A stretch of 64,000 bases of DNA from an uncultured Bacteroidota bacterium (lineage in GTDB: Bacteria > Bacteroidota > Bacteroidia > Bacteroidales > P3): assembly GCA_902762805.1 (NCBI GenBank), contig CACWPQ010000010.1, forward strand, positions 1 through 64,000. Direction: 5' to 3'. Positions 1-64,000 of the stretch are shown in pieces. The notes beneath the pieces were generated by a model, which worked only from the letters and a program-made list of their open reading frames with translations, ran no database searches and was not told where the DNA came from. Both the position numbers and the translations under genes were made by a program. How positions within the stretch are numbered: the stretch's first letter is position 1; the number at the start of each line of letters is the position of its first letter.

Positions 1-857
1 CCCGTCGTCGGGTTGGGGTAAATGGTAAATTGGAGGTCGGAGGTCGGAGGTTGGATACCTACGGTGTCGGCCGGGGGCTCCTCGCCGCCGCTGCCGCCCA
101 TGAGCCACTCCTCGCGGCGCGGCAGCACCACGCGGTCGGCTATACCCTGCAGGTACTCGGCCTGCGAAGCCTCGAGCGTGGAGTGGAACCGGCAGGGCGC
201 CACAGGCTCCTCGTAGAGGGTCTCGAATATGGCGCAGGCCACCAGGTACGAACCTGCCAGATTGGGGTGGATGTCGTTGAACACGGGGTGCAGCATCAGG
301 TCGTGGTGCGTGGCGTAATGTTCGCGGAAGCACTCGCCCGCCGGCGCGAAAGGCACGCCCACAAGGCGCGCGATATTCCGCACCGAGTCCAGGATAATCC
401 CCTGGGCCATAAGGTAGTAGTTATAGTCGCCATTGCCGGTGCCCGGCGGGATGCCGTAGCCGATTTCGTAGAGGTAGACCTTCGCGTCGGGGCTTGTGGC
501 GCGCAGCGTTTCCACAAACTGGCTGATCACCTGCGCCGTGGCGGCCGTAGAGAGCGACTGTCCGGCCGACTCGCTGGTGCCGGGTTGCAGCACCACCTTG
601 TCCCAACGCCCGTCGCCGACCAGGCGCGCCACCTCCTCCGACGGCAGCAGTGTGGCGAGGCCCGCGCCGCCCACGGTGTGCGACCGGACCTCCACCCGGT
701 GCCCCTTCTCCGTGGCTATCTGCTCGAAGAGGGTGGGCATGTCGTTCGAGAATGTGAGGCTGTTGCCTACAAAAAGCACTCGTTCCTGCGCCGAAGCGGG
801 CAGAAGTGACAGCAGGAGCAGGGCGGAGCAGAGTGTTTTCTTGATTCGATTGGTCAT
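1..857 (-). CDS. Secreted SGNH/GDSL-type hydrolase with T9SS sorting tail (partial)
   Basis: The reading frame runs from an ATG at 857 off the left edge, giving 285 visible codons. It opens with a signal peptide (MTNRIKK, a leucine-rich core, then PASAQ). An SGNH-hydrolase block I, FVGNSLT, follows, with the nucleophile Ser in GNS; NDIHPN near residue 200 fits the DxxH block V. After a low-complexity linker the frame reaches FTIYPNPTT, the usual opening of a type A T9SS C-terminal sorting domain, so the enzyme is probably exported and anchored or released by the type IX system. The linker contains GGAGGTC-type repeats (31-54). A carbohydrate-ester substrate is plausible given the upstream MBOAT gene, but this is inference. 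The 3' end is outside the window. Confidence 0.85.
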   Translation of the reverse strand, partial: MTNRIKKTLCSALLLLSLLPASAQERVLFVGNSLTFSNDMPTLFEQIATEKGHRVEVRSHTVGGAGLATLLPSEEVARLVGDGRWDKVVLQPGTSESAGQSLSTAATAQVISQFVETLRATSPDAKVYLYEIGYGIPPGTGNGDYNYYLMAQGIILDSVRNIARLVGVPFAPAGECFREHYATHHDLMLHPVFNDIHPNLAGSYLVACAIFETLYEEPVAPCRFHSTLEASQAEYLQGIADRVVLPRREEWLMGGSGGEEPPADTVGIQPPTSDLQFTIYPNPTT

Positions 858-880
858 TGTTGAGTCGTTATTTGAAGGTG

Positions 881-888
881 CAAATATA
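881..888 (-). promoter_or_regulatory. Bacteroidetes-type -7 element for the SGNH hydrolase gene
   Basis: On the minus strand the sequence reads TATATTTG, matching TAnnTTTG, about 24 nt upstream of the ATG at 857. Basis is motif match only. Confidence 0.55.
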
Positions 889-1035
889 GTCATATTTTTT
901 TAAATGGCCCCTTGGCGAGGGAAAAGTTTTTTGTAGGATGCGAAATACCATGGGTTTAGCATCCCGCGACAGGGGCGTGGATGGAGGGGAATGTGCCCTG
1001 TGACGGGGGGCAGATGGGCCGATTTTGGGAGCTGG

Positions 1036-1079
1036 ATGGGTCCTAGATGGGTCCTAGATGACTCCTAGATGACTCCTAG
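1036..1079. repeat. Tandem array, four 11-bp units
   Basis: Two copies of ATGGGTCCTAG are followed by two of ATGACTCCTAG, with no spacer. The array lies between the end of the MBOAT gene and the SGNH promoter. The exact 11-bp period is shared with arrays at 31338-31381, 44676-44785 and 60570-60624. Confidence 0.85.
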
Positions 1080-1112
1080 TCGGGCAGTGGGGTGAGAAGG
1101 AGGTGGGAGGGA

Positions 1113-2984
1113 CTAGAATTGGAAGTAGATGAAGGGTTGGAGGTCGGCGGTGACGAACTGGTAGAGCACCAGCGCCATCGCGACCACGAAGGCCGCCATC
1201 AGCCACAGCGGCATCCGGGCGAAGCACAGGCGGTAGCGGCGTTTGAGGCGTGTGGGCAGCCAGTGGACCAGCATGCCCAGGGCGAAAATCAGGAACACTT
1301 CCCAGTACGCGCCCACGATGGCCGGCACCTGTTCCAGGTCCCACTCGGAGCCTATCTGCGCCACCATCTGCGAGGCCGTCTCCCACGCCACCTCGTTGGC
1401 CTCCGCGGGGTCCAGGTTCGACCCGCTGCGGAAGAAGAGACGCGTGAAGCTGATGAACACGAAGCAGAAAAGGATGTTCCAGGCGGCATATAATTTTGAA
1501 TTGAGAATTTTGAATTTTGAATTCTTGGTCAGCTCCAGGAGGGTGATGGCGCCGGCGGCGACCACGGATATGAACCAGAGGAGGTTGAGGAGCGAGGAGG
1601 GGGGGGTGAGGGATGAGGAGTATTTGGCGAGGGTGAGCGCCAGGGCGAGGGAGAGGGCCGTGGCGATGCGCGTCGGGGTGGACTGCCGGTGCCACCATTT
1701 GTAGACCAGGATGCCCAGCCCGTTCAGCCCGCCCCAGGTGATGAAGTTGAACGACGCCCCGTGCCACAGGCCGCCCAGCAGCATGGTGTCCATGTTGTTG
1801 ACGTTGGTGCCCAGCTCGCGTCGGCGCGAGGGGCGCAGCGCGTAGAGCAGCACCACGAGCACCGCCACCGCCAGCGCCGCTGCCGTGAACCAGGGGTGCT
1901 GGATGCGGAAGGCCGCGATGGCAAGTATCAGGAAAAGAAGGCCGTAGGAGAGGAGCCCCGCCGTGCGGTTGCCGCCCAGGGGGATGTAGAGGTAGTCGCG
2001 CAGCCAGCGCGAGAGCGACATGTGCCACCGACGCCAGAAGTCGGTGGGGTTCTGCGCCTTGTAGGGCGAGTTGAAGTTCACCGGCAGGTAGAAACCCATG
2101 AGCATCGCCACACCGATGGCGATGTCGGTATAGCCCGAGAAGTCGGCGTAGACCTGCAGCGAGTAGAGCATCAGGGCGGAGAAGTTCTCGAAGGGGGTGA
2201 AGAGCAGCGGGTTCTCGAACACCCGGTCCACGAAGTTGACGGCCAGGTAGTCGCTCAGTATCAGCTTCTTGATTAATCCGTTGCAAATCCAGAACACGGC
2301 CACGCCGAATTGGCGCCGCGAAAGGAAAAACGGTTTGTAGAGCTGCGGCACAAACTGGTCGGCCCGCAGGATGGGTCCGGCCACAAGCTGCGGGAAGAAG
2401 GCTGTGTAGAAGCCGAAGTCGAGCAGGTTGCCCACGTGGGGTATCTTGCGCTTGTATACGTCGACTATGTAGCTGATATTCTGGAAGGTGAAGAAGGATA
2501 TGCCGACCGGCAGCAGGATTTTCATCCCGATGCTGTACTCGGAGTGGAACGTCGCGTTGAAGATGTCGAGGAAAAAGTAGGCGTACTTGAAGAAGCAGAG
2601 CACGGCCAGGTTGGCCACCACCCCCAGCGTGCACAGCCCTCTGCGCCAGGCCTCTCTCCGTTTTCCCCCGTCCACTTTCCGCTCCCTGTCCATGCCGATG
2701 CCCAGCATCCATCCCAAGAGTGTGGAGCCGACCAGCAGGAGCACAAAGAGGCCGGAGGTCTTGTAGTAGAACAGCAGGCTGAACGCGAAGAGGTAGCCGT
2801 TGCGCAGCACACGGCGGCGGGGCTCGAGCGTGCCGTCGGCCTGCTTCCGCTGCCGCGCCACGATGAGGCCGAACAGAAGGTATACAAACAGGAAGAGCAC
2901 CCAAAAGTGGATCTGGGTGAAGAGTAGCGGCTGGTCGCTGTCGAACGAGACCAGGCTCAGCAGATATTCGCCTATTTCGCGCAT
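1113..2984 (-). CDS. MBOAT-family O-acyltransferase (AlgI-like)
   Basis: Polytopic membrane protein of 623 residues from the ATG at 2984. An in-frame ATG at 3014 would add ten residues and cannot be excluded. The MBOAT signature is clear: FFTFQNISYIVDVYK, FPQLVAGPI, DFSGYTDIAIG, FWRRWHMSLSRWLRDYLY and the catalytic-His segment GGLWHGASFNF. This family transfers acyl groups, often acetyl, to extracytoplasmic polysaccharides. The next gene downstream on the same strand is a secreted SGNH hydrolase, a common partner type in O-acetylation loci, but it has its own promoter. A repetitive AATTTTGAATT segment (1492-1524) is translated in frame as KFKILNSK in the C-terminal third, near the last membrane segments. 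Family certain; substrate unknown. Confidence 0.93.
   Translation of the reverse strand: MREIGEYLLSLVSFDSDQPLLFTQIHFWVLFLFVYLLFGLIVARQRKQADGTLEPRRRVLRNGYLFAFSLLFYYKTSGLFVLLLVGSTLLGWMLGIGMDRERKVDGGKRREAWRRGLCTLGVVANLAVLCFFKYAYFFLDIFNATFHSEYSIGMKILLPVGISFFTFQNISYIVDVYKRKIPHVGNLLDFGFYTAFFPQLVAGPILRADQFVPQLYKPFFLSRRQFGVAVFWICNGLIKKLILSDYLAVNFVDRVFENPLLFTPFENFSALMLYSLQVYADFSGYTDIAIGVAMLMGFYLPVNFNSPYKAQNPTDFWRRWHMSLSRWLRDYLYIPLGGNRTAGLLSYGLLFLILAIAAFRIQHPWFTAAALAVAVLVVLLYALRPSRRRELGTNVNNMDTMLLGGLWHGASFNFITWGGLNGLGILVYKWWHRQSTPTRIATALSLALALTLAKYSSSLTPPSSLLNLLWFISVVAAGAITLLELTKNSKFKILNSKLYAAWNILFCFVFISFTRLFFRSGSNLDPAEANEVAWETASQMVAQIGSEWDLEQVPAIVGAYWEVFLIFALGMLVHWLPTRLKRRYRLCFARMPLWLMAAFVVAMALVLYQFVTADLQPFIYFQF
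1492..1524. repeat. In-frame AATTTTGAATT microsatellite inside the MBOAT gene
   Basis: Three near-copies of AATTTTGAATT in a row encode KFKILNSK. The same kind of repeat lies in frame in the GSCFA gene (49671-49700). Being in frame, it leaves the protein intact. Confidence 0.6.
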
Positions 2985-3171
2985 AAAAACACTTGATAAC
3001 GCGCGTGTGTTCAATTTATTATATGGGATGCTAAATTTTCATCCGCCCAAAGGTGGGCAAAAACGTGCCTCCTGGGGGGTGGGCGCCGGCGCTTACGGGC
3101 TGCTGCGGCAAGTGCGGTGTAAAATTATTCATACTGGAAGTCAGCGCGTTGAGAAAAAAATGCAAAAAATA

Positions 3172-3203
3172 TTTTGCCGTGTCGGAAAAAGGTTGTACTT
3201 TTG
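3172..3203 (+). promoter_or_regulatory. Promoter of the tRNA-Ala pair
   Basis: TTTTGCC near 3172 (-33) and TACTTTTG at 3196-3203 (-7) lie about 25 nt upstream of the first tRNA. Both elements match the phylum consensus. Confidence 0.6.
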
Positions 3204-3228
3204 CACCCGATTTCGAGAGAAACAGAAA

Positions 3229-3302
<74 letters not shown>

Positions 3303-3310
3303 CAGGAAGA

Positions 3311-3334
3311 GGGTCGCAAAAACGACCCTTTTTT
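3311..3334 (+). terminator. Intrinsic terminator between the two tRNA-Ala genes
   Basis: GGGTCG and CGACCC form a 6-bp stem around CAAAAA, followed by six T. It stands between the two tRNAs, so the downstream one may need read-through or its own promoter. Confidence 0.7.
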
Positions 3335-3344
3335 GATAGAAAGC

Positions 3345-3417
3345 GGGGTAGTAGCTCATCTGGTAGAGCATTTGGTTCGCAATCAAAAGGTAGTGGGTTC
3401 GAGTCCCATCTACTCCA
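3345..3417 (+). tRNA. tRNA-Ala (CGC)
   Basis: 73-nt cloverleaf: acceptor GGGGTAG/CTACTCC, D stem GCTC/GAGC, anticodon stem TTTGG/TCAAA around TTCGCAA, anticodon CGC. G3:U70 supports alanine identity. CCA is not encoded. Confidence 0.9.
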
Positions 3418-3429
3418 CAGAACAAAGAG

Positions 3430-3459
3430 GAAGCCCCGGCTGCTTGCAGCCGGGGCTTC
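3430..3459. terminator. Strong bidirectional terminator
   Basis: A 14-bp perfect stem (GAAGCCCCGGCTGC and its complement) with a 2-nt loop separates the tRNAs from the convergent nitroreductase gene. Confidence 0.8.
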
Positions 3460-3467
3460 TGTTGTTG

Positions 3468-4109
3468 CTACCAGCGGTTGTGGTGGATGCGGGCGGGGTC
3501 CCACTTGTCCTTGGGCTGGGTGTCGCCGTTGGGGTAGCCGATGGGCACCACGGCATAGGGCACCACCGTGGCCGGCAGGCCGAGGGCGGCGCGGACGGGG
3601 GTCATGCGCTCGGCATAGGGGTAGCAGGCCGTCCAGCAGGCGCCGAGGCCGTAAGCCTCCGCGGCCAGCAGGAGGTTCTGGGTGGCGGCGCCCATGTCGT
3701 CGCGCCAGATGCGGTTCACCTGCTCCACGGCCGGGCCGTCGGGGTTGTCGCGCGTGGGTCCCATGTGGACGGTGTCGGCACAGAGGATGACCACGGCGCC
3801 GCTCTCCTTGTACATCCGCATGTTGAAATTGTCGCCGAAGATGCTGTCGTACTGGCTCTTGTCGGCGAGCACGACGAAGCTCCAGGGGCGCCAGTCGCGG
3901 CCGCTGGGGGCTGCCATGGCGGCGCGGAGCAGGTTTTCCATCACGGCGGCGGGTATGGTGTCGCCGTTGTAGGAGCGCACGCTCTTGCGGGCCAGGATGT
4001 TCTGCATCACCACCTCGGCCGGGTCGGCCTGGGGGGCGGTTTCTTGCTTGGTGCAGCAGGCGCCGCACAGCATAGCGGCGGCTGCAAGCAGGATAAAGGT
4101 CTTTTTCAT
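3468..4109 (-). CDS. Nitroreductase-family lipoprotein
   Basis: 213 residues. The N-terminus is a lipoprotein signal with lipobox LCGAC, so the enzyme is probably membrane-anchored and outside the cytoplasm, unusual for this flavin-dependent family. Nitroreductase features follow: RKSVRSY near the mature N-terminus (FMN phosphate contact), AAMAAPSGRDWRPWSFVVL, and a C-terminal LGLPATVVPYAVVPIGYP segment. Family members reduce nitro or quinone substrates with NAD(P)H and FMN. It sits 12 bp after the NamZ-like gene on the same strand and probably shares its transcript. Substrate unknown. Confidence 0.9.
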   Translation of the reverse strand: MKKTFILLAAAAMLCGACCTKQETAPQADPAEVVMQNILARKSVRSYNGDTIPAAVMENLLRAAMAAPSGRDWRPWSFVVLADKSQYDSIFGDNFNMRMYKESGAVVILCADTVHMGPTRDNPDGPAVEQVNRIWRDDMGAATQNLLLAAEAYGLGACWTACYPYAERMTPVRAALGLPATVVPYAVVPIGYPNGDTQPKDKWDPARIHHNRW

Positions 4110-4121
4110 GATGAATATTGT

Positions 4122-5285
4122 TTAATAGATTAGATATTTCTCACGGGTTTTCTTGAACTTGTCGAGTGCGGGCTGCCAGGTGGCGCGGATGTCCGCCTCG
4201 CTCATGCCGGCCTCTATCTGGCGGCGCAGGTCGAGGGTGCCGGCCAGCTTTTCGAAGAAGTTGCTCTTGAGGAAGAAGGGTTTTGCGTCGGCGGACGCGG
4301 CACGCCGCGTCCCTACACGGCGGTACATTTCCATCAGGTAGCGGAGGCTGAAGGCTGCCGTGGCGGTCTCGTTGCGGAGGTCGAGGGTGTCGGTGCCGTA
4401 GGTGACCCACTCGAAGGGGTAGTCGGTGCCGCGGCCGACACCACAGTTGGTGCCTTCGAAAAGGCAGAGGTTGGGGTAGAGTGCGACGGCATGGGCGGTG
4501 CGCAGGTTGGGCGACGGAGCGATGGGGAGGCGGTAGCCCACGCTGTCGCGCCGGTAGCCCCGCATGGGCACTACCGTGAGGTTGCAATGGCGCGCAGGCA
4601 CCCTGCCTGCGGTTACGGCAGGCCTCAGCCATCCCTCGCCGTTGATCATCTGCGCGTATTCCCCTATCGTCATGCCGTAGACCACCGGCACGGGATGCAT
4701 GCCCACGAAGGAGCGGCAGGCGGCGGTGTCCAGCACCGGGCCGTCCACATAGTGCCCGTTGGGGTTGGGGCGGTCGAGCACCACCAGGGGTATGCCCCGC
4801 TCGGTGCAGGCCTCCATCACGTAGTGCAGCGTACTTATATATGTATAGAAGCGGCAGCCCACATCCTGCAGGTCGAACACCACGGCGTCGACGGTGGCCA
4901 TCTGCTGCGGGGTGGGTTTCTTGTTCTTGCCGTAGAGCGAGAAGATGGGTATGCCGGTCTTGGGGTCGATGCCGTTGTCCACCTTGGCCCCTGCCGCCGC
5001 GGTGCCGCGGAAGCCGTGTTCGGGGCAGAAGATGACATCCACATTGACGCCGCTGGCCAGGAGGGTGTCCACCAAATGGGTGCCATCCACTATCGACGTC
5101 TGATTGCCCACCACGGCCACGCGCGCCGTGGGCCGCGAAAGGAGGGTGGCAAACGCTTCATGGGTGAAAAGGTTCTCGGCGCCGGTGGCGAAGGGGGCGG
5201 CAGCCGGGGGCTGGGCATGGCAGCAAGAGGCGAGTTGCAACAGCGTTGCAACACACAGGACCGCCCTTTGTATCAACCGTTTCAT
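4122..5285 (-). CDS. DUF1343 exo-beta-N-acetylmuramidase (NamZ-like), secreted
   Basis: 387 residues from the ATG at 5285, which overlaps the dut stop as ATGA. A signal peptide or lipoprotein-like N-terminus ends near SCCHAQ. Family landmarks include [37 protein letters not shown] and [20 protein letters not shown]1343 is the NamZ family; the Bacillus subtilis member removes terminal N-acetylmuramic acid from peptidoglycan fragments, so a role in cell-wall turnover is likely. Two palindromic GC-rich inserts sit in frame (4288-4320 and 4588-4622), lengthening loops where homologues run straight through. Start choice rests on the signal peptide and the dut overlap. Confidence 0.88.
4288..4320. 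repeat. In-frame palindromic insert in the NamZ-like gene, copy 1
   Basis: The core at 4293-4312 is a perfect inverted repeat, GGACGCGGC and GCCGCGTCC around AC. It encodes part of [11 protein letters not shown], a segment not expected in this family. Confidence 0.6.
4588..4622. repeat. In-frame palindromic insert in the NamZ-like gene, copy 2
   Basis: CGCAGGCA/TGCCTGCG (4593-4611) forms an 8-bp stem. It encodes [11 protein letters not shown] between GWLRP and CNLTVVPM, which are normally close together in the family. Confidence 0.6.
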
Positions 5286-5719
5286 TTCTTCCCGGTGTGT
5301 CCGAATCCGCCGCTGCCGCGCTCGGTGTCGGTCAGTTCCTCCACCTCGATGATTTCGGCCTGCTCGTGGCGGGCGATGACCATCTGTGCGATGCGCTCGC
5401 CGTCGGCGATGACGAAGTCCTCCTGCGAGAGGTTGATGAGGATGACGCATATTTCGCCGCGGTAGTCGGCATCGATGGTGCCGGGCGAGTTGAGCACCGT
5501 GATGCCCTTCTTCAGCGCCAGTCCGCTGCGGGGCCGCACCTGCGCTTCGTAGCCCTCGGGCAGCTCCATGAAGAGCCCCGTCTTCACGAGGCAGCGTTCC
5601 ATGGGGCGCAGCGTGACAGGCCCGTCGGGTAAAAAGGCGCGGAGGTCCATACCAGCCGACTGCGCAGTCTCATACTTCGGCAGGGGGTGGGGGGAGGTGT
5701 TTACTATCCTTATCTGCAT
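5282..5719 (-). CDS. dut: dUTP diphosphatase (dUTPase)
   Basis: 145 residues starting MQIRIVN. It hydrolyses dUTP to dUMP and pyrophosphate, keeping uracil out of DNA and feeding thymidylate synthesis. All five trimeric dUTPase motifs are visible: [37 protein letters not shown] and the C-terminal [11 protein letters not shown]. The ATG at 5719 is chosen because a TACTTTTG promoter element lies on the minus strand at 5744-5751, so any earlier start would precede transcription. It overlaps the NamZ-like gene by ATGA, so the two are translationally coupled. Confidence 0.97.
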
Positions 5720-5743
5720 GGTGCGAAATGTCAAATTTGGCTG

Positions 5744-5751
5744 CAAAAGTA
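5744..5751 (-). promoter_or_regulatory. -7 element of the dut transcript
   Basis: TACTTTTG on the minus strand, about 25 nt before the dut ATG. It decides the dut start codon. Confidence 0.55.
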
Positions 5752-5817
5752 CGAAAAAAAAAATGAATGGCTTGAAAAATTAACCAAAACGTAACAACCG
5801 CATTGCGCCAATGTTTG

Positions 5818-5825
5818 TACTTTTG
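5818..5825 (+). promoter_or_regulatory. -7 element of the Na/phosphate cotransporter gene
   Basis: TACTTTTG about 27 nt upstream of the ATG at 5853, with TTGCG about 20 nt further upstream. It lies inside the longer open frame, ruling out the ATG at 5811. Confidence 0.55.
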
Positions 5826-5852
5826 CATATCATTAATGAAGCATTTTACCAC

Positions 5853-7535
5853 ATGAACACATTAGATATCTTATTCATTATCTTAGACTTGGCTGGTTCG
5901 CTGGCGGTATTTCTCTTTGCCATGAAACTGATGAGCGAGGGACTGCAGAAGATTGCCGGCTCGCGGATGCGGTCGGTGCTGGGCCGCGTGACGGGGACGC
6001 CGCTAAGTGGTATCCTGACGGGCACGGCGGTGACGGCGGCCATCCAGAGTTCGTCGGCGACGACGGTGATGGTGGTGAGTTTTGTCAATGCCGGCATGCT
6101 GTCGCTGGCGGGTGCGGTGTCGGTCATCATGGGTGCGAATATCGGCACGACGGTGACGGCGTGGATCATAGCCCTTTTCGGCTTGGGCGAGGGGAGCGGT
6201 GCGTTCAGCCTCCCGATGCTGCTGGCGACGGTGAGCCTGTTTTTCATATTCTCGAGCAAGGACCGCATGAAGTCGATAGGCCAGACGGTCATCGGCCTGT
6301 CGCTGCTGCTGATCGGCATGGAGCTGCTGCAGGAGGCGATGCCGAAGATCGAGGAGTATCCGTCGCTGCTGGAGGGGATTGCGTCGCTGAGCGGTTATGG
6401 GTTCTGGTCGGTGCTGCTGTTCATACTGATTGGCACGGTGATGACGTGCATCGTGCAGTCGTCGTCGGCCATGATGGCCATCACGCTGCTGATGTGCTAC
6501 AACGGGATGATCGGCACGGAGATGGCCATCGCGCTGGTGATGGGCCAGAACATTGGCACCACGATTACGGCCAACCTGGCGGCTATGGTGGCCAACACGG
6601 CCGGCAAGAAGGCTGCGCGGGCGCATCTGGTGTTCAATGTGGTGGGTGTGGTGATCACGCTGGCGCTCTTCCACCCGATTGTGAAGTTCATCCTGTGGGC
6701 TTTCCCCACCGATGTGCCGATGGCCATCACCCTGTTCCACACCATCTTCAACGTGGGCAACACGGCCATCCTGGCCTTCTTCATTCCGCAGATACTGCGG
6801 TTGGTGGACCTGATGGTCAAGGAGCGCAAGGAGGAGGGGGACGACGAGTTCCGCCTGACCTACCTTGAGCCCACGCTGCTCTCGACCGCCGAGCTCAACC
6901 TGCAGAGCGCCAAGATGGAAATCACGGAATTTTCGAAGCGGGTGCTGCGCATGTACACTTTCCTGCCCGGCCTGCGCACGGCGGAGAACGAGGATGAGTT
7001 CGACGGCATCATGGAGCGCATAGCCAAATACGAGGAGATTACCGATCACATGGAACTGGAAATCACCAAGTTCCTGACCAAGGTGGGTTCGGGCGACGTC
7101 AGCCAGCACGCTTCGGAGCGCATCAGCACCATGCTGCGCATCATCGACAACCTGGAGTCGATTGGCGACACCATCTACCAGATTGCCATGACGCGCAAGA
7201 ACAAGCGCGAGGACGCGGTGCACTTCGACGCCGGGCAGAACGCCAACCTGGAGCACATGCGCGAGCTGGTGGAGAAGGCGCTGGAGGTGATGGACCGGAA
7301 CCTGCACGACTACGACCATGTGGACCTCGACGCCGCCTACGCCGCCGAGCACGAGATCAACGCCTACCGCGACCGGCTGCGCGCCCAGCACCTCGACGCG
7401 CTCAAGCTGGGGGTCTACGACTATGCCATCGGCAACGCTTACAGCAGCCTCTACGCACAATACGAGAAGCTGGGCGACTACGCCATCAACGTCAGCGAGG
7501 CCATCGACAGCTCGCGGAAGCACACCGAAGGATAG
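5853..7535 (+). CDS. Na/phosphate cotransporter family protein with PhoU-like C-terminus
   Basis: 560 residues. The N-terminal half is a polytopic Na/Pi-cotransporter II module with the diagnostic duplicated QSSSA motifs (AAIQSSSATT near residue 65 and CIVQSSSAMM near 200), each followed by a glycine-rich NIGTT stretch. From about residue 350 the protein is helical and soluble with PhoU-like character. Such fusions import phosphate with sodium or help regulate its uptake. The start at 5853 agrees with the promoter at 5818-5825. It is convergent with the AraC gene, 16 bp apart. Confidence 0.93.
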   Translation: MNTLDILFIILDLAGSLAVFLFAMKLMSEGLQKIAGSRMRSVLGRVTGTPLSGILTGTAVTAAIQSSSATTVMVVSFVNAGMLSLAGAVSVIMGANIGTTVTAWIIALFGLGEGSGAFSLPMLLATVSLFFIFSSKDRMKSIGQTVIGLSLLLIGMELLQEAMPKIEEYPSLLEGIASLSGYGFWSVLLFILIGTVMTCIVQSSSAMMAITLLMCYNGMIGTEMAIALVMGQNIGTTITANLAAMVANTAGKKAARAHLVFNVVGVVITLALFHPIVKFILWAFPTDVPMAITLFHTIFNVGNTAILAFFIPQILRLVDLMVKERKEEGDDEFRLTYLEPTLLSTAELNLQSAKMEITEFSKRVLRMYTFLPGLRTAENEDEFDGIMERIAKYEEITDHMELEITKFLTKVGSGDVSQHASERISTMLRIIDNLESIGDTIYQIAMTRKNKREDAVHFDAGQNANLEHMRELVEKALEVMDRNLHDYDHVDLDAAYAAEHEINAYRDRLRAQHLDALKLGVYDYAIGNAYSSLYAQYEKLGDYAINVSEAIDSSRKHTEG

Positions 7536-7551
7536 TGTTTTGCATCCAGCC

Positions 7552-8364
7552 CTATTCGCGGAGGGCGGAGGGCGGGGCGCCGAGGTGCTTCTGGACGTAG
7601 CGGACGAGGTAGTTGGTGGAAGAGAAGCCGTAGTGGTCGGCGATGTCGTCGAGGGTGAGTGCGCGGTTGCGGAGGGTGCGGCTGATGTCGAGGGCGGTAT
7701 AGCGCGTGATCCAGTAGAGGGCTGACTGGCCGCTGACTTCGCGGCAGATGTCGCTGAGGTGCTTGGGTGTGACGCAGAGGGCGTCGGCATAATGAGCCAC
7801 GTCGCGGTGGCGGACGAATTCGCCGCGGTCAAGCATGGACATAAAGTGTTGCATGAGGAGAGCCTGCTGATTGGTGACGTGGCGCTCGCCGTAGAGTTCG
7901 ACGTGGAAGTCGAAGAAGTCGATAATCATGCACTGGACGGCATTGAGCATGGCGTCGCGGTGGAAGTTGTGGTGCGGCAGGGCGAGTCGGCGGCGGATGT
8001 AGTCGAAGTTGAGCGCGCAGACTTCCTGCTGTACGGCGGTGAGGTGCATGACGGGGTCCTCGAAGAGTGCGAGGTGGCCGCGCATGCCGTAGTTGCTGGG
8101 TGGGGTGGCCACTTCGGTGAAGGGTGCGGAGACGTAGATGACCTCGATGCGGAAGTCGCCGCTCGGTTCATAGTCGCGGAGCAGGAGCGCCTGCTGGGGG
8201 ATGATGAGGCAGTCGCCTGCGGCGAGGACGTGCCGGCGCGCGCCGAGGCGGAAAGAGCAGCTGCCCGCGCGGCAGAGGGCGTGGGTGATGTAGCCCTGCT
8301 GCTGCAGGTCGGCCGTCTGGTCGAGGCCGGTGGCGATGATGATGTCTTCGGTCAGCGTGCTCAT
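7552..8364 (-). CDS. AraC-family transcriptional regulator
   Basis: 270 residues. An N-terminal cupin-like sensing half (RAGSCSFRLGARRHVLAAGDCLIIP) is followed by two C-terminal helix-turn-helix units. The signature second helix region reads LDDIADHYGFSSTNYLVRYV, then QKHLGAPPSALRE. It is divergent from the five-gene redox and hydrolase operon starting at 8526, with only 161 bp between the two ATGs. The simplest inference is that it controls that operon and itself. The ligand is unknown; members of this subfamily often sit beside flavodoxin and cupin genes in Bacteroidales. Confidence 0.93.
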   Translation of the reverse strand: MSTLTEDIIIATGLDQTADLQQQGYITHALCRAGSCSFRLGARRHVLAAGDCLIIPQQALLLRDYEPSGDFRIEVIYVSAPFTEVATPPSNYGMRGHLALFEDPVMHLTAVQQEVCALNFDYIRRRLALPHHNFHRDAMLNAVQCMIIDFFDFHVELYGERHVTNQQALLMQHFMSMLDRGEFVRHRDVAHYADALCVTPKHLSDICREVSGQSALYWITRYTALDISRTLRNRALTLDDIADHYGFSSTNYLVRYVQKHLGAPPSALRE

Positions 8365-8443
8365 AACATTTTGATAACGCGGGAAGAGCGCATTTATTGT
8401 GCGGCGCGGCGCGCAATTTGTGCACTACGGGCGGCAATCTGTA

Positions 8444-8475
8444 TTTGGCCAATTGAGGTATCCTTTGTAATTTTG
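8444..8475 (+). promoter_or_regulatory. Promoter of the operon 8526-11892
   Basis: TTTGG at 8444-8448 (-33) and TAATTTTG at 8468-8475 (-7), spacer 19 bp, about 50 nt before the first ATG. The stretch up to the AraC ATG at 8364 would hold any AraC operator; I see no clear paired half-sites. Confidence 0.65.
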
Positions 8476-8525
8476 CAGCCGGAAACCGATACGTTTAATA
8501 CCTTATTATCAAACTGAAAATCAAT

Positions 8526-9053
8526 ATGCAAGCAACAATTGTAGACCCCCGCAACACCACGCCGGAGGAGCACGCCGAATACGTGCGCCAGGCGCAAGTG
8601 GTTTTCAAGATGAACCACACGATGCCCTACACCGACGAGTACAACGCGCTCGTCAAAGAACTCTTCGGCGAGGGTCTTGGCGAGGGCAGCACGGTGATGC
8701 CCGGCCTGACGGGTGTATGCTTCGACAGGGTGAAGATTGGCAAGGGTGTGATGATCATGAACAACTGCCTGATGATGAGCCGCGGAGGCATCACCATCGA
8801 CGACGGCGCCATGATTGCCGCCAACGCACAGCTCATCAGCAACAACCACGACCTGCACGACCGCCAGCTGCTCATCTGCAAGCCCGTACACATAGGCAAG
8901 AACGCCTGGGTGGGTGCCAGCGCCACCATCCTGCCGGGCGTCACGGTGGGCGACAACGCCGTGGTGGCCGCAGGCGCCGTGGTGACCAAGGATGTAGCCC
9001 CCAACACCATCGTGGGCGGAAATCCGGCCAAGTTTATCAAGAACGTCGACTGA
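8526..9053 (+). CDS. Hexapeptide-repeat acetyltransferase (maltose/galactoside O-acetyltransferase-like)
   Basis: 175 residues. The C-terminal half is a left-handed beta-helix of hexapeptide repeats: IGKGVMIMNN, ITIDDGAMIAANAQLIS, PVHIGKNAWVGASATILPG, VTVGDNAVVAAGAVVTKDV. NNHDLHDR carries the likely catalytic His. It resembles maltose and galactoside acetyltransferases using acetyl-CoA. First gene of the operon; only 1 bp separates its stop from the next ATG. The physiological acceptor is unknown. Confidence 0.9.
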   Translation: MQATIVDPRNTTPEEHAEYVRQAQVVFKMNHTMPYTDEYNALVKELFGEGLGEGSTVMPGLTGVCFDRVKIGKGVMIMNNCLMMSRGGITIDDGAMIAANAQLISNNHDLHDRQLLICKPVHIGKNAWVGASATILPGVTVGDNAVVAAGAVVTKDVAPNTIVGGNPAKFIKNVD

Positions 9054-9054
9054 T

Positions 9055-9708
9055 ATGAATCGTTTTCCCACTTTCCTCGCTGCAGCCCTCGCGCTACTGA
9101 TGGTTACGGGCTGCAACGGACAGACCAAGCAAAGCGCTAACACAACAACAAAACCAAACGATAACACAATGAACAAGATAGTCATCTTTTTCTCGCATGC
9201 CGGCGACAACTACAACGTGGGCAACATCGAGGTGGGCAACACCAAGATTGTGGCCGACTACATCAGTGAGCTGACCGGCGCCGACCAGTACGAAATCGTC
9301 ACCCACAAGTACGACGGCATGGCCTACATGCCGCTCATCGAGCTGGCCAAGAAAGAGGCCGCCGACGGCGAGCTGCCCCCCTACGAGGGCAAGGCCCCCG
9401 ACCTCGGCCAGTACGACACCGTCTTCATCGGCGGCCCCGTCTGGTGGGGCACCTACCCGCAGGTGATGTTCACCCTCTTCAAGGACATCAACCTCGACGG
9501 CAAGACCGTCATCCCCTTCACCACCCACGAGGGCAGCGGCCTGGCCAACTGCGTCAGCGACGTGAAAAAGGCTTTCCCCAAAGCCAAAGTCACCGCCGGC
9601 TGGAGCATCTACGGCCACGAAGTGCAGGCCGATCGCGACCGCAGTGGAGCGAACGGCGCCTCTGGCAGCGGCAAGGCCAAGGTGGAGAAATGGATTAAGG
9701 GATTATAA
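9055..9708 (+). CDS. Flavodoxin-like lipoprotein
   Basis: 217 residues. Lipoprotein signal with lipobox VTGC, a Thr/Asn-rich tether, then a flavodoxin fold starting KIVIFFSHAGDNYNVGNIEVGNT. The phosphate loop is atypical for classical flavodoxin. FIGGPVWWGTYP and FTTHEGSGLANCV are the other FMN-binding loops. The anchored location suggests electron transfer outside the cytoplasm together with its operon partners. Near the C-terminus, DRDRSGANGASGSG (9640-9665) looks like extra linker sequence compared with relatives. Confidence 0.88.
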   Translation: MNRFPTFLAAALALLMVTGCNGQTKQSANTTTKPNDNTMNKIVIFFSHAGDNYNVGNIEVGNTKIVADYISELTGADQYEIVTHKYDGMAYMPLIELAKKEAADGELPPYEGKAPDLGQYDTVFIGGPVWWGTYPQVMFTLFKDINLDGKTVIPFTTHEGSGLANCVSDVKKAFPKAKVTAGWSIYGHEVQADRDRSGANGASGSGKAKVEKWIKGL

Positions 9709-9719
9709 CATTAAACAGA

Positions 9720-10811
9720 ATGAAGAAGATACTGATTGTCTGCGCCACGCTTCTGCTGGCAGCCTGTGCGCAAAGACAACAAACAGAAACAACCGATATG
9801 AAACAACAACTGATATTGACCCAGGAGTGGGACAAAGTGTTCCCGCTGAGTGAGAAAGTGGACCACCGCAAGGTGACGTTCGAGACACAGTATGGGCTGA
9901 CGCTGGCTGCCGACCTCTACACACCCAAAGATGCCCAAGGCAAGCTGGCGGCTATCGCTGTGAGCGGTCCCTTCGGAGCCGTCAAGGAGCAGAGCAGCGG
10001 CCTCTACGCCATGCGGATGGCCGAGCGCGGATTCGTGGCGCTGGCCTTCGACCCCTCCTATACCGGCGAGAGCAGCGGCAAACCGCGCCGCACGGCATCG
10101 CCCGACATCAACACCGAGGACTTTATGGCCGCCGTCGACTACATGTCGCAGCTTGACATTGTCGACCCCGAGCGCATCGGCATCATCGGCATCTGCGGCT
10201 GGGGCGGCATAGCCCTCAACGCTGCCGCTGCCGACCCGCGCATCAAGGCCACCGTGGCCAGTACCATGTACGACATGACCCGCGTCAGCGGCAACGGCTA
10301 TTTTGACAGCGAGGACAAAGAGGAGTCGCGCCACGCCGCCCGCGAGGCAATGGGTCGCCAGCGCCTCGCCGACCCGATGGCCATGGCCGGTGGCGTCATA
10401 GACCCGCTGCCCGAGGATGCTCCGCAGTTCGTCAAGGACTACCACGCCTACTACAAGACCCCGCGCGGCTACCACGCCCGCAGCGGCAACAGCAACGACG
10501 GCTGGCGCACCATCGGCACCCAAGCCTACGCCAACGCCCGCTTCCTCTACTATATCAACGAGATACGCCCCGCCGTCCTCGTCATGCACGGCGAGAAGGC
10601 CCACAGCCGCTACTTCGGCGAAGCCGCCTACCACTACATGGTTGACGGCAAAGCTGACGGCTACAATTTCGTCGGCAAGCCCAACCCCAATCCCGCAAAC
10701 AAGCAGCTGCTCATCGTCCCCGGCGCCACCCATTGTGACCTCTACGATGGCGGCACGGGCAACTACATTCCCTGGGACACATTGGTCGACTTCTTTAGCA
10801 AGAAACTGTAA
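9720..10811 (+). CDS. Alpha/beta-hydrolase lipoprotein
   Basis: 363 residues. Lipobox LLAAC is followed by an alpha/beta-hydrolase resembling the YcjY/dienelactone-hydrolase group. The nucleophile elbow is GICGWGG, so the nucleophile is Cys rather than Ser, as in dienelactone hydrolases. GVVLVMHG-like VLVMHGEKAHSRYFG and a late GATHCDLYDG provide the acid and His regions. It lies 11 bp after the flavodoxin and 4 bp before the FMN reductase gene. The substrate is unknown. Confidence 0.88.
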   Translation: MKKILIVCATLLLAACAQRQQTETTDMKQQLILTQEWDKVFPLSEKVDHRKVTFETQYGLTLAADLYTPKDAQGKLAAIAVSGPFGAVKEQSSGLYAMRMAERGFVALAFDPSYTGESSGKPRRTASPDINTEDFMAAVDYMSQLDIVDPERIGIIGICGWGGIALNAAAADPRIKATVASTMYDMTRVSGNGYFDSEDKEESRHAAREAMGRQRLADPMAMAGGVIDPLPEDAPQFVKDYHAYYKTPRGYHARSGNSNDGWRTIGTQAYANARFLYYINEIRPAVLVMHGEKAHSRYFGEAAYHYMVDGKADGYNFVGKPNPNPANKQLLIVPGATHCDLYDGGTGNYIPWDTLVDFFSKKL

Positions 10812-10815
10812 CATT

Positions 10816-11352
10816 ATGAAAAAAGTAATCGTCATATCAACCAGTCTCCGTCCCAGCTCGAACAGCCACGCCCTGGCGGAGCAGTTCGCCAAGGGTGCCG
10901 AATCCGCGGGGCACGAGGTGGAACTCATCACGCTGCACGGCAAGGAGATCCGCTTCTGCGTGGGCTGCCTCGCCTGTCAGCAGACGGGTGCCTGCGTCTT
11001 CAAGGACGACGTGCCCGCCATCATGGAGCGCGTCCTCAATGCCGACGTGGTTTGCTGGGCCACGCCCATCTACTACTACGAGATGAGCGGCCAGATGAAG
11101 ACCCTCATCGACCGCATGAACGCCATGTACCCCAAGGACTACCGTTTCCGCGACATTTACCTCCTCACCACCGCCGCCGAGGACGAGCCCTTCGTCCCCC
11201 AGCGTGCCGAGAGCGACCTGCAGGGCTGGATCGACTGCTACGGCAAATGCAGCCTCAAGGGCCACCTCTTCTGCGGCGGCGTGGGCGGCCCCAACGAAAT
11301 CGCCGGCAACGCCAAGCTCCAGGAAGCCTACGCAATGGGTAAAAACATTTAA
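10816..11352 (+). CDS. NAD(P)H-dependent FMN reductase / flavodoxin-family oxidoreductase
   Basis: 178 residues, cytoplasmic (no signal peptide), beginning KVIVISTSLRPSSNSHALAEQF, the FMN phosphate loop of this family. CVGCLACQQTGACVFKDD is the conserved Cys-rich segment of the iron-sulfur-flavoprotein-like subgroup, and WATPIYYYEMSGQMKTLIDR is the second flavin loop. It could supply reduced flavin or reduce a quinone-like substrate. The ATG at 10816 follows the hydrolase stop by 4 nt. Confidence 0.9.
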   Translation: MKKVIVISTSLRPSSNSHALAEQFAKGAESAGHEVELITLHGKEIRFCVGCLACQQTGACVFKDDVPAIMERVLNADVVCWATPIYYYEMSGQMKTLIDRMNAMYPKDYRFRDIYLLTTAAEDEPFVPQRAESDLQGWIDCYGKCSLKGHLFCGGVGGPNEIAGNAKLQEAYAMGKNI

Positions 11353-11355
11353 GAC

Positions 11356-11892
11356 ATGAAAACAATCCGTACATTACTGATGGTTGTGCTGGCCGCAGCG
11401 GCGATGGTAGCCTGCGGCAGCAAGTCGCCTTCGCCCTTGTCGTTCCCGCTGGGCCAGCCCAACGTCGCCTACGCCAAATATTTCATCGGGCAGAGCTACC
11501 TGGCGGTGCTCGACTCCGTCAGCGGCCTCTGCAACGTCACCTTCGAGCCCTGCTGCCGCAACAACTGGCACATCCACCACAACGCCGTCCAGGTGCTCGT
11601 CTGCGTCAACGGCCGCGGATGGTACCAGGAATGGGGCAAGGGTGCCGTGGAACTGAAGCCCGGCATGGTGGTCACCGTCCCCGCCGGCACCAAGCACTGG
11701 CACGGCGCCGCCGCCGACAGCTGGATGCAGCATCTGGCCTACTTCACCGCCCAGCAGCCCGGCTTCCGCAACGAACTGATGGAGCAGCGAGAGCAGAGTG
11801 ATGCTCGCATCAACTCTGCCGAGTCGCGACAGAAGTCGAGTGAAGCTCAATGGCTCGAACCCGTCGACGACGAACATTACAGCAAACTGTAA
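11356..11892 (+). CDS. Cupin-domain lipoprotein
   Basis: 178 residues. Lipobox AMVAC, then a single cupin barrel. NNWHIHHNAVQVLVCVNGRGWYQEWG holds the first metal ligands (His72, His74, His75), and LKPGMVVTVPAGTKHWHG the second motif. Relatives act on small cyclic substrates or sense them. Between residues 145 and 165 a Ser/Arg/Gln-rich stretch (11788-11850) separates ELMEQ from WLEPVDDEHYSKL and looks like an in-frame insert. Last gene of the operon. Confidence 0.85.
   Translation: MKTIRTLLMVVLAAAAMVACGSKSPSPLSFPLGQPNVAYAKYFIGQSYLAVLDSVSGLCNVTFEPCCRNNWHIHHNAVQVLVCVNGRGWYQEWGKGAVELKPGMVVTVPAGTKHWHGAAADSWMQHLAYFTAQQPGFRNELMEQREQSDARINSAESRQKSSEAQWLEPVDDEHYSKL
11788..11850. repeat. Probable in-frame insert in the cupin gene
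   Basis: About 21 codons of low-complexity sequence interrupt the conserved C-terminal end of the cupin. No clear palindrome; called from context only. Confidence 0.4.
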
Positions 11893-12199
11893 GTAGGTAA
11901 GCCTTACCCGTACCATCGACGCCGAGCACTTCGCATAACGCCGAAGGCGAAAAATCTACAAGATTTACAAGATTTCGCGATGCCGTAGGCGAGCAGGAGA
12001 ATTGAGATTTATAGAACTCGCCCAAATTGAGGAGCCGCCGTTTGCTCCGCCCGTCGCGGTGGCACCACGGCCACCTTCGACCGTCTGAACAAATATAAAA
12101 CCACCCCACCGCCGCACCCCGAATGGAGCGCAGGCTGCCAGCCTGCGAAAGCGGATGCAAACCCGCAGAGTCCTACCGGACCATCCTGCCCCATCACAG

Positions 12200-12237
12200 C
12201 GACAACGCAGCAGAGCGACCCCTCTGCTGCGTTGTCG
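12200..12237 (+). terminator. 16-bp hairpin, probable terminator of the redox operon
   Basis: CGACAACGCAGCAGAG and its exact complement flank the loop CGACCC. The T-run is weak (GTTGTCCC), so termination is likely but not certain. Confidence 0.55.
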
Positions 12238-12250
12238 TTGTCCCTGTGTG

Positions 12251-12295
12251 AAAAATAAATTTGGCGGAATGGAATAATTGTCGTATTTTTGCACC
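12251..12295 (+). promoter_or_regulatory. Promoter of the toxin-antitoxin pair (copy 1 of a duplicated 45-bp promoter)
   Basis: AATTTGG (-33) and TATTTTTG (-7) in a segment nearly identical to 13112-13156, which precedes the type ISP gene. Even the spacer is the same. Confidence 0.75.
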
Positions 12296-12325
12296 GGAAT
12301 TGGTTAATCCTTAATAAGAGAAAAA

Positions 12326-12571
12326 ATGTGCACATACAGTATTTCAATCAGTGACTCTTTGTTGGAAAATGTCCGGTCTGCATTCCCGAATGAAGAATCT
12401 ATGGAGCAATGGATTCAAAAGCAGATGGATATCATTTTGTTGGATTTCGTCTCAAAGCAGAGGAAGAACACCTCGACGGAGCTCACTCTCTCCCAACGTC
12501 TTCGTGGCATCGCCTCTGCGCCCAAGGACTTCGACTACAAGCAGGAACTTGCAAATAGGTATGAGGCATGA
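12326..12571 (+). CDS. Putative antitoxin of a PIN toxin-antitoxin pair
   Basis: 81 residues, small and charged, helical C-terminus (LTLSQRLRGIASAPKDFDYKQ). I do not recognise a named DNA-binding fold. The function is inferred from its stop overlapping the start of the PIN gene by ATGA, the usual VapBC-like arrangement, and from its size. It should bind and neutralise the toxin and repress the shared promoter. Base composition is lower in GC than the neighbouring chromosome. Confidence 0.75.
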   Translation: MCTYSISISDSLLENVRSAFPNEESMEQWIQKQMDIILLDFVSKQRKNTSTELTLSQRLRGIASAPKDFDYKQELANRYEA

Positions 12572-12984
12572 AACACTATCTGTTAGATACCAATGTTGTC
12601 ATAGATTTGCTCCTTGACCGAGATGGCGCAGATGCAGCAGGTGCATTGTTTGATGGTGCGGAGCGAGGTGAATATGTTTTGAGTTTGTGCTCCTTGTCCT
12701 ATACCAATATATACTACTCTTTACGAAAATATCTCTCTCATGAAGAACGCATTAGCTGTCTTGCCCAACTTGGAGTAGTGTTGCATACGGCATCTGTCGA
12801 CGGGAAAGTGGTCTCTGCGGCGTTGCGTTCCGGTTGGCGTGATTTCGAGGATGCAATACAGTATTATGCTGCTGAAATGTCTGGAATAACGGACGGTATT
12901 ATTACTCGAAACGAAAAAGATTTTCGAATGTCAGATATTCCAGTGATTAGCCCATTTGAATTTGTAAAAAGATTTACCGTATGA
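12568..12984 (+). CDS. PIN-domain toxin (VapC-like ribonuclease)
   Basis: 138 residues. PIN-domain acidic residues are visible: LDTNVVIDLLLDRD at the N-terminus, DFEDAIQYYAA in the middle and DGIITRNEKDF near the end. VapC-like PIN toxins are Mg-dependent RNases that cleave tRNA or rRNA when released from the antitoxin. It overlaps the antitoxin by ATGA. It is followed by a terminator and then the type ISP restriction gene, which starts from a copy of the same promoter. Confidence 0.9.
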   Translation: MKHYLLDTNVVIDLLLDRDGADAAGALFDGAERGEYVLSLCSLSYTNIYYSLRKYLSHEERISCLAQLGVVLHTASVDGKVVSAALRSGWRDFEDAIQYYAAEMSGITDGIITRNEKDFRMSDIPVISPFEFVKRFTV

Positions 12985-13056
12985 GGCGTGAAAAAATAAA
13001 TAGAACCATGTAAAAATAGAACCTTTCGGTTTTATATTATTTTGACCAAACACTAT

Positions 13057-13093
13057 GGCGACCCATGACGGCAACACAGGGTCGCCTTTTTTC
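13057..13093 (+). terminator. Intrinsic terminator after the toxin gene
   Basis: GGCGACCC and GGGTCGCC form an 8-bp stem around 14 nt, followed by seven T. Confidence 0.75.
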
Positions 13094-13111
13094 TTTTTAT
13101 ATGATCTGGGG

Positions 13112-13156
13112 AAAATAAATTTGGCGGAATGGAATAATTGTCGTAATTTTGCACCG
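13112..13156 (+). promoter_or_regulatory. Promoter of the type ISP gene (copy 2 of the duplicated 45-bp promoter)
   Basis: TTTGG (-33) and TAATTTTG (-7). It matches 12251-12295 at all but about one position. The leader to the ATG at 13417 is about 260 nt. Confidence 0.75.
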
Positions 13157-13416
13157 AGAAACTTAACGATGATACATGGCATAAAACAAAGAAAATAAAG
13201 AATAGATAACGACATAATATAAAGCGTTTTTGCTTTTCAAGTGATTGGAAATCTGGACAATTTTTGATCCCAACGAGAAAGCAGAACGCTCACGGTGCTA
13301 CCCGTGGGCTTTCTCGTTTTGGGGATAGGCAGTCCAGAGCCTCCAATCAGACAGAAAGTCCATTTTTTTCTTTCATCAGCTCTGAAAGGCAAGGCGTACA
13401 AACACAGCCGAGCCCT

Positions 13417-16400
13417 ATGAGCAATTTCCTGAAAGTAATCAACCGCTACCGCGAACAGTCCCATTCCGAAGCCGACAAAGGCAAACGTTTCGAACGTCTG
13501 ATGCAGGCGATGCTCCGCACCCTGCCTCCCTATTGCAACGAGTTGCAGCAGGTGTGGCTTTGGAACGAGTTCCCATTTCGCCAAAGTATATCTCTCCACG
13601 ACACCGGTATCGACCTCGTGGCACAAACCAACGACGGCAACTATTGGGCTATCCAATGCAAGTGCTACCGGGCCGATACCAAAATCGACAAAGGTGATAC
13701 AGACACCTTTTTAACCTCTTCGGCCCGTGCCTTTACCGATGGCAACGGCAAGAAGCATTATTTCTCCTTCCGCCTGTGGGTCGACACCACTGAAGGTGGA
13801 TTTACTTCTACGGCAGCCGAAAGCTTCAAAGGGCAGATGATTCCTGCTTCGGTGCTTCATCTAAACGAACTGGCCGAGATGCCTATTGATTGGGAAGAAC
13901 TTGATCGCGGTATCAGCGGCACAAAAGCCATCACCCAACACAAGAAGGTGCTCCCCCACCAGCAGGAAGCCATCGACAATGCCTTAAGTTATTTCAGCGA
14001 CCACGACCGCGGCAAGCTCATCATGGCCTGCGGCACCGGCAAGACCTTCACCTCGCTGCGTATCGCCGAAGCACTTGGGACGCAGGGTACAAGCTCCAGT
14101 GGAGCGCGTAGAGATGATTGTGAGTTGCATCGCCTGCGAGAGACCAAGGTGCTCTTCCTCGTTCCCAGCATTGCCCTCCTCGGCCAAACACTTCGTGAAT
14201 GGAGTTTCGATGCATCGAAGCCTCTCCGCCCCATGTGCATCTGCTCCGACAGCGAGGTGAGCCGCACCCACACCAAAGACGACGACACCAACCAGATGAC
14301 CATCGAGGAACTGGCGTTCCCGGCCTCCACCAGCGTTGAACAAATCAAACAGCAATATTTCGCACTCCAGCACGACAACCGCAAGGGCATGCTGGTGGTC
14401 TTTTCCACCTATCAGAGCATCGAGCGCATCGCCGCCGCACAAACTGCCATCGGAGACGAGCTGACCTTCGACCTCATCGTCTGCGACGAGGCCCATCGCA
14501 CCACCGGCGTCACCCTCAAAGGCGAGGACGAGAGTGCCTTCGTGCGGGTGCACGACAACAGTTTCATCCGAGGCCTCAAACGAATGTATATGACCGCCAC
14601 GCCGCGTCTGTACAAAGATGCCGACCAGAAGCGTGCCCGCGAAAACGAAGCCTACCTCTGCTCGATGGACGATGCAGAAATCTACGGCGACGAATTCTAC
14701 CGCCTGGGCTTCGGCGAGGCGGTGGACAAGAACCTCCTCTCCGACTACAAGGTGCTTATCCTCAACGTGGAGCCAGGAGATGTCAGCACCGAGGTGCAGG
14801 AGGCCCTTTCTGGTCTCGATGCCGCCGTGCAACGCGAGGTGGACACCGACGATATGGCCAAGCTCATCGGTGTCATCAATGCCTTGAGCAAGCGCAGCCG
14901 CTACGACAACCGCCTGCTGCGCGAGATCGACCCGCAGCCCATGCACCGCGCCGTGGCTTTCTGTCAGAATATCAAGGTCAGCCGTGCCATCTCCGCCGCC
15001 TTCAATGCCTGCGCCGAAAGCTATTACGAAAGCCTTACACCCGCCGAGCGCGAGGGATTGGTACGCGTCGAAGCACGCCATGTGGACGGCAGCATGGGTG
15101 CCGCCCGTCGCGAAGAGCATCTCGGCTGGCTGAAGCGCACACGCACCGATGGCCTCGACTGCCACCTGCTCTCCAATGTGCGCTGCCTGAGCGAGGGTGT
15201 CGACGTGCCAAGCCTCGATGCGGTGGTCTTCCTCGCCGCCAAGAACTCGCAGGTCGACGTGGTGCAGAGCGTGGGCCGTGTGATGCGCCGCGCCGAAGGC
15301 AAGAAGTACGGCTACATCATCATCCCCATCGTGGTGCCGAGCGACGTGGATCCCGAGAAGGCCCTCGACGACAGCAAAACCTATGCCGTCGTGTGGGACA
15401 TTCTCAACGCCCTGCGTGCCCACGACGACCGCTTCAACGCCATGGTCAACAAGATAGAACTGAACCGCAAGCGTCCCGATGCCGTGCAGCTGGTCCGCCC
15501 CGGCAGCCAGTGGATAGGGCAAGGCGGCGGCAAGAGCGACGATGAGTCGGACGGCGACGGCCTCACCGCCGCCGAACCGATGGCAGCCCTGCAAACACAG
15601 CTGGAGATGCGCTTCGAGCAACTGCAGAATGTCATATTCGCCCGCATGGTGCAGAAGGTGGGCAGCAAACGCTACTGGGAGCAGTGGGCCGGCGACGTGG
15701 CCAAGATTGCCGAAAAACATATCGAACAGATCACCACACTTGTCAATAACGACGAGAAGGCTCGTAAAGCTTTCGATCGTTTCCTTCGGGGATTGCACAA
15801 GGACATCAACCCCGCCGTCTCCGAACCACAGGCCATCGAGATGCTGGCGCAGCATATCATCACACAGCCTGTCTTCGAAGCCCTATTCGAGAACTATGCC
15901 TTCACGGCCAACAACCCTGTGAGCAAAGCAATGAATAGCATCGTCCGCCTGCTCAACGACAAGATCGACGAGGCCGACCACCGCTCGCTGGAGAACTTCT
16001 ACAACAGCGTGCGTCGCCGCGCCGAGGGCATCGACAATGCCGAGGCCAAGCAGAAGATAGTGGTGGAGCTCTACGACAAGTTCTTCACCACTGCCTTTCC
16101 AAAGGTGAAAGAACAGTTGGGCATCGTCTACACGCCTGTCGAGGTGGTGGATTTCATCATCCACAGCGTGGAGCATGTGTTGCAGGAGCAGTTCGGCCGC
16201 TCGCTGAACGATCGTGGTGTGAAAATCATCGACCCCTTTACCGGCACGGGCACCTTCATCACGCGCCTGCTGCAGAGCGGCATCATCCACGACTTGGAAT
16301 ACAAATACAAGAACGAAATCTTTGCCAACGAGATCGTGCTGCTGGCCTACTATATCGCCAGCGTCAACATCGAGAATGTCTATCACGATTTGCTGGGCGA

Positions 16401-18393
16401 CAACAGCGAGTATGCGGCCTTCCCCGGCATCTGCCTCACCGACACCTTCGAACTCGGCGAACAGATGTACGCAAAACAGCGCGGCCGCACCCGCCAGAAA
16501 GAGATGGAAGGCATGGAGACCCCCTTCGTGGAGAACAGCAAGCGCGTGCAGAAACAGTTGGACAGCCCGATAACCGTCATCATCGGCAACCCACCCTATT
16601 CAGCAGGACAAAAGAGCGCCAACGACAATGCGCAGAACCAGCACTATCCATTGCTGGAACTGCAGTTGGAAAAAACATACGTACAGGGTAGTCAAGCAAA
16701 CCTTAACAAATCCATCTATGATTCTTACTATAAAGCTTTTAGATGGGCTACCGACCGCATTGACTCCACGAAAGGAATAATTGCTTTCATAACAAATTCA
16801 GGTTGGATAGAAAGTAATGGTGCAGATGCGTTCAGACGTTCAATCGTCAAGGAATTTAAGGATATATATGTTATTGATTTACGGGGTTCTATCAGGTCAA
16901 AGATGGGTAACCGTGAAGCTGCACGGAAGGAGGGAGGAAACGTCTTTAATATTTTAGCTGGTGTTGCAATTACAATACTAATCAAGGGAGAAGGAATCAA
17001 CAAAGATGCGTCTATCCATTACTTTAGGATAGAAGACTACTTGCCAAAGGATGAAAAGCTCACTTTCATTAAGACAAAAAGAGATATATCTGCTTTAAAA
17101 TTTCAAGGTATCACACCTAATGCACATGCAGACTGGATTAATCTTAGGAACGAGTCGTTTTTTTCCTATATTCCAATTGAAGCAAAGCAAAAGTACGATA
17201 CAAAACAACATAGTTTCTTTAGCACACAGACTTGTGGAGTTGTAACAAGTCGAGACGTATGGGTTTATAATTCAAACCATTGTTCCCTTGAAGAAAAAAT
17301 AAAAGCAGCGGTTTTTTTCTACAATGATGAGGTGAAGAGAATACAGAAGGATGCTACATATAAACTTGATATGAATCCCCTGTTTTTTTCTTGGGATAGA
17401 CAAAATAAGAAAGATGTAGAAAAAGGTAAACTTTACGAATACGAAAAAAAAAGCATTCGTATTGCTTCGTATCGCCCTTTTATGAAGCAATGGCTGTACT
17501 TCAATCGCAAACTTAACAATTGTGTGTATCAGATTCCTCAACTATTTCCTTTTGAGAATTCAAAGAATCTTATAATATGTCTTCCTGGTGTTGGCGTTTC
17601 CAAAGACTTTTCATGTATATTAACCGACATCATTCCTGATTATGAGTATAGCGGCAAAAGCCAATGCTTCCCCCTCTATTGGTACGAAGAGCGCAAGGCA
17701 TCGCAGGCGTCGCTGTTTGACGACGGCAAGGACAAGTATATACGGCATGATGCCATCACGGACTTTATCCTGAAGCGGGCACAGGGACAGTATGGGCCGA
17801 AGGTGACGAAGGAGGACATCTTCTACTATGTCTATGGATTCCTGCACTGTCCGGCCTACCGCGAGACCTTCGCCAACGACTTGAAGAAGATGCTGCCGCG
17901 GCTGCCGCTGGTGGAAAAGGCCGAGGACTTCTGGGCCTTCAGCCGCGCCGGACGCGAGCTGGCCGACCTGCACCTGAACTACGAGCAGGTGCCGCCGTCG
18001 AAAGAGGTGGTGGTGGACTGGCACAATATGCTGCCGGGTATCGCCGATGCCGACACGCCAGAGAAGCTCTACCGAGTGGTGCAGATGAAGTTTGCAAAGA
18101 ACGGAAAAGACAAGGACAGGAGCGTCATCGAGTACAACCCCTATATCACCCTGCGCAATATACCCCTGCGGGCCTACGACTACGTGGTCAACGGCAAGAG
18201 TGCCATCGAATGGATTATGGAGCGCTACTGCGACAAGGTGGACAAAAAGAGCGGTATCCGCAACGACGCCAACCAGTGGGGCATCGAGCACGGCAACCCC
18301 AAATACCCACTAGAATTGCTACAGAGCATCATCACCCTCAGCCTACGCACCCTCGACATTGTGGACGAGCTGCCGAAGGTGTCGTTTGAGTGA
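13417..18393 (+). CDS. Type ISP (LlaGI-like) single-chain restriction-modification enzyme
   Basis: 1658 residues. Domain order: an Mrr-like PD-(D/E)XK nuclease at the N-terminus (GID near 65, QCK at 80-82); a superfamily 2 helicase/translocase (GTGKT at 206-210, DEAH near 357, TATP near 392); a gamma-type N6-adenine methylase (DPFTGTGTF near 940, NPPY near 1060); then a target-recognition C-terminus. Such enzymes methylate one strand of an asymmetric site and cut after translocation. The start at 13417 (MSNFLKVINRYREQ) fits family members; an upstream ATG at 13264 adds low-complexity sequence. Residues 221-243 form an in-frame insert between helicase motifs. From about 16650 to 17650 the gene becomes strikingly AT-rich, suggesting an exchanged recognition domain. 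Confidence 0.95.
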   Translation: MSNFLKVINRYREQSHSEADKGKRFERLMQAMLRTLPPYCNELQQVWLWNEFPFRQSISLHDTGIDLVAQTNDGNYWAIQCKCYRADTKIDKGDTDTFLTSSARAFTDGNGKKHYFSFRLWVDTTEGGFTSTAAESFKGQMIPASVLHLNELAEMPIDWEELDRGISGTKAITQHKKVLPHQQEAIDNALSYFSDHDRGKLIMACGTGKTFTSLRIAEALGTQGTSSSGARRDDCELHRLRETKVLFLVPSIALLGQTLREWSFDASKPLRPMCICSDSEVSRTHTKDDDTNQMTIEELAFPASTSVEQIKQQYFALQHDNRKGMLVVFSTYQSIERIAAAQTAIGDELTFDLIVCDEAHRTTGVTLKGEDESAFVRVHDNSFIRGLKRMYMTATPRLYKDADQKRARENEAYLCSMDDAEIYGDEFYRLGFGEAVDKNLLSDYKVLILNVEPGDVSTEVQEALSGLDAAVQREVDTDDMAKLIGVINALSKRSRYDNRLLREIDPQPMHRAVAFCQNIKVSRAISAAFNACAESYYESLTPAEREGLVRVEARHVDGSMGAARREEHLGWLKRTRTDGLDCHLLSNVRCLSEGVDVPSLDAVVFLAAKNSQVDVVQSVGRVMRRAEGKKYGYIIIPIVVPSDVDPEKALDDSKTYAVVWDILNALRAHDDRFNAMVNKIELNRKRPDAVQLVRPGSQWIGQGGGKSDDESDGDGLTAAEPMAALQTQLEMRFEQLQNVIFARMVQKVGSKRYWEQWAGDVAKIAEKHIEQITTLVNNDEKARKAFDRFLRGLHKDINPAVSEPQAIEMLAQHIITQPVFEALFENYAFTANNPVSKAMNSIVRLLNDKIDEADHRSLENFYNSVRRRAEGIDNAEAKQKIVVELYDKFFTTAFPKVKEQLGIVYTPVEVVDFIIHSVEHVLQEQFGRSLNDRGVKIIDPFTGTGTFITRLLQSGIIHDLEYKYKNEIFANEIVLLAYYIASVNIENVYHDLLGDNSEYAAFPGICLTDTFELGEQMYAKQRGRTRQKEMEGMETPFVENSKRVQKQLDSPITVIIGNPPYSAGQKSANDNAQNQHYPLLELQLEKTYVQGSQANLNKSIYDSYYKAFRWATDRIDSTKGIIAFITNSGWIESNGADAFRRSIVKEFKDIYVIDLRGSIRSKMGNREAARKEGGNVFNILAGVAITILIKGEGINKDASIHYFRIEDYLPKDEKLTFIKTKRDISALKFQGITPNAHADWINLRNESFFSYIPIEAKQKYDTKQHSFFSTQTCGVVTSRDVWVYNSNHCSLEEKIKAAVFFYNDEVKRIQKDATYKLDMNPLFFSWDRQNKKDVEKGKLYEYEKKSIRIASYRPFMKQWLYFNRKLNNCVYQIPQLFPFENSKNLIICLPGVGVSKDFSCILTDIIPDYEYSGKSQCFPLYWYEERKASQASLFDDGKDKYIRHDAITDFILKRAQGQYGPKVTKEDIFYYVYGFLHCPAYRETFANDLKKMLPRLPLVEKAEDFWAFSRAGRELADLHLNYEQVPPSKEVVVDWHNMLPGIADADTPEKLYRVVQMKFAKNGKDKDRSVIEYNPYITLRNIPLRAYDYVVNGKSAIEWIMERYCDKVDKKSGIRNDANQWGIEHGNPKYPLELLQSIITLSLRTLDIVDELPKVSFE
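14077..14145. repeat. In-frame insert in the helicase domain of the type ISP gene
   Basis: Codons 221-243 (GTQGTSSSGARRDDCELHRL and three more) fall between the helix after Walker A and the strand VLFLVPSIALL, which are normally joined by a few residues. Confidence 0.5.
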
Positions 18394-18466
18394 CCCATCA
18401 CAGAGGAACATCGGCGGACCCTTATCGTCACCATAGACCGAGGCAAAGTTTGATTAAACTTTGAGT

Positions 18467-18506
18467 AAAGGGGGAGTAAAACCTAAAGGGTTCTGCTCCC
18501 CCTTTT
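18467..18506 (+). terminator. Terminator of the type ISP gene
   Basis: AAAGGGGGAG pairs with CTCCCCCTTT around 19 nt, followed by T. It lies 74 nt past the stop. Confidence 0.7.
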
Positions 18507-18582
18507 ATCGGCAAGGGCAGTGGTAGGCAAAATGTGAAACAATTACCGCATTATGTGCATGTCCTATGTGCGGAAAAAAGTG

Positions 18583-18590
18583 TACCTTTG
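18583..18590 (+). promoter_or_regulatory. -7 element of the DUF362/flavodoxin operon
   Basis: TACCTTTG, 86 nt before the ATG at 18676. The -33 element is not clear. Confidence 0.5.
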
Positions 18591-18675
18591 CAACGGATTC
18601 TATAGTGTAAATAGAGTATAACTTTTTAATAATTAGAACATAAACTAACACACTAACGCATTATATTGTATTGAT

Positions 18676-19701
18676 ATGAAGAAAGTATTTATGCTTATGG
18701 CGGCCGCCACGATGATGATGGTTGGCTGCAAACAGAACAACAACCAGCCCGTCGAGGCGCAGGAACCCGTCCAGGAGGGCGCCGCCGTCTACATGACCCG
18801 CGACATCAGCCCCGAGGCCCTCGTCAAAATCTACGAGGCCCTGGGCGTCAAGGCCGAAGGCCGCGTGGCCGTCAAGATCTCCACCGGCGAAGGCTCCAAC
18901 CCCAACTACCTGAAGCCCGAGCTTATCCGCCTGCTCGTCGACACCGTGCACGGCACCATCGTGGAGTGCAACACCGCCTACGGCAACGCCCCCGAGGACA
19001 AGAAGGACGAGCGCACCACCTCCGCCAACCACTGGAAGGTCATCGAGCGCCACGGCTTCATCCCCATGTTCAAGGTCGACATCATGGACGAAGAGGGCGA
19101 AATCCGCATCCCCGTCAAGGACAGCACCCATATCAAATACGACATCGTGGGCAGCCACATTGACAACTACGACTTCATGATCGCCCTCAACCACTTCAAG
19201 GGTCACCCCATGGGCGGCTACGGCGGAGCCCTGAAGAACCTCTCCATCGGCTGCGCCAGCCCCAACGGCAAGGCCTACATCCACTCCAGCGGCAAGATGG
19301 AGAAGCTCGACATCGCCAAGCTCTGGACGCCCGAGTTCATCGGCAACCAGGACGGCTTCCTCGAGAGCATGGCCGCCGCCGCCCAGGCTGTGGTCAACCA
19401 CTTCAACGGCAAAAAGGGCATCATTTACATCAGCGTGATGAACAACATGAGCATCGACTGCGACTGCGTGGACCATCCCACCCCCGTCAAGATCAAAGAC
19501 TACGGCATTCTGGCCTCCACCGACCCCGTGGCCCTCGACCAGGCCTGCGTCGACATCATCAACAACATGGAGGCAACGCCCGACAACGACCCCACACCCC
19601 TTATCGAGCGCATCGACAAGCAGCACGGCGTCCACACCATCGAGCATGCCGAGAAGATCGGCCTCGGCACCCGCAAGTACCACATCATCAACATCGACTA
19701 A
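18676..19701 (+). CDS. DUF362-domain lipoprotein
   Basis: 341 residues. Lipobox MVGC. The DUF362 core is clear: VAVKISTGEGSNPNYLKPELI, GTIVECNTAYG, and a central DFMIALNHFKGHPMGGYGGALKNLSIGCASPNGK. A Cys-rich SIDCDCVDHPTPVKIKDYGILASTDPVALDQACVD follows. The family is associated with iron-sulfur or metal-dependent redox chemistry but its reaction is not established. Four nt separate it from a flavodoxin lipoprotein, so the pair probably forms a small extracytoplasmic redox module. Confidence 0.88.
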   Translation: MKKVFMLMAAATMMMVGCKQNNNQPVEAQEPVQEGAAVYMTRDISPEALVKIYEALGVKAEGRVAVKISTGEGSNPNYLKPELIRLLVDTVHGTIVECNTAYGNAPEDKKDERTTSANHWKVIERHGFIPMFKVDIMDEEGEIRIPVKDSTHIKYDIVGSHIDNYDFMIALNHFKGHPMGGYGGALKNLSIGCASPNGKAYIHSSGKMEKLDIAKLWTPEFIGNQDGFLESMAAAAQAVVNHFNGKKGIIYISVMNNMSIDCDCVDHPTPVKIKDYGILASTDPVALDQACVDIINNMEATPDNDPTPLIERIDKQHGVHTIEHAEKIGLGTRKYHIINID

Positions 19702-19704
19702 ACC

Positions 19705-20220
19705 ATGAAACACATCGCAACAATCATCTGCGCAGCAGCACTGCTCTTCGGAGCCACCGCCTGTGCGCAAACCAAAAAGGAGAACAAGAACATGAAGAAA
19801 ACGCTCGTGGCCTACTTCTCGGCCACCGGAACAACCAAGGCGGCAGCCCAGCGGCTGGCCAAGGAGAAAGGTGCCGACCTCTTTGAGATTGCCCCCGAAG
19901 TGCCCTACACCTCGGCCGACCTCGACTGGCGCGACAAGCAGAGCCGCTCCACCAAGGAAATGCAGGACAAGGCCTCGCGCCCCGCCATCAAGGGCACCTG
20001 CCGGAATATCGCCGACTACGACACCGTATGGATTGGCTTCCCCGTGTGGTGGTACACCGCTCCCACCATCATCAACACCTTCATCGAAGCCCACGACCTC
20101 GGCGGCAAGACCCTCTGCGTCTTCGCCACCAGCGGCGGCAGCGGTGTCTCCGGCTCGGCCAAAGACCTCCAAAAAGCCTACCCGCAATACAGCTGGGGCG
20201 AGAGCCGCCTGATGAACTAA
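19705..20220 (+). CDS. Flavodoxin lipoprotein
   Basis: 171 residues. Lipobox-like ATACAQ, then a flavodoxin with a classical phosphate loop VAYFSATGTTKAAAQRLA. FPVWWYTAPTIINTF and FATSGGSGVSGSAKDL form the isoalloxazine-binding loops. It is co-transcribed with the DUF362 gene. It differs from the first flavodoxin lipoprotein (9055) in having the canonical SATGTT loop. Confidence 0.9.
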   Translation: MKHIATIICAAALLFGATACAQTKKENKNMKKTLVAYFSATGTTKAAAQRLAKEKGADLFEIAPEVPYTSADLDWRDKQSRSTKEMQDKASRPAIKGTCRNIADYDTVWIGFPVWWYTAPTIINTFIEAHDLGGKTLCVFATSGGSGVSGSAKDLQKAYPQYSWGESRLMN

Positions 20221-20294
20221 AACAGCATGGCTCGGAAGAAAAGACCTCGGTGCTGACCATGCCGGCACCGCAGCCCTGGTTCGGTGACGTATGT

Positions 20295-20378
20295 CCGTTG
20301 GTTGAGTTGACTGCGGGCTGCAACGGACAGAGCGGACAGGAAAACACAAGCGCAGCCAAGCGGACAAACAATCCATAG
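20295..20378 (+). pseudogene. Possible remnant of a lipoprotein N-terminus
   Basis: GGGCTGCAACGGACAGA also occurs in the flavodoxin lipoprotein at 9055-9708 (around 9108). Here it lacks a start codon and fold. The call is weak. Confidence 0.25.
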
Positions 20379-20582
20379 CCCGCAGGGGGTGTTTTGGCAC
20401 GGATCTTTCAGGGTTGGTATGGGGTTGGGAGGCTGATTCGGGCGAAAATATTTATCGCTGGAAATCAAATGGTTAGTTTTTTTGATGTGTTTTTTCGGCG
20501 GGATTTTCGCGGCGGGTGAGGGCGAGGGGAAGCATCCGCCGTGCGGAAGCAAAGGTTTTCAACCGAGCAAGTGTTTGATAGC

Positions 20583-20612
20583 AAAAGGAGTGCCGAAATG
20601 AGCACTCCTTTT
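20583..20612 (+). terminator. Hairpin with T-run upstream of nrdJ
   Basis: AAAAGGAGTGC pairs with GCACTCCTTTT around 8 nt. It could end the DUF362 transcript or act within the nrdJ leader. Confidence 0.6.
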
Positions 20613-20726
20613 GTTGATAACTTGTCGGCCCGGACGGCGAAAATGTGTATAATTTAGCGGTCAGGAAAGGAGCCCACCTTTTCGCCGCAATTAATTAGAA
20701 CCTAATAACATAAATCATTTCTCGAG

Positions 20727-23303
20727 ATGACGCAAGGAGACTTGTTTTCTGCCACTGCCCCCAAGCAGGAACCCAAAGAGTACCGGCAGTACACGCCGGA
20801 GGAGATTATGAAATCGTCGGTGGAGTATTTCCACGGCGACGAGCTGGCCGCCAATGTGTGGATGAACAAGTATGCCCTGCGCAACGACGACAAGATCTAT
20901 GAGCTGAACCCGGACATGATGCACCGTCGCCTGGCGTCGGAGTATGCCCGCATCGAGCAGAAGTATGCCAACCCCCTCAGCGAGGAGGAGATCTACCAGC
21001 TGCTGAAGGACTTCCGCTACATTGTGCCGCAGGGCAGTCCGATGAGTGGTATCGGCAACAATTTCCAGGTGGTCTCGCTGTCGAACTGCTTCGTCATCGG
21101 CAATTCGGGCAACAGCGACTCCTACGGCGGCATCATGAAGATTGACCAGGAGCAGGTGCAGCTGATGAAGCGTCGCGGCGGCGTGGGGCACGACCTGAGC
21201 CACATACGCCCCGGTGGCAGCCCCGTGAAGAACAGCGCCCTGACGTCGACCGGCATCGTGCCGTTCATGCAGCGCTACAGCAACACCACGCGCGAGGTGG
21301 CGCAGGGCGGCCGCCGCGGCGCGTTGATGCTGAGTATCAGCATCAAGCATCCCGACTCGGAGCACTTTATCGACGCCAAGCTGGAGCAGGGCAAAATCAC
21401 GGGTGCGAACGTCAGTGTGAAGATCACGGACGAGTTCATGGAGTGTGTGCGCAGCGGCAAGCCATTCGTGCAGCAGTATCCCATCGATTCGCCCAACCCC
21501 TCATATACTAAAGAAATAGACGCACGCGCGCTGTGGAACAAGATTATCGCCAACGCGTGGAGCAGCGCCGAGCCGGGTGTGCTCTACTGGGACACCATCA
21601 TCCGCGAAAGTGTGCCCGACTGCTATGCTGACTTCGGCTACCGCACCGTCAGCACCAACCCCTGCGGCGAGATACCGCTGTGCCCGTACGACAGCTGCCG
21701 CCTGCAGGCGATCAACCTTTACTCCTACGTCGAGAACCCCTTCACGCCGCAGGCGCGCTTCAACTTCGAACTGTTCCGCGAGCATGTGGCCAAGGGGCAG
21801 CGCCTGATGGACGACCTGATCGACCTCGAGCTGGAGAAGGTGGAGCAGATTCTGCGCAAGATCGAGTCCGACCCTGAGAGCGACGAGATCAAGCAGGTGG
21901 AGCACAACCTGTGGCTGAACATCAAGATGAAGTGCCTCGAGGGTCGCCGTAGCGGCTTCGGCATCACCGCCGAGGGCGACATGCTGGCCGCCCTGGGTCT
22001 GCAATACGGAAGCGAGGAGGCCACGGCCTTTGCCGTCAAGGTGCAGCAGACGCTCTGCTGCGCCGCCTACGGCTCGAGCGTGCAGCTGGCCAAGGAGCGC
22101 GGCTCGTTCCCCATCTACGACGCGCGCCGCGAAGAGCACAACCCCCTCATCCAGCGCATCCGCGAGGCGGAGCCCGTGCTCTATGCCGAGATGACCAAGT
22201 ACGGCCGCCGCAACATCGCCCTGCTGACCATCGCACCCACCGGCACCGTCAGCATCTGCACCCAGACCACCAGCGGCATCGAGCCCGTGTTCCTCGTCAG
22301 CTACAAACGCCGCAAGAAGATCAACCCCAACGACAAGGACGCCTCGAACAAGAACATCATCAAGGACGAGAACGGCGACTACTTCGAGGAGTACAACGTG
22401 TTCCACCCCAAGTTCCTCGACTGGGCGCGCATCAACGGCCACGACGTGGAGGAGGTGAAGCGGATGGACGACGCCTCGCTGCAGAAGCTGATCGAACAGA
22501 GCCCCTACTACCACGCCACCAGCGCCGACATCGACTGGGTGGCCAAGGTGAAGATGCAAGGTGCCATCCAGAAGTGGGTGGACCACAGCATCTCCGTCAC
22601 CGTCAACATACCAAAGGAGACCACCAAGGAGACCGTGGCCACCATCTACGAGACCGCCTGGGAGAGCGGCTGCAAGGGCTGCACCATCTACCGCGACGGC
22701 TCGCGCACGGGCGTCCTCGTCTCCACCAGCGAGGGCAAGAAAGAGCCCCCCGCCTTCGGCGAGAGCAAAGCTCCCAAGCGCCCCAAGAAACTCGACGCCG
22801 AAATCGTGCGCTTCAAGAACGACAAGGAAGACTGGATTGCCGTGGTCGGCATGTACGAGGGTCGCCCCTATGAGATTTTCACCGGCCGCGCCGAGAGTTT
22901 CCTGCTGCCCAAGTGGGTCGACAAGGGGTGGGTCATCCGCGTCAAGGAGAAAGGACAGGAACACGCCCGCTACGACTTCCAGTTCGTCGATCAGGACGGC
23001 TACCATATCACCATCGAGGGCCTCTCGCGCATGTTCAAGAAAGAATACTGGAACTATGCCAAGCTCATCTCCGGCATCCTGCGCCACGGCATGCCCATCC
23101 CCAACGTGGTGGAACTGATTGGCAAGCTGACCTTCGACGTGGACAGCATCACGACGTGGTCCAACGGTGTGGCCCGCGCCCTGAAGCGCTACATCAAGGA
23201 CGGCACCGAGACCGACGAGCTCTGTCCCGACTGCGGCAGCAAGATTGTCTACCGCGACGGATGCAAGAGCTGCCAGAACTGCGGGTGGAGCAAATGCAGT
23301 TGA
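20727..23303 (+). CDS. nrdJ: Adenosylcobalamin-dependent (class II) ribonucleotide reductase
   Basis: 858 residues. It reduces ribonucleotides to deoxyribonucleotides using a B12-generated thiyl radical. The catalytic barrel shows SLSNCFVIGNSGN (first active-site Cys), GGVGHDLSHIRP, STNPCGEIPLCPYDSC (radical Cys with the N-x-C-x-E pattern), RRNIALLTIAPTGTVS and KGCTIYRDGSR. A TSCPD-like domain spans roughly 690-790. The C-terminus carries a zinc-like cluster CPDCGSKIVYRDGCKSC followed by the swinging Cys pair. The neighbouring minus-strand gene makes dUMP from dCMP, so the area serves deoxynucleotide supply. Length and motifs are those of a full NrdJ. Confidence 0.97.
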   Translation: MTQGDLFSATAPKQEPKEYRQYTPEEIMKSSVEYFHGDELAANVWMNKYALRNDDKIYELNPDMMHRRLASEYARIEQKYANPLSEEEIYQLLKDFRYIVPQGSPMSGIGNNFQVVSLSNCFVIGNSGNSDSYGGIMKIDQEQVQLMKRRGGVGHDLSHIRPGGSPVKNSALTSTGIVPFMQRYSNTTREVAQGGRRGALMLSISIKHPDSEHFIDAKLEQGKITGANVSVKITDEFMECVRSGKPFVQQYPIDSPNPSYTKEIDARALWNKIIANAWSSAEPGVLYWDTIIRESVPDCYADFGYRTVSTNPCGEIPLCPYDSCRLQAINLYSYVENPFTPQARFNFELFREHVAKGQRLMDDLIDLELEKVEQILRKIESDPESDEIKQVEHNLWLNIKMKCLEGRRSGFGITAEGDMLAALGLQYGSEEATAFAVKVQQTLCCAAYGSSVQLAKERGSFPIYDARREEHNPLIQRIREAEPVLYAEMTKYGRRNIALLTIAPTGTVSICTQTTSGIEPVFLVSYKRRKKINPNDKDASNKNIIKDENGDYFEEYNVFHPKFLDWARINGHDVEEVKRMDDASLQKLIEQSPYYHATSADIDWVAKVKMQGAIQKWVDHSISVTVNIPKETTKETVATIYETAWESGCKGCTIYRDGSRTGVLVSTSEGKKEPPAFGESKAPKRPKKLDAEIVRFKNDKEDWIAVVGMYEGRPYEIFTGRAESFLLPKWVDKGWVIRVKEKGQEHARYDFQFVDQDGYHITIEGLSRMFKKEYWNYAKLISGILRHGMPIPNVVELIGKLTFDVDSITTWSNGVARALKRYIKDGTETDELCPDCGSKIVYRDGCKSCQNCGWSKCS

Positions 23304-23334
23304 AAAAACAAGCAAGCACGCATATCAAGCAGCC

Positions 23335-23361
23335 GGCGGGCACCCCATCGGGGTGCCCGCC
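23335..23361. terminator. Bidirectional terminator between nrdJ and the deaminase fusion
   Basis: A 12-bp GC-rich perfect stem (GGCGGGCACCCC) with a 3-nt loop separates two convergent genes. Confidence 0.75.
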
Positions 23362-23382
23362 GCTATTTGTAGATGGGGATAC

Positions 23383-24411
23383 CTATTGGTTGGCATATTG
23401 CTGTACCTCGTCGTGGAAGAACTCGAGCTGCACGCCGGCCTGGCGGAAGAGGTCCTCGCTCTCGGCGCCGGCATGGTACTTGCGCTCGCAGACCACACGG
23501 CGGATACCGCAGTTGATGATGAGCATGGCGCAGGTGCGGCAGGGTGTCATGCGGCAGTAGAGGGTGGCACCGTCGAGGGAGATACCGCGGCGTGCGGCCT
23601 GGCAGATAGCGTTCTGCTCGGCGTGGACGGTGCGGACGCAGTGGGTGGTGATTTTGCCGTCGGGGGCGATGCTTTGGCGGAAGAGGTGACCCACCTCGTC
23701 GCAATGGGGCAGGCCGGCGGGGGAGCCGACGTAGCCGGTGACGAGCAGCTGGCGGTCCTTGACGATGACGCAGCCAGAGCGGCCGCGGTCGCAGGTGGCG
23801 CGCTTGGAGGCGGTGTTGGCCAGCTCCATGAAATATTCGTCCCAGGAGGGGCGGCGATAGGTGATTTGCGCGAGCACCTCCTCGACCTGCCGGTTGAGGT
23901 CGTCGATGGTGCCGCCGTTGTCGAAGCGGTAGTCGGCCTGGTCAATGCAGTAGCGCAGGTTCTGCTTGTTGGGGTCGGCGTTGTCCATCTCGCGCTGCTC
24001 GTTGGCGAGGAAGGTGTCGTAGTCGATGTGGTCGGTCTCGGAGCCGCGGAGTACGGCGCGCTCGTAGCGCACACGGGGCTCGGCGTCGACGGCGAAGAGG
24101 TAGAAGTTGGGCTTGCCGCGCAGAGCGTCGACTTCGCCGGGGGTGCGCACGCTCTCGATGATGCAGTTGCAGCCCGAGGCGGCGGCCTGGTCGTAGAGCT
24201 GCTCGACAATCCACGAGGGCGAGTGCTGCGCCCGCAGGTCGTTGCCCACGAGGGTCATGCTGTCGCGGTTCACATCCATGCCGCGACGCTTGATTTCGTC
24301 AACGAGGAAGGCGCGGACACTGTAGTGGACGAATCCGCGGTGCTGCACCAGGTAGTCGACGATGGTGCCTTTGCCGGCGCCGAGGGTGCCGGTAATTCCG
24401 ATGGTGATCAT
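23383..24411 (-). CDS. P-loop kinase-like / deoxycytidylate deaminase fusion
   Basis: 342 residues. The N-terminal half is a P-loop nucleotide or dephospho-CoA kinase-like domain with Walker A GTLGAGKGT. From about residue 185 a zinc-dependent CMP/dCMP deaminase domain follows: HAEQNAICQAARRGIS (zinc His and catalytic Glu) and TPCRTCAMLIINCGI (two zinc Cys). It would turn dCMP into dUMP for thymidylate synthesis. The domain order is like that of the anti-phage deaminase AvcD, but the setting next to nrdJ and purE favours a housekeeping role. It overlaps purE by ATGA. Confidence 0.9.
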   Translation of the reverse strand: MITIGITGTLGAGKGTIVDYLVQHRGFVHYSVRAFLVDEIKRRGMDVNRDSMTLVGNDLRAQHSPSWIVEQLYDQAAASGCNCIIESVRTPGEVDALRGKPNFYLFAVDAEPRVRYERAVLRGSETDHIDYDTFLANEQREMDNADPNKQNLRYCIDQADYRFDNGGTIDDLNRQVEEVLAQITYRRPSWDEYFMELANTASKRATCDRGRSGCVIVKDRQLLVTGYVGSPAGLPHCDEVGHLFRQSIAPDGKITTHCVRTVHAEQNAICQAARRGISLDGATLYCRMTPCRTCAMLIINCGIRRVVCERKYHAGAESEDLFRQAGVQLEFFHDEVQQYANQ

Positions 24412-24914
24412 ACCTTGAACTTATACTGCAGGCCGGCGAGCTCCTCGTTGGCCTTGACGATTTTCTTTTTGAGGCCCTGCTTGTAGGCGGCGAGTTTCTG
24501 CATGAGCGCCTCGTCGGCGAGGGCGAGCATCTGCATGGCGAGGATGGCGGCGTTCTGTGCACCGTTGATAGCCACGGTGGCCACGGGTATTCCCGGGGGC
24601 ATCTGCAGGATGGCGAGGGTGGCGTCGAGGCCCTCGAGCGCGGAGCCTTTGATGGGGACGCCGATGACAGGCAGGGGTGTCTCGGCGGCGATGACGCCGG
24701 GCAAGGCGGCGGCCATGCCGGCGCCGGCGATGATGACGCGGATGCCGCGCGACTGGGCGTTGCGGGCAAAGTCGCCGACCTCCTGCGGCGTGCGGTGGGC
24801 GGAGAGGGCGTTGACCTCGAACGGGATCTCCATCTCCTCGAAGAACTGACAGGCTTTCTCCATGACCGGCAGGTCGGAGGTGGAGCCCATGATGATGCTG
24901 ACGATGGGTTTCAT
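24408..24914 (-). CDS. purE: N5-carboxyaminoimidazole ribonucleotide mutase
   Basis: 168 residues beginning MKPIVSIIMGSTSDLPVM, the standard PurE opening with the nucleotide-binding GSxSD loop. SAHRTP and AGAGMAAALPGVIA form the rest of the active site of class I PurE, which isomerises N5-CAIR to CAIR in purine synthesis. The ATG at 24914 is preferred to the one at 24935 because the promoter's -7 element lies at 24945-24952, which would leave the earlier ATG almost without a leader. Its last bases overlap the deaminase fusion as ATGA. Confidence 0.95.
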   Translation of the reverse strand: MKPIVSIIMGSTSDLPVMEKACQFFEEMEIPFEVNALSAHRTPQEVGDFARNAQSRGIRVIIAGAGMAAALPGVIAAETPLPVIGVPIKGSALEGLDATLAILQMPPGIPVATVAINGAQNAAILAMQMLALADEALMQKLAAYKQGLKKKIVKANEELAGLQYKFKV

Positions 24915-24944
24915 ATCGGGTGTTGTATTAGTCATTCAAAAATG

Positions 24945-24979
24945 CAAAATTACCAATTTTTTCGCACTTGACGGCCAAA
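24945..24979 (-). promoter_or_regulatory. Promoter of purE-deaminase operon
   Basis: On the minus strand, TTTGG near 24975-24979 and TAATTTTG at 24945-24952. The spacing is slightly long. Confidence 0.5.
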
Positions 24980-25227
24980 AAATGTTAAAACACGCACAAC
25001 ATGCTGAATACTTGCACCTTACACACTGTCAGAACTCCGTGCAAAAAAATGCTCGGAAACCAGGGAAAGGGGCGATTTTTGCACATTTTCAAAGGGCTGA
25101 TTTTCAGCGGATAAAATGGACCCTCTTCTTCCTCTCTTCTACCATGCTTCGCCCGTGACAGGGAGGGAGGTGGGGACAATGGCGCCGGGCTGGAGAAAGT
25201 TTTTCCCCATGGGTAATAAAAAAGTTG
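24980..25227. other. Intergenic region with partial copy of a dispersed repeat
   Basis: No gene is supported. 25095-25142 holds a partial copy of the repeat seen at 48257, 53013 and 54995: GCTGATTTTCAGCGG and CCCTCTTCTTCCTCTC on the plus strand. The hairpin part is not present. Confidence 0.5.
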
Positions 25228-25235
25228 TATTTTTG
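25228..25235 (+). promoter_or_regulatory. -7 element of the radical SAM gene
   Basis: TATTTTTG, 40 nt before the ATG at 25275. Confidence 0.5.
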
Positions 25236-25274
25236 CAGCATGATTGACGCACCGCATCAGGAAAAAAATTGTCA

Positions 25275-25889
25275 ATGGAGGCAATACCGTTCATAGGCAT
25301 CGACCGGCACCGGCTGGGGGTGGACGGCGTGGGGGTGACCACGCTGGCGGCTTTCCACGGCTGTCCGCTGCGCTGCAAATACTGCCTCAACCGACGCTGC
25401 CTGGAGCCGCCGGAGGGGTTGCAACGCTACACGCCACAGCAGCTCTACGACCACGTAGGCATCGACAACCTCTACTTCATCGCCACCGGGGGCGGAGTCT
25501 GCTTCGGGGGCGGCGAACCGCTGCTGCGCATCGACTTCATAGAGGCGTTCCGCGCCCTGTGCGGCAAGAGCTGGAACCTCACCGCCGAGACCTCGCTGCA
25601 GGTGAGTGCCGAGAGCGTGCGACGCGCCTGCGCGGTGGTGGGCGATTTTATCGTCGACATAAAAGAAAGCGACCCCGACATCTACCGCGCCTACACCGGC
25701 GGTGACGCCAGCCGTGCGTGGGACAACCTGCGGCTGCTACTCTCGCTCGTCGGGCCGGAGCACGTCACCGTCCGCGTCCCCCTCATCCCCTCCTTCAACT
25801 GCGAGGCCGATACCGACCGCACCGCCGACCGCCTCGCCGCCCTCGGCGTCACCCGCCTCGACCGCTTCACCTACCGCGTACAACAATAA
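25275..25889 (+). CDS. Small radical SAM protein (activating-enzyme-like)
   Basis: 204 residues from the first ATG. The radical SAM cluster motif is CPLRCKYC (Cx3Cx2C), preceded by VTTLAAFHG. GGGVCFGGGEPLL is the SAM-binding GGE region, ETSLQVSAE and VDIKESD are typical of pyruvate formate-lyase-activase relatives. The protein is shorter than a standard activase and no glycyl-radical enzyme is visible nearby, so the target is unknown. It may end early at the C-terminal side, but the frame is intact. Confidence 0.88.
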   Translation: MEAIPFIGIDRHRLGVDGVGVTTLAAFHGCPLRCKYCLNRRCLEPPEGLQRYTPQQLYDHVGIDNLYFIATGGGVCFGGGEPLLRIDFIEAFRALCGKSWNLTAETSLQVSAESVRRACAVVGDFIVDIKESDPDIYRAYTGGDASRAWDNLRLLLSLVGPEHVTVRVPLIPSFNCEADTDRTADRLAALGVTRLDRFTYRVQQ

Positions 25890-25922
25890 TAAATATAACG
25901 TCGTTATCAAATATGACTTAAG

Positions 25923-26018
25923 GGTCGGCCTAGCGGCCTCAAAATTGCAAGAAAATTGACCAAAAAAATTTTTTATAATTTTAAAGTGAATTTTCCTGTA
26001 ATTTTGAGCGCAGCGACC
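25923..26018 (+). repeat. Long-hairpin element R1
   Basis: 96 bp. Outer arms GGTCG/CGACC and CTCAAAATT/AATTTTGAG, extended by GCAAGAAAATT pairing with AATTTTCCTGT. A small inner hairpin GGCC-TAGC-GGCC sits at the 5' end. Same orientation as R2 and R3. Confidence 0.85.
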
Positions 26019-26048
26019 TAAAACAAATAAAACAAATTATGACATATT

Positions 26049-26146
26049 GGTCGGCCTTACGACCTCAAAATTATATGAAAATTGAATCAGAAAATTTTTA
26101 AATAATTTTATAATCTAATTTTTCTATAATTTTGAGCGCAGCGACC
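26049..26146 (+). repeat. Long-hairpin element R2
   Basis: 98 bp, same ends as R1 and 30 bp downstream of it. The stem changes jointly on both arms compared with R1 (ATATGAAAATT with AATTTTTCTAT). It ends 16 nt before the GxxExxY start codon, so it also forms the gene's leader. Confidence 0.85.
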
Positions 26147-26162
26147 TAAAAAACATAGAAAC

Positions 26163-26588
26163 ATGAACCTAATAGAAGAACACAACAAACGGTATGCGTT
26201 TTTCCATGAGATAACCGGAGAAGCCATGCGTGTCCATCGGAAATACCATTCCGGCTTGTTAGAATCGGCCTACGAGGCAGCGCTGAAATATCTGTTGGAA
26301 CAGAGGGGATATAAGGTGGAACGGCAGGTGTATTTGCCGATGTATTGGGACGACGTGCAGCTAGACCAAACCTATCGCATGGACCTTGTAGTCAATGATG
26401 AAATAATACTTGAACTCAAGGCAGTGAAGTTTGTCGACAAAGAGCATCGGCGCCAGCTGTTCAACTATTTGCACCTAACCCACACCCGCCACGGAATGCT
26501 CATCAACTTTGGTGGGGAAAGCCTTTTTTCCGAGTGGTATGAACGCGACCCGGAGACTGGCGAAATAGACAAGGTGAAACTAATATAG
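26163..26588 (+). CDS. GxxExxY-family protein (PD-(D/E)XK nuclease-like)
   Basis: 141 residues. The family signature is GLLESAY (Gly31, Glu34, Tyr37). A nuclease-like core follows: Asp74 in YRMDLVV, then Glu84 and Lys86 in ILELKAV, and QLFNYLHLT with the downstream Gln/Tyr helix. This matches the PD-(D/E)XK superfamily. The biological role of GxxExxY proteins is not established. The gene is bracketed at 16 and 8 nt by the long-hairpin repeats R2 and R3, with R1 in tandem upstream. This suggests a mobile or repeat-processing unit; that is inference. No promoter outside the repeats could be recognised. Confidence 0.9.
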   Translation: MNLIEEHNKRYAFFHEITGEAMRVHRKYHSGLLESAYEAALKYLLEQRGYKVERQVYLPMYWDDVQLDQTYRMDLVVNDEIILELKAVKFVDKEHRRQLFNYLHLTHTRHGMLINFGGESLFSEWYERDPETGEIDKVKLI

Positions 26589-26596
26589 GCTGCATG

Positions 26597-26694
26597 GGTC
26601 GGCCTAGCGGCCTCAAAATTGTAAGAGAATTGAACCAAAAAATTATAATATAATTTTATAATCTATTTTTTCTATAATTTTGAGCGCAGCGACC
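26597..26694 (+). repeat. Long-hairpin element R3
   Basis: 98 bp, same orientation and ends as R1 and R2, starting 8 nt after the GxxExxY stop. Arm sequence GTAAGAGAATT against AATCTATTTTTTCTAT keeps most of the pairing. Confidence 0.85.
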
Positions 26695-26737
26695 TAATAT
26701 GCAATAAATTCAGCATAACCGCGTTATTATCATCGCT

Positions 26738-28027
26738 ATGACACACGGGAAGAACATCTGCAACCAGTTGAAGGAGGTCCGCAAGCGCATTGCGGAGGAA
26801 AATGACATACCTCTGGAGATAGAGGAGTGCAGCTACAAGGGCGAATGCCGCGGCACCTGTCCGCGCTGCGAGGCCGAGGTGCGCTACCTGGAGAACGCCC
26901 TGGCCGACCGCCTGCGGCTGGGCAAGGTGGCCACCGTCGCCGGCCTCGCGCTGGGTCTCGCCGCCACCGCACAGGCGCAGGCTCCGCAGACCAACACGGT
27001 GCCGTTGCAGGATACCTTCCATGCCCACAAGGCTGAATGTCTGGGTACCCTGAAAGGCATGGTGTTCGATATTAAGACCAACGAACCCCTGCCGTTCTGC
27101 AATGTTGTCTTGAGGCAAGACGGGAAGCAGATACTAGTAGGAACAACCGACTTCGACGGACGATATACCCTCAAGCCGATACCCTTCGGCGACTACACAT
27201 TGTGCATCAAAGCGCCTGAGAGGAAACAACCATTCGAGCAAGGGATTACCGTCAACAAGACGGGTTTCACCATGATGGATGTCGGTATGGATTTGGACAG
27301 CGCCTTCATCATCGATGGAGAAAAGAGGCCTGTGATTGACATAGGGATGCCTACTACTGTGGAGGAGATAATCGAGCAAATGACGCCAGGTGGGAAGGTG
27401 AATGTGCCCAGAGATGCCCTGGGCGAGATACAGGTGAAACTCCCCGGCACGCCGGCCAGCCAGCCCACTCCCAAGGAGCAGCCCGCCTTCTATGAGGACA
27501 AAGAGCAACGGGGTGTACGGGTGAAAGTGCTCTCCATTGCGGCGCTAGCACTGGGGATGGCCGCCAGCACTGTGCAGGCCTCCGAGACCTATCCTGCCGT
27601 GCTGCCCGAGGTGATGCCTATCGTCAAGGAGGCGGTGCATGTGGCCGACAGCGTCACGATAAGAGGCACAATAGTAGACTCCAAAACGAACGAGCCGCTA
27701 CCGTTTGTCAATGTCATCATCACCGACAGCAACGGCACGGTAACCGGCACTGCGACCGACTTTGACGGCAACTTTGCCGTGAAGGTGGCCAAGGGTAGTT
27801 ACACCATCACGTTCTCTTCTCTCGGTTATGCCAAATACGTGATGCTGGAGGACAAATACCAAAAGAACTGTACGCTGCCGCCCATCAAACTAGAGGGCAC
27901 GGCGACCTTGCTGGGCGAGATGGATATTATGAAATACGACCCTTATCATCATCCGGTCATTGAAATAGACCCCTACGGATCGTCGCAATACTTGGAGCGT
28001 GAGGGTGTGAAGGTCATCGTCCGTTAG
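26738..28027 (+). CDS. Duplicated CarboxypepD_reg-like membrane protein with N-terminal Cys motif
   Basis: 429 residues. The N-terminus is a soluble Cys-rich segment, CSYKGECRGTCPRCEAE (Cys31, 37, 41, 44), seen ahead of membrane anchors in Bacteroidetes proteins. A hydrophobic segment follows (about 63-80). A carboxypeptidase regulatory-like beta-sandwich lies at about 103-165 (GTLKGMVFDIKTNEPLPFCN). The pattern then repeats: a second hydrophobic segment near 265-282 and a second domain at 300-375 (IRGTIVDSKTNEPLPFVN). This domain is the usual plug-preceding module of TonB-dependent receptors, but no receptor is attached. An envelope role is inferred. Confidence 0.8.
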   Translation: MTHGKNICNQLKEVRKRIAEENDIPLEIEECSYKGECRGTCPRCEAEVRYLENALADRLRLGKVATVAGLALGLAATAQAQAPQTNTVPLQDTFHAHKAECLGTLKGMVFDIKTNEPLPFCNVVLRQDGKQILVGTTDFDGRYTLKPIPFGDYTLCIKAPERKQPFEQGITVNKTGFTMMDVGMDLDSAFIIDGEKRPVIDIGMPTTVEEIIEQMTPGGKVNVPRDALGEIQVKLPGTPASQPTPKEQPAFYEDKEQRGVRVKVLSIAALALGMAASTVQASETYPAVLPEVMPIVKEAVHVADSVTIRGTIVDSKTNEPLPFVNVIITDSNGTVTGTATDFDGNFAVKVAKGSYTITFSSLGYAKYVMLEDKYQKNCTLPPIKLEGTATLLGEMDIMKYDPYHHPVIEIDPYGSSQYLEREGVKVIVR

Positions 28028-28039
28028 CAACCTTTTGAA

Positions 28040-28084
28040 ACACAAAGGAAGGGCAATCCCATACGGGTTGCCCTTCCTTTGTGT
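28040..28084. terminator. Bidirectional terminator between the CarboxypepD_reg gene and tsf
   Basis: A perfect 17-bp stem, ACACAAAGGAAGGGCAA and its complement, with an 11-nt loop between two convergent genes. Confidence 0.85.
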
Positions 28085-28098
28085 ATGTACCGTTTGGC

Positions 28099-29085
28099 TT
28101 AGGCGCCGAGTTCGAGGCGCTTGAAGCCGGTGCACTTGAGGTCCTTGTCGGCCTTGGCGATGAAGTCTTTGACCTTCACCTTGCTCTCCATGATGTACTC
28201 CTGCTCCATGAGGGTGTTCTCCTGGAAGTACTTGTTGAGGCGGCCGTTGGCAATCTGGTTGATCTGCTGCTCGCTGAGCTGGGCGACCTTCTCGGCAGCG
28301 ACCTGCTCTTTAATCTGGCGGGCCTGGTTGACCTGCTCCTCGGTGATCCAGCCTTTGCCCATGTTGGAGGCCATGTGCTCCTCGCTGTCGACGTGGGCGG
28401 GGTTGATGCCGGCCTTCTTGAGGGCGGCGTCGACGGCTTTGCCGATGAGCTCTTCCTTGGTCTTCTCGATGGCGACGCGGAGCTCCTGGTCTTTGACCTC
28501 CTGGGGCACGCTGTCGGCGTCGAGGGCGACGGGGCGCATGGCGACGACCTGCATGGCGATATTGTGGCCTACCTCGTCGAAGCCTTCCTTGTTGAAGCCG
28601 ACGACGGCACCCATGCGGTTGCCGGGGTGGACGTAGGAGTAGACCTTGGCGGCCTCGATGGCTTCGAAGTGGGCGAGCTCAATCTTCTCGCCGATTTTGG
28701 CGACCTGGTCGGTGATATTGTCGGAGACCTTGCGGCCGTCGAGTTCCATGTCGAGGACCTGTTCCTTGGTGGTGAGGTGCTTGGCCATGGCGGCGTCGAG
28801 GATGGAGGTGGTGAACTTGATGAAGTCGGCGTTGTTGGCGACGAAGTCGGTCTCGCAGGAGACCATGATGAGGGCGCCGTAGTTGCCGGTGGTCTTGGCG
28901 AGGACGCAGCCTTCGTTGGCGTCGCGGTCGGCGCGTTTGGCGGCCATTTTCTGGCCTTTCTGACGCAGCAGCTCGATGGCTTTCTGCATGTCGCCGTCGG
29001 TCTCGACGAGGGCTTTCTTGCAGTCCATCATGCCGACGCCGGTGAGTTTGCGGAGCTCGTTAACCTGTGAAGCGGTAATTGCCAT
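28099..29085 (-). CDS. tsf: Elongation factor Ts
   Basis: 328 residues. Opens AITASQVNELRKLTGVGMMDCKKAL, the conserved N-terminal domain that contacts EF-Tu, followed by AAKRADRDANEG and TDFVA(N)N. It catalyses GDP release from EF-Tu. The length is that of the long Bacteroidetes form with an extended coiled region. Last gene of the rplM-rpsI-rpsB-tsf group, 164 bp after rpsB. Confidence 0.98.
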   Translation of the reverse strand: MAITASQVNELRKLTGVGMMDCKKALVETDGDMQKAIELLRQKGQKMAAKRADRDANEGCVLAKTTGNYGALIMVSCETDFVANNADFIKFTTSILDAAMAKHLTTKEQVLDMELDGRKVSDNITDQVAKIGEKIELAHFEAIEAAKVYSYVHPGNRMGAVVGFNKEGFDEVGHNIAMQVVAMRPVALDADSVPQEVKDQELRVAIEKTKEELIGKAVDAALKKAGINPAHVDSEEHMASNMGKGWITEEQVNQARQIKEQVAAEKVAQLSEQQINQIANGRLNKYFQENTLMEQEYIMESKVKVKDFIAKADKDLKCTGFKRLELGA

Positions 29086-29130
29086 ATTGTTGTTCCTTTC
29101 TGTTGTTTTTGATGTTAATGATTGTTTGTG

Positions 29131-29225
29131 TCGCCCCTGCGGGGCTCGGCAAGGATGGTGTTTGACAAACGGGGGTTTCGCTACGCTCCACCCCCGCCTA
29201 TACTCTGTCGCCCCTACGGGGCTTG
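29131..29225. repeat. Short GC-rich palindromes between rpsB and tsf
   Basis: Two copies of GTCGCCCCTnCGGGGCT (29131-29147 and 29209-29225) flank ACGGGGGT/ACCCCCG arms around TTCGCTACGCTCC. These look like small dispersed elements rather than regulatory hairpins. Confidence 0.5.
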
Positions 29226-29249
29226 TCTTGCCTGTTTGTTGATGTTGCC

Positions 29250-30104
29250 TTATTCAGCCTTGGGGGCTTCAGCCTCGGCCTGGGGCACTTCAGCCTTGGG
29301 GGCTTCGGCCTTGGGCTCGGAGGTGCGGGGACGGCGGGCGCGGGTCTTGCGCTCGGCGGGGGCTTCGGCGGCATCGGCGGCGGGAGCCTCGTCCTCGGCC
29401 TGGGCGTCCTTGTCGAGCATGCGCTCGTTGAGACCTTCCTGGATGGCTTCGCACATGTGCTTGAGGATGGCGGCTATCGACTTGGAGGCATCATCGTTAG
29501 CGGGGATGGGGAAGTCGATAAGCTCGGGGTTGGTGTTGGTGTCGACGAGTGCGAAGGTGGGGATGTTGAGGCGGCGTGCTTCGGCGACGGCGATGTGCTC
29601 TTTGTTGATGTCGATGACAAAGAGGGCGCTGGGCAGACGGGTGAGGTCGGCGATGGAGCCGAGGTTCTTGTCGAGCTTGGCGCGCTCGCGCTGCACCTGG
29701 AGGCGCTCACGCTTGGAGATATTGTTGAAATCCTTGTCGTGCATCAGGGCATCGAGGCTGTTCATCTTCTTGACGGCCTTGCGGATGGTCTGGAAGTTGG
29801 TGAGCATGCCGCCGGGCCAACGCTCGGTAACGAAGGGCATGTCGACGGTCTTGGCCATCTCGGCGACCACTTCCTTGGCCTGCTTCTTGGTGGCGACGAA
29901 GAGGACTTTCTTGCCGGAGCGAGCCATCTGCTTGAGGGCAGCGGCGGCCTCGTCGGCCTTGGCGATGGTCTTCTGGAGGTCGATGACGTGGATGCCGTTG
30001 TGCTCCTTGAAGATATAGGGAGCCATTTTGGGGTTCCATTTGCGTTTGAGGTGGCCGAAGTGGCAACCAGCCTCGAGGAGGTCTTCGAATTTGAGTTCGT
30101 TCAT
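29250..30104 (-). CDS. rpsB: 30S ribosomal protein S2
   Basis: 284 residues from MNELKFEDLLEAGCHFGH, the canonical S2 opening. RWPGGMLTNFQTIRKAVKKM and PSALFVIDINKEHIAVAEARRLNIP are conserved. The C-terminus beyond about residue 225 is a long Ala/Glu/Pro-rich tail ending in near-repeats PKAEAPKAEVPQAEAEAPK, longer than in standard S2 and probably disordered. It is required for ribosome subunit function and S1 recruitment. Confidence 0.98.
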   Translation of the reverse strand: MNELKFEDLLEAGCHFGHLKRKWNPKMAPYIFKEHNGIHVIDLQKTIAKADEAAAALKQMARSGKKVLFVATKKQAKEVVAEMAKTVDMPFVTERWPGGMLTNFQTIRKAVKKMNSLDALMHDKDFNNISKRERLQVQRERAKLDKNLGSIADLTRLPSALFVIDINKEHIAVAEARRLNIPTFALVDTNTNPELIDFPIPANDDASKSIAAILKHMCEAIQEGLNERMLDKDAQAEDEAPAADAAEAPAERKTRARRPRTSEPKAEAPKAEVPQAEAEAPKAE

Positions 30105-30247
30105 TGTGTTTACTTTCCTTTTTGTTTTTTTACTTTCTGTGCCAACCGTCAGGCAGTCCTTTGGGTTGTATTTAGCGGCTGTCCTATGCAGCGCACTGTG
30201 GCAATACAACGGAGCATCCTGACAGTTTGGATACTAAACTTTCTAGA

Positions 30248-30637
30248 CTAACGCTTGCTGAACTGGAAGCGTTTGCGGGCCTTGGGCTGACCGGGTTTCT
30301 TACGCTCGACCATACGGGGGTCGCGCATGAGGAAGCCTTCCTTTTTGAGGGCGGGGCGGTCTTCGATGTTGTTCTCGCAGAGGGCGCGGGCGATGGCCAT
30401 GCGGAGTGCCTGAGCCTGGCCGGTGATGCCGCCACCGTCGAGGTTGGCCTTGACATCCCATTTGCCTTCGGCGTCAGCGACGGCGAAAGCCTGGCCGACG
30501 ATGTACTGCAGCGGGCCGGTGGGGAAGTATTCCTTATAGTCGCGGCCGTTGACCTTGATGTCGCCATTGCCGGGGGTCATGTAGATGCGGGCGACGGCGG
30601 TCTTTCTTCTACCAATGGTGTTGATTACTTCTGCCAT
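30248..30637 (-). CDS. rpsI: 30S ribosomal protein S9
   Basis: 129 residues. TIGRRKTAVARIYMTPGNGDIKVN at the N-terminus, GGGITGQAQALRMAIARAL in the centre and the basic tail KKPGQPKARKRFQFSKR, which reaches the P-site tRNA. It follows rplM by 9 bp on the same strand. Confidence 0.99.
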   Translation of the reverse strand: MAEVINTIGRRKTAVARIYMTPGNGDIKVNGRDYKEYFPTGPLQYIVGQAFAVADAEGKWDVKANLDGGGITGQAQALRMAIARALCENNIEDRPALKKEGFLMRDPRMVERKKPGQPKARKRFQFSKR

Positions 30638-30646
30638 ATCTTTTTA

Positions 30647-31102
30647 CTATCTGACTTCGTTAATATTGATGGCTTTGGGGTTCTGGCCCTGATGTGGGTG
30701 CTCGCTACCGGCGTAGACGTGGAGGTTGCGGTAGAGCTGGGCGCCGAGGCGGTTTTTGGGGAGCATGCCGCGGATGGCGTGCTCGAGGATGCGCTCGGGG
30801 AAGGTGGCGCGGACCTTGGCGGGGTTGGTTTCGCGCTGGCCGCCGGGGTAGCCGGTGTAGCGCTGGTAGACCTTGTCGGTCTCTTTCTTGCCGGTGAAGA
30901 CGCACTTTTCGGCGTTGATGATGATGACGTTGTCGCCGCAGTCGACATGGGGGGTGAAGCAGGGCTTGGTCTTGCCACGCAGGATGTTGGCCACGCGGGT
31001 GGCGAGACGGCCCACGGTCTGTCCTTCGGCGTCGACCAGGACCCACTCTTTGGTGACGGTCTTCGAGTTGGCCGATACGGTTTTGTAGCTCAGTGTGCTC
31101 AT
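30647..31102 (-). CDS. rplM: 50S ribosomal protein L13
   Basis: 151 residues. KEWVLVDAEGQTVGRLATRVANILRGK, HVDCGDNVIIINAEK and HPHQGQNPKAININ are typical L13 segments. First gene of the ribosomal group. A promoter at about 31270-31290 leaves a roughly 160-nt leader with a possible regulatory hairpin. Confidence 0.99.
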   Translation of the reverse strand: MSTLSYKTVSANSKTVTKEWVLVDAEGQTVGRLATRVANILRGKTKPCFTPHVDCGDNVIIINAEKCVFTGKKETDKVYQRYTGYPGGQRETNPAKVRATFPERILEHAIRGMLPKNRLGAQLYRNLHVYAGSEHPHQGQNPKAININEVR

Positions 31103-31214
31103 TTTTTTATTTTACTAACGATGATGTTTTTCTGTTCCGTTGTTCATAATTTCTCTAGAATGATGCACATTTCGGCCGCCGACGGATAGTTGGCCTACAT
31201 GCTTACCAATCTGA

Positions 31215-31253
31215 TGCACAGGCATTTGGACGGGTAAACCAAATGCGGATGCA
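31215..31253 (-). promoter_or_regulatory. Candidate structured leader of rplM-rpsI
   Basis: GCATTTGG (minus) pairs with CCAAATGC, and outer TGCA pairs with TGCA across a 3-nt internal loop. It lies between the promoter and the rplM ATG. A ribosomal-protein leader is possible; evidence is limited to pairing in one sequence. Confidence 0.4.
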
Positions 31254-31269
31254 CCATTTTTAGAGAGTG

Positions 31270-31277
31270 CAAAGTTA
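31270..31277 (-). promoter_or_regulatory. -7 element of the rplM transcript
   Basis: TAACTTTG on the minus strand, with TTTTGTCGG about 20 nt upstream as -33. Confidence 0.6.
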
Positions 31278-31337
31278 CGAACATTTTTCCAACCGACAAA
31301 ATTTATTTCATAATTTTTCCAAAAACGGGTGCCGGAG

Positions 31338-31381
31338 GGTTGGGGTTCGGTAGGGGAACGGTAGGGGAATGGTAGGGGAAT
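31338..31381. repeat. Tandem array, four 11-bp units (GGTAGGGGAAY)
   Basis: GGTTGGGGTTC, GGTAGGGGAAC, GGTAGGGGAAT, GGTAGGGGAAT without spacers. It lies between the ribD 3' end and the rplM promoter. The unit recurs, inverted, in the array at 44676 and again near 60570. Confidence 0.9.
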
Positions 31382-31441
31382 TGTTCGGCCCTTTCCCATT
31401 ATTACCCATCGATGGGAAATGGTGGATACTTTTTTTCGAGG

Positions 31442-32404
31442 TCAGAACCACTGCACCGGCGCATCATCCTGGAGGACAGGCGCTTGCAGGCCGCTGCCGA
31501 GGTGCCGGGGGCTGCGGAGGATGCGGATTTCGTCGTAGAGGCCGGCGGCGAGGAAGGCGTCGAGCACCTGGCGGCCGCCTTCGACGATGACGCTCTGCAG
31601 TTTGCGCTCGTGGAGTTCGCGGAGCACGTCGGGGATGGTCTGGCAGCGGAGGTGCAGCCAGTGGGGTGGCACGTCGGTGAGGCGTCCCCTTCTGTCCAGC
31701 ACGACGGGTTGGGGCTGGGGCCCGAGGCAGTGGCGAGCGGTGAGGGAGGGGCAGTCGAGGAGGTAGGTGTCGCTGCCGACGAGGATGGCGGCTTCTTCGG
31801 TGCGCCAGCGGTGGTTGAGGCGGTTCTGCGCTGGGGTGCTGAGCCAATATTTTAGGTTGGAGCGCGGAGGTTTGAGGTCGGGCGCCAGGAATCCGTCGGC
31901 GCTCTGGGCCCATTTTAATATAATGTAGGGGCGCCGCTTTTCGATGAAGGTGAAGAAGCGGCGGTTGAGGCGGCGCCCTTCGGTTTCGAGGAGGTGCCGT
32001 GTGACTTCGATGCCGGCGGCTTCGAGTTTGCGGAAGCCGTTGCCGCTGACGAGGGGGTTGGGGTCGTCGTTGCAGCAGACGACGCGGCTGATGCGGCGCT
32101 CGACGATGAGGTCGGCGCAGGGGGGGGTGAGGCCATGGTGGGAGCAGGGCTCGAGGTTGACGTATAGTGTGAGGGCGGAGGGAGATAGTTCTGACCTCCG
32201 ACATCCTGCCTCCAACCTAAGCAAGGCGTTGCGCTCGGCGTGGTTGTGGCCGTATTCCTGGTGATAGCCTTCGCTGAGGATGCGACCGTCGCTGCCGACC
32301 ACCACGCAGCCCACCAACGGGTTGGGGCGAGTGCGTCCCAACCCGTTGGTGGCCAGCTGAAAACAGCGGCGCATGTAGGAGATATCCAGCTCTCGTTGCG
32401 TCAT
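31442..32404 (-). CDS. ribD: Bifunctional riboflavin biosynthesis deaminase/reductase
   Basis: 320 residues. The deaminase half shows PNPLVGCVVV, HAERNALL (zinc His, catalytic Glu) and LEPCSHHGLTPPC (zinc Cys). The reductase half has LKWAQSADG, a WRTEEAAILVGSDTYLLDCPSLTAR segment and VIVEGGRQVLDAFL. It carries out the second and third steps of riboflavin synthesis. The first ATG, at 32404, is preferred over a GTG at 32419. Between HAERNALL and LYVNLEPC lies RLEAGCRRSELSPS, longer than in relatives (32189-32220), apparently an in-frame insert. Confidence 0.96.
   Translation of the reverse strand: MTQRELDISYMRRCFQLATNGLGRTRPNPLVGCVVVGSDGRILSEGYHQEYGHNHAERNALLRLEAGCRRSELSPSALTLYVNLEPCSHHGLTPPCADLIVERRISRVVCCNDDPNPLVSGNGFRKLEAAGIEVTRHLLETEGRRLNRRFFTFIEKRRPYIILKWAQSADGFLAPDLKPPRSNLKYWLSTPAQNRLNHRWRTEEAAILVGSDTYLLDCPSLTARHCLGPQPQPVVLDRRGRLTDVPPHWLHLRCQTIPDVLRELHERKLQSVIVEGGRQVLDAFLAAGLYDEIRILRSPRHLGSGLQAPVLQDDAPVQWF
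32189..32220. repeat. In-frame insert in ribD
   Basis: On the minus strand GGTTGGAGGCAGGATGTCGG resembles the GGAGGTC repeats in the SGNH linker (31-54). It splits two zinc-site motifs without changing frame. Confidence 0.5.
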
Positions 32405-32441
32405 CCCGATGGATTGCACGTGAACCAGTTTGCGCGGAGGA

Positions 32442-33176
32442 TTACTCGCTCAGGCGGCGGTATTTTTCCACCTCGGCTTCGGCCTTTTTGACCTCTTCGC
32501 GGGCTTCTTCGATTTTCTTTTGTGCGGGGCCTTTCTGGCCTTCGCGGTTCTTGATGCTGGCTTCGAGGTCCTTGATGTCCTTCTCGGCATCGGCGATTTT
32601 GGACTTGTAGCCTTCGATGTCCTTCTTTTTGGAGGCGATGCGGTCCTGGTCTTTCTTGATGTCCTTCTCGAGGTCGGCGAAGTCGCCTTCGGCGCTCTTG
32701 AGGGCTTTCTGGGCTTTCTCGAGGGCTTTCTGCATCTCTTCCATGCTCAGGCCGGCCTCATACTTGGCCACGTACTGGACGAAGGTCTCCATGAACTTGC
32801 GGACGTTGCCCTGGAGGGCTTCCTGGTTGCTGGTGAGGTCTTTGGGGATGACGCAGACGGTGAGTTCGGTGGCGCGGTTTTTCTTTTTGCCGGTCTCTTC
32901 GAGCTTGAAGTAGAAGTCGACCGGTTCGGCGGCGAGGTCGGCGAAGACCTGGTTGAGGCAGGCGGTGAAGGGTTTGGCCTTGGAGGTTTTGAGTTTGGCC
33001 TCTTTGAGGCGTTTTTCCATGGCCTTCTCGGTGATTTTCAGTTCCTTGTCGATGCTGACGGTGTAGCCGTTGGCGGTCATGTCGCCGATTTGGACTGGGG
33101 TGACCTGCACATTTTGGGCCATGAGGGCGCCGAAAAGCATCACGGCGGCGGCCAAGGATACAAGTTTTTTCATCAT
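32442..33176 (-). CDS. Secreted coiled-coil protein of unknown function
   Basis: 244 residues. A signal peptide (MMKKLVSLAAAVMLFGALMAQ) is followed by about 100 residues of unrecognised mixed structure. Then a long Lys/Glu/Asp/Ala-rich coiled coil runs from about 145 to the end, with heptad-like spacing (ALEKAQKALKSAEGDFADLE). It probably lives in the periplasm as a fibrous or scaffold protein. I do not recognise a named family. It shares strand and close spacing (37 bp) with ribD. The second ATG at 33173 is an equal start candidate. Confidence 0.8.
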   Translation of the reverse strand: MMKKLVSLAAAVMLFGALMAQNVQVTPVQIGDMTANGYTVSIDKELKITEKAMEKRLKEAKLKTSKAKPFTACLNQVFADLAAEPVDFYFKLEETGKKKNRATELTVCVIPKDLTSNQEALQGNVRKFMETFVQYVAKYEAGLSMEEMQKALEKAQKALKSAEGDFADLEKDIKKDQDRIASKKKDIEGYKSKIADAEKDIKDLEASIKNREGQKGPAQKKIEEAREEVKKAEAEVEKYRRLSE

Positions 33177-33228
33177 AATGATTTGTTTTTAAATTGATTA
33201 ATATTATTTCCGTTGTACTATTTAGTTG

Positions 33229-33236
33229 CAAAGGTA
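33229..33236 (-). promoter_or_regulatory. -7 element of the coiled-coil protein gene
   Basis: TACCTTTG on the minus strand, 53 nt before the ATG. Confidence 0.5.
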
Positions 33237-33304
33237 CGCAAAAAATTTCAAACCGAGTTAAAAAAATAGTTTTCAACAATGGGTCGGGGAGGCGAAAAAA
33301 TGCG

Positions 33305-33312
33305 TAATTTTG
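33305..33312 (+). promoter_or_regulatory. -7 element of dnaE
   Basis: TAATTTTG, 66 nt upstream of the dnaE ATG; it rules out the in-frame upstream ATG at 33310. Confidence 0.5.
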
Positions 33313-33378
33313 CAACTCCGACCCGGCGGCGTCGGCTGCCGCTTTGCGTTTAATATCAATCAAAAACACCTCGCGCCC

Positions 33379-36300
33379 ATGGCCCAGTTCACCCACCTGC
33401 ACGTGCACTCGCACTATTCGATGCTCGACGGCATGTCGAAAATCCCCGACCTCATAGCCAAAGCCCGCCGCTGCGGCATGACGAGCCTGGCCCTGACGGA
33501 TCATGGCAATATGTTCGGTATCAAGGACTTTCTGGACACTGCCGACAAGGTGAACCGCAAGGCCAAGGAGGCTGGCGAGCCGCTGTTCAAGCCCATCGTG
33601 GGCATCGAGGCCTACTGCGCGCGGCGCACCCTGCGCGACAAGGACAAGAACCTGCGCGAGGTGAACCCCGAGAACGGTCGCGACCGCATCGTGGACCGCT
33701 CGGGCTACCACCTCATCCTGCTGGCCAAGAACCTCAAGGGCTACCACAACCTCTGCAAGCTCTCGTCGATAGCCTACACGGAGGGTTTCTACGACCGTCC
33801 GCGCATCGACCACGAGGTGCTGGAGCAGTACCGCGAAGGCCTCATCGTCTCGTCGGCCTGCCTGGGCGGCGAGGTGCCGCAGCTGATATTGAAGGGCGAC
33901 ATGGAGGGTGCCGAGCGGGCGGTGGTGTGGTTCAAGGAGCGCTTCGGCGACGACTACTACATCGAGCTCATGCGCCACCCGACCGACAAGCCGCGCGCCA
34001 ACACCGAGACCTACCGCTACCAGCAGCGTGTGGAGCCCCACCTCATCGCGCTGGCGCGCAAGCACGGCATCAAGCTCATAGCCACCAACGACGCCCACTT
34101 TGTGGAAGAGGAGCACGGGGCGGCGCACGACCACCTCATCTGCCTGGCCACACAGAAGGACTACGACGACCCCAACCGCATGCACTACACGATGCAGGAG
34201 TGGCTCAAGAGTCCGGAGGAGATGGAGGCCCTCTTCGCCGACCTGCCCGAGGCGCTGGAGAACACGATGGAGGTGGCCGGGAAGGTGGAGACCTACAGCA
34301 TCGACTCCGACCCCCTGATGCCCATGTTCCCCATCCCCGAGAGTTTCGGCAAGGAGGAGGAGTGGCGCGCGCGCTTCAGCGAGCAGGACCTCTTCGACGA
34401 GTTCACCCGCAACGAGCGGGGCGAGGTGGTCATGGAGCAGGAGGCCGCCGAGAAGAAAATCAAGCGGCTGGGCGGCTACGACAAGCTCTACCGCATCAAG
34501 TTCGAGGCCGACTATCTGGAGCACCTCGTGTGGGAGGGCGCAAGGAAGAGGTATGGGGGAGAGAAAGGGAGTGAAGAGGGAGTGAAAGGGAGTGAAAGGA
34601 CAAATGTGGATTTCTACAGAGGAGAGGACCTCGGCGAAGAAGTGCGCGAGCGCATCCGCTTCGAGTTGCACACCATCAAGACGATGGGCTTCCCGGGCTA
34701 CTTCCTCATCGTGAGCGACTACATACGCGCCGCGCGAGAGAAGTTGGGCGTCAGTGTGGGCCCCGGGCGCGGCTCGGCGGCGGGAAGCGTCGTGGCCTAC
34801 TGCCTTTGGATCACCGACCTCGACCCGCTGCGCTACGACCTCCTCTTCGAGCGCTTCCTCAACCCCGACCGCATCTCGCTGCCCGATATCGACGTCGACT
34901 TCGACGACGCGGGGCGCGAGCTGGTGCTCGACTGGGTGACCGAGAAATACGGCAAGGAGCGCGTGGCCCACATCATCACCTACGGCACCATGGCCACCAA
35001 GAGCTCCATCGCCGACGTGGGGCGCGTGGAGAAGATACCGCTCACCGAGGTCAACCGCCTCAAAGGCTATATCCCCGACCGCGGCTTCCCCGACAATGTG
35101 AAGGACGAGAACGGCAAGGCTCCCAAGGTGAACCTCAAGAACTGCTACAAGTATGTGCCCGAATTGAAGGCCATCATGGAGGGCACCGACGAGAAGATGA
35201 AGCAGATGCTCACCTACGCCTCCGAGCTCGAGGACACCAACCGCCAGGTGGGCATCCACGCCTGCGGCGTCATCATCGGCTCGCAGGATCTGACCAACAT
35301 CGCCCCGGTGTGCGTCATCGACAACCAGCTGGTGACGCAGTACGACGGCCACGTGGTGGAGACCGTGGGCCTGATCAAGATGGACTTCCTCGGGCTGAAG
35401 AACCTCACCATCATCAAGAACTGCGTGGCCATGCTCAAGAAGTGGCGCGGCATCGAGGTGGATGTGGACCACCTGCCGCTTGACGACGAGCTGACCTACA
35501 AGCTCTTCTGCGAGGGCAACACGGTGGGTGTGTTCCAGTTCGAGTCGGCCGGCATGCAGAAGTACCTGCGCGAGCTGCAGCCCCACGTCATCGACGACCT
35601 CATCGCCATGAACGCCCTCTACCGTCCGGGCCCCATGGACTATATCCCCGACTTCATCGACCGCAAGCAGGGACGCAAGCCGGTGGAATACGACATACCG
35701 GTGATGGAGAAGTACCTCAAGGACACCTACGGCATCACCGTCTACCAGGAGCAGGTCATGCTCCTGAGCCGCCTGCTGGCCGACTTCACGCGCGGCCAGA
35801 GCGACACCCTGCGCAAGGCCATGGGCAAAAAGCAGATCGACAAGATGAACGAGCTGGAGGTGCTCTTCTACGAAGGCGGCGAGAAGAACGGCCACCCCCG
35901 CGAAAAACTGAAGAAGATATGGGAGGACTGGAAGAAATTCGCCTCCTACGCCTTCAACAAGAGCCACGCCGCCTGCTACTCGTGGGTGGCCTACCAGACG
36001 GCCTACCTCAAAGCCAACTACCCGGCCGAATACATGGCCGCCGTCATGACCTCGGCACAGACCGACATCAGCCGCGTGCGCGAGTTGATGGACGACTGCC
36101 GCCGCCAGGGCGTCGAGGTGGCTGCCCCCTCGGTCAACCACTCGCAGATGGACTTCGCCGTCGACCAGGACGGCAAGATACGCTTCGGACTGCAGGCCAT
36201 CAGCGGCATGGGCGAGGCGGCCAGCAGCGTCATCATCGCCGAGCGCGAGAAGAACGGCCCCTTCAAAGACATCTTTGACTTCCTGGAGCGCATCGACATG

Positions 36301-37230
36301 CACTCGGTCAACAAAAAGAACATGGAGGTCCTGGTCAAGGCCGGCGCCTTCGACGGCGTGGGCACCATGCACCGCGCGCAGTACTTCTACAAGGAGAACG
36401 ACCTCGAGACCACCCCCACCTACCTCGACCAGCTCGTCCGCTGGGCCATCCGCAAGCAGGACGGCGCCGCGTCGAACCAAATGTCCATCTTCAGCATGAG
36501 CGAGGAACTGGCCGAAGATGCCCACCCGCCGATACCCGACGCCACGCCCTGGACCAACATCGAGCGCTGCCGCTACGAAAAGGAGGTCGTCAGCACCTAC
36601 CTCAGCGGCCACCCGCTGGACGACTACCGCTTCGAGGTGCAGGCCTACACCAACATCGGAGTCGACCAGCTGAACAACCTCGAGGCCCTCGACGGACGCG
36701 AGGTCAAGTTTGCCGGCATGGTCTCCGGCGTCAAAGAGATGGTGTCGAAAAAAGGCGACCCCTTCGGCAACATGATGCTCGACGACTACAGCGGCAGCTA
36801 CGAACTCAAACTCTTCGGCCAAGAGTATACCGACTTCCGCAACTTCTTCATCGACAACACTTTCATCTACTGCCGCGGCGTGGTGCGCACCAGCCGCTAC
36901 ACCGACAAGAAGTCAGGCCTAGAGAAGACCTTCACCAAACTCAAGATTACCAGCATGATGCCGCTGGGCGGCGTGATGGACAAATACACCGCGCAGCTGG
37001 GCTTCAACATCCGGCTGGCCGACGTCAACGAGGCCTTCTGCCTTGAGCTGCAGCGCATTGCCAGGCAGCATAAGGGCAACGTGCCCCTGCGCGCCGTGGT
37101 GCTCGACCCCGAGCGCAACCTGCAGCTCACCATGTCGTCGCAGGACCTCCGCGTCAGCGCACGCGAGATTATGCCCGAATTGTTGAAGTTGCCAGGAGTG
37201 TTTGACATGAAGCCCATTCCTAAATCTTAA
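33379..37230 (+). CDS. dnaE: DNA polymerase III alpha subunit
   Basis: 1283 residues starting MAQFTHLHVHSHYSMLDGM, the PHP domain opening. The replicative polymerase catalytic residues lie in PDIDVDFDD, with GPGRGSAAGSVVAYCL before it. Later come GVFQFESAGMQ, RPGPMDYIPDFI, KKNMEVLVKAGAFD, and a C-terminal OB fold (VKFAGMVSGVKEMVSKKGDPFGNMML). Near residues 393-409, between the PHP region and the polymerase core, a Lys/Glu/Gly/Ser-rich segment encoded by GGGAGTGAA repeats (34556-34603) looks like an in-frame insert. Otherwise full-length. Confidence 0.98.
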   Translation: MAQFTHLHVHSHYSMLDGMSKIPDLIAKARRCGMTSLALTDHGNMFGIKDFLDTADKVNRKAKEAGEPLFKPIVGIEAYCARRTLRDKDKNLREVNPENGRDRIVDRSGYHLILLAKNLKGYHNLCKLSSIAYTEGFYDRPRIDHEVLEQYREGLIVSSACLGGEVPQLILKGDMEGAERAVVWFKERFGDDYYIELMRHPTDKPRANTETYRYQQRVEPHLIALARKHGIKLIATNDAHFVEEEHGAAHDHLICLATQKDYDDPNRMHYTMQEWLKSPEEMEALFADLPEALENTMEVAGKVETYSIDSDPLMPMFPIPESFGKEEEWRARFSEQDLFDEFTRNERGEVVMEQEAAEKKIKRLGGYDKLYRIKFEADYLEHLVWEGARKRYGGEKGSEEGVKGSERTNVDFYRGEDLGEEVRERIRFELHTIKTMGFPGYFLIVSDYIRAAREKLGVSVGPGRGSAAGSVVAYCLWITDLDPLRYDLLFERFLNPDRISLPDIDVDFDDAGRELVLDWVTEKYGKERVAHIITYGTMATKSSIADVGRVEKIPLTEVNRLKGYIPDRGFPDNVKDENGKAPKVNLKNCYKYVPELKAIMEGTDEKMKQMLTYASELEDTNRQVGIHACGVIIGSQDLTNIAPVCVIDNQLVTQYDGHVVETVGLIKMDFLGLKNLTIIKNCVAMLKKWRGIEVDVDHLPLDDELTYKLFCEGNTVGVFQFESAGMQKYLRELQPHVIDDLIAMNALYRPGPMDYIPDFIDRKQGRKPVEYDIPVMEKYLKDTYGITVYQEQVMLLSRLLADFTRGQSDTLRKAMGKKQIDKMNELEVLFYEGGEKNGHPREKLKKIWEDWKKFASYAFNKSHAACYSWVAYQTAYLKANYPAEYMAAVMTSAQTDISRVRELMDDCRRQGVEVAAPSVNHSQMDFAVDQDGKIRFGLQAISGMGEAASSVIIAEREKNGPFKDIFDFLERIDMHSVNKKNMEVLVKAGAFDGVGTMHRAQYFYKENDLETTPTYLDQLVRWAIRKQDGAASNQMSIFSMSEELAEDAHPPIPDATPWTNIERCRYEKEVVSTYLSGHPLDDYRFEVQAYTNIGVDQLNNLEALDGREVKFAGMVSGVKEMVSKKGDPFGNMMLDDYSGSYELKLFGQEYTDFRNFFIDNTFIYCRGVVRTSRYTDKKSGLEKTFTKLKITSMMPLGGVMDKYTAQLGFNIRLADVNEAFCLELQRIARQHKGNVPLRAVVLDPERNLQLTMSSQDLRVSAREIMPELLKLPGVFDMKPIPKS
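34556..34603. repeat. In-frame GGGAGTGAA repeat in dnaE
   Basis: Three copies at 34567, 34578 and 34588 (spacing 11 and 10) encode EKGSEEGVKGSER between KRYG and the conserved region starting GEDLGEEV. Confidence 0.65.
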
Positions 37231-37257
37231 CAACACATCCGACTGAAAATCAACTCT

Positions 37258-38307
37258 ATGAAGTGGACAAAGGAGCGACTCAACAACCTCTTCCTTCTCA
37301 TTGGCATCGTGGCCGTGGTGGTGATGCTATTCACCTTCGAGGTCAGCTTCGTTGAGCTTTGGCAACACATCTGCCACGCCGGCTACTGGCTCATCCCCAT
37401 CATCGGCATCTGGCTCGTGGTCTACGCCATGAACGCCCTCGCCTGGCGCACCATCGTCCACAGTCCTGCCGTGGGTCACGCGCGCGTATCCTTTTTACGT
37501 ATGCTCAAACTCACCATCACCGGCTACGCCCTCAACTACGCCACACCCGTCGGCGGCCTCGGCGGCGAACCCTACCGTATCCTCGAACTCTCCAAAGACA
37601 TCGGCAACCGTCGCGCCACTTCCTCGGTCATCCTCTACGTGATGATGCACTTCTTCTCCCATTTCTGGCTCTGGTTCCTCTCCATCTTCATCTACCTGGC
37701 CCTGGCACACCGAGGCCTCGTGCCGCTGACCCCCATGCTGAAAATCCTCCTCGCCATCACCACAGCCGTCTGCCTGCTGGCATTCTACCTCTTCATGCGC
37801 GGCTACCACAAAGGAATGGTATTCAACACCATACGAACCCTCGCCCATATCCCCTTCCTCACCCGCTGGTGTATCCGCTTCCTGCGTCGCCGCGGCCACA
37901 CCCTACGCACCATCGACGCCGAAATCGCAGCCCTCCACCAGCACGACCGGCGCGCCTTCTACGCCAGCCTACTGCTCGAGTTCTTCTCGCGCGTGGTGCA
38001 GGGATTCGAAGTGATGTTCATGCTCCTGCTCTTCGACATCGACTTCGGAGGCGGCACGAGCGGCCTGGCGCTCACCTTCGTCGTCTCGGTCCTCATCGTA
38101 GCCATCACCTCGCTGCTAGCCAACATTTTAGGCTTCCTCCCCATGCAGCTCGGCGTGCAGGAGGGCGGCTTCGTGGTCTCCATCGCCCTGCTTGGCTTCG
38201 CCCCCTCGCTCGGCATCTTCGTCTGCATCATCTGCCGCGTCCGCGAAATCATCTGGATCGCCCTCGGCCTCGCCCTGATGCGCATCGGCGAAAAGCACCC
38301 CTCCTGA
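37258..38307 (+). CDS. Flippase-like integral membrane protein (UPF0104 / LPG synthase TM family)
   Basis: 349 residues with about eight hydrophobic segments. TGYALNYATPVGGLGGEPYRI is the family hallmark, and LGFLPMQLGVQEGGFV the second conserved glycine-rich loop. This membrane half is the same fold as the flippase domain of MprF lysyl-phosphatidylglycerol synthase, without the catalytic domain. It may move or bind a lipid-linked substrate. It follows dnaE by 27 bp. The substrate is unknown. Confidence 0.88.
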   Translation: MKWTKERLNNLFLLIGIVAVVVMLFTFEVSFVELWQHICHAGYWLIPIIGIWLVVYAMNALAWRTIVHSPAVGHARVSFLRMLKLTITGYALNYATPVGGLGGEPYRILELSKDIGNRRATSSVILYVMMHFFSHFWLWFLSIFIYLALAHRGLVPLTPMLKILLAITTAVCLLAFYLFMRGYHKGMVFNTIRTLAHIPFLTRWCIRFLRRRGHTLRTIDAEIAALHQHDRRAFYASLLLEFFSRVVQGFEVMFMLLLFDIDFGGGTSGLALTFVVSVLIVAITSLLANILGFLPMQLGVQEGGFVVSIALLGFAPSLGIFVCIICRVREIIWIALGLALMRIGEKHPS

Positions 38308-38453
38308 CCCTTTCCGCCCCCCTCCCCCACCCTACCCTTTTTCATCCCCCGGCAAGGAAGAGGTCATTTCCCGGTTTTTTTCAAAAAAATCTGAAACAAA
38401 ATCATCCTCGGGGTGCAACATTTTTCGGTTTGTGGCGTTAAGGGGATATTATT

Positions 38454-39248
38454 ATGAAACAATATCTCGACCTACTGCAACACGTGCTCGACCACGGCAC
38501 CGTCCGCGAGGACCGCACCGGCACTGGCACCATCGGCATCTTCGGCTACCAGATGCGCTTCTGCCTCGCCGACGGCTTCCCGGCGTTGACCACCAAGAAG
38601 TTGCACCTGCGCTCCATCATACACGAATTGCTGTGGTTCCTCCGCGGCGACACCAACATCAAGTATCTCAAAGACAACGGCGTCTCCATCTGGGACGAGT
38701 GGGCCGACGCCGAGGGCAACCTCGGACCCGTCTACGGCTCGCAGTGGCGCTCCTGGCCCGACGGCCGCGGCGGCACCATCGACCAGATAGCCGGCGTGGT
38801 GGAGGAAATCAAGCGCAACCCCTTCAGCCGCCGCCTCATGGTCACCGCCTGGAACCCCGCCGAGATAGCCGACATGGCCCTCCCGCCATGCCACTGCCTG
38901 TTCCAGTTCTATGTCGACCGCGGCCGCCTCTCCTGCCAGCTCTACCAGCGCTCGGCCGACATCTTCCTCGGCGTGCCCTTCAACATCGCCTCCTACGCCC
39001 TGCTGACCATGATGATGGCGCAGGTCTGCGGCCTCGAGCCCGGCGTCTTCGTCCACACCTTCGGCGACGCCCACATCTACCGCAACCACCTCGACCAGGT
39101 GCACCTCCAGCTCAGCCGCCAGCCCCGACCCCTGCCCACCATGCGCATCAATCCCGCAGTGCGCGACATCTTTGCCTTCCGCTACGAAGACTTCACCCTC
39201 GAAGGCTACGACCCACACCCACACATCAAAGGGGAGGTGAGCGTATGA
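38454..39248 (+). CDS. thyA: Thymidylate synthase
   Basis: 264 residues, the normal ThyA length. [39 protein letters not shown] (nucleophile Cys in the first C of the motif), [20 protein letters not shown] and the C-terminal [12 protein letters not shown] are all present. It methylates dUMP to dTMP with methylene-tetrahydrofolate. It overlaps the next gene by ATGA. Confidence 0.99.
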
Positions 39249-40312
39249 CCTGGTGTGTAATCATGGCCGGTGGAGTCGGCAGCCGCTTCTGGCCACTCAG
39301 CCAGACCGACAACCCCAAGCAGTTCCTCGACATCATGGGCACCGGGCGCACCATGCTGCAGACCACCTTCCGTCGCTGCATCGACCTCTGCCCGCGCGAA
39401 AATATCGTCATCGTCACCGGCGAGCAGTACGTCGACCACGTCCACGAGCAGCTCGGCGACCTGCAGCCCCACCAGGTGCTCGGCGAGCCCCTGCGTCGCG
39501 GCACCGCCCCCTGCATCGCCTACGCCGCCGCCGCCATCGCCCGGCGCGACCCCGAGGCCACTCTCATCGTGATGCCCTCGGACCACGCCATCTTCCAGAA
39601 AAAGAAGTTCCTGGCCGACCTGCGGCAGGCCGTCGACATCGTGCAGCGCCAGCCCTGGATCATCACCCTCGGCGTGCAGCCCGTCAACCCCAACACCACC
39701 TACGGCTACATCCAGCGCGGCAGCCGGCCGTCGCTGCCCGAGGTCCGCAACCTCCACCCCGTCACCACCTTCACCGAGAAGCCGCCGGTCGAGATGGCGC
39801 GCCAGTTCATCGCCAGCGGCGAATTCTACTGGAACGCCGGCATCTTCGTCTGGACCCTACCCGTACTGCAGGACGCCTACCGCAAACACCTGCCCGCCAT
39901 GGCCGACGCCTTCTTCGCCCCCGACCTCCAACCTCAAGCCGCCGACCTCGAGCAGCTCTACTCCCAGCTCGAAGCCGTCTCGGTGGACCAAGGCATCATG
40001 GAGCAGGCCGACAACGTGCACGTGCTCACCGCCTCGTTTGGCTGGAGCGACGTCGAGACCTGGGAGAGCCTCTACAACGTCTCCTCGCGCGACAGCCGCG
40101 GCAACGCCATCCAAGGCAACGCCTTCACCTACGACACCCGCAACTGCCTCATCAACCTCCCCGACGGCACCACCGCCGTCATCGACGGCCTCGACGGCTA
40201 CATCGTCGCCGCCGCACACTCCACCCTCATGATCTGCCCCCGCGACCGCGAAGAGATGATATTCCGCTTCGCCAGCGACGTGGAACTCAAACAATTGATA
40301 GACAAAAGATGA
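39245..40312 (+). CDS. manC: Mannose-1-phosphate guanylyltransferase
   Basis: 355 residues. The nucleotide-binding signature [25 protein letters not shown] opens the protein. [29 protein letters not shown] and the metal/sugar motif FTEKPP follow, then WNAGIFVW. It makes GDP-mannose for polysaccharide and O-glycan synthesis. It lacks the C-terminal isomerase domain of bifunctional enzymes. Start and stop overlap both neighbours as ATGA, and the downstream neighbour is a DNA methylase that has slotted in directly against it. Confidence 0.97.
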
Positions 40313-41565
40313 AGAAAACTAATGATAGAACGATGTCATTTCTGTCGGCCATATCCAATGAGCCATCTTTGGAGGACGTTCTAGTTGCGCTACGCCACGC
40401 CAAAGCCACGGAGTATGCTCCTGATGCACTGACTTCTATCGATCTGTTTTCCGGTTGCGGAGGGTTGACACTGGGTTTCCAGCAGGCGGGCATTCGTTCC
40501 ATTTTGGCTTCCGACATTGATGAAAACTGCGAGAAGACTTTCCATCGCAACTTCCCCGAAATACCATTTATATGCAATGACATCACCGACATAACATTGC
40601 AGGATGTAAAAGAGGTCATTGGAGAGGCTGTGCCGGATATTATAGTCGGTGGCCCCCCATGCCAAGGGTTCAGCTTGGCTAACAAGCGAAGAGGCAAGGT
40701 TGCCGACGACCCCCGAAATCGTCTCTTCTATGGTTTCGTGAAGTTTGTCAACTGGTTCTCCCCTAAAGCCTTTGTGATGGAGAATGTCAAAGGTCTATTG
40801 TCGATGCAGGGCGGCAAAGTCATTGAAACCATCATCCAGGAATTCTCTCAGGCTGGGATGTGTGGATACAATGTAGCATATAAGATTTTGAAGGCATCGG
40901 ATTATGGTGTACCCCAACACCGAGAAAGGGTTGTGTTAATAGGTTTTCGGAAAGACTTGAATATAGACCCCGCATTCCCTGCACCACAAAAGGCCGACCA
41001 TCAGGTTACAGTTGATGAAGCCATCTCGGATTTGCCCCAGATAGAGGCTGGGCAGGGATGTGAGGTACAGGTGTATCATTCAAAGCCACAGAATGCCTAT
41101 CAAGAAATGATGAGGAGCCAATCCCAATATGTGCTGAACCATATAGCCATGAAGCATACCCCACGTTTGGTGGAACGGTTCAAGGCAATCAAGCCAGGCC
41201 AGTCCCTGGTGGATGTATGGGACACTCACGGTTCCGTCAAAAGGGGCGCACCCTCGGAGAAGTCAGACATTAAATTCAGCCAAAACAACCAGCGACTTCA
41301 TGGCAACCAGCCGGCTCCGACCATTGCCGCCTCGTTTCAGTCAAACTTCATACACCCGCATCTAAATCGCAACTTCACAGCGCGCGAAGGTGCCCGGTTG
41401 CAGTCATTCCCCGACGACTTTGTTTTTGAGGGGATGCGTACAAAAATGTCATGGGAGAAGGGCTTGAGCCAGTACCAACAAATCGGCAACGCCGTGCCAG
41501 TCCTTATGGCAAAAGCAATAGCAGAATGTGTAATGCAAAAACTCAAAGAAAATGAGAACAATTGA
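40309..41565 (+). CDS. DNA (cytosine-5) methyltransferase of a type II system
   Basis: 418 residues from the ATG at 40309, overlapping the manC stop by four nt. Cytosine-5 motifs in order: SIDLFSGCGGLTLGFQ (I), GGPPCQGFSLA with catalytic Cys (IV), FVMENVKGL (VI), QHRERVVLIGF (VIII) and YQQIGNAVP (X). A variable region between VIII and X selects the target. GC content falls sharply compared with manC and rises again at asnS. It overlaps the next gene by 14 nt and forms a type II pair with it. Confidence 0.97.
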   Translation: MKKTNDRTMSFLSAISNEPSLEDVLVALRHAKATEYAPDALTSIDLFSGCGGLTLGFQQAGIRSILASDIDENCEKTFHRNFPEIPFICNDITDITLQDVKEVIGEAVPDIIVGGPPCQGFSLANKRRGKVADDPRNRLFYGFVKFVNWFSPKAFVMENVKGLLSMQGGKVIETIIQEFSQAGMCGYNVAYKILKASDYGVPQHRERVVLIGFRKDLNIDPAFPAPQKADHQVTVDEAISDLPQIEAGQGCEVQVYHSKPQNAYQEMMRSQSQYVLNHIAMKHTPRLVERFKAIKPGQSLVDVWDTHGSVKRGAPSEKSDIKFSQNNQRLHGNQPAPTIAASFQSNFIHPHLNRNFTAREGARLQSFPDDFVFEGMRTKMSWEKGLSQYQQIGNAVPVLMAKAIAECVMQKLKENENN

Positions 41566-42415
41566 AGACATAAAGAAATTGCTAAAAGAGGATTCCAACT
41601 TGATACATGCAAGTAATCTTTGTACCCGGCATAAGAAAAAAGACCACCCGACAGAACTGAACGAAATAATATCCCAGTACTATGACTACCTACAGAATAT
41701 GTTAGCAGTTAAAACCACAACTGAGGCTGCTGTACGGAAAAGGGTTAAATATTTGAATCAATATTATGATTTTATACATAAAAAAGGGTGGGATAATTTA
41801 TACAATCCACAGACCAAGTTCCGATCAACAATAATGGAAGAGTTTCTGTATTTGCTTTTCAAAAATGACGTGGATAAGTACAGGAGAAAATACAAGTCCA
41901 CCAATCTTTTGAGCGGCAGTGCAGAAGCATACACAAACCTGTTCTTCACACCGAGAAGCTTTGAGAACTTTGTAACAAAGTCAGACGAGATTGGCATTAA
42001 CGAGAAAGATCAAGACTATGCAATATACCGAAAGTTTACATTGACAATAGATAACGCGCATTCCGAAGAAATTCAGGTGCCTGCTGTGGCCATTGAAACA
42101 AAGCGGTATATTGACAAAACAATGCTTGACTCAATCATTGCAACGGCAGAAAAACTGAAGAGCGGGAACCCTTATACACTGTTTCTGGCAGTAGCAGAGT
42201 GCTATAATGTTGACGAAACCATCGACCCGTTCTATTCAAGAATTGACCAAATATATGTCTTGAGGAAAACCAAAAGGGAGGACGAGTGGAAGAAAATCGA
42301 TGTCGATGTTGTACTGCGCATGTACAACGATATTATCAATTATTTGAATCGGCCGTGGTCAGATGTGGCCAAAAGGCTTTCCGAAGAAGGAGTTATTTTT
42401 ATGAAAACAAAATAA
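41552..42415 (+). CDS. Putative type II restriction endonuclease
   Basis: 287 residues. It overlaps the methylase by 14 nt, which is the main argument for its role. The sequence shows a candidate PD-(D/E)XK core: [16 protein letters not shown] followed by [13 protein letters not shown] (Glu-Thr-Lys) and then [12 protein letters not shown]. It reminds me of the Bpu10I family, but I am not sure. Low GC and A-rich codons mark it as transferred together with the methylase. It ends 10 bp before asnS. Recognition site unknown. Confidence 0.8.
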
Positions 42416-42425
42416 GAAAAACAAT

Positions 42426-43829
<1,404 letters not shown>

Positions 43830-43835
43830 AAACCG

Positions 43836-44372
43836 ATGGCAATCGCCGTTACAGATAATCAGGGCTACGGCCAACTGGTGAGCGACATCGGAACGCTGCT
43901 TTCCGATGCACGCAAACAGCTGGCCGTGGCTGTCAACAATGTATTGGTCGAGACCTATTGGCACATCGGCAAGCATATCGTTGAGTATGAGCAAAACGGC
44001 AACGAGCGTGCCGAATATGGCAGCGGACTGCTCAATCGCCTGTCGCGCGACCTGACAGAGCGGTATGGGCGCGGGTTCAGCAAGAGCAATATCCTTTACA
44101 TGAGGAAGTTCTATATGGTGTTCCCAAAAAGTGAGACAGTGTCTCACCTTTTGTCATGGAGCCATTATTTTGAAATCCTCAAACTCGACGACCCGCTGGA
44201 AATCAGCTTCTACGTCCGCGAATGCGAGAACGCCCATTGGAGCGTGCGCGAACTGAAACGGCAACGCGACAGTATGCTCTCAGCAACCAGCTGTTCGTCA
44301 GCCGCTACCAGCTATACCTGCCCTCGCGGGAACAATTGGAAGGCGAGCTTTCTCGTCTGCTGCAACAGGTAA
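43836..44372 (+). pseudogene. DUF1016 (YhcG-like) nuclease gene with internal out-of-frame deletion
   Basis: The frame encodes the N-terminal DUF1016 domain for about 147 residues (LVSDIGTLLSDARKQLAVAVNNVLV, ERYGRGFSKSNILYMRKFY, ENAHWSVRELKRQ). It then runs into nonsense, SATSCSSAATSYTC. In the next frame the same DNA (about 44276-44375) reads NQLFVSRYQLYLPSREQLEG and on to LLQQVK and a stop, the expected extreme C-terminus of the family. So a middle part, including the PD-(D/E)XK domain, was deleted and the ends joined out of frame. Normal members are about 340 residues. It follows asnS by 6 bp. Confidence 0.85.
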
Positions 44373-44386
44373 AATAAACGACAAAA

Positions 44387-44417
44387 GGAGGGCGCCCCGC
44401 GATGCGGGGCGCCCTCC
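44387..44417 (+). terminator. Strong hairpin after the DUF1016 remnant
   Basis: 14-bp stem, GGAGGGCGCCCCGC and its complement, 3-nt loop. It probably ends the manC-asnS transcript. Confidence 0.7.
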
Positions 44418-44491
44418 TACCTTAGCTGAGCAATAATGCCGTTCACCTTTCACCTCACCGTTTTTCAGGTCATGCAAAGCCATAGAAGGCA

Positions 44492-44602
44492 TTTATCGGG
44501 TCAGCGACAGCATTTATCGGGTCAAATTCCTCGCTTATCGGGTCAGCAGACCCGTTTATCGGGTCAAATTGACCCGATAAAAAGCCAATTTGACCCGATA
44601 AA
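44492..44602. repeat. 21-bp phased array of TTTATCGGGTCA (four direct, two inverted)
   Basis: Copies start at 44492, 44513, 44534 and 44555 (direct), and 44570 and 44591 (inverted, TGACCCGATAAA). Direct copies are exactly 21 bp apart, as are the inverted pair. Spacers differ. The array is upstream of the DPP11 gene. Confidence 0.9.
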
Positions 44603-44675
44603 GTAGCTGCTGCACCATTGCCCCCTCACACCATCTCGCTCATTTTCAACCCCCTTCACCCCCCTCAACCCTCCC

Positions 44676-44785
44676 ATTCCCCTACCATCCCCCTGGAATC
44701 CCACCGGAAACAGGCAATTTATTAGAGGTTTATTAGACGTTTATTAGAGAATTGTTAGACGTTTATTAGACAATTATTAGACAAT
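44676..44785. repeat. Tandem array, ten 11-bp units
   Basis: The first unit, ATTCCCCTACC, is the complement of GGTAGGGGAAT (array at 31338). Later units drift to TATTAGACGTT-like sequence. TATTAGA (once TGTTAGA) starts at 44720, 44731, 44742, 44753, 44764 and 44775, exactly 11 bp apart. Confidence 0.9.
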
Positions 44786-44845
44786 CGACCATCTGTGCCC
44801 GCGAGTCGACTGCAAAGTTTTTTCTCCCATATCGGAAAAAGTTCG

Positions 44846-44853
44846 TATCTTTG
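44846..44853 (+). promoter_or_regulatory. -7 element of the DPP11 gene
   Basis: TATCTTTG, 22 nt before the ATG at 44876. Confidence 0.6.
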
Positions 44854-44875
44854 CACCTCAATACTTATATATAAT

Positions 44876-46999
44876 ATGAAGAAAATCCTCACCATCCTCA
44901 CCCTGGCACTCACCGTGCTGCCCCTGCATGCCGACGAAGGCATGTGGATTCCCATGCTCCTGCAGCGCAACGAGGCCGCCATGCAGCGCGCCGGCATGCG
45001 CATCACGGCGCAAGACATCTACGACATCAACCAAGCCTCCCTCAAAGACGCCATCGTCCTCTTCGGCGGCGGCTGCACGGGCGAGTTCGTCAGCAACGAG
45101 GGCCTCCTGCTCACCAACCACCACTGCGGATACAGCTACATCGTCCGCCACTCCACCGTCGAGCACGACTACCTCACCAACGGCTTCTGGGCCATGAGCC
45201 GCGACCAGGAGCTGCCCTGCCCGGGCCTGAGCGTCACCCGGCTGGTGCGCATGGAGGACGTCACCAAGCAGGTCCTCGCCGGCGTCACCGACCAAACCGC
45301 CGAGCAGGACCGCGAGAAGATTGTGGCCAAGAACATCAAGGACATCGCCGACAAGGCCGTCGAAGGCACACACTACAAAGCCGTCATCAAGCCCTTCTAC
45401 TATGGCAACCAGTACTTTATGTACATCAACGAGGTATTCACCGACGTGCGCCTGGTGGGCGCCCCGCCCTCGAACATAGGCAAGTTTGGCGGCGACACCG
45501 ACAACTGGATGTGGCCGCGCCACACGGGCGACTTCTCCGTCTTCCGCGTCTATGCCGCCGACGGGAAACCGGCCGACTTCAGCAAGGAGAACACCCCCTA
45601 CCGTCCGCTGAAGCACCTCGAAATCAGCCTCAAAGGCGTCGACGAGGGCGACTTCACCTTCGTCTTCGGCTACCCTGGCACCACGCGCCGCTATGTAACG
45701 CACGACTATGTGGACCTGGCCGCCAACGTGGAGAACCCCGTCCGCATCGCCCTCCGCACCATCCGCCTCGACCACTACAACGCCGCCATGCGCCAGTCGG
45801 CCGCCCAGCGCCTGAAGTACGCCTCGCGCGTGGCCTCCATCGCCAACGGCTGGAAGAAGTGGCAGGGCGAGAGCCTCGGCATCGAGCGCCTCCGCGGCGT
45901 GGAGCAGAAGATGGAGCAGGAGCGCCGCTTCCAGCGCTGGGCCGACTCCAAGCCCCTCTACCGCGACGTGCTGCCCCAGCTCGAGGAGAACTACGCCAAG
46001 CTGCGCGAGGTGGAACTCGAGTGGACCTACTTCAGCGAGGCCGTCCTGGCCAGCGACTTCATGCAGCGCGCCATGCGTCTGTGGCGCATCGGCCGCATGA
46101 CCGACCAGCAGGCCGTCGAGGCCGCCGCCGAGGCATTCCTCGACGACAGCCGCAAGTATTTCGAGGACTTCGACCAGCACTCGCCCGTCGACGAGGCCAT
46201 CTTCACCGAGTGCTACCTCTACATGTGGCAGCACGGCTTCGCCGCCCACAACTACGCCCCCGACGCCGCCACCCTCGAGCGCTCGCTCAAGAAGGCCTAC
46301 GACAAGTCGGTGCTCAACAACCCTAAGAAGCTCGAAAAACTGCTCTCCGGCTCCACCGACAAGCTCATCGACTTCTGCCGCAACCGCAAAGACCCCGCCC
46401 TTGAGCTCTTCGACGCCGCCTACACCTACTGCTACAGCGACAAGAAGCGCACCCAGTACAACGAGGCCGACGACAACATCCAGCGCCTGATGCGCCTCTA
46501 CGTGAAAGGCCAGATGGAGATGTACCCCGACAGCAACTTCTTCCCCGACGCCAACCTCACCCTGCGCGTGGCCTACGGCCATGTGGAAGGCTTCAAGCCC
46601 AAGGACGCCACCTACTACACCGCCTACTCCACCATCGACGGCATCATGGAGAAAGAGAACCCCGAAATCTACGACTACCGCGTCGAACCCAAGCTCAAAG
46701 AGCTCTGGCAGAAGAAAGACTACGGCCAGTATGCCACCAAGAAGGGCGAGATGCCCGTGGCCTTCATCGCCACCAACCACACCACCGGCGGCAACAGCGG
46801 CAGCCCCGTACTCAACGCCGACGGCCAGCTTATCGGCATCAACTTCGACCGCTGCTGGGAGGGCACCATGAGCGACCTGCTCTTCGACCCCAACTACTGC
46901 CGCAATATCTCGCTTGACATCCGCTACTGCCTCTTCATCATCGACAAGTTCGCCGGCGCCAGCCACCTGGTGCGCGAGATGACGCTGGTGGAGCGCTAG
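44876..46999 (+). CDS. S46-family dipeptidyl-peptidase, DPP11-type
   Basis: 707 residues with a signal peptide ending LPLHA. The S46 trypsin-like triad is visible: His in LLLTNHHCGY (near 83), Asp in the DNWMWPRHTGDFSVFR region, and Ser641 in TTGGNSGSPV. Eighteen residues after that Ser is Arg659 in INFDRCWEG. In Porphyromonas gingivalis DPP11 the same spacing (Ser655, Arg673) gives specificity for Asp/Glu at P1; DPP7 has Gly there. So the enzyme probably removes acidic-residue dipeptides in the periplasm for amino-acid nutrition. The start at 44876 fits both promoter and signal peptide. Confidence 0.95.
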   Translation: MKKILTILTLALTVLPLHADEGMWIPMLLQRNEAAMQRAGMRITAQDIYDINQASLKDAIVLFGGGCTGEFVSNEGLLLTNHHCGYSYIVRHSTVEHDYLTNGFWAMSRDQELPCPGLSVTRLVRMEDVTKQVLAGVTDQTAEQDREKIVAKNIKDIADKAVEGTHYKAVIKPFYYGNQYFMYINEVFTDVRLVGAPPSNIGKFGGDTDNWMWPRHTGDFSVFRVYAADGKPADFSKENTPYRPLKHLEISLKGVDEGDFTFVFGYPGTTRRYVTHDYVDLAANVENPVRIALRTIRLDHYNAAMRQSAAQRLKYASRVASIANGWKKWQGESLGIERLRGVEQKMEQERRFQRWADSKPLYRDVLPQLEENYAKLREVELEWTYFSEAVLASDFMQRAMRLWRIGRMTDQQAVEAAAEAFLDDSRKYFEDFDQHSPVDEAIFTECYLYMWQHGFAAHNYAPDAATLERSLKKAYDKSVLNNPKKLEKLLSGSTDKLIDFCRNRKDPALELFDAAYTYCYSDKKRTQYNEADDNIQRLMRLYVKGQMEMYPDSNFFPDANLTLRVAYGHVEGFKPKDATYYTAYSTIDGIMEKENPEIYDYRVEPKLKELWQKKDYGQYATKKGEMPVAFIATNHTTGGNSGSPVLNADGQLIGINFDRCWEGTMSDLLFDPNYCRNISLDIRYCLFIIDKFAGASHLVREMTLVER

Positions 47000-47022
47000 G
47001 AGGCTCCGCCCCGTGAAACAGT

Positions 47023-47049
47023 GAGGGCCGCCCCGTCGGGGCGGCCCTC
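47023..47049. terminator. Bidirectional terminator
   Basis: 12-bp stem GAGGGCCGCCCC with a 3-nt loop between the convergent DPP11 and threonine-dehydrogenase-like genes. Confidence 0.8.
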
Positions 47050-47065
47050 TCCTTTATGGCATGCC

Positions 47066-48013
47066 TTACAGCAGCTTCTTCTTGAGGTTGAGAATCATGT
47101 CCTCGGTCATGCGGTCGAGGTCGTACTGCGGATTCCAGCCCCACTCATTGCGGGCGCAGCTGTCGTCCATCTTGTCGGGCCAGCTGTCGGCGATGGCCTG
47201 CTTGATGGGCTCGGGCTCGTAGACCATCTCGAACTGCGGATAGTGCTTCTTGATGGCGGCGTAGATAATCTCGGGGTCGAAACTCATGGCCGTAACATTG
47301 AACGAGTTGCGGTGCACCAGCTTCGTGGGGTCGGCCTCCATGATGTCAATCATGGCCTTCTGGGCGTCGGGCATGTACATCATGTCCATGAAGGTGCCCT
47401 TCTTCAGCGGGCAGACAAACTTCTCGCCCTTGACGGCAGCGTAGTATATCTCGACGGCGTAGTCGGTGGTGCCGCCGCCGGGGAGGGTCATGTGGCTAAT
47501 CAGGCCGGGGAAGCGCACCGAGCGGGTGTCCACGCCGAAGCGGGTGAAATAGTAGTCGCTCAGCAGCTCGCCGGTTACCTTGGTTACGCCGTAGATGGTG
47601 TTGGGGCGCTGGATGGTGTCCTGCGGCGTGTTCTCGCGGGGGGTCGAGGGGCCGAAGGCACCGATGCTGCTCGGCGTGAAGACAGCGCAGCCGAACAGGC
47701 GTGCCACCTCGAGACAGTTCACCAACGAGCCGATGCCCACGTTCCAGCCCAGCATCGGGTTCAGCTCGGCCGTGGCCGAGAGGATAGCCGCCAGGTTGTA
47801 GATAGTGTCAATCTGATAGTTCTTCACCACAGTGGCAATCTGCATAATCTGCGTGCTGTCGATGCGCTCCACGGGGCCGCGCTCGTAGGGGTCGCCCGTC
47901 AGCGGACGCAGGTCGCTGCACACCACATTGTTGTCGCCATAGATGTCTCTCAAATTACGGGTCAGCTCCGAGCCAATCTGGCCGCCGGCACCGACAATCA
48001 GGATTCGTTTCAT
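47066..48013 (-). CDS. NAD-dependent epimerase-fold enzyme, probable L-threonine 3-dehydrogenase
   Basis: 315 residues from MKRILIVGAGGQIGSEL (NAD-binding GxGGxIG). The short-chain dehydrogenase triad lies in FTPSSIGAFGPSTPRENTPQ and the YGVTK motif. These segments match the epimerase-like threonine dehydrogenases known from Bacteroidetes and trypanosomes, which oxidise threonine to 2-amino-3-ketobutyrate. A GTG further upstream is less likely than this ATG. Minus-strand -7 element TATTTTTG at 48106-48113. Confidence 0.9.
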   Translation of the reverse strand: MKRILIVGAGGQIGSELTRNLRDIYGDNNVVCSDLRPLTGDPYERGPVERIDSTQIMQIATVVKNYQIDTIYNLAAILSATAELNPMLGWNVGIGSLVNCLEVARLFGCAVFTPSSIGAFGPSTPRENTPQDTIQRPNTIYGVTKVTGELLSDYYFTRFGVDTRSVRFPGLISHMTLPGGGTTDYAVEIYYAAVKGEKFVCPLKKGTFMDMMYMPDAQKAMIDIMEADPTKLVHRNSFNVTAMSFDPEIIYAAIKKHYPQFEMVYEPEPIKQAIADSWPDKMDDSCARNEWGWNPQYDLDRMTEDMILNLKKKLL

Positions 48014-48105
48014 CGTTATTTTACTTTTTATATATTGTACTATACTATTTATAATCACCAATCACACAGCGCATTGCACACACGCTGCGGCCTCATCGGC
48101 TCCCA

Positions 48106-48113
48106 CAAAAATA
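48106..48113 (-). promoter_or_regulatory. -7 element of the threonine-dehydrogenase-like gene
   Basis: TATTTTTG on the minus strand, about 93 nt upstream of the ATG. No convincing -33. Confidence 0.45.
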
Positions 48114-48256
48114 CAAAATAAATCCGACTGCGCGAACATATTTTTTTGCCATGCCAGATTTAGAACCAAAAAACGTCAGTGCACAGGGCGCCGGAGCGTT
48201 CTGCCGGCGCCCGCTTTTTTTCCTCTCGCTCTCCCCTCCCCTGCCACCTCCCTAGG

Positions 48257-48350
48257 GAGGAAGAAGAGAGGAAGAAGAGGATACCCCTAAACCACTGAAA
48301 ATGAGCGGGCCGAAATCTTACGATTTCGGCCCGTTTTTCGGTTTTTTTCA
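48257..48350 (+). repeat. Dispersed hairpin repeat, copy C
   Basis: Begins with GAGGAAGAAGA twice, then ATACCCCTAAACCACTGAAAA. A 12-bp hairpin CGGGCCGAAATC/GATTTCGGCCCG (48306-48333) follows, then TTTTTCGGTTTTTTT. Copies at 53013 and 54995, and part at 25095. It lies just past the 3' end of ddl, with the T-run on the opposite strand to ddl. Confidence 0.8.
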
Positions 48351-48382
48351 CAAAAAATCCGCGGCTTTTTCAGAGGCGGTTT

Positions 48383-49411
48383 TCAGAGGGCCGCCTGGAT
48401 GGCCATCTCGTAGAGCTCGGCAGGGGCGATGCCCATGGCGCGGGCCTGCTTGGGGACGATGCTCTCGGCACTCTGGCCGGGGATGGTGTTGACTTCGAGG
48501 AAGTAGAGCTCGCGGCGCTCCTCGTCATAGATGTAGTCGAAGCGCACGATGCCGCTGCAGCCCAGCAGGTCGTAGAGGCGGTAGGAGACCTCCTGGATAT
48601 GGTGCGCAACCTCGGGCGCGACCTCGGCGGGCGTAACCTCGTTGCTGAAGCCGTCGTACTTGGCCGCGTAGTCGAAGAATTCATGTCCGCCGGTGGGGAT
48701 GATTTCGGTAACGGGGAAGACAAGTTTGTGCTTGAAGTCGGGGTGCCAGTTCTCGTACTTCGACCCTTTGGCGAACTGGAAGACGCCGCAGTCGAACTCG
48801 CGGCCCGCGATGAACTCCTCGACCAGCACCTGGCGGTCTTCGGCGAAAGCCTCGCGGATGGCGGGTAGGAGCTGCTCGCGGCTCTTCACCTTGGTGGTGG
48901 CGACGCTGCTTCCGCCGGCGGCGGGTTTGACGAAGACGGGGTAGCCCAGGCCCTGCACCAGCTCGTCGAGCTTCGCCTCGGTGGGGGGCTCCTTGTAGAG
49001 CAGCACGGAGCGGGCCACCTTGACCAGCCCTGTCGCCGCCACCACGGGGTTGCAGTACCCCTTGTGGAAGGTCAGTGCCGAGGTGTAGAAGCCGCAGGTG
49101 GTGTACTTGATGCCGAGCATGTCGAGGTAGCCCTGCAGCACACCGTTCTCGCCCGGGTTGCCGTGGATGATGATGAAGGCCAGGTCGAAGCGCACCTTCT
49201 GCCCGTCGACCGTGATGCTGAAGTCGTTGCGGTCCACCGGCACCTTCTCTTCTCCGCGGGTGAGGCCATACCACTCCTCGCGCGTGATTACTATTTTATA
49301 TATGTTGTATTTCGCGTGGTCGAGCTGCCCGTACACCTGGTTGCCGCTGGCAATCGAGATGTCGAACTCGCCGCTGTATCCGCCCATCACCAGGGCTATG
49401 TTCTTCTTCAT
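48383..49411 (-). CDS. ddl: D-alanine--D-alanine ligase
   Basis: 342 residues. MGGYSGEFDISIASG at the N-terminus is the Ddl/ATP-grasp opening, here with GEFD in place of the usual GxxEhxVS. IIHGNPGENGVLQGYLDMLGIKYT, FVKPAAGGSSVATTKV and FLEVNTIPGQSAESIVP are conserved. It ligates two D-Ala for peptidoglycan. The C-terminus ends against the hairpin repeat at 48257-48350. Confidence 0.95.
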   Translation of the reverse strand: MKKNIALVMGGYSGEFDISIASGNQVYGQLDHAKYNIYKIVITREEWYGLTRGEEKVPVDRNDFSITVDGQKVRFDLAFIIIHGNPGENGVLQGYLDMLGIKYTTCGFYTSALTFHKGYCNPVVAATGLVKVARSVLLYKEPPTEAKLDELVQGLGYPVFVKPAAGGSSVATTKVKSREQLLPAIREAFAEDRQVLVEEFIAGREFDCGVFQFAKGSKYENWHPDFKHKLVFPVTEIIPTGGHEFFDYAAKYDGFSNEVTPAEVAPEVAHHIQEVSYRLYDLLGCSGIVRFDYIYDEERRELYFLEVNTIPGQSAESIVPKQARAMGIAPAELYEMAIQAAL

Positions 49412-49449
49412 ATTGGTTGTTTTTGCGTCATAACGCGGCGCAGTCCGTT

Positions 49450-50370
49450 TTATTGTGCCAGCACGTCGACCCGCAGCGGGATGTGCCGTCGGCGTTTCGC
49501 CTGCTTGGCGTTGTTGTGGGCCTGCTGGATGGTGGCGGGCGTCATGGTGGCGCGCTGGAAGCGGTCGTAGACGATATCCTCGGCCAGGACGCTGGGGTGC
49601 GACAGGTCGGGGCCGTAGAAGCGGTAGTCGCGCAACTCGTCGAGCACAATCTCATAGGCCGGGAAATAGAAAATTGAAAATTGAGAGTTGAAAATTGAAA
49701 CCAGTTCATCCACGGCCAGCAGCAGCGTCGCCTTGCTCAGCTGGTTGCCGTGGGCGCCGTCGGCCAGGTGGCGTATCGGGCTGACAGTGAAGACCACCGA
49801 AAGCCGGGGATTGAAAACGGCAAGCCTCTCCATCAGCGGCCTCCAGATATCCACAACCTCCCCCACCGTCATACGCCGCCACTCGAACATCGCCGCCGGC
49901 AGCTTGTGGCAGTTCGCCACCACCATCCGCTCCCCCTCTCTTGAAAGGAGAGAGGGGTGGGGGGTGAGGCCGAAGGTGTAGGCCGTCCCGAACGTCACCA
50001 TCAGCACCCGCGCCCCGCGCAATGCACCGTGCGCCTGGCGGATGCGGCCGTTGCAGGCCTCGAGGCACTCCTGCGCCGTGGGGCGCGAAAAAGAGCCGTG
50101 GTGGTGCCACGAGTGCCACAGCCCCTCGTGCTGCACCAGGTCGGCCTCCGTGATGTCGCGGCAGTCGATCAGGCGTTCCAGCGCCGCCGCCACCGAGGCC
50201 GGGTTGTAGAGCGTGCCGAAAGGGTTGCGCTCCACCCGGAAGCCCCCCTCCTCCAGCCGCGTGCCGATGGCGTCCGCAAAGCACGACCCCATCGTCACCA
50301 CCCCGTCCTCCAGCCCGAGGCGGAACGGCATCGCCCCCACCTCCACCTGTGTAAACAGTCTAGCACTCAT
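49450..50370 (-). CDS. GSCFA-domain protein
   Basis: 306 residues. The name-giving motif GSCFAD is near residue 28, in the SGNH-hydrolase-like fold, followed by RNPFGTLYNPASVA, WHSWHHHGSFS and VVFTVSPIRHLADGA. The function of GSCFA proteins is not established; a hydrolase on surface polymers is plausible. Two extra segments sit in frame: PHPSLLSREGERM (49932-49972) and FNSQFSIF (49671-49700), both made of repeat DNA. Upstream its ATG overlaps the stop of a decayed ATPase frame. Confidence 0.9.
   Translation of the reverse strand: MSARLFTQVEVGAMPFRLGLEDGVVTMGSCFADAIGTRLEEGGFRVERNPFGTLYNPASVAAALERLIDCRDITEADLVQHEGLWHSWHHHGSFSRPTAQECLEACNGRIRQAHGALRGARVLMVTFGTAYTFGLTPHPSLLSREGERMVVANCHKLPAAMFEWRRMTVGEVVDIWRPLMERLAVFNPRLSVVFTVSPIRHLADGAHGNQLSKATLLLAVDELVSIFNSQFSIFYFPAYEIVLDELRDYRFYGPDLSHPSVLAEDIVYDRFQRATMTPATIQQAHNNAKQAKRRRHIPLRVDVLAQ
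49671..49700. repeat. In-frame AAAATTGA repeat in the GSCFA gene
   Basis: Four copies of a (G)AAAATTGA-like unit encode IFNSQFSIF. Same type as 1492-1524. Confidence 0.65.
49932..49972. repeat. In-frame palindromic insert in the GSCFA gene
   Basis: CCCCTCTC/GAGAGGGG (49933-49957) with a 9-nt loop, followed by GTGGGGGGTGAGG. It encodes LTPHPSLLSREGER, unlike the surrounding conserved fold. Confidence 0.65.
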
Positions 50371-50561
50371 ATCTTATCCAGTATGTGACGGTAATTTGCA
50401 AATCCTCCAATCGGGGATGCACTCTCATGTTCCCCATCGTAAATAACCTGCGTCATCTCCACATCGTCGCCATAAAGTGTGCGAAGGTAGTTCAGAGTGC
50501 TGAAAAAACTCTCATGAAACACCGTGGCCGATTTAAGCGTAAATGGTTCTCTAATATTCTC
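50367..50561 (-). pseudogene. C-terminal remnant of an AAA/DUF4143-like ATPase
   Basis: A 64-codon open stretch without a start codon reads PFTLKSATVFHESFFSTLNY, then LRTLYGDDVEMTQVIYDG, and ends FANYRHILDKI stop. The pattern (KSAT, FF..L, V.VIYDG) fits the C-terminal PD-(D/E)XK-like part of single-protein AAA ATPases common in Bacteroidetes. A stop precedes it in frame and the ATPase core is gone. Its stop overlaps the GSCFA ATG. Confidence 0.6.
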
Positions 50562-50573
50562 TTATACATATTT

Positions 50574-50605
50574 TGTCCAAATATGGAATTCAACTCCAAT
50601 TTTGG
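50574..50605. repeat. Diverged copy of the 35-bp palindrome
   Basis: GTCCAAATATGGAATTC and AACTCCAATTTTGGC resemble the perfect palindrome at 50730-50764 with several mismatches. It adjoins a minus-strand TAATTTTG (50608-50615). Confidence 0.5.
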
Positions 50606-50729
50606 CTGCAAAATTACGACTTTTTTCCAGTTTGCTAGAATTAAATTTCAAAATAATATGTGAGTTGCATCATGTAATTACAATTTATAGTAATATAACA
50701 TGCTGAAGTTAAAGTTTATAAAACATATT

Positions 50730-50764
50730 TGGCCAAATCTGGAATTCAATTCCAGATTTGGCCA
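50730..50764. terminator. Perfect 17-bp inverted repeat with 1-nt loop
   Basis: TGGCCAAATCTGGAATT, C, then its exact complement. It lies 22 bp past the stop of the outer-membrane-like gene and may be its terminator, though no T-run follows on that strand. A related copy lies at 50574-50605. Confidence 0.6.
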
Positions 50765-50786
50765 GTTTGTAAAAACAATGTTACTG

Positions 50787-51419
50787 TTAGAAGTCAGCAA
50801 GTATCTCTCCTAATGGGAGGGAGAATCCCACACCCCAGTACCATCCATTAAGTTCTTTAAAAGCTGGAACAAATTCGTATCCAAAATGGAAATACACTAA
50901 TGCCAATTCCACATACAGCATCGGCGAAATTCCGAAATAGGGAGTCTTGTCCACATCGTATTCCAGAGTGTTCTCGTTTAAGGTACACGTCTTTGCCACA
51001 TTCAAACCCATGTTAATTGCTGGTTTAATGCTAATGTTATTCATACCGTAGAGTCGAATCCTGTACCCTATTGGGATATGAATTGCCCAGGTTGGCTCAC
51101 GATATTCTGTCGAAGAAATATCAACCTTATTTTCTTTTGTAGCAAAGCCAAGTTGTATACCTCCAATTGTGAATCCGAGTGGATAATAGTTCCGATACTG
51201 ATACCCAAGGCAATGTAGCCATGGCGAATCCGAATCAAATTCATCTATCAAGCCCTTAATACCCCCGCCAGCCTTCGGCTGCGTCACCTGAACAGGAAAT
51301 TTTGATAATCTGTACCCCTGCAAGCCATCAAGATTTTTTTCTTGAACGGACAAGGCATATGCATCGCTCATCGACAGGATGGCCAGCAGAACGATTGTAA
51401 ATACTTTTAACTTCGGCAT
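50787..51419 (-). CDS. Secreted outer-membrane beta-barrel-like protein
   Basis: 210 residues with a signal peptide ending SDAYA. The rest alternates aromatic and polar residues in amphipathic strands (YYPLGFTIGGIQLGF, WAIHIPIGYRIRLY, YVELALVYFHFGYEF, WGVGFSLPLGEILADF) and ends in Phe, as in small Bacteroidetes outer-membrane barrels. No named family recognised. Third gene of an operon with two Sel1 proteins; low GC. Confidence 0.7.
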   Translation of the reverse strand: MPKLKVFTIVLLAILSMSDAYALSVQEKNLDGLQGYRLSKFPVQVTQPKAGGGIKGLIDEFDSDSPWLHCLGYQYRNYYPLGFTIGGIQLGFATKENKVDISSTEYREPTWAIHIPIGYRIRLYGMNNISIKPAINMGLNVAKTCTLNENTLEYDVDKTPYFGISPMLYVELALVYFHFGYEFVPAFKELNGWYWGVGFSLPLGEILADF

Positions 51420-51441
51420 AATAATTTGATTTAGACGTGTA

Positions 51442-52005
51442 TTACTTGTTTAGCATTTGTAGTAAGACCTTTGCATTAACTTCTTGAAGGTCGGTTAATT
51501 TGGCATGACCAAGAGCCCGTTCTGCCAATTTTCTGGCTCGCTGCGGATCTCTCCTTTCATAGTAATACGCTAATTCCACAAGCGCAGCTCCATAATCCTT
51601 CTCGGCTGCCTTGGTCCACAATTGAACAGCCTTCTTTTTGTCCTTTTTCACACCCAATCCTTCATCATACATTGCCCCTAGTTCGTACTCGGCTTCCGCA
51701 TCGCCCTGCTCGGCAGCCTTGGACATCCAGTATACAGCCTTCTTGTGATTACCTTCATATTGACAAATGTATGCCAAAACGACTTGTGCATCGACAGACC
51801 CACTGTTGGCAGCTTTAATCATCCATGACCTTCCTTCCGCCGTGTCGCCTTCGCTATTGAACATGCGTGCCACATTGTACATCGCATTGGCATCCCCATT
51901 CTGTGCGGCAACCATATATTCGTAAAAATTCTGCGCAGATGTCGGTAGAGCGGAGCAGAATATCATCGCTGCTACTGCAGCAAAAGAAAATAATGATTTC
52001 TTCAT
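51442..52005 (-). CDS. Secreted Sel1-repeat protein
   Basis: 187 residues. Signal peptide ending PTSAQ. Sel1/TPR-like repeats: GDANAMYNVARMFNSEGDTA, GSVDAQVVLAYICQYEGNHK, GDAEAEYELGAMYDEGLGVK and DYGAALVELAYYYE. Sel1 repeats form solenoids for protein contacts. It is 46 bp after another Sel1 gene and 22 bp before a barrel-like protein, so a periplasmic complex is possible. Confidence 0.92.
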   Translation of the reverse strand: MKKSLFSFAAVAAMIFCSALPTSAQNFYEYMVAAQNGDANAMYNVARMFNSEGDTAEGRSWMIKAANSGSVDAQVVLAYICQYEGNHKKAVYWMSKAAEQGDAEAEYELGAMYDEGLGVKKDKKKAVQLWTKAAEKDYGAALVELAYYYERRDPQRARKLAERALGHAKLTDLQEVNAKVLLQMLNK

Positions 52006-52050
52006 AATGTTATTGTTATTTATAGTTGATAATATACGGTTATATTTTGC

Positions 52051-52551
52051 TTATTCACTGATAATTTCAAGTTCGAGATTGAGTTTTATTAACGACAAAC
52101 ACATCATAACTACATCTTCATCGTCTATTTTCCCATTTTCTGCACGTAGCGATCTGCCAACCAGGTCAAAAGCTTTTTCAGGGTCCTTTTTTATGTCAAA
52201 ATAGTAATAATACCCTAATGCAAAGAGAGCTTTTCCATAATCTTTGCCTGCAGCCTTTGCCCATAAATTGACGGCCTTTTCGGTGTCTTTAGATACTCCT
52301 TTTCCATCCCAATACATTTGCCCAAGTTCAAATTCGGCCTTGGTATTACCTTTATCCGCTGCTTTGGCGAACCAGTGAGCAGCCTGCTTGTCATCTTCAT
52401 TTTGGAGGTAATACTCTCCAAGCTGCAACATACTCTCCACATTTCCATGATCAGCTTCAGCAAGAAGTCTCTTCACATCCTGACCAGCCACAGTCAGGCT
52501 GCACAGCGAGAACACTGCCGCCATAAACATTGCATACAACGATTTCCTCAT
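52051..52551 (-). CDS. Secreted Sel1-repeat protein
   Basis: 166 residues from MRKSLYAMFMAAVFSLCS, a signal peptide ending VAGQ. Repeats include GNVESMLQLGEYYLQ, GNTKAEFELGQMYWDGKGVS and DYGKALFALGYYYY. First gene of the three-gene operon. A longer reading frame upstream lacks secretory character, so this ATG is chosen. The promoter appears to be at 52934-52965, leaving a leader of about 375 nt. Confidence 0.92.
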   Translation of the reverse strand: MRKSLYAMFMAAVFSLCSLTVAGQDVKRLLAEADHGNVESMLQLGEYYLQNEDDKQAAHWFAKAADKGNTKAEFELGQMYWDGKGVSKDTEKAVNLWAKAAGKDYGKALFALGYYYYFDIKKDPEKAFDLVGRSLRAENGKIDDEDVVMMCLSLIKLNLELEIISE

Positions 52552-52930
52552 TGTCCTTTTGTGCACGGTTATATACCATCGGCCCCTCGGTTTTTGGTGC
52601 CCCGGTTCCCGCGAGGGCGTTGTCTGTAAACAGGGATAAAAAAAGAAGCGCGGGAACCAAGTTTCTTGCCACTTATCCCGCTTGTAAGGCTCTGGTACGC
52701 CCATCTACCGAGGATAAGCAGTGCCCGATGCCCACGCTGGATATATACATATACAGTAACAATGTATATATTCCACCTATGGACGTCGCAACATGCTTTT
52801 ACCGTGCGGTAGATTAGCGAATTTACCAGATTCTACAAGCCGCAGATAAACGCTGTCAACAACGTCTTCTTTCTTTTTGAACTCTCTGTCGCCCACCCCC
52901 TTGCCCTCGCGAACACCGGGCGGAACGACG
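52552..52930 (-). other. Long structured leader of the Sel1 operon
   Basis: No gene is supported in about 375 nt between promoter and first ATG. Two inverted repeats stand out: GGTTCCCGCG/CGCGGGAACC (52604-52613 and 52649-52658) and ATATATACAT/ATGTATATAT (52741-52750 and 52762-52771). A short frame (KKKEDVVDSVYLRLVESGK) has no start codon. Confidence 0.5.
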
Positions 52931-52933
52931 CTG

Positions 52934-52965
52934 CAAAAATACAAACATTTTCCCACCCAGCCAAA
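52934..52965 (-). promoter_or_regulatory. Promoter upstream of the Sel1 operon
   Basis: TTTGG at 52961-52965 (-33) and TATTTTTG at 52934-52941 (-7) on the minus strand with a 19-bp spacer; an excellent match. Confidence 0.7.
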
Positions 52966-53012
52966 TTTATTTTTCCACCCCCTGCCGCGGGCTGTCCAAC
53001 CCGTCACCTGGT

Positions 53013-53179
53013 GAGGAAGAAGAGAGGAAGAAGAGGATACCTCTAAACCGCTGAAAATCAACGGGCCAAAATCCTGCGATTTTGGCCCGTTTTTCGGTTT
53101 TTTTCAGAAAAATTTGCAGCCCGCGCGGCTATGATCTGTTGCCCTCCGTGATGATTTCGTACTCGACATTGCGCTGCAT
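53013..53179 (+). repeat. 167-bp direct repeat, copy A
   Basis: Same length and about 90% identity with 54995-55161. It includes two GAGGAAGAAGA-type units, the 12-bp hairpin 53062-53089, a T-rich tract, and the coding tail MQRNVEYEIITEGNRS read on the minus strand. The first 100 bp also match copy C at 48257. Confidence 0.85.
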
Positions 53180-53440
53180 GTGGCAGTCCAGTGGCTTGTC
53201 GGCACTCTTATGTTCAATCAGCACCCGGGTTGCAGGGATATATGCATCAATATATTGAGTGCTTCTTTTCAATTTCACAGGCTTCTGGTAGACTATATAG
53301 TCCTCGACCTTCTCGATGCCATATACCGATTCTAGCAGATGGTTCCAAAAGGACTGGTCTTTTTGCTTCTCAGACCCCTCCGTTGCCCATTTCTTGGCGA
53401 ATGCCTTAGCGGCTGCGGCTTGTTGTTTCGTGGTGAGCAT
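53129..53440 (-). pseudogene. Truncated MmeI-like N-terminal nuclease domain
   Basis: 103 residues. MLTTKQQAAAAKAFAKKWA, FWNHLLESVYGIE and IDAYIPATRVLIEHKSADK (Asp, then Glu-x-Lys of a PD-(D/E)XK site) match the N-terminus of MmeI-type restriction-methylase proteins. Those continue for hundreds of residues. Here after about 85 residues the frame enters MQRNVEYEIITEGNRS, which belongs to the 167-bp repeat. A good promoter (TATTTTTG at 53463-53470, TTTG at 53491-53494) still stands upstream, so the fragment may be expressed. It could also be a short functional nuclease, but loss of the rest is likelier. Confidence 0.75.
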
Positions 53441-53462
53441 CTTGCATCATTCTTTGAGAATG

Positions 53463-53494
53463 CAAAAATACGCATTATTTTCTATCTGTGCAAA
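53463..53494 (-). promoter_or_regulatory. Promoter of the truncated MmeI-like gene
   Basis: Minus strand -33 TTTG and -7 TATTTTTG, spacer 20 bp. Confidence 0.6.
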
Positions 53495-53539
53495 TCTTTT
53501 CTCGTTTTCGTTTGCAAAAGTACAACTGCCACATGCAGC

Positions 53540-54652
53540 CTATTTGCGTGGGGCGAGTTTTTTTGCACGTTGTTCTATCTCGGCAACGGTGCGGTCGACC
53601 ACTTCTTGGAGCTGGTAGGTGGCAACACCAAGGGGCTTGTTGATGTCTTTCAGCGACCACTCCACGATGGTCTTGTCTGTTGACTTGCAAATTATCAATC
53701 CAACTGAAGGGTTATCACCTTCGCCTCGTAGCAGATTGTCAGCGGCCGTCACATAGAAATTGAGTTTCCCCGCAAATTCAGGAATATACTTGACGGTTTT
53801 CAGTTCTATGATGACGTATCTGTGTTGCGGAATATGGTAAAAGACCAGGTCGGGGAAGAATGTTTGACCGCCGGGCATCTGTAGCTCCATTTGGCGACCA
53901 ACAAACGAGAACCCTCTTCCTAATTCCAAAAGGAAATGCGTTATGTTGGCCACCAAGGCTTCTTCCAAATCGTGTTCGTCGTATTTTCCCTTCATCGAAA
54001 GGAATTCGAAATGATAGGGGTCCTTTAGGATTTCCTTTGCCAATTCGCCTTGTGCTGTTGGTAGTGTCCGCGCGAAGTTGGTGACCGCAGCACCTTGGGT
54101 TTGAAATAGCTTCGTGTCGATGTGTGCGTTTAATTCAGGACGAGACCATCCGTAACCGGCAACTTGGTTGATGTAGAAGATGGCTTCGTCAAGCGTGGAG
54201 CACCTCGACATAATATCAATATGTTGGCCCCATGGCACACGCCCGAAAATCTTTGGCATCTCTAATTGGCCAACGCCCCGTTGGCTAATTTCAAGCCGGG
54301 AATCCAATTGGCCAATGAGACGTTGGCCATTTGCAACTTGCTTATTGTAAAACGAATACCACTGTTTCATGTATTTAACATTGGTATGGGAGAATCCTGT
54401 TGCATTGGGGAATGCTTGGCGCATGTCGAGCGCAAACTGTTTAACGATTCCTTCGCCCCAGCGTTCTTCCGCATGTAATGCAATCAAATCCCGACCAATG
54501 CTCCAGTAGAACTCGAGCATGGCCGTATTCACGCGGACAGTTGCTTTTATCTGACTTTGTCTAAACCTTTGTTTTACATCAGAAATCCATTCTACATATT
54601 CGTTGTCGGCAATCATGCCGTCGCGGTGTACAAATGTTGGTTTTTCGCTCAT
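53540..54652 (-). CDS. DUF1016 / PD-(D/E)XK nuclease-domain protein (YhcG-like)
   Basis: 370 residues from MSEKPTFVHRDG. The N-terminal DUF1016 domain covers about 20-180. The nuclease domain follows with Asp268 in FFPDLVFYH and Glu283/Lys285 in YVIIELKTVKY, complete as a PD-(D/E)XK active site. LNFYVTAADN and GLIICKSTDKTIVEWSL are standard. The ATG at 54652 is preferred because the promoter (TATCTTTG at 54675-54682) would exclude the upstream ATG. Residues 108-135 contain two short palindromic units (54264-54331), another likely in-frame insert. Cellular role unsettled; often near restriction genes. Confidence 0.92.
   Translation of the reverse strand: MSEKPTFVHRDGMIADNEYVEWISDVKQRFRQSQIKATVRVNTAMLEFYWSIGRDLIALHAEERWGEGIVKQFALDMRQAFPNATGFSHTNVKYMKQWYSFYNKQVANGQRLIGQLDSRLEISQRGVGQLEMPKIFGRVPWGQHIDIMSRCSTLDEAIFYINQVAGYGWSRPELNAHIDTKLFQTQGAAVTNFARTLPTAQGELAKEILKDPYHFEFLSMKGKYDEHDLEEALVANITHFLLELGRGFSFVGRQMELQMPGGQTFFPDLVFYHIPQHRYVIIELKTVKYIPEFAGKLNFYVTAADNLLRGEGDNPSVGLIICKSTDKTIVEWSLKDINKPLGVATYQLQEVVDRTVAEIEQRAKKLAPRK
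54264..54331. repeat. Two palindromic units inside the DUF1016 gene
   Basis: AATTGGCCAACG-CGTTGGCTAATT and, 20 bp later, AATTGGCCAATG-ACGTTGGCCATT. They encode GQRLIGQLDSRLEISQRGVG in a variable loop. Confidence 0.55.
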
Positions 54653-54674
54653 GTTACACATTGTTTTCAGGCTG

Positions 54675-54682
54675 CAAAGATA
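54675..54682 (-). promoter_or_regulatory. -7 element of the DUF1016 gene
   Basis: TATCTTTG on the minus strand, 22 nt before the ATG at 54652. Confidence 0.55.
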
Positions 54683-54743
54683 CGACTTATTTTCTTTCTG
54701 TGCAATTTTGCCTTCGAAAAATTCAGTGTGCAATCTCCGGAAT

Positions 54744-54956
54744 TTACTTCAATAGGGTGTCATAAGCCCTCTGGTGCTCTGCCACGCGGTCGATTGCCTT
54801 TTGGCGGATGTCGTCGGGGCTGAGGACGAGGAGGTCGGCGCCGAAGGCGGTGAGCTCGCGGATGAGCTCGTAGTTCTCGATGCATTCGATGCTGAAAAAG
54901 CGGCCCCTGCTCCCCTCCCATCCAAAGGCGATGGTCTGCAACGAGCGCTCCTATTT
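54744..54956 (-). pseudogene. C-terminal remnant of a WYL-domain regulator
   Basis: About 70 codons read QTIAFGWEGSRGRFFSIE, CIENYELIRELTAFGADLLV, LSPDDIRQKAIDRVAEHQRA and stop. This is the WYL-protein C-terminus (ELI.E..AFGADL.VLSP). The N-terminal HTH and the WYL core are absent; upstream sequence loses similarity and enters the 167-bp repeat copy B. WYL regulators frequently control defence genes. Confidence 0.75.
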
Positions 54957-54994
54957 CTCCCCTCTGCCGTGGGCTTCCCTACCCTTCCCCTAGA

Positions 54995-55161
54995 GAGGAA
55001 GAAGATGGGAAGAAGAGGATACCTCTAAACCACTGAAAATCAACAGACCAAAATCGTAGGATTTTAGCCCGTTTTTCGGTTTTTTTCGGAAAAATCTGTA
55101 GCCCGCGTGGCTATGACCTGTTGCCCTCTGTGATGATTTCATACTCGACATTGCGCTGCAT
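54995..55161 (+). repeat. 167-bp direct repeat, copy B
   Basis: See copy A. The hairpin arms here are CAGACCAAAATC and GATTTTAGCCCG (55044-55071), with mismatches mostly paired by G-U or compensated. Confidence 0.85.
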
Positions 55162-55210
55162 CCCCTCGAGGGGACGCAGGATGCCACGGGCAATCGTCGA
55201 GCCACCGTAT
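55107..55210 (-). pseudogene. Unidentified coding tail sharing MQRNVEYEIITEGNRS
   Basis: In frame with the repeat's tail the minus strand reads KYGGSTIARGILRPLEG and then MQRNVEYEIITEGNRS and stop, with no start codon. It looks like the last part of a lost gene. I do not recognise the family. Confidence 0.4.
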
Positions 55211-55249
55211 TTTTTTCAAAAAAACCTCCTCTATGTCGGCAAAAATGTG

Positions 55250-55257
55250 TATCTTTG
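55250..55257 (+). promoter_or_regulatory. -7 element of the EF-G paralogue gene
   Basis: TATCTTTG, 93 nt upstream of the ATG at 55351. Confidence 0.6.
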
Positions 55258-55350
55258 CCGTCCAATACCCTGTTGCCTCCGCCTTGCGATGCGGCGGCAG
55301 AGTGTTGGCAATCACATAGTTAATATAATAGTTAATATAAATATTGTACA

Positions 55351-57483
55351 ATGAAAATCTATCAGACCCAGGACATCCGCAACATCGCCCTCGTGGGCGG
55401 CGCCAAGAGCGGCAAGACCTCCATGGCCGAGGCTATGGCTTTCTGCGGCGGCTTGATCAACCGCCGTGGCACCGTGGACGGCAAGAACACCATCAGCGAC
55501 TACCGCGACATTGAGCTCGACCGCAAGTACAGCGTCGAGACCACGCTCATGTACACCGAGTACGGTGGCAAGAAGGTCAACATCCTCGATGTGCCCGGTT
55601 TTGCTGACTACCAGGGCGAGCTTGTGAGCGCCCTGAGCGTGGTCGAGGCCGCCGTCTGCGTTGTCAACGCCCAGAGCGGCGTCGAGGTGGGCACCGAAAT
55701 TGCCAACCGCTACGCTGCCAAACTCGGCACCCCCATGATCTACGCCGTCAACCACCTCGACGCCGAGAAGGCCAACTTCGACGACGCTGTGAACCAGCTG
55801 CGCGACTTTTTCGGCCCCAAGTGCTCCGTGCTCCAGTTCCCCACCAATGCCGGCCTGGGCTTCAACCAGGTGATTGACATCGTGGCCAACAAAATGCTCA
55901 CCTTCAGCGACGGCAAGATGACCGAGGCCGACATCCCCGCCGAATATGCCGACCGCGCCGAGGAAATGCGCATGGCTCTCGTCGAGGAGGCTGCCGCTGC
56001 CGACGACGCCCTCATGGAGAAATACTTCGAAAACGGCGACCTCACCCCCGAAGAACTCAGCAAGGCACTGCGCCTGGCCATCGACAAGCGCGACCTCTTC
56101 CCCATCCTCTGCACCGCCGCCAAGGAAAACCTCGGCGTGGGCCGTCTGCTCGACTTCATCAACGCCAACGTCCCCGCACCCTGCGAGGTGGCCGAGTGCA
56201 AGAAAACCCAGGGCGGCAAGGAGCTGAAGAACCTCTCCTCCAACCCCACCGTGGCCTTCGCCTTCAAGAGCGCCAAAGACAAGAACCTCGGCGAGCTGAC
56301 CTACCTCCGCATCTTCGACGGCGAGCTCAGCGAGGCCCAGGACGTCGTCAACGCCTGCAACCAGAGCAAGGAGCGCCTGAGCCAGATCCTCGTCTGCAGC
56401 GGCAAAAACCGCCAGAAAATCGAGAAAGCCTGCGCCGGCGACATCGTCTGCACCATCAAGCTCAAGGACGTCAAAATCAACCACACCCTCACCACCCCGA
56501 AGAACACCGACGACGCCGTCTGCGAGATTGAATTCCCGACACCCATCTACACCGTCGCCGTCAAGGCCGCCAACAGCAACGACGACGAGAAAGTCGGCGC
56601 CGCGCTGAAAGACCTCGTCACCTACGACCGCAGCCTCACCCTCGAAAACAGCCGCGAGCTGCGCCAGGTCATCCTCGGCTGCCAAGGCGAGCTGCACCTC
56701 AACACCGTGAAGTGGTACTTCGAAAACCAGTACAAACTCGAAGTCAACTTCACCGCCCCCAACATCCCCTACCGCGAGACCATCACCAAGAGTGCCGAGG
56801 CCATGTACCGCCACAAAAAGCAGTCGGGCGGCAGCGGCCAGTTCGGCGAGGTGCACATGCTCATCGAGCCCTACTTCGACGGCATGCCCGCACAAACCAA
56901 ATACCCCATCCGCGACACCCAGGAGTACCCGCTGGAGTGGGGCGGCAAGCTGGTCTTCAACAACTGCATCGTCGGCGGCTCGATCGACGCCCGCTTCATG
57001 CCCGCCATCCTCAAAGGCATCATGGAGAAGATGGAGCAGGGCCCCCTGACCGGCTCCTACGCCCGCGACATCGTCGTCAACATCTTCGACGGCAAGATGC
57101 ACCCCGTGGACTCCAACGAAACGGCCTTCAAAATCGCCGGCCGCACCGCCTTCCGCGAGGCCTTCAAGCAGGCTGCCCCGAAAATCAAGGAGCCTATCTA
57201 CGACGTGGCCGTCACCGTGCCGACCGAGAGCCAGGGCGGCGTGATGACCGACCTGCAGGGCCGCCGCGCCATCGTCATGGGCATGGATGCCGAAGGCAAG
57301 TACACCACGCTCAAAGCCAAAGCCCCCCTGGCCGAGATGAACCGCTACTGCACCGCCCTGAGCTCCCTCACCAGCGGACGCGGCACCTTCACCATGACCT
57401 TCAGCAGCTACGAACTCGTCCCCGCCGACGTCCAGCAGGCCCTCCTCAAGGCCTACGAGGAAGCCGCCAACGAGGAAGAGTAA
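55351..57483 (+). CDS. Elongation factor G paralogue lacking the catalytic His (EF-G2-like)
   Basis: 710 residues with EF-G domain order I-V. The G1 loop GGAKSGKTS (16-24) and G4 NHLD (134-137) keep nucleotide contacts, but G3 is DVPGFADY (80-87) where active EF-G has DTPGHVDF. The catalytic His is Phe84. Domain II and the IPYRETIT segment at the domain III/IV boundary are conserved, as is the C-terminal RGTFTMTFSSYELVP. Bacteroides EF-G2, a paralogue without GTPase activity that sustains translation in starvation, is the closest described analogue. Promoter and terminator are its own. Confidence 0.92.
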   Translation: MKIYQTQDIRNIALVGGAKSGKTSMAEAMAFCGGLINRRGTVDGKNTISDYRDIELDRKYSVETTLMYTEYGGKKVNILDVPGFADYQGELVSALSVVEAAVCVVNAQSGVEVGTEIANRYAAKLGTPMIYAVNHLDAEKANFDDAVNQLRDFFGPKCSVLQFPTNAGLGFNQVIDIVANKMLTFSDGKMTEADIPAEYADRAEEMRMALVEEAAAADDALMEKYFENGDLTPEELSKALRLAIDKRDLFPILCTAAKENLGVGRLLDFINANVPAPCEVAECKKTQGGKELKNLSSNPTVAFAFKSAKDKNLGELTYLRIFDGELSEAQDVVNACNQSKERLSQILVCSGKNRQKIEKACAGDIVCTIKLKDVKINHTLTTPKNTDDAVCEIEFPTPIYTVAVKAANSNDDEKVGAALKDLVTYDRSLTLENSRELRQVILGCQGELHLNTVKWYFENQYKLEVNFTAPNIPYRETITKSAEAMYRHKKQSGGSGQFGEVHMLIEPYFDGMPAQTKYPIRDTQEYPLEWGGKLVFNNCIVGGSIDARFMPAILKGIMEKMEQGPLTGSYARDIVVNIFDGKMHPVDSNETAFKIAGRTAFREAFKQAAPKIKEPIYDVAVTVPTESQGGVMTDLQGRRAIVMGMDAEGKYTTLKAKAPLAEMNRYCTALSSLTSGRGTFTMTFSSYELVPADVQQALLKAYEEAANEEE

Positions 57484-57539
57484 CAGCGTGCTCGCGGAGA
57501 GCAATAAAGCTACGCAGACATTATTGTCCGCATATACGA

Positions 57540-57572
57540 GAAAGCCCCGTTATTCAGCGGGGCTTTCTTTAT
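57540..57572 (+). terminator. Terminator of the EF-G paralogue gene
   Basis: GAAAGCCCCG/CGGGGCTTTC with an 8-nt loop, followed by TTTATT. Confidence 0.85.
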
Positions 57573-57684
57573 TAACATAAATTGATATTGGAATAAAAAC
57601 ATTATTAGTTTTTCTATTAATAACTTTTTGGAAAACCTTAACAACTTTTAACCGAAAAAAGTTTTCCAAGTCAACATTAATGTG

Positions 57685-57692
57685 TACTTTTG
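57685..57692 (+). promoter_or_regulatory. -7 element of the unknown/deiminase operon
   Basis: TACTTTTG, 35 nt before the ATG at 57728. Confidence 0.55.
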
Positions 57693-57727
57693 CATTCGGA
57701 ATTCAACCTAAAAAGTGATAATGCAAA

Positions 57728-58372
57728 ATGAATAGTTTCCTTAAAAGACTCAAGGATCCATTTGTGGGATTAGACAATAACAATGTGGATGACGTTCAGC
57801 ACAAATGCGCAGAACTGGCAAAAGAGTTATTCAACAATTACTACATTAAATGCAAAGACAAAAAATACTATTTGGCGGAAATTGAAATCTACTATTTTAA
57901 AGAAGGCTGTTTAAATGACAAATGGAATGAAGTGACGTACCCCAGAATGGGATATAGGGCGGGCTCTTTGTTCTACCATCTTAGCGGCATGGATATATGT
58001 TTTGAAAGCAATCTTGAAAAAAGGAAGGGTGTGCTATATGGCAAAGGTGGAGGAATATTGATTAGAAGCATTGCTGACGAATATGGAAACATTGTTGTTG
58101 GACCATTGACCTGTGTCAATGTCATGCTGAATAGTTGCAAAGGTAGGAAAATGCCTCAGTTAAAACGTCTTTCAACGAGTAGAAACATCACCCCCAAAGA
58201 GACCTATCGTTATTTAGGTGACAATGATTGGAAAATAATAGGCAATGGAAACAAGGATGGGAAGTTAAGGTTGGCTTATTTTGACAGAACAACTATCAGT
58301 GAAGAATCTTGGAATAATGCAAGGTCCTCATATTATTCAAAACGACTAAATTGCCCTACCTATCATGAATAG
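57728..58372 (+). CDS. Protein of unknown function, partner of the deiminase-Sel1 gene
   Basis: 214 residues, no signal peptide or membrane segment. Conserved-looking patches are YYLAEIEIYYF, TYPRMGYRAGSLFYHLSGMDICF, GILIRSIADEYGNIVVGPL and a basic C-terminal third. The arrangement of an acidic E-x-E strand, HxSG and GILIR faintly recalls alkyl-purine DNA glycosylase folds, but I would not assign it. It overlaps the next gene by 8 nt, so the products are likely coupled. Low GC, unlike the EF-G gene before it. Confidence 0.75.
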   Translation: MNSFLKRLKDPFVGLDNNNVDDVQHKCAELAKELFNNYYIKCKDKKYYLAEIEIYYFKEGCLNDKWNEVTYPRMGYRAGSLFYHLSGMDICFESNLEKRKGVLYGKGGGILIRSIADEYGNIVVGPLTCVNVMLNSCKGRKMPQLKRLSTSRNITPKETYRYLGDNDWKIIGNGNKDGKLRLAYFDRTTISEESWNNARSSYYSKRLNCPTYHE

Positions 58373-59582
58373 CAGTTGGAACACTTTATACGGCAAATGC
58401 AATGAGGCCATCATGGTTGATGCCTGCACAGATACCGTTTTCTTCTCGGATCTGCTGCCGAAAAAATGCCCGACGTTGTATCAAAGCCTCGATACAATTC
58501 TTACAGACAATAGCATTGACCATCGGTTGCTGACAAACACAAGGGATATTTGGTGCCGCGATTATATGCCAATCCAGACAGGCGAAAAGCGTTTTGTGTT
58601 TTATAAATACGACCCTGATTACCTGCAAACGAAATATTACCAACGTACAATTACAGATGTGAAAGGCATAGGGAACATCGATAGTTTGGGTCTGGGCGAT
58701 GCCGTGAATTTGGATTTGGTTGTTGACGGTGGGAATGTGGTGCGGTGTGGAAACAAGATTGTGATGACTGAAAAAGTGCTTTTTGAAAACAAGGATAAAC
58801 CGCATAAGGAAGTCCGAAGACTGCTTGAAGAGGCTTTCCAGAGCGACATCGTCTTTCTCCCGTGGGATAGGCATGAGTTTATGGGTCATAGTGACGGAAT
58901 CGTCCATTACATTGGCGATAATCGTGTGATGATGACAAACTATGCCGACTTTGACGTAAACATGGCCCATAGATTCAAAAAAGTTCTGGAAAAACATTTC
59001 GAAGTGATTCCTTTGTCATACAATACAAAAAGAAAGCACCAGCGCAGTTGGGCTTATATCAACTTCCTGCAGGTTGGCAGAATGGTTTTTGTTCCGCAAT
59101 TGGGAATACCTGAAGACGAACAAGCGTTGCTGCAGATATCAGAAGCAATGCCAAATTGTAAAGTGCTTGGGGTTCCGGCATTGGAGGCTGTGAGGAAAGG
59201 AGGAGCATTGAATTGCATCTCATGGAACGTGGCAACACGTCAATGGACCAATGGATTTATGGGAGAAGAGTACAGAGTGCATGGTCGTCCAATAAGCTGG
59301 ATAAAGAAGGCGGCAGAAGAAGGTCGTGCCAACTGGCAATGTAATCTGGGTGTTTGTTATTTTTACGGCGAAGGCGTTGAAAAGAACCTGTCCGAGGCTT
59401 CTAAATGGTATAAGAAGGCAGCCGAGCAAGGCAACGCAAAAGCGCAGTTCAATTTGGGTTTGGGATATTTCAAAGGGGAAGGGGTTCCGCAGGATTATGG
59501 AGAGGCGATGGGTTGTTTCGGCGCTGTTTCGGCGGTCGCTGCGGTGCGCGACGGGCACAAAAAGGGTGCAAAAGTGGGGTAG
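58365..59582 (+). CDS. Agmatine/peptidyl-arginine deiminase-family enzyme fused to Sel1 repeats
   Basis: 405 residues. Residues 1-305 form a guanidine-modifying penta-repeat enzyme: RDIWCRDYMP (Asp66), DGGNVVRCGN, FMGHSDGIVHYI (His175, Asp177) and the nucleophile Cys284 in GGALNCISWN. From 310 to about 385, Sel1 repeats follow: WIKKAAEEGRANWQCNLGVCY, FYGEGVEKNLSEASKWYKK, AAEQGNAKAQFNLGLGYFKG. The last 20 residues (AVSAVAAVRDGHKKGAKVG) do not fit a repeat and may reflect a frameshifted end. I know of no such fusion described. No signal peptide, so cytoplasmic. Substrate unknown. Confidence 0.85.
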   Translation: MNSSWNTLYGKCNEAIMVDACTDTVFFSDLLPKKCPTLYQSLDTILTDNSIDHRLLTNTRDIWCRDYMPIQTGEKRFVFYKYDPDYLQTKYYQRTITDVKGIGNIDSLGLGDAVNLDLVVDGGNVVRCGNKIVMTEKVLFENKDKPHKEVRRLLEEAFQSDIVFLPWDRHEFMGHSDGIVHYIGDNRVMMTNYADFDVNMAHRFKKVLEKHFEVIPLSYNTKRKHQRSWAYINFLQVGRMVFVPQLGIPEDEQALLQISEAMPNCKVLGVPALEAVRKGGALNCISWNVATRQWTNGFMGEEYRVHGRPISWIKKAAEEGRANWQCNLGVCYFYGEGVEKNLSEASKWYKKAAEQGNAKAQFNLGLGYFKGEGVPQDYGEAMGCFGAVSAVAAVRDGHKKGAKVG

Positions 59583-59605
59583 CCGCACGTTTCCGCGCGG
59601 CTACC
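59578..59605 (+). terminator. Hairpin at the end of the deiminase gene
   Basis: GGTAGCCGC/GCGGCTACC, 10-nt loop; it includes the stop codon. No long T-run. Confidence 0.6.
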
Positions 59606-59782
59606 CTCCGTCAAAATGATGGGAAGTGTATGCTTTTCAGTCGATTGTGCGGATTTCCATGCGGATTTCCGAACTTTTTCTGGCTGCGAAATTACGAAGT
59701 TTCAGCCACCCAAATCCTACATTTGGATGTAGTTTTTTTTCAAGTGGAGAAAAAAAATGTGCCGCCACTGGTGGAGTTTTCG

Positions 59783-59790
59783 TATTTTTG
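59783..59790 (+). promoter_or_regulatory. -7 element of the LuxR-type regulator gene
   Basis: TATTTTTG, 21 nt before the ATG at 59812; rules out the upstream in-frame ATG. Confidence 0.55.
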
Positions 59791-59811
59791 CACCTGCAAA
59801 AACACATTCCT

Positions 59812-60534
59812 ATGTATCGTGCTGCACACAGATTAGACCAAATGACCCCGGCGGACTACCAGGCCATAGAGCCAATGTTGAAGGCCGTGGAGACCATGAA
59901 CCGCCTATATCCACAAATGATAATCGTTGCCGACTTGCGCACCCAGGGTTTCCTGTATGTCTCCCATTCACCCTTCGTGATGGAGGGCTTCGACGTGGAA
60001 GAGGTGCGCGCGAGGGGATTCGATTTTTTCCGCGACAAGGTGGAGGAGGAGGACATGGACGTGGCCCGCGTGATTGGCCGGCTGGCCTCGCGGCCTATCG
60101 ACAGCACCCACTCGTGGGTGCTGTCGTTCCACTACAGGCTTCAGGCGAAGAAACGTCAGTTGCTTATAAACCAACGTCTTTCTGTGTTGGTCTACGACGC
60201 CGAGGGGCGCCCGTGGCTGGTGCTGGGTGTGCTGACGCGTCCGGCGCGACAGGTGACGAAGTATATCGTGGGGGGCGACTACTGCTCCACGCGCCGCTAC
60301 CGCTTCATCTCCGAGCGCGAGGGGTGGGCCGAGCTCAAGGAGCTGCGCCTTTCGGAGCCCGAGCGCATGATGCTGCAACTGTCGGCGCGCGGCTTCACTG
60401 TGGAGGAGATCAGCGAGGCCATGTGCCGTTCGCTCCACACGGTGCAGTACTACCGGCGCCGCGTGTACGAAAAATTCGGTGTCGACGAAATCGGCGCCGC
60501 CCTCGCCGCCGCCACCTGCTACTGCCTTATCTAG
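59812..60534 (+). CDS. LuxR-type HTH regulator with PAS-like N-terminus
   Basis: 240 residues. The N-terminal 160 residues look like a PAS-type sensor (IIVADLRTQGFLYVSHSPFVMEGFDVEEV, then a strand-rich SWVLSFHYRLQAKKRQLLINQRLSVLVYD). The C-terminus is a LuxR/GerE helix-turn-helix: LSEPERMMLQLSARGFTVEEISEAMCRSLHTVQYYRRRVYEKFGV. No receiver domain or signal peptide. Regulators of this build are common in Bacteroidales; targets are unknown. It stands alone with its own promoter. Confidence 0.88.
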   Translation: MYRAAHRLDQMTPADYQAIEPMLKAVETMNRLYPQMIIVADLRTQGFLYVSHSPFVMEGFDVEEVRARGFDFFRDKVEEEDMDVARVIGRLASRPIDSTHSWVLSFHYRLQAKKRQLLINQRLSVLVYDAEGRPWLVLGVLTRPARQVTKYIVGGDYCSTRRYRFISEREGWAELKELRLSEPERMMLQLSARGFTVEEISEAMCRSLHTVQYYRRRVYEKFGVDEIGAALAAATCYCLI

Positions 60535-60569
60535 ACTCCTGCCGGACGGCAGGGGAATTCTTGCCTGCC

Positions 60570-60624
60570 GGCAGGGGAACGGTAGGGCTGTTCTTCGGTT
60601 GTTCTTCGGTTGTTCTTCGGTTGT
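60570..60624. repeat. Tandem array, five 11-bp units
   Basis: GGCAGGGGAAC, GGTAGGGCTGT, then three copies of TCTTCGGTTGT, without spacers. It lies 36 bp after the LuxR-type gene. The first units match GGTAGGGGAAY of the array at 31338. Confidence 0.9.
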
Positions 60625-60718
60625 CGGTTCCTTTCGGAACCTGCGCTCCTGCGGTTCGGGGGGGTGGGGGAGAAAGGGAGGAAGACACAGGTCGGTGGGC
60701 CGATGTGTCTTCCCGGGG

Positions 60719-60792
60719 TGACCCTGCTGCGACTCGAACGCAGGACCTACTGCTTAGAAGGCAGTTGCTCTATCCAGCTGAGCTACAGAGCC
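60719..60792 (-). tRNA. tRNA-Arg (TCT)
   Basis: 74 nt on the minus strand. Acceptor GGCTCTG/CAGGGTC with two G-U pairs; anticodon stem ACTGC/GCAGT around CTTCTAA, anticodon TCT. T-arm CTGCG-TTCGAGT-CGCAG. No encoded CCA. Confidence 0.93.
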
Positions 60793-60801
60793 GTCTATCC
60801 G

Positions 60802-60876
60802 TCGGGACACCCAGATTCGAACTGGGGATCTCCTGCTCCCAAAGCAGGCGCGATAACCGGACTACGCTATATCCCG
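60802..60876 (-). tRNA. tRNA-Pro (TGG)
   Basis: 75 nt, minus strand. Starts CGGGATATAGCG, the usual bacterial tRNA-Pro 5' end; anticodon stem CCTGC/GCAGG around TTTGGGA, anticodon TGG. T-arm CCCAG-TTCGAAT-CTGGG. Confidence 0.95.
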
Positions 60877-60889
60877 TTGGTGCTAAATT

Positions 60890-60917
60890 AAAAAGACGCC
60901 TTGCGGGGCGTCTTTCT
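60890..60917 (-). terminator. Hairpin between tRNA-Ser and tRNA-Pro
   Basis: On the minus strand AAAGACGCC/GGCGTCTTT with a short loop, then TTTTTAATTT. It stands downstream of tRNA-Ser and upstream of tRNA-Pro, so it would reduce expression of the last two tRNAs unless it is a processing site. Confidence 0.6.
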
Positions 60918-60919
60918 GG

Positions 60920-61007
60920 CGGAGAAGGGGGGATTCGAACCCCCGGTACCCTAATCGAGTACGACAGTTTAGCAAACTGTTGGTTTCAGCCACTCACCCA
61001 CCTCTCC
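60920..61007 (-). tRNA. tRNA-Ser (GCT)
   Basis: 88 nt with the long variable arm of tRNA-Ser. Acceptor GGAGAGG/CTTCTCC, anticodon stem ACAGT/ACTGT around TTGCTAA, anticodon GCT. T-arm CGGGGG-TTCGAAT-CCCCC. Confidence 0.95.
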
Positions 61008-61059
61008 GTGTGTTCTTCTAGTTGACTAAAAGCACCGCTTTCTCTCTCGAAAAGCGGTG

Positions 61060-61091
61060 CAAAAGTACGAACATTTTTGATACTGACCAAA
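61060..61091 (-). promoter_or_regulatory. Promoter of the tRNA-Ser-Pro-Arg cluster
   Basis: Minus strand TTTGG at 61087-61091 and TACTTTTG at 61060-61067, spacer 19 bp; the leader carries a GCACCGCTTT/AAAGCGGTGC hairpin. Confidence 0.7.
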
Positions 61092-61138
61092 TTTTTTTTA
61101 TCTTCACCCGCTACTTCTTGCTTCTTGCTCCTTACTCC

Positions 61139-61885
61139 TTACTTCTTACTTGCCTGGTTGGCAACGCTTTGCATCTTGGCAGCGATGACTTCGGGGTCGC
61201 CGAGAAATTTGTCTTCGACGAGGTTCATGCGGTCGTCAAAAGTGAAGACATAGGGCACTGCCGTGGGCAAATTGAACTTGATTATCTCTTCGTTGGACAT
61301 GCCTTTGAGCTCTTTGACGATGCCGCGCAGCGAGTTGCCGTGGGCGACGACGAGGAGGGTGTTGCGGTTGTCGAAGGCGGGGAGGATGGTGCCGCGGTAG
61401 TAGGGCATGAGGCGTTCGATGGTGTCTTTGAGGCTCTCGGTCAGCGGGATGAGGTTGTCGGGGATTTCGTTGTAGCGTGGGTCGAGACGCGGGGAGCGCT
61501 CCTCGTGGAGGTCGAGGGCGGGGGGCTGCACGTCGTAGGAGCGGCGCCAGAGGAGCACCTGCTCGTCGCCGTATTTCTGTGCGGTCTCGGCTTTGTTGAG
61601 GCCCTGGATGGCGCCGTAGCTCTTCTCGTTGAGACGCCACGATTTCTGCACCGGCAGCCAGTCCATGTCCATGGCGTCGAGCATCTGGTTGAGGGTCTTG
61701 ACGGCGCGTTTGAGGTAGGAGGTGAAGCAGAGCTCGGGGCGGTAGCCCTCGGCTTTGAGCAGGCGGCCGGCCTCGAAGGCTTCGGCCATGCCGGCCTCGG
61801 TGAGGTCGACGTCGGTCCATCCGGTGAAGAGGTTGAGTTTGTTCCACGCGCTTTCGCCGTGGCGGACAAGTATGAGGGTTTTCAT
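61139..61885 (-). CDS. gpmA: 2,3-bisphosphoglycerate-dependent phosphoglycerate mutase
   Basis: 248 residues. LILVRHGESAWNKLNLFTGWTDVDL carries the phospho-His, WRLNEKSYGAIQGLNKAETA the Glu/Tyr region (GAIQ where most have GALQ), and VVAHGNSLRGIVKEL the second His. It interconverts 3- and 2-phosphoglycerate in glycolysis. Its ATG overlaps the lgt stop by four bases. Confidence 0.98.
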   Translation of the reverse strand: MKTLILVRHGESAWNKLNLFTGWTDVDLTEAGMAEAFEAGRLLKAEGYRPELCFTSYLKRAVKTLNQMLDAMDMDWLPVQKSWRLNEKSYGAIQGLNKAETAQKYGDEQVLLWRRSYDVQPPALDLHEERSPRLDPRYNEIPDNLIPLTESLKDTIERLMPYYRGTILPAFDNRNTLLVVAHGNSLRGIVKELKGMSNEEIIKFNLPTAVPYVFTFDDRMNLVEDKFLGDPEVIAAKMQSVANQASKK

Positions 61886-62763
61886 TTCTTTTTCTTTTTG
61901 TCTTTATCTTCAAATTTTACTTTTTCGCCTTTGGGGAAGGGTCCGGAGGGGAAGGTGTCCTTGTGGGCGAGCCAGAGGATGACCCCGCCGGCGAGGATGA
62001 AGGGGATGCTGAGCAGCTGGCCCATGTTGAGCGTCATGCCGGCTTCGAAGTCCACCTGGTCGTTCTTGACGAACTCGATGAGCAGTCGGACGCCCCAGAG
62101 TGCGATGAGCCAGGCGCCGAAGATGACGCCGGTGCGCGGCCGGGATTTCTTGCGCAGGTAGTACCACAGGCAGCTGCCGAAGATGGCCAGGTAGGAGAGG
62201 GCTTCGTAGAGCTGGGTGGGGTGCTTGGGCTGCGTCTCGCCGTCGCGGACGAAGATGAAGCCCCAGGGCAGGGTGGTGGCGTGGCCGTAGATTTCGCTGT
62301 TGAAGAGGTTGCCCAGGCGTATGAAGGCGCCGCCGAGGGCGACGACGATGACCAGGCGGTCGAGCAGCCACCACACGTTCATTGCGAAGCGGCGCCAGAA
62401 GAGCCAGAGGGCCAGCAGGATGCCGATGGCGGCGCCATGGCTGGCCAGGCCTTCGAAGCCGGTGAAGCGTCCGTCGTGGAATGGCCAGAAGATTTCGAAC
62501 CAGTGCTCGGAGGTGAGGAAATAGTCGGGCTGGTAGAAGATGCAGTGGCCGAGGCGCGCGCCGCCGAGGGTGGCGAGGAAGACGTAGATGGTGAGATGGT
62601 CGAGGTAGTCCGTGTGCACGCCCTCGCGCTTGAATATTCGCTGGAGTATGAGGTAGGCGCACGCAAAAGCGAATAGGAACCCCAGCGAGTAGTAGCGCAC
62701 GGGGAACGACCCGATGTTGAACCACACGGGGTCCACATTCCATTCTATAGCCAACGGCAGCAT
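61882..62763 (-). CDS. lgt: Prolipoprotein diacylglyceryl transferase
   Basis: 293 residues, seven membrane segments. RYYSLGFLFAFACAYLI, ATLGGARLGHCIFYQPDYF, GFEGLASHGAAIGI, ALGGAFIRLGNLFNSEIYG (Lgt signature) and QLYEAL are present. It transfers diacylglycerol to the lipobox Cys, matching the many lipoproteins in this window. The first ATG (62763) is chosen over a TTG 15 nt upstream. The C-terminus ends in a Lys/Asp-rich tail after GPFPKGEK, longer than usual. Confidence 0.97.
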   Translation of the reverse strand: MLPLAIEWNVDPVWFNIGSFPVRYYSLGFLFAFACAYLILQRIFKREGVHTDYLDHLTIYVFLATLGGARLGHCIFYQPDYFLTSEHWFEIFWPFHDGRFTGFEGLASHGAAIGILLALWLFWRRFAMNVWWLLDRLVIVVALGGAFIRLGNLFNSEIYGHATTLPWGFIFVRDGETQPKHPTQLYEALSYLAIFGSCLWYYLRKKSRPRTGVIFGAWLIALWGVRLLIEFVKNDQVDFEAGMTLNMGQLLSIPFILAGGVILWLAHKDTFPSGPFPKGEKVKFEDKDKKKKK

Positions 62764-62785
62764 AATGTCTATAACCAATAACCTT

Positions 62786-64000
62786 TTATTTCGCGTAGTT
62801 GATGGCGCGGGTTTCGCGGATGACGGTGACCTTGATTTGGCCGGGGTAGGTCATCTCGCTCTGGATTTGCTTGGAGAGGTCGAAGCTGAGTTTGGTGGCC
62901 TCGGCGTCGTTCACCTTGTCGGCGCCGACAATGACGCGCAGCTCGCGGCCGGCCTGGATGGCGTAGGTCTTCACCACGCCGGGGTAGCCCATGGCCATGT
63001 CCTCGAGCTTCTTGAGGCGGTTGATGTAGGCTTCGACCACCTCGCGGCGGGCGCCGGGGCGAGCGCCGCTGATGGCGTCGGCCACCTGGATGATGGGGCT
63101 GATGAGGTTGGTCATCTCCATCTCGTCGTGGTGGGCGCCGATGGCGTTGCAGATGTCGGGGTGCTCTTTGTACTTCTCGGCCAGTTTCATACCGAAGATG
63201 GCGTGCGGCATCTCGGGGTCGGTCTCGGGCACCTTGCCTATGTCGTGGAGCAGGCCGGCGCGCTTGGCCATCTTGGGGTTGAGGCCGAGCTCGGAGGCCA
63301 TGGTGGCGGCCAGGTTGGCCACCTCGCGGCTGTGCTGTAACAGGTTTTGACCGTAGGAGGAGCGGTATTTCATGCGGCCCACCATGCGGACCAGCTCGTG
63401 GTTGAGGTTGAGGATGCCGAGGTCGATGCAGGTGCGCTTGCCCACCTCGTTGATGTCCTGCTCGATCTGGCGGCGTGTCTTGGCGACCACCTCCTCGATG
63501 CGGGCGGGGTGGATGCGGCCGTCGGTGACCAGCTTGTGGAGCGAGAGGCGTGCAATCTCGCGGCGGACGGGGTCGAAGCCGGAGATGATGATGGCGTCGG
63601 GCGAGTCGTCGATGATGATTTCGACGCCGGTGAGGCTCTCGAGGGTGCGTATGTTGCGGCCCTCGCGGCCAATGATGCGGCCTTTGACCTCCTCGTTCTC
63701 GAGGTTGAAGACCGAGACGGTGTTCTCGACGGCGGTCTCGGTGGCGGTGCGCTGGATGGACTGGATGACGATCTTCTTGGCCTGTTCGGCGGCGGTGAGC
63801 TTGGCCTCCTCGACGATGTCCATGATGGTGGTGGAGGCTTCGGCGCGGGCTTCCTCGGTCATGGTCTCCACCAGCTGGCGCTTGGCCTCCTCGGCGGTCA
63901 TGCCGGCGATGTGTTCGAGCTTGGTGACGCTCTCGTTGTAGACTTTCTCCACCTCGGCCTGGCGCACGTGGAGGGCCTCGATCTGCTTGTTGAGGTTGTC
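62786..64000 (-). CDS. rny: Ribonuclease Y (partial)
   Basis: The visible 404 codons run off the right edge toward the N-terminus. The segment starts within the coiled-coil region ([20 protein letters not shown]), followed by the KH domain ([20 protein letters not shown]) and the HD domain ([27 protein letters not shown]). RNase Y is a membrane-tethered endoribonuclease starting mRNA decay. The membrane anchor lies outside the window. Stop 22 bp before lgt. Confidence 0.96.

Follow-up and report, generated by a model that had tools for sequence, protein, structure and literature searches.

The window analyzed here, the whole stretch of 64,000 nucleotides, carries a gene for a GxxExxY protein that is enclosed by three hairpin elements, R1, R2 and R3 (Table 1). 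A preliminary description of this DNA had reported three elements in one orientation that share end motifs and fold into long stems, together with their spacing from the gene and the length of the protein, and all of these points were reproduced. The elements (96-98 bp) lie on the forward strand with 90% column identity, and each end motif occurs three times within the window, against 0.03 and 0.00 occurrences expected by chance. Predicted forward-strand folds of R1, R2 and R3 reach -36, -24 and -30 kcal/mol, with z-scores of -4.4 to -5.6 relative to dinucleotide shuffles.

Table 1. Features at the GxxExxY locus of the window (positions in the window).
Feature	Positions	Strand	Evidence or remark
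Left neighbor, radical-SAM protein	25269..25889	+	Left border of empty site in genome G024
R1, complete hairpin element	25923..26018	+	Covariance-model match, 109 bits
R2, complete hairpin element	26049..26146	+	Covariance-model match, 111 bits; ends 16 nt 5' of start codon
GxxExxY gene, predicted PD-(D/E)XK nuclease fold, 141 aa	26163..26588	+	TIGR04256 E=2e-36, PF13366 E=9e-34
GLLESAY motif, residues 31-37, E34 conserved	26253..26273	+	Alignment
Predicted catalytic core D74...E84-x-K86	26382..26420	+	Invariant alignment columns
R3, complete hairpin element	26597..26694	+	Covariance-model match, 111 bits; starts 8 nt 3' of stop codon
Right neighbor, carboxypeptidase-regulatory-like repeats	26738..28027	+	Right border of empty site in G024

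Judged from its sequence, the window protein is a PD-(D/E)XK nuclease-fold protein with a D...ExK core. It scored 124.9 bits against TIGR04256 (curated cut-off 35) and 116.7 bits against PF13366 (cut-off 22). The core residues D74, E84 and K86, which the preliminary description had paired with the GLLESAY motif, proved invariant in an alignment of 14 diverse sequences, as did E34 of that motif and Q98, and 118 of 125 full-length GxxExxY proteins retain the whole E-D-ExK-Q motif. A structure model of a relative was confident (pLDDT 95); its PDB matches were PD-(D/E)XK-fold nucleases, with Cas4, alkaline exonucleases and a Holliday-junction resolvase as the closest solved folds, but all were weak (best E=2e-3), and the Foldseek search gave no match with E<0.001.

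Five R1-type elements are present in the 41-contig, 2.49-Mb host genome, namely the three at the window locus and two solo copies. The genome also encodes two further PF13366 genes, three in all, and both are likewise enclosed by inverted repeats of sequences unlike R1: one of 24 nt with 100% complementarity (GAAATCTTGTAAATCTTGTAAATT) and one of 50 nt with 78%. The 24-nt repeat family recurs as solo hairpins at several further sites of the genome. Elsewhere in the window (positions 11954-11975, reverse strand) lies one arm of a CTTGTAAAT-family hairpin, cognate to the C34 GxxExxY gene, with no second matching arm reported nearby. In genome G000 (L001:922-1127, contig C7), a separate repeat family with a GCATATATGC-type palindrome is present as five 41-nt copies in tandem, about 350 nt away from a solo R1 element.

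Inverted repeats around GxxExxY and S23 genes

We aligned the 300 bp upstream of each gene to the reverse complement of the 300 bp downstream, with a threshold score of at least 16. Among Bacteroidales relatives, inverted-repeat flanks were found at 35 of 54 distinct GxxExxY genes versus 2 of 135 neighboring genes (Fisher 6e-22). A sample from many phyla gave 39/73 versus 6/217 controls (7e-22); it comprised 80 named loci, found by scanning species genomes with a five-sequence GxxExxY alignment, and one Prevotella plasmid record, with flanks counted over 73. The scanned loci came from Bacteroidota, Chlorobiota, Ignavibacteria, Planctomycetota, Verrucomicrobiota, Chloroflexota, Acidobacteria, Cyanobacteria and Proteobacteria; the one archaeal occurrence was in a Methanothrix bin. 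About a third of GxxExxY genes have no detectable inverted repeat. Six Y1_Tnp genes, intended as a positive control, mostly scored low in the same test (best 19.5).

The arms of these repeats are arrays of 8-11 nt units, a typical arm reading ACCACAGAGACACAGAGAACACAGAG. Periods of 8-10 nt are favored in GxxExxY flank arms, and control flanks are flat. Genes of the CTTGTAAAT family begin directly where one arm ends. Their first codons (ATGCTGACGCAACAACA; L006, L082) are similar to the loop in many solo hairpins, which carry TGCTGACGCA at the same place. Either these solos are gene-deleted cassettes or the gene took over loop sequence; under both origins the gene would belong to the element. The window clade differs, its gene lying between whole hairpins and not in a loop. 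A GxxExxY gene of Prevotella nigrescens (NZ_CP082843.1, L276:2740-3870), 71% identical to that of the window, lies between tandem whole hairpin-like units of a sequence family unlike R1.

Free-standing genes for S23 four-helix proteins (PF05635) are common in the same genomes, and 36 of 53 have the inverted-repeat layout, with flank arrays of 7/14-nt periodicity. Examples inside inverted arrays are L149:2495-2878 and L121:1480-1842, and the rate is about that of GxxExxY genes. R1 elements also occur near S23 genes in G007 and G022.

Repeat families, protein clades and site occupancy

A covariance model of R1, run over 25 congeneric genomes and 16 from other families, identified 47 distinct sites (46 distinct sequences) in 10 of the 25 and none in the 16. 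The preliminary description had named an element as common away from GxxExxY genes as near them as evidence against its idea, and this was not what the copies showed: most sites (37 of 47) are solo, as with REPs, but 10 of the 47 fall within about 1 kb of four such genes. Copies are more similar within a genome (0.76) than between genomes (0.66). Five R1-type hairpins stand in tandem with 9-nt gaps at L109:471-1127 (G007, contig C14), with a GACAAC array just upstream.

The intact GxxExxY genes flanked by R1 elements (in G000, G003, G007 and G013) form a single clade with 100/100 support and sit at three unrelated loci; other clades have other repeat units, often with the gene within the hairpin loop. 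Across all pairs, protein identity correlated with shared flank k-mers (Mantel r=0.54, 0/2000 permutations). Part of this match is expected from linkage alone, so the solo copies weigh more. With copies that adjoin a gene omitted, each of the three families tested had more solos where the genome carries the cognate gene: R1 (2, 5, 5 and 13 solos in genomes with the gene; exact permutation p=0.00047), CTTGTAAAT (9, 19 and 11; p=0.00043) and GACAAC (8, 4, 16, 4 and 5; p=0.00075), in tests that treat genomes of one genus as independent. G014, which has no gene of the GACAAC clade, has nine GACAAC matches, several of them close to contig ends.

Orthologous sites differ in occupancy. G024 has no part of the window cassette: its radical-SAM gene is 96% identical to the window's neighbor, and the stop codon runs into the leader of the next gene. 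G003 has the gene and two elements at the equivalent place. Loss of the cassette in G024 and gain elsewhere are indistinguishable. At one solo R1 site of the host genome, G003 and G022 also have R1, about ten other genomes lack a hairpin, and other hairpin families occupy the site in G001, G024, G064, G069, G006, G011, G062 and G043. A second site shows at least five hairpin families as well as empty alleles among the genomes compared. Hairpins are thus gained and lost at preferred intercistronic sites. Some families have outer frames in common and take each other's place at a given site. Target-site duplications at element ends showed no excess apart from tandem arrays. At one intercistronic site (site B; L199:430-740, G000 contig C7), the upstream gene appears to take its stop codon and C-terminal tail from the hairpin, and a swap of hairpin family would therefore alter the end of the upstream protein.

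Over the 47 distinct R1 sites, 19 of 33 stem pairs show double changes, and the 79 double-change cells exceed every shuffle (mean 41, maximum 53). The paired arm changes seen among the three window copies thus hold in a larger alignment, but much of the covariation is a single concerted switch, AAAATC/AAAATT, in the repeated unit along both arms. The stem mismatches comprise 66 G-U and 32 A-C, and since one pair supplies 28 of the G-U there is little strand bias. The opposite strand of R1-R3 folds comparably. A DNA palindrome fits the R1 pairing pattern better than an RNA stem does. An Rfam scan of six stretches returned one tRNA only and no family for the hairpins.

Comparison with known repeat systems

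Hallmarks of RAYTs are flanking inverted REPs, coevolution with REPs and a presence correlated with REP abundance (Nunvar et al., PMC2817692); the proposed replicating unit is a REP doublet that forms a hairpin (Bertels and Rainey, PMC3116915). GxxExxY genes resemble REP/REPIN-RAYT systems in being flanked by their own palindromic repeats, at the window and in both flank samples, and in having repeats that form hairpins, stand solo in intergenic space and occur in clusters and tandem arrays. Gene clade and repeat family pair up, as seen in the fully supported R1 clade and the Mantel correlation, and repeat number tracks the cognate gene in three families, genomes being treated as independent. 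Other features set the two apart. RAYTs are Y1 tyrosine transposases related to IS200/IS605, whereas the enzyme here is a predicted PD-(D/E)XK nuclease (PF13366/TIGR04256). Unlike REPs and REPINs, the GxxExxY hairpins have arms built of 8-11 nt units, number about 20 or fewer per genome in the families counted (versus more than 100 copies), and comprise many families within one genus, with a gene that can occupy the hairpin loop. Since three RAYT hallmarks recur here with an enzyme that is not a Y1 transposase, the system would be REPIN/RAYT-like in its working and not a member of that class. No Y1_Tnp match was found in G013 (14 R1 copies) or G007 (9 R1 copies), and the G013 result led us to reject a RAYT as the driver of R1.

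The S23 intervening sequences and free-standing S23 genes also place one small gene inside inverted repeats, but the GxxExxY protein is unrelated to the four-helix bundle and its arms have a period of 8-10 nt versus 7/14 nt. Unlike the intervening sequences of 23S rRNA, the GxxExxY copies examined, that of the window included, lie between protein genes. As with MITEs and their parent transposons, short non-coding copies share their ends with a gene-bearing copy, and the solo loop of the CTTGTAAAT family resembles the gene start. In contrast to classical IS elements and MITEs, the hairpins have neither target-site duplications nor a known transposase, and the window family, unlike MITEs, has its gene between complete hairpins.

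Possible roles of the GxxExxY nuclease

The preliminary description had likened the locus to a repeat with its cognate enzyme, as in REP/RAYT, with a nuclease-fold protein in the enzyme's place. This was supported in part: the pairing of repeat and enzyme stood well beyond this locus, with flank statistics, clade congruence, copy numbers and filled and empty sites in its favor, whereas movement of the hairpins by the nuclease is inferred. The description had not foreseen the S23 layout, the different repeat families of other GxxExxY clades with genes often in the hairpin loop, or the lack of RNA-strand bias in the pairing. Our preferred reading, which we hold to be somewhat probable, is a REPIN/RAYT-like repeat system with a PD-(D/E)XK nuclease as its cognate protein. 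It draws on the observed layout, clade-repeat pairing, copy-number association, presence and absence at orthologous sites, and intact active site. Each GxxExxY clade would have its own hairpin family, with arms of inverted 8-11 nt unit arrays, and the gene would sit in the hairpin loop or, as at the window, between complete hairpins, with solos populating intergenic sites. The protein may recognize its own unit array and nick or cut the hairpin in cruciform or single-stranded form, perhaps during replication; cutting would then cause solo hairpins, and the protein's own cassette, to be copied or exchanged.

Our confidence in this mobilizing role is moderate, mainly because of the S23 layout. 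S23 proteins are no nucleases and yet are enclosed in the same way, with 7/14-nt units; movement therefore need not be the work of the enclosed protein, which could be a passenger. Another agent, such as host recombination or a further transposase, might instead move or exchange the hairpins, with the GxxExxY protein as a passenger or self-regulating cargo. The swapping of families with shared outer frames at one site, which homologous exchange could yield, and the absence of target-site duplications also point this way. We consider it rather unlikely, however: solo number tracks the cognate clade in three families, a RAYT is excluded as the R1 agent in G013, and the retention of the catalytic site in nearly all full-length proteins argues for an activity in use.

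The other explanations carry less weight. An RNA-level element, in which the GxxExxY protein processes or protects a long-stem transcript, would match the overall layout of the S23-encoding intervening sequence of 23S rRNA, whose stem is cut by RNase III (PMC4990558), and the elements are intercistronic with strong RNA folds. It is nonetheless improbable, as G-U does not exceed A-C once the single dominant pair is removed, the other strand folds comparably, the hairpins have no Rfam family, the window copy lies outside rRNA, and RNA processing alone leaves the filled and empty sites unexplained. That the protein is a defense or toxin-type nuclease with hairpins as regulatory or self-marking sites is very improbable; the fold family is Cas4-like, but PADLOC Cas4 scores are weak and marginal (E 0.0003-0.01), and this reading has no place for genome-wide solo hairpins or clade-specific repeats. 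AT-rich intergenic hairpins are common, but ordinary terminators or chance palindromes beside an unrelated gene are refuted by the flank counts of both samples.

Extended beyond this locus, the REPIN/RAYT-like reading leads to a more tentative proposal: GxxExxY nucleases may be the cognate mobilizing enzymes of a large, undescribed class of hairpins built from arrays of 8-11 nt units. This would be a second and independently evolved REPIN/RAYT-type system, based on a PD-(D/E)XK nuclease, of which S23 four-helix proteins would be a parallel variant. If true, the repeat-plus-cognate-enzyme lifestyle of REP/RAYT also arose with an unrelated enzyme. The clade-specific link to hairpins offers a testable function for GxxExxY proteins, a widespread family with no assigned one, and would account for a class of palindromes dispersed across phyla. 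In the literature we found passing mentions of GxxExxY only, in a search largely without subscription papers, so an earlier description may exist. One algal virus also has an annotated GxxExxY protein (locus BQ1_072; PMC12085832), which extends the family to viruses of eukaryotes.
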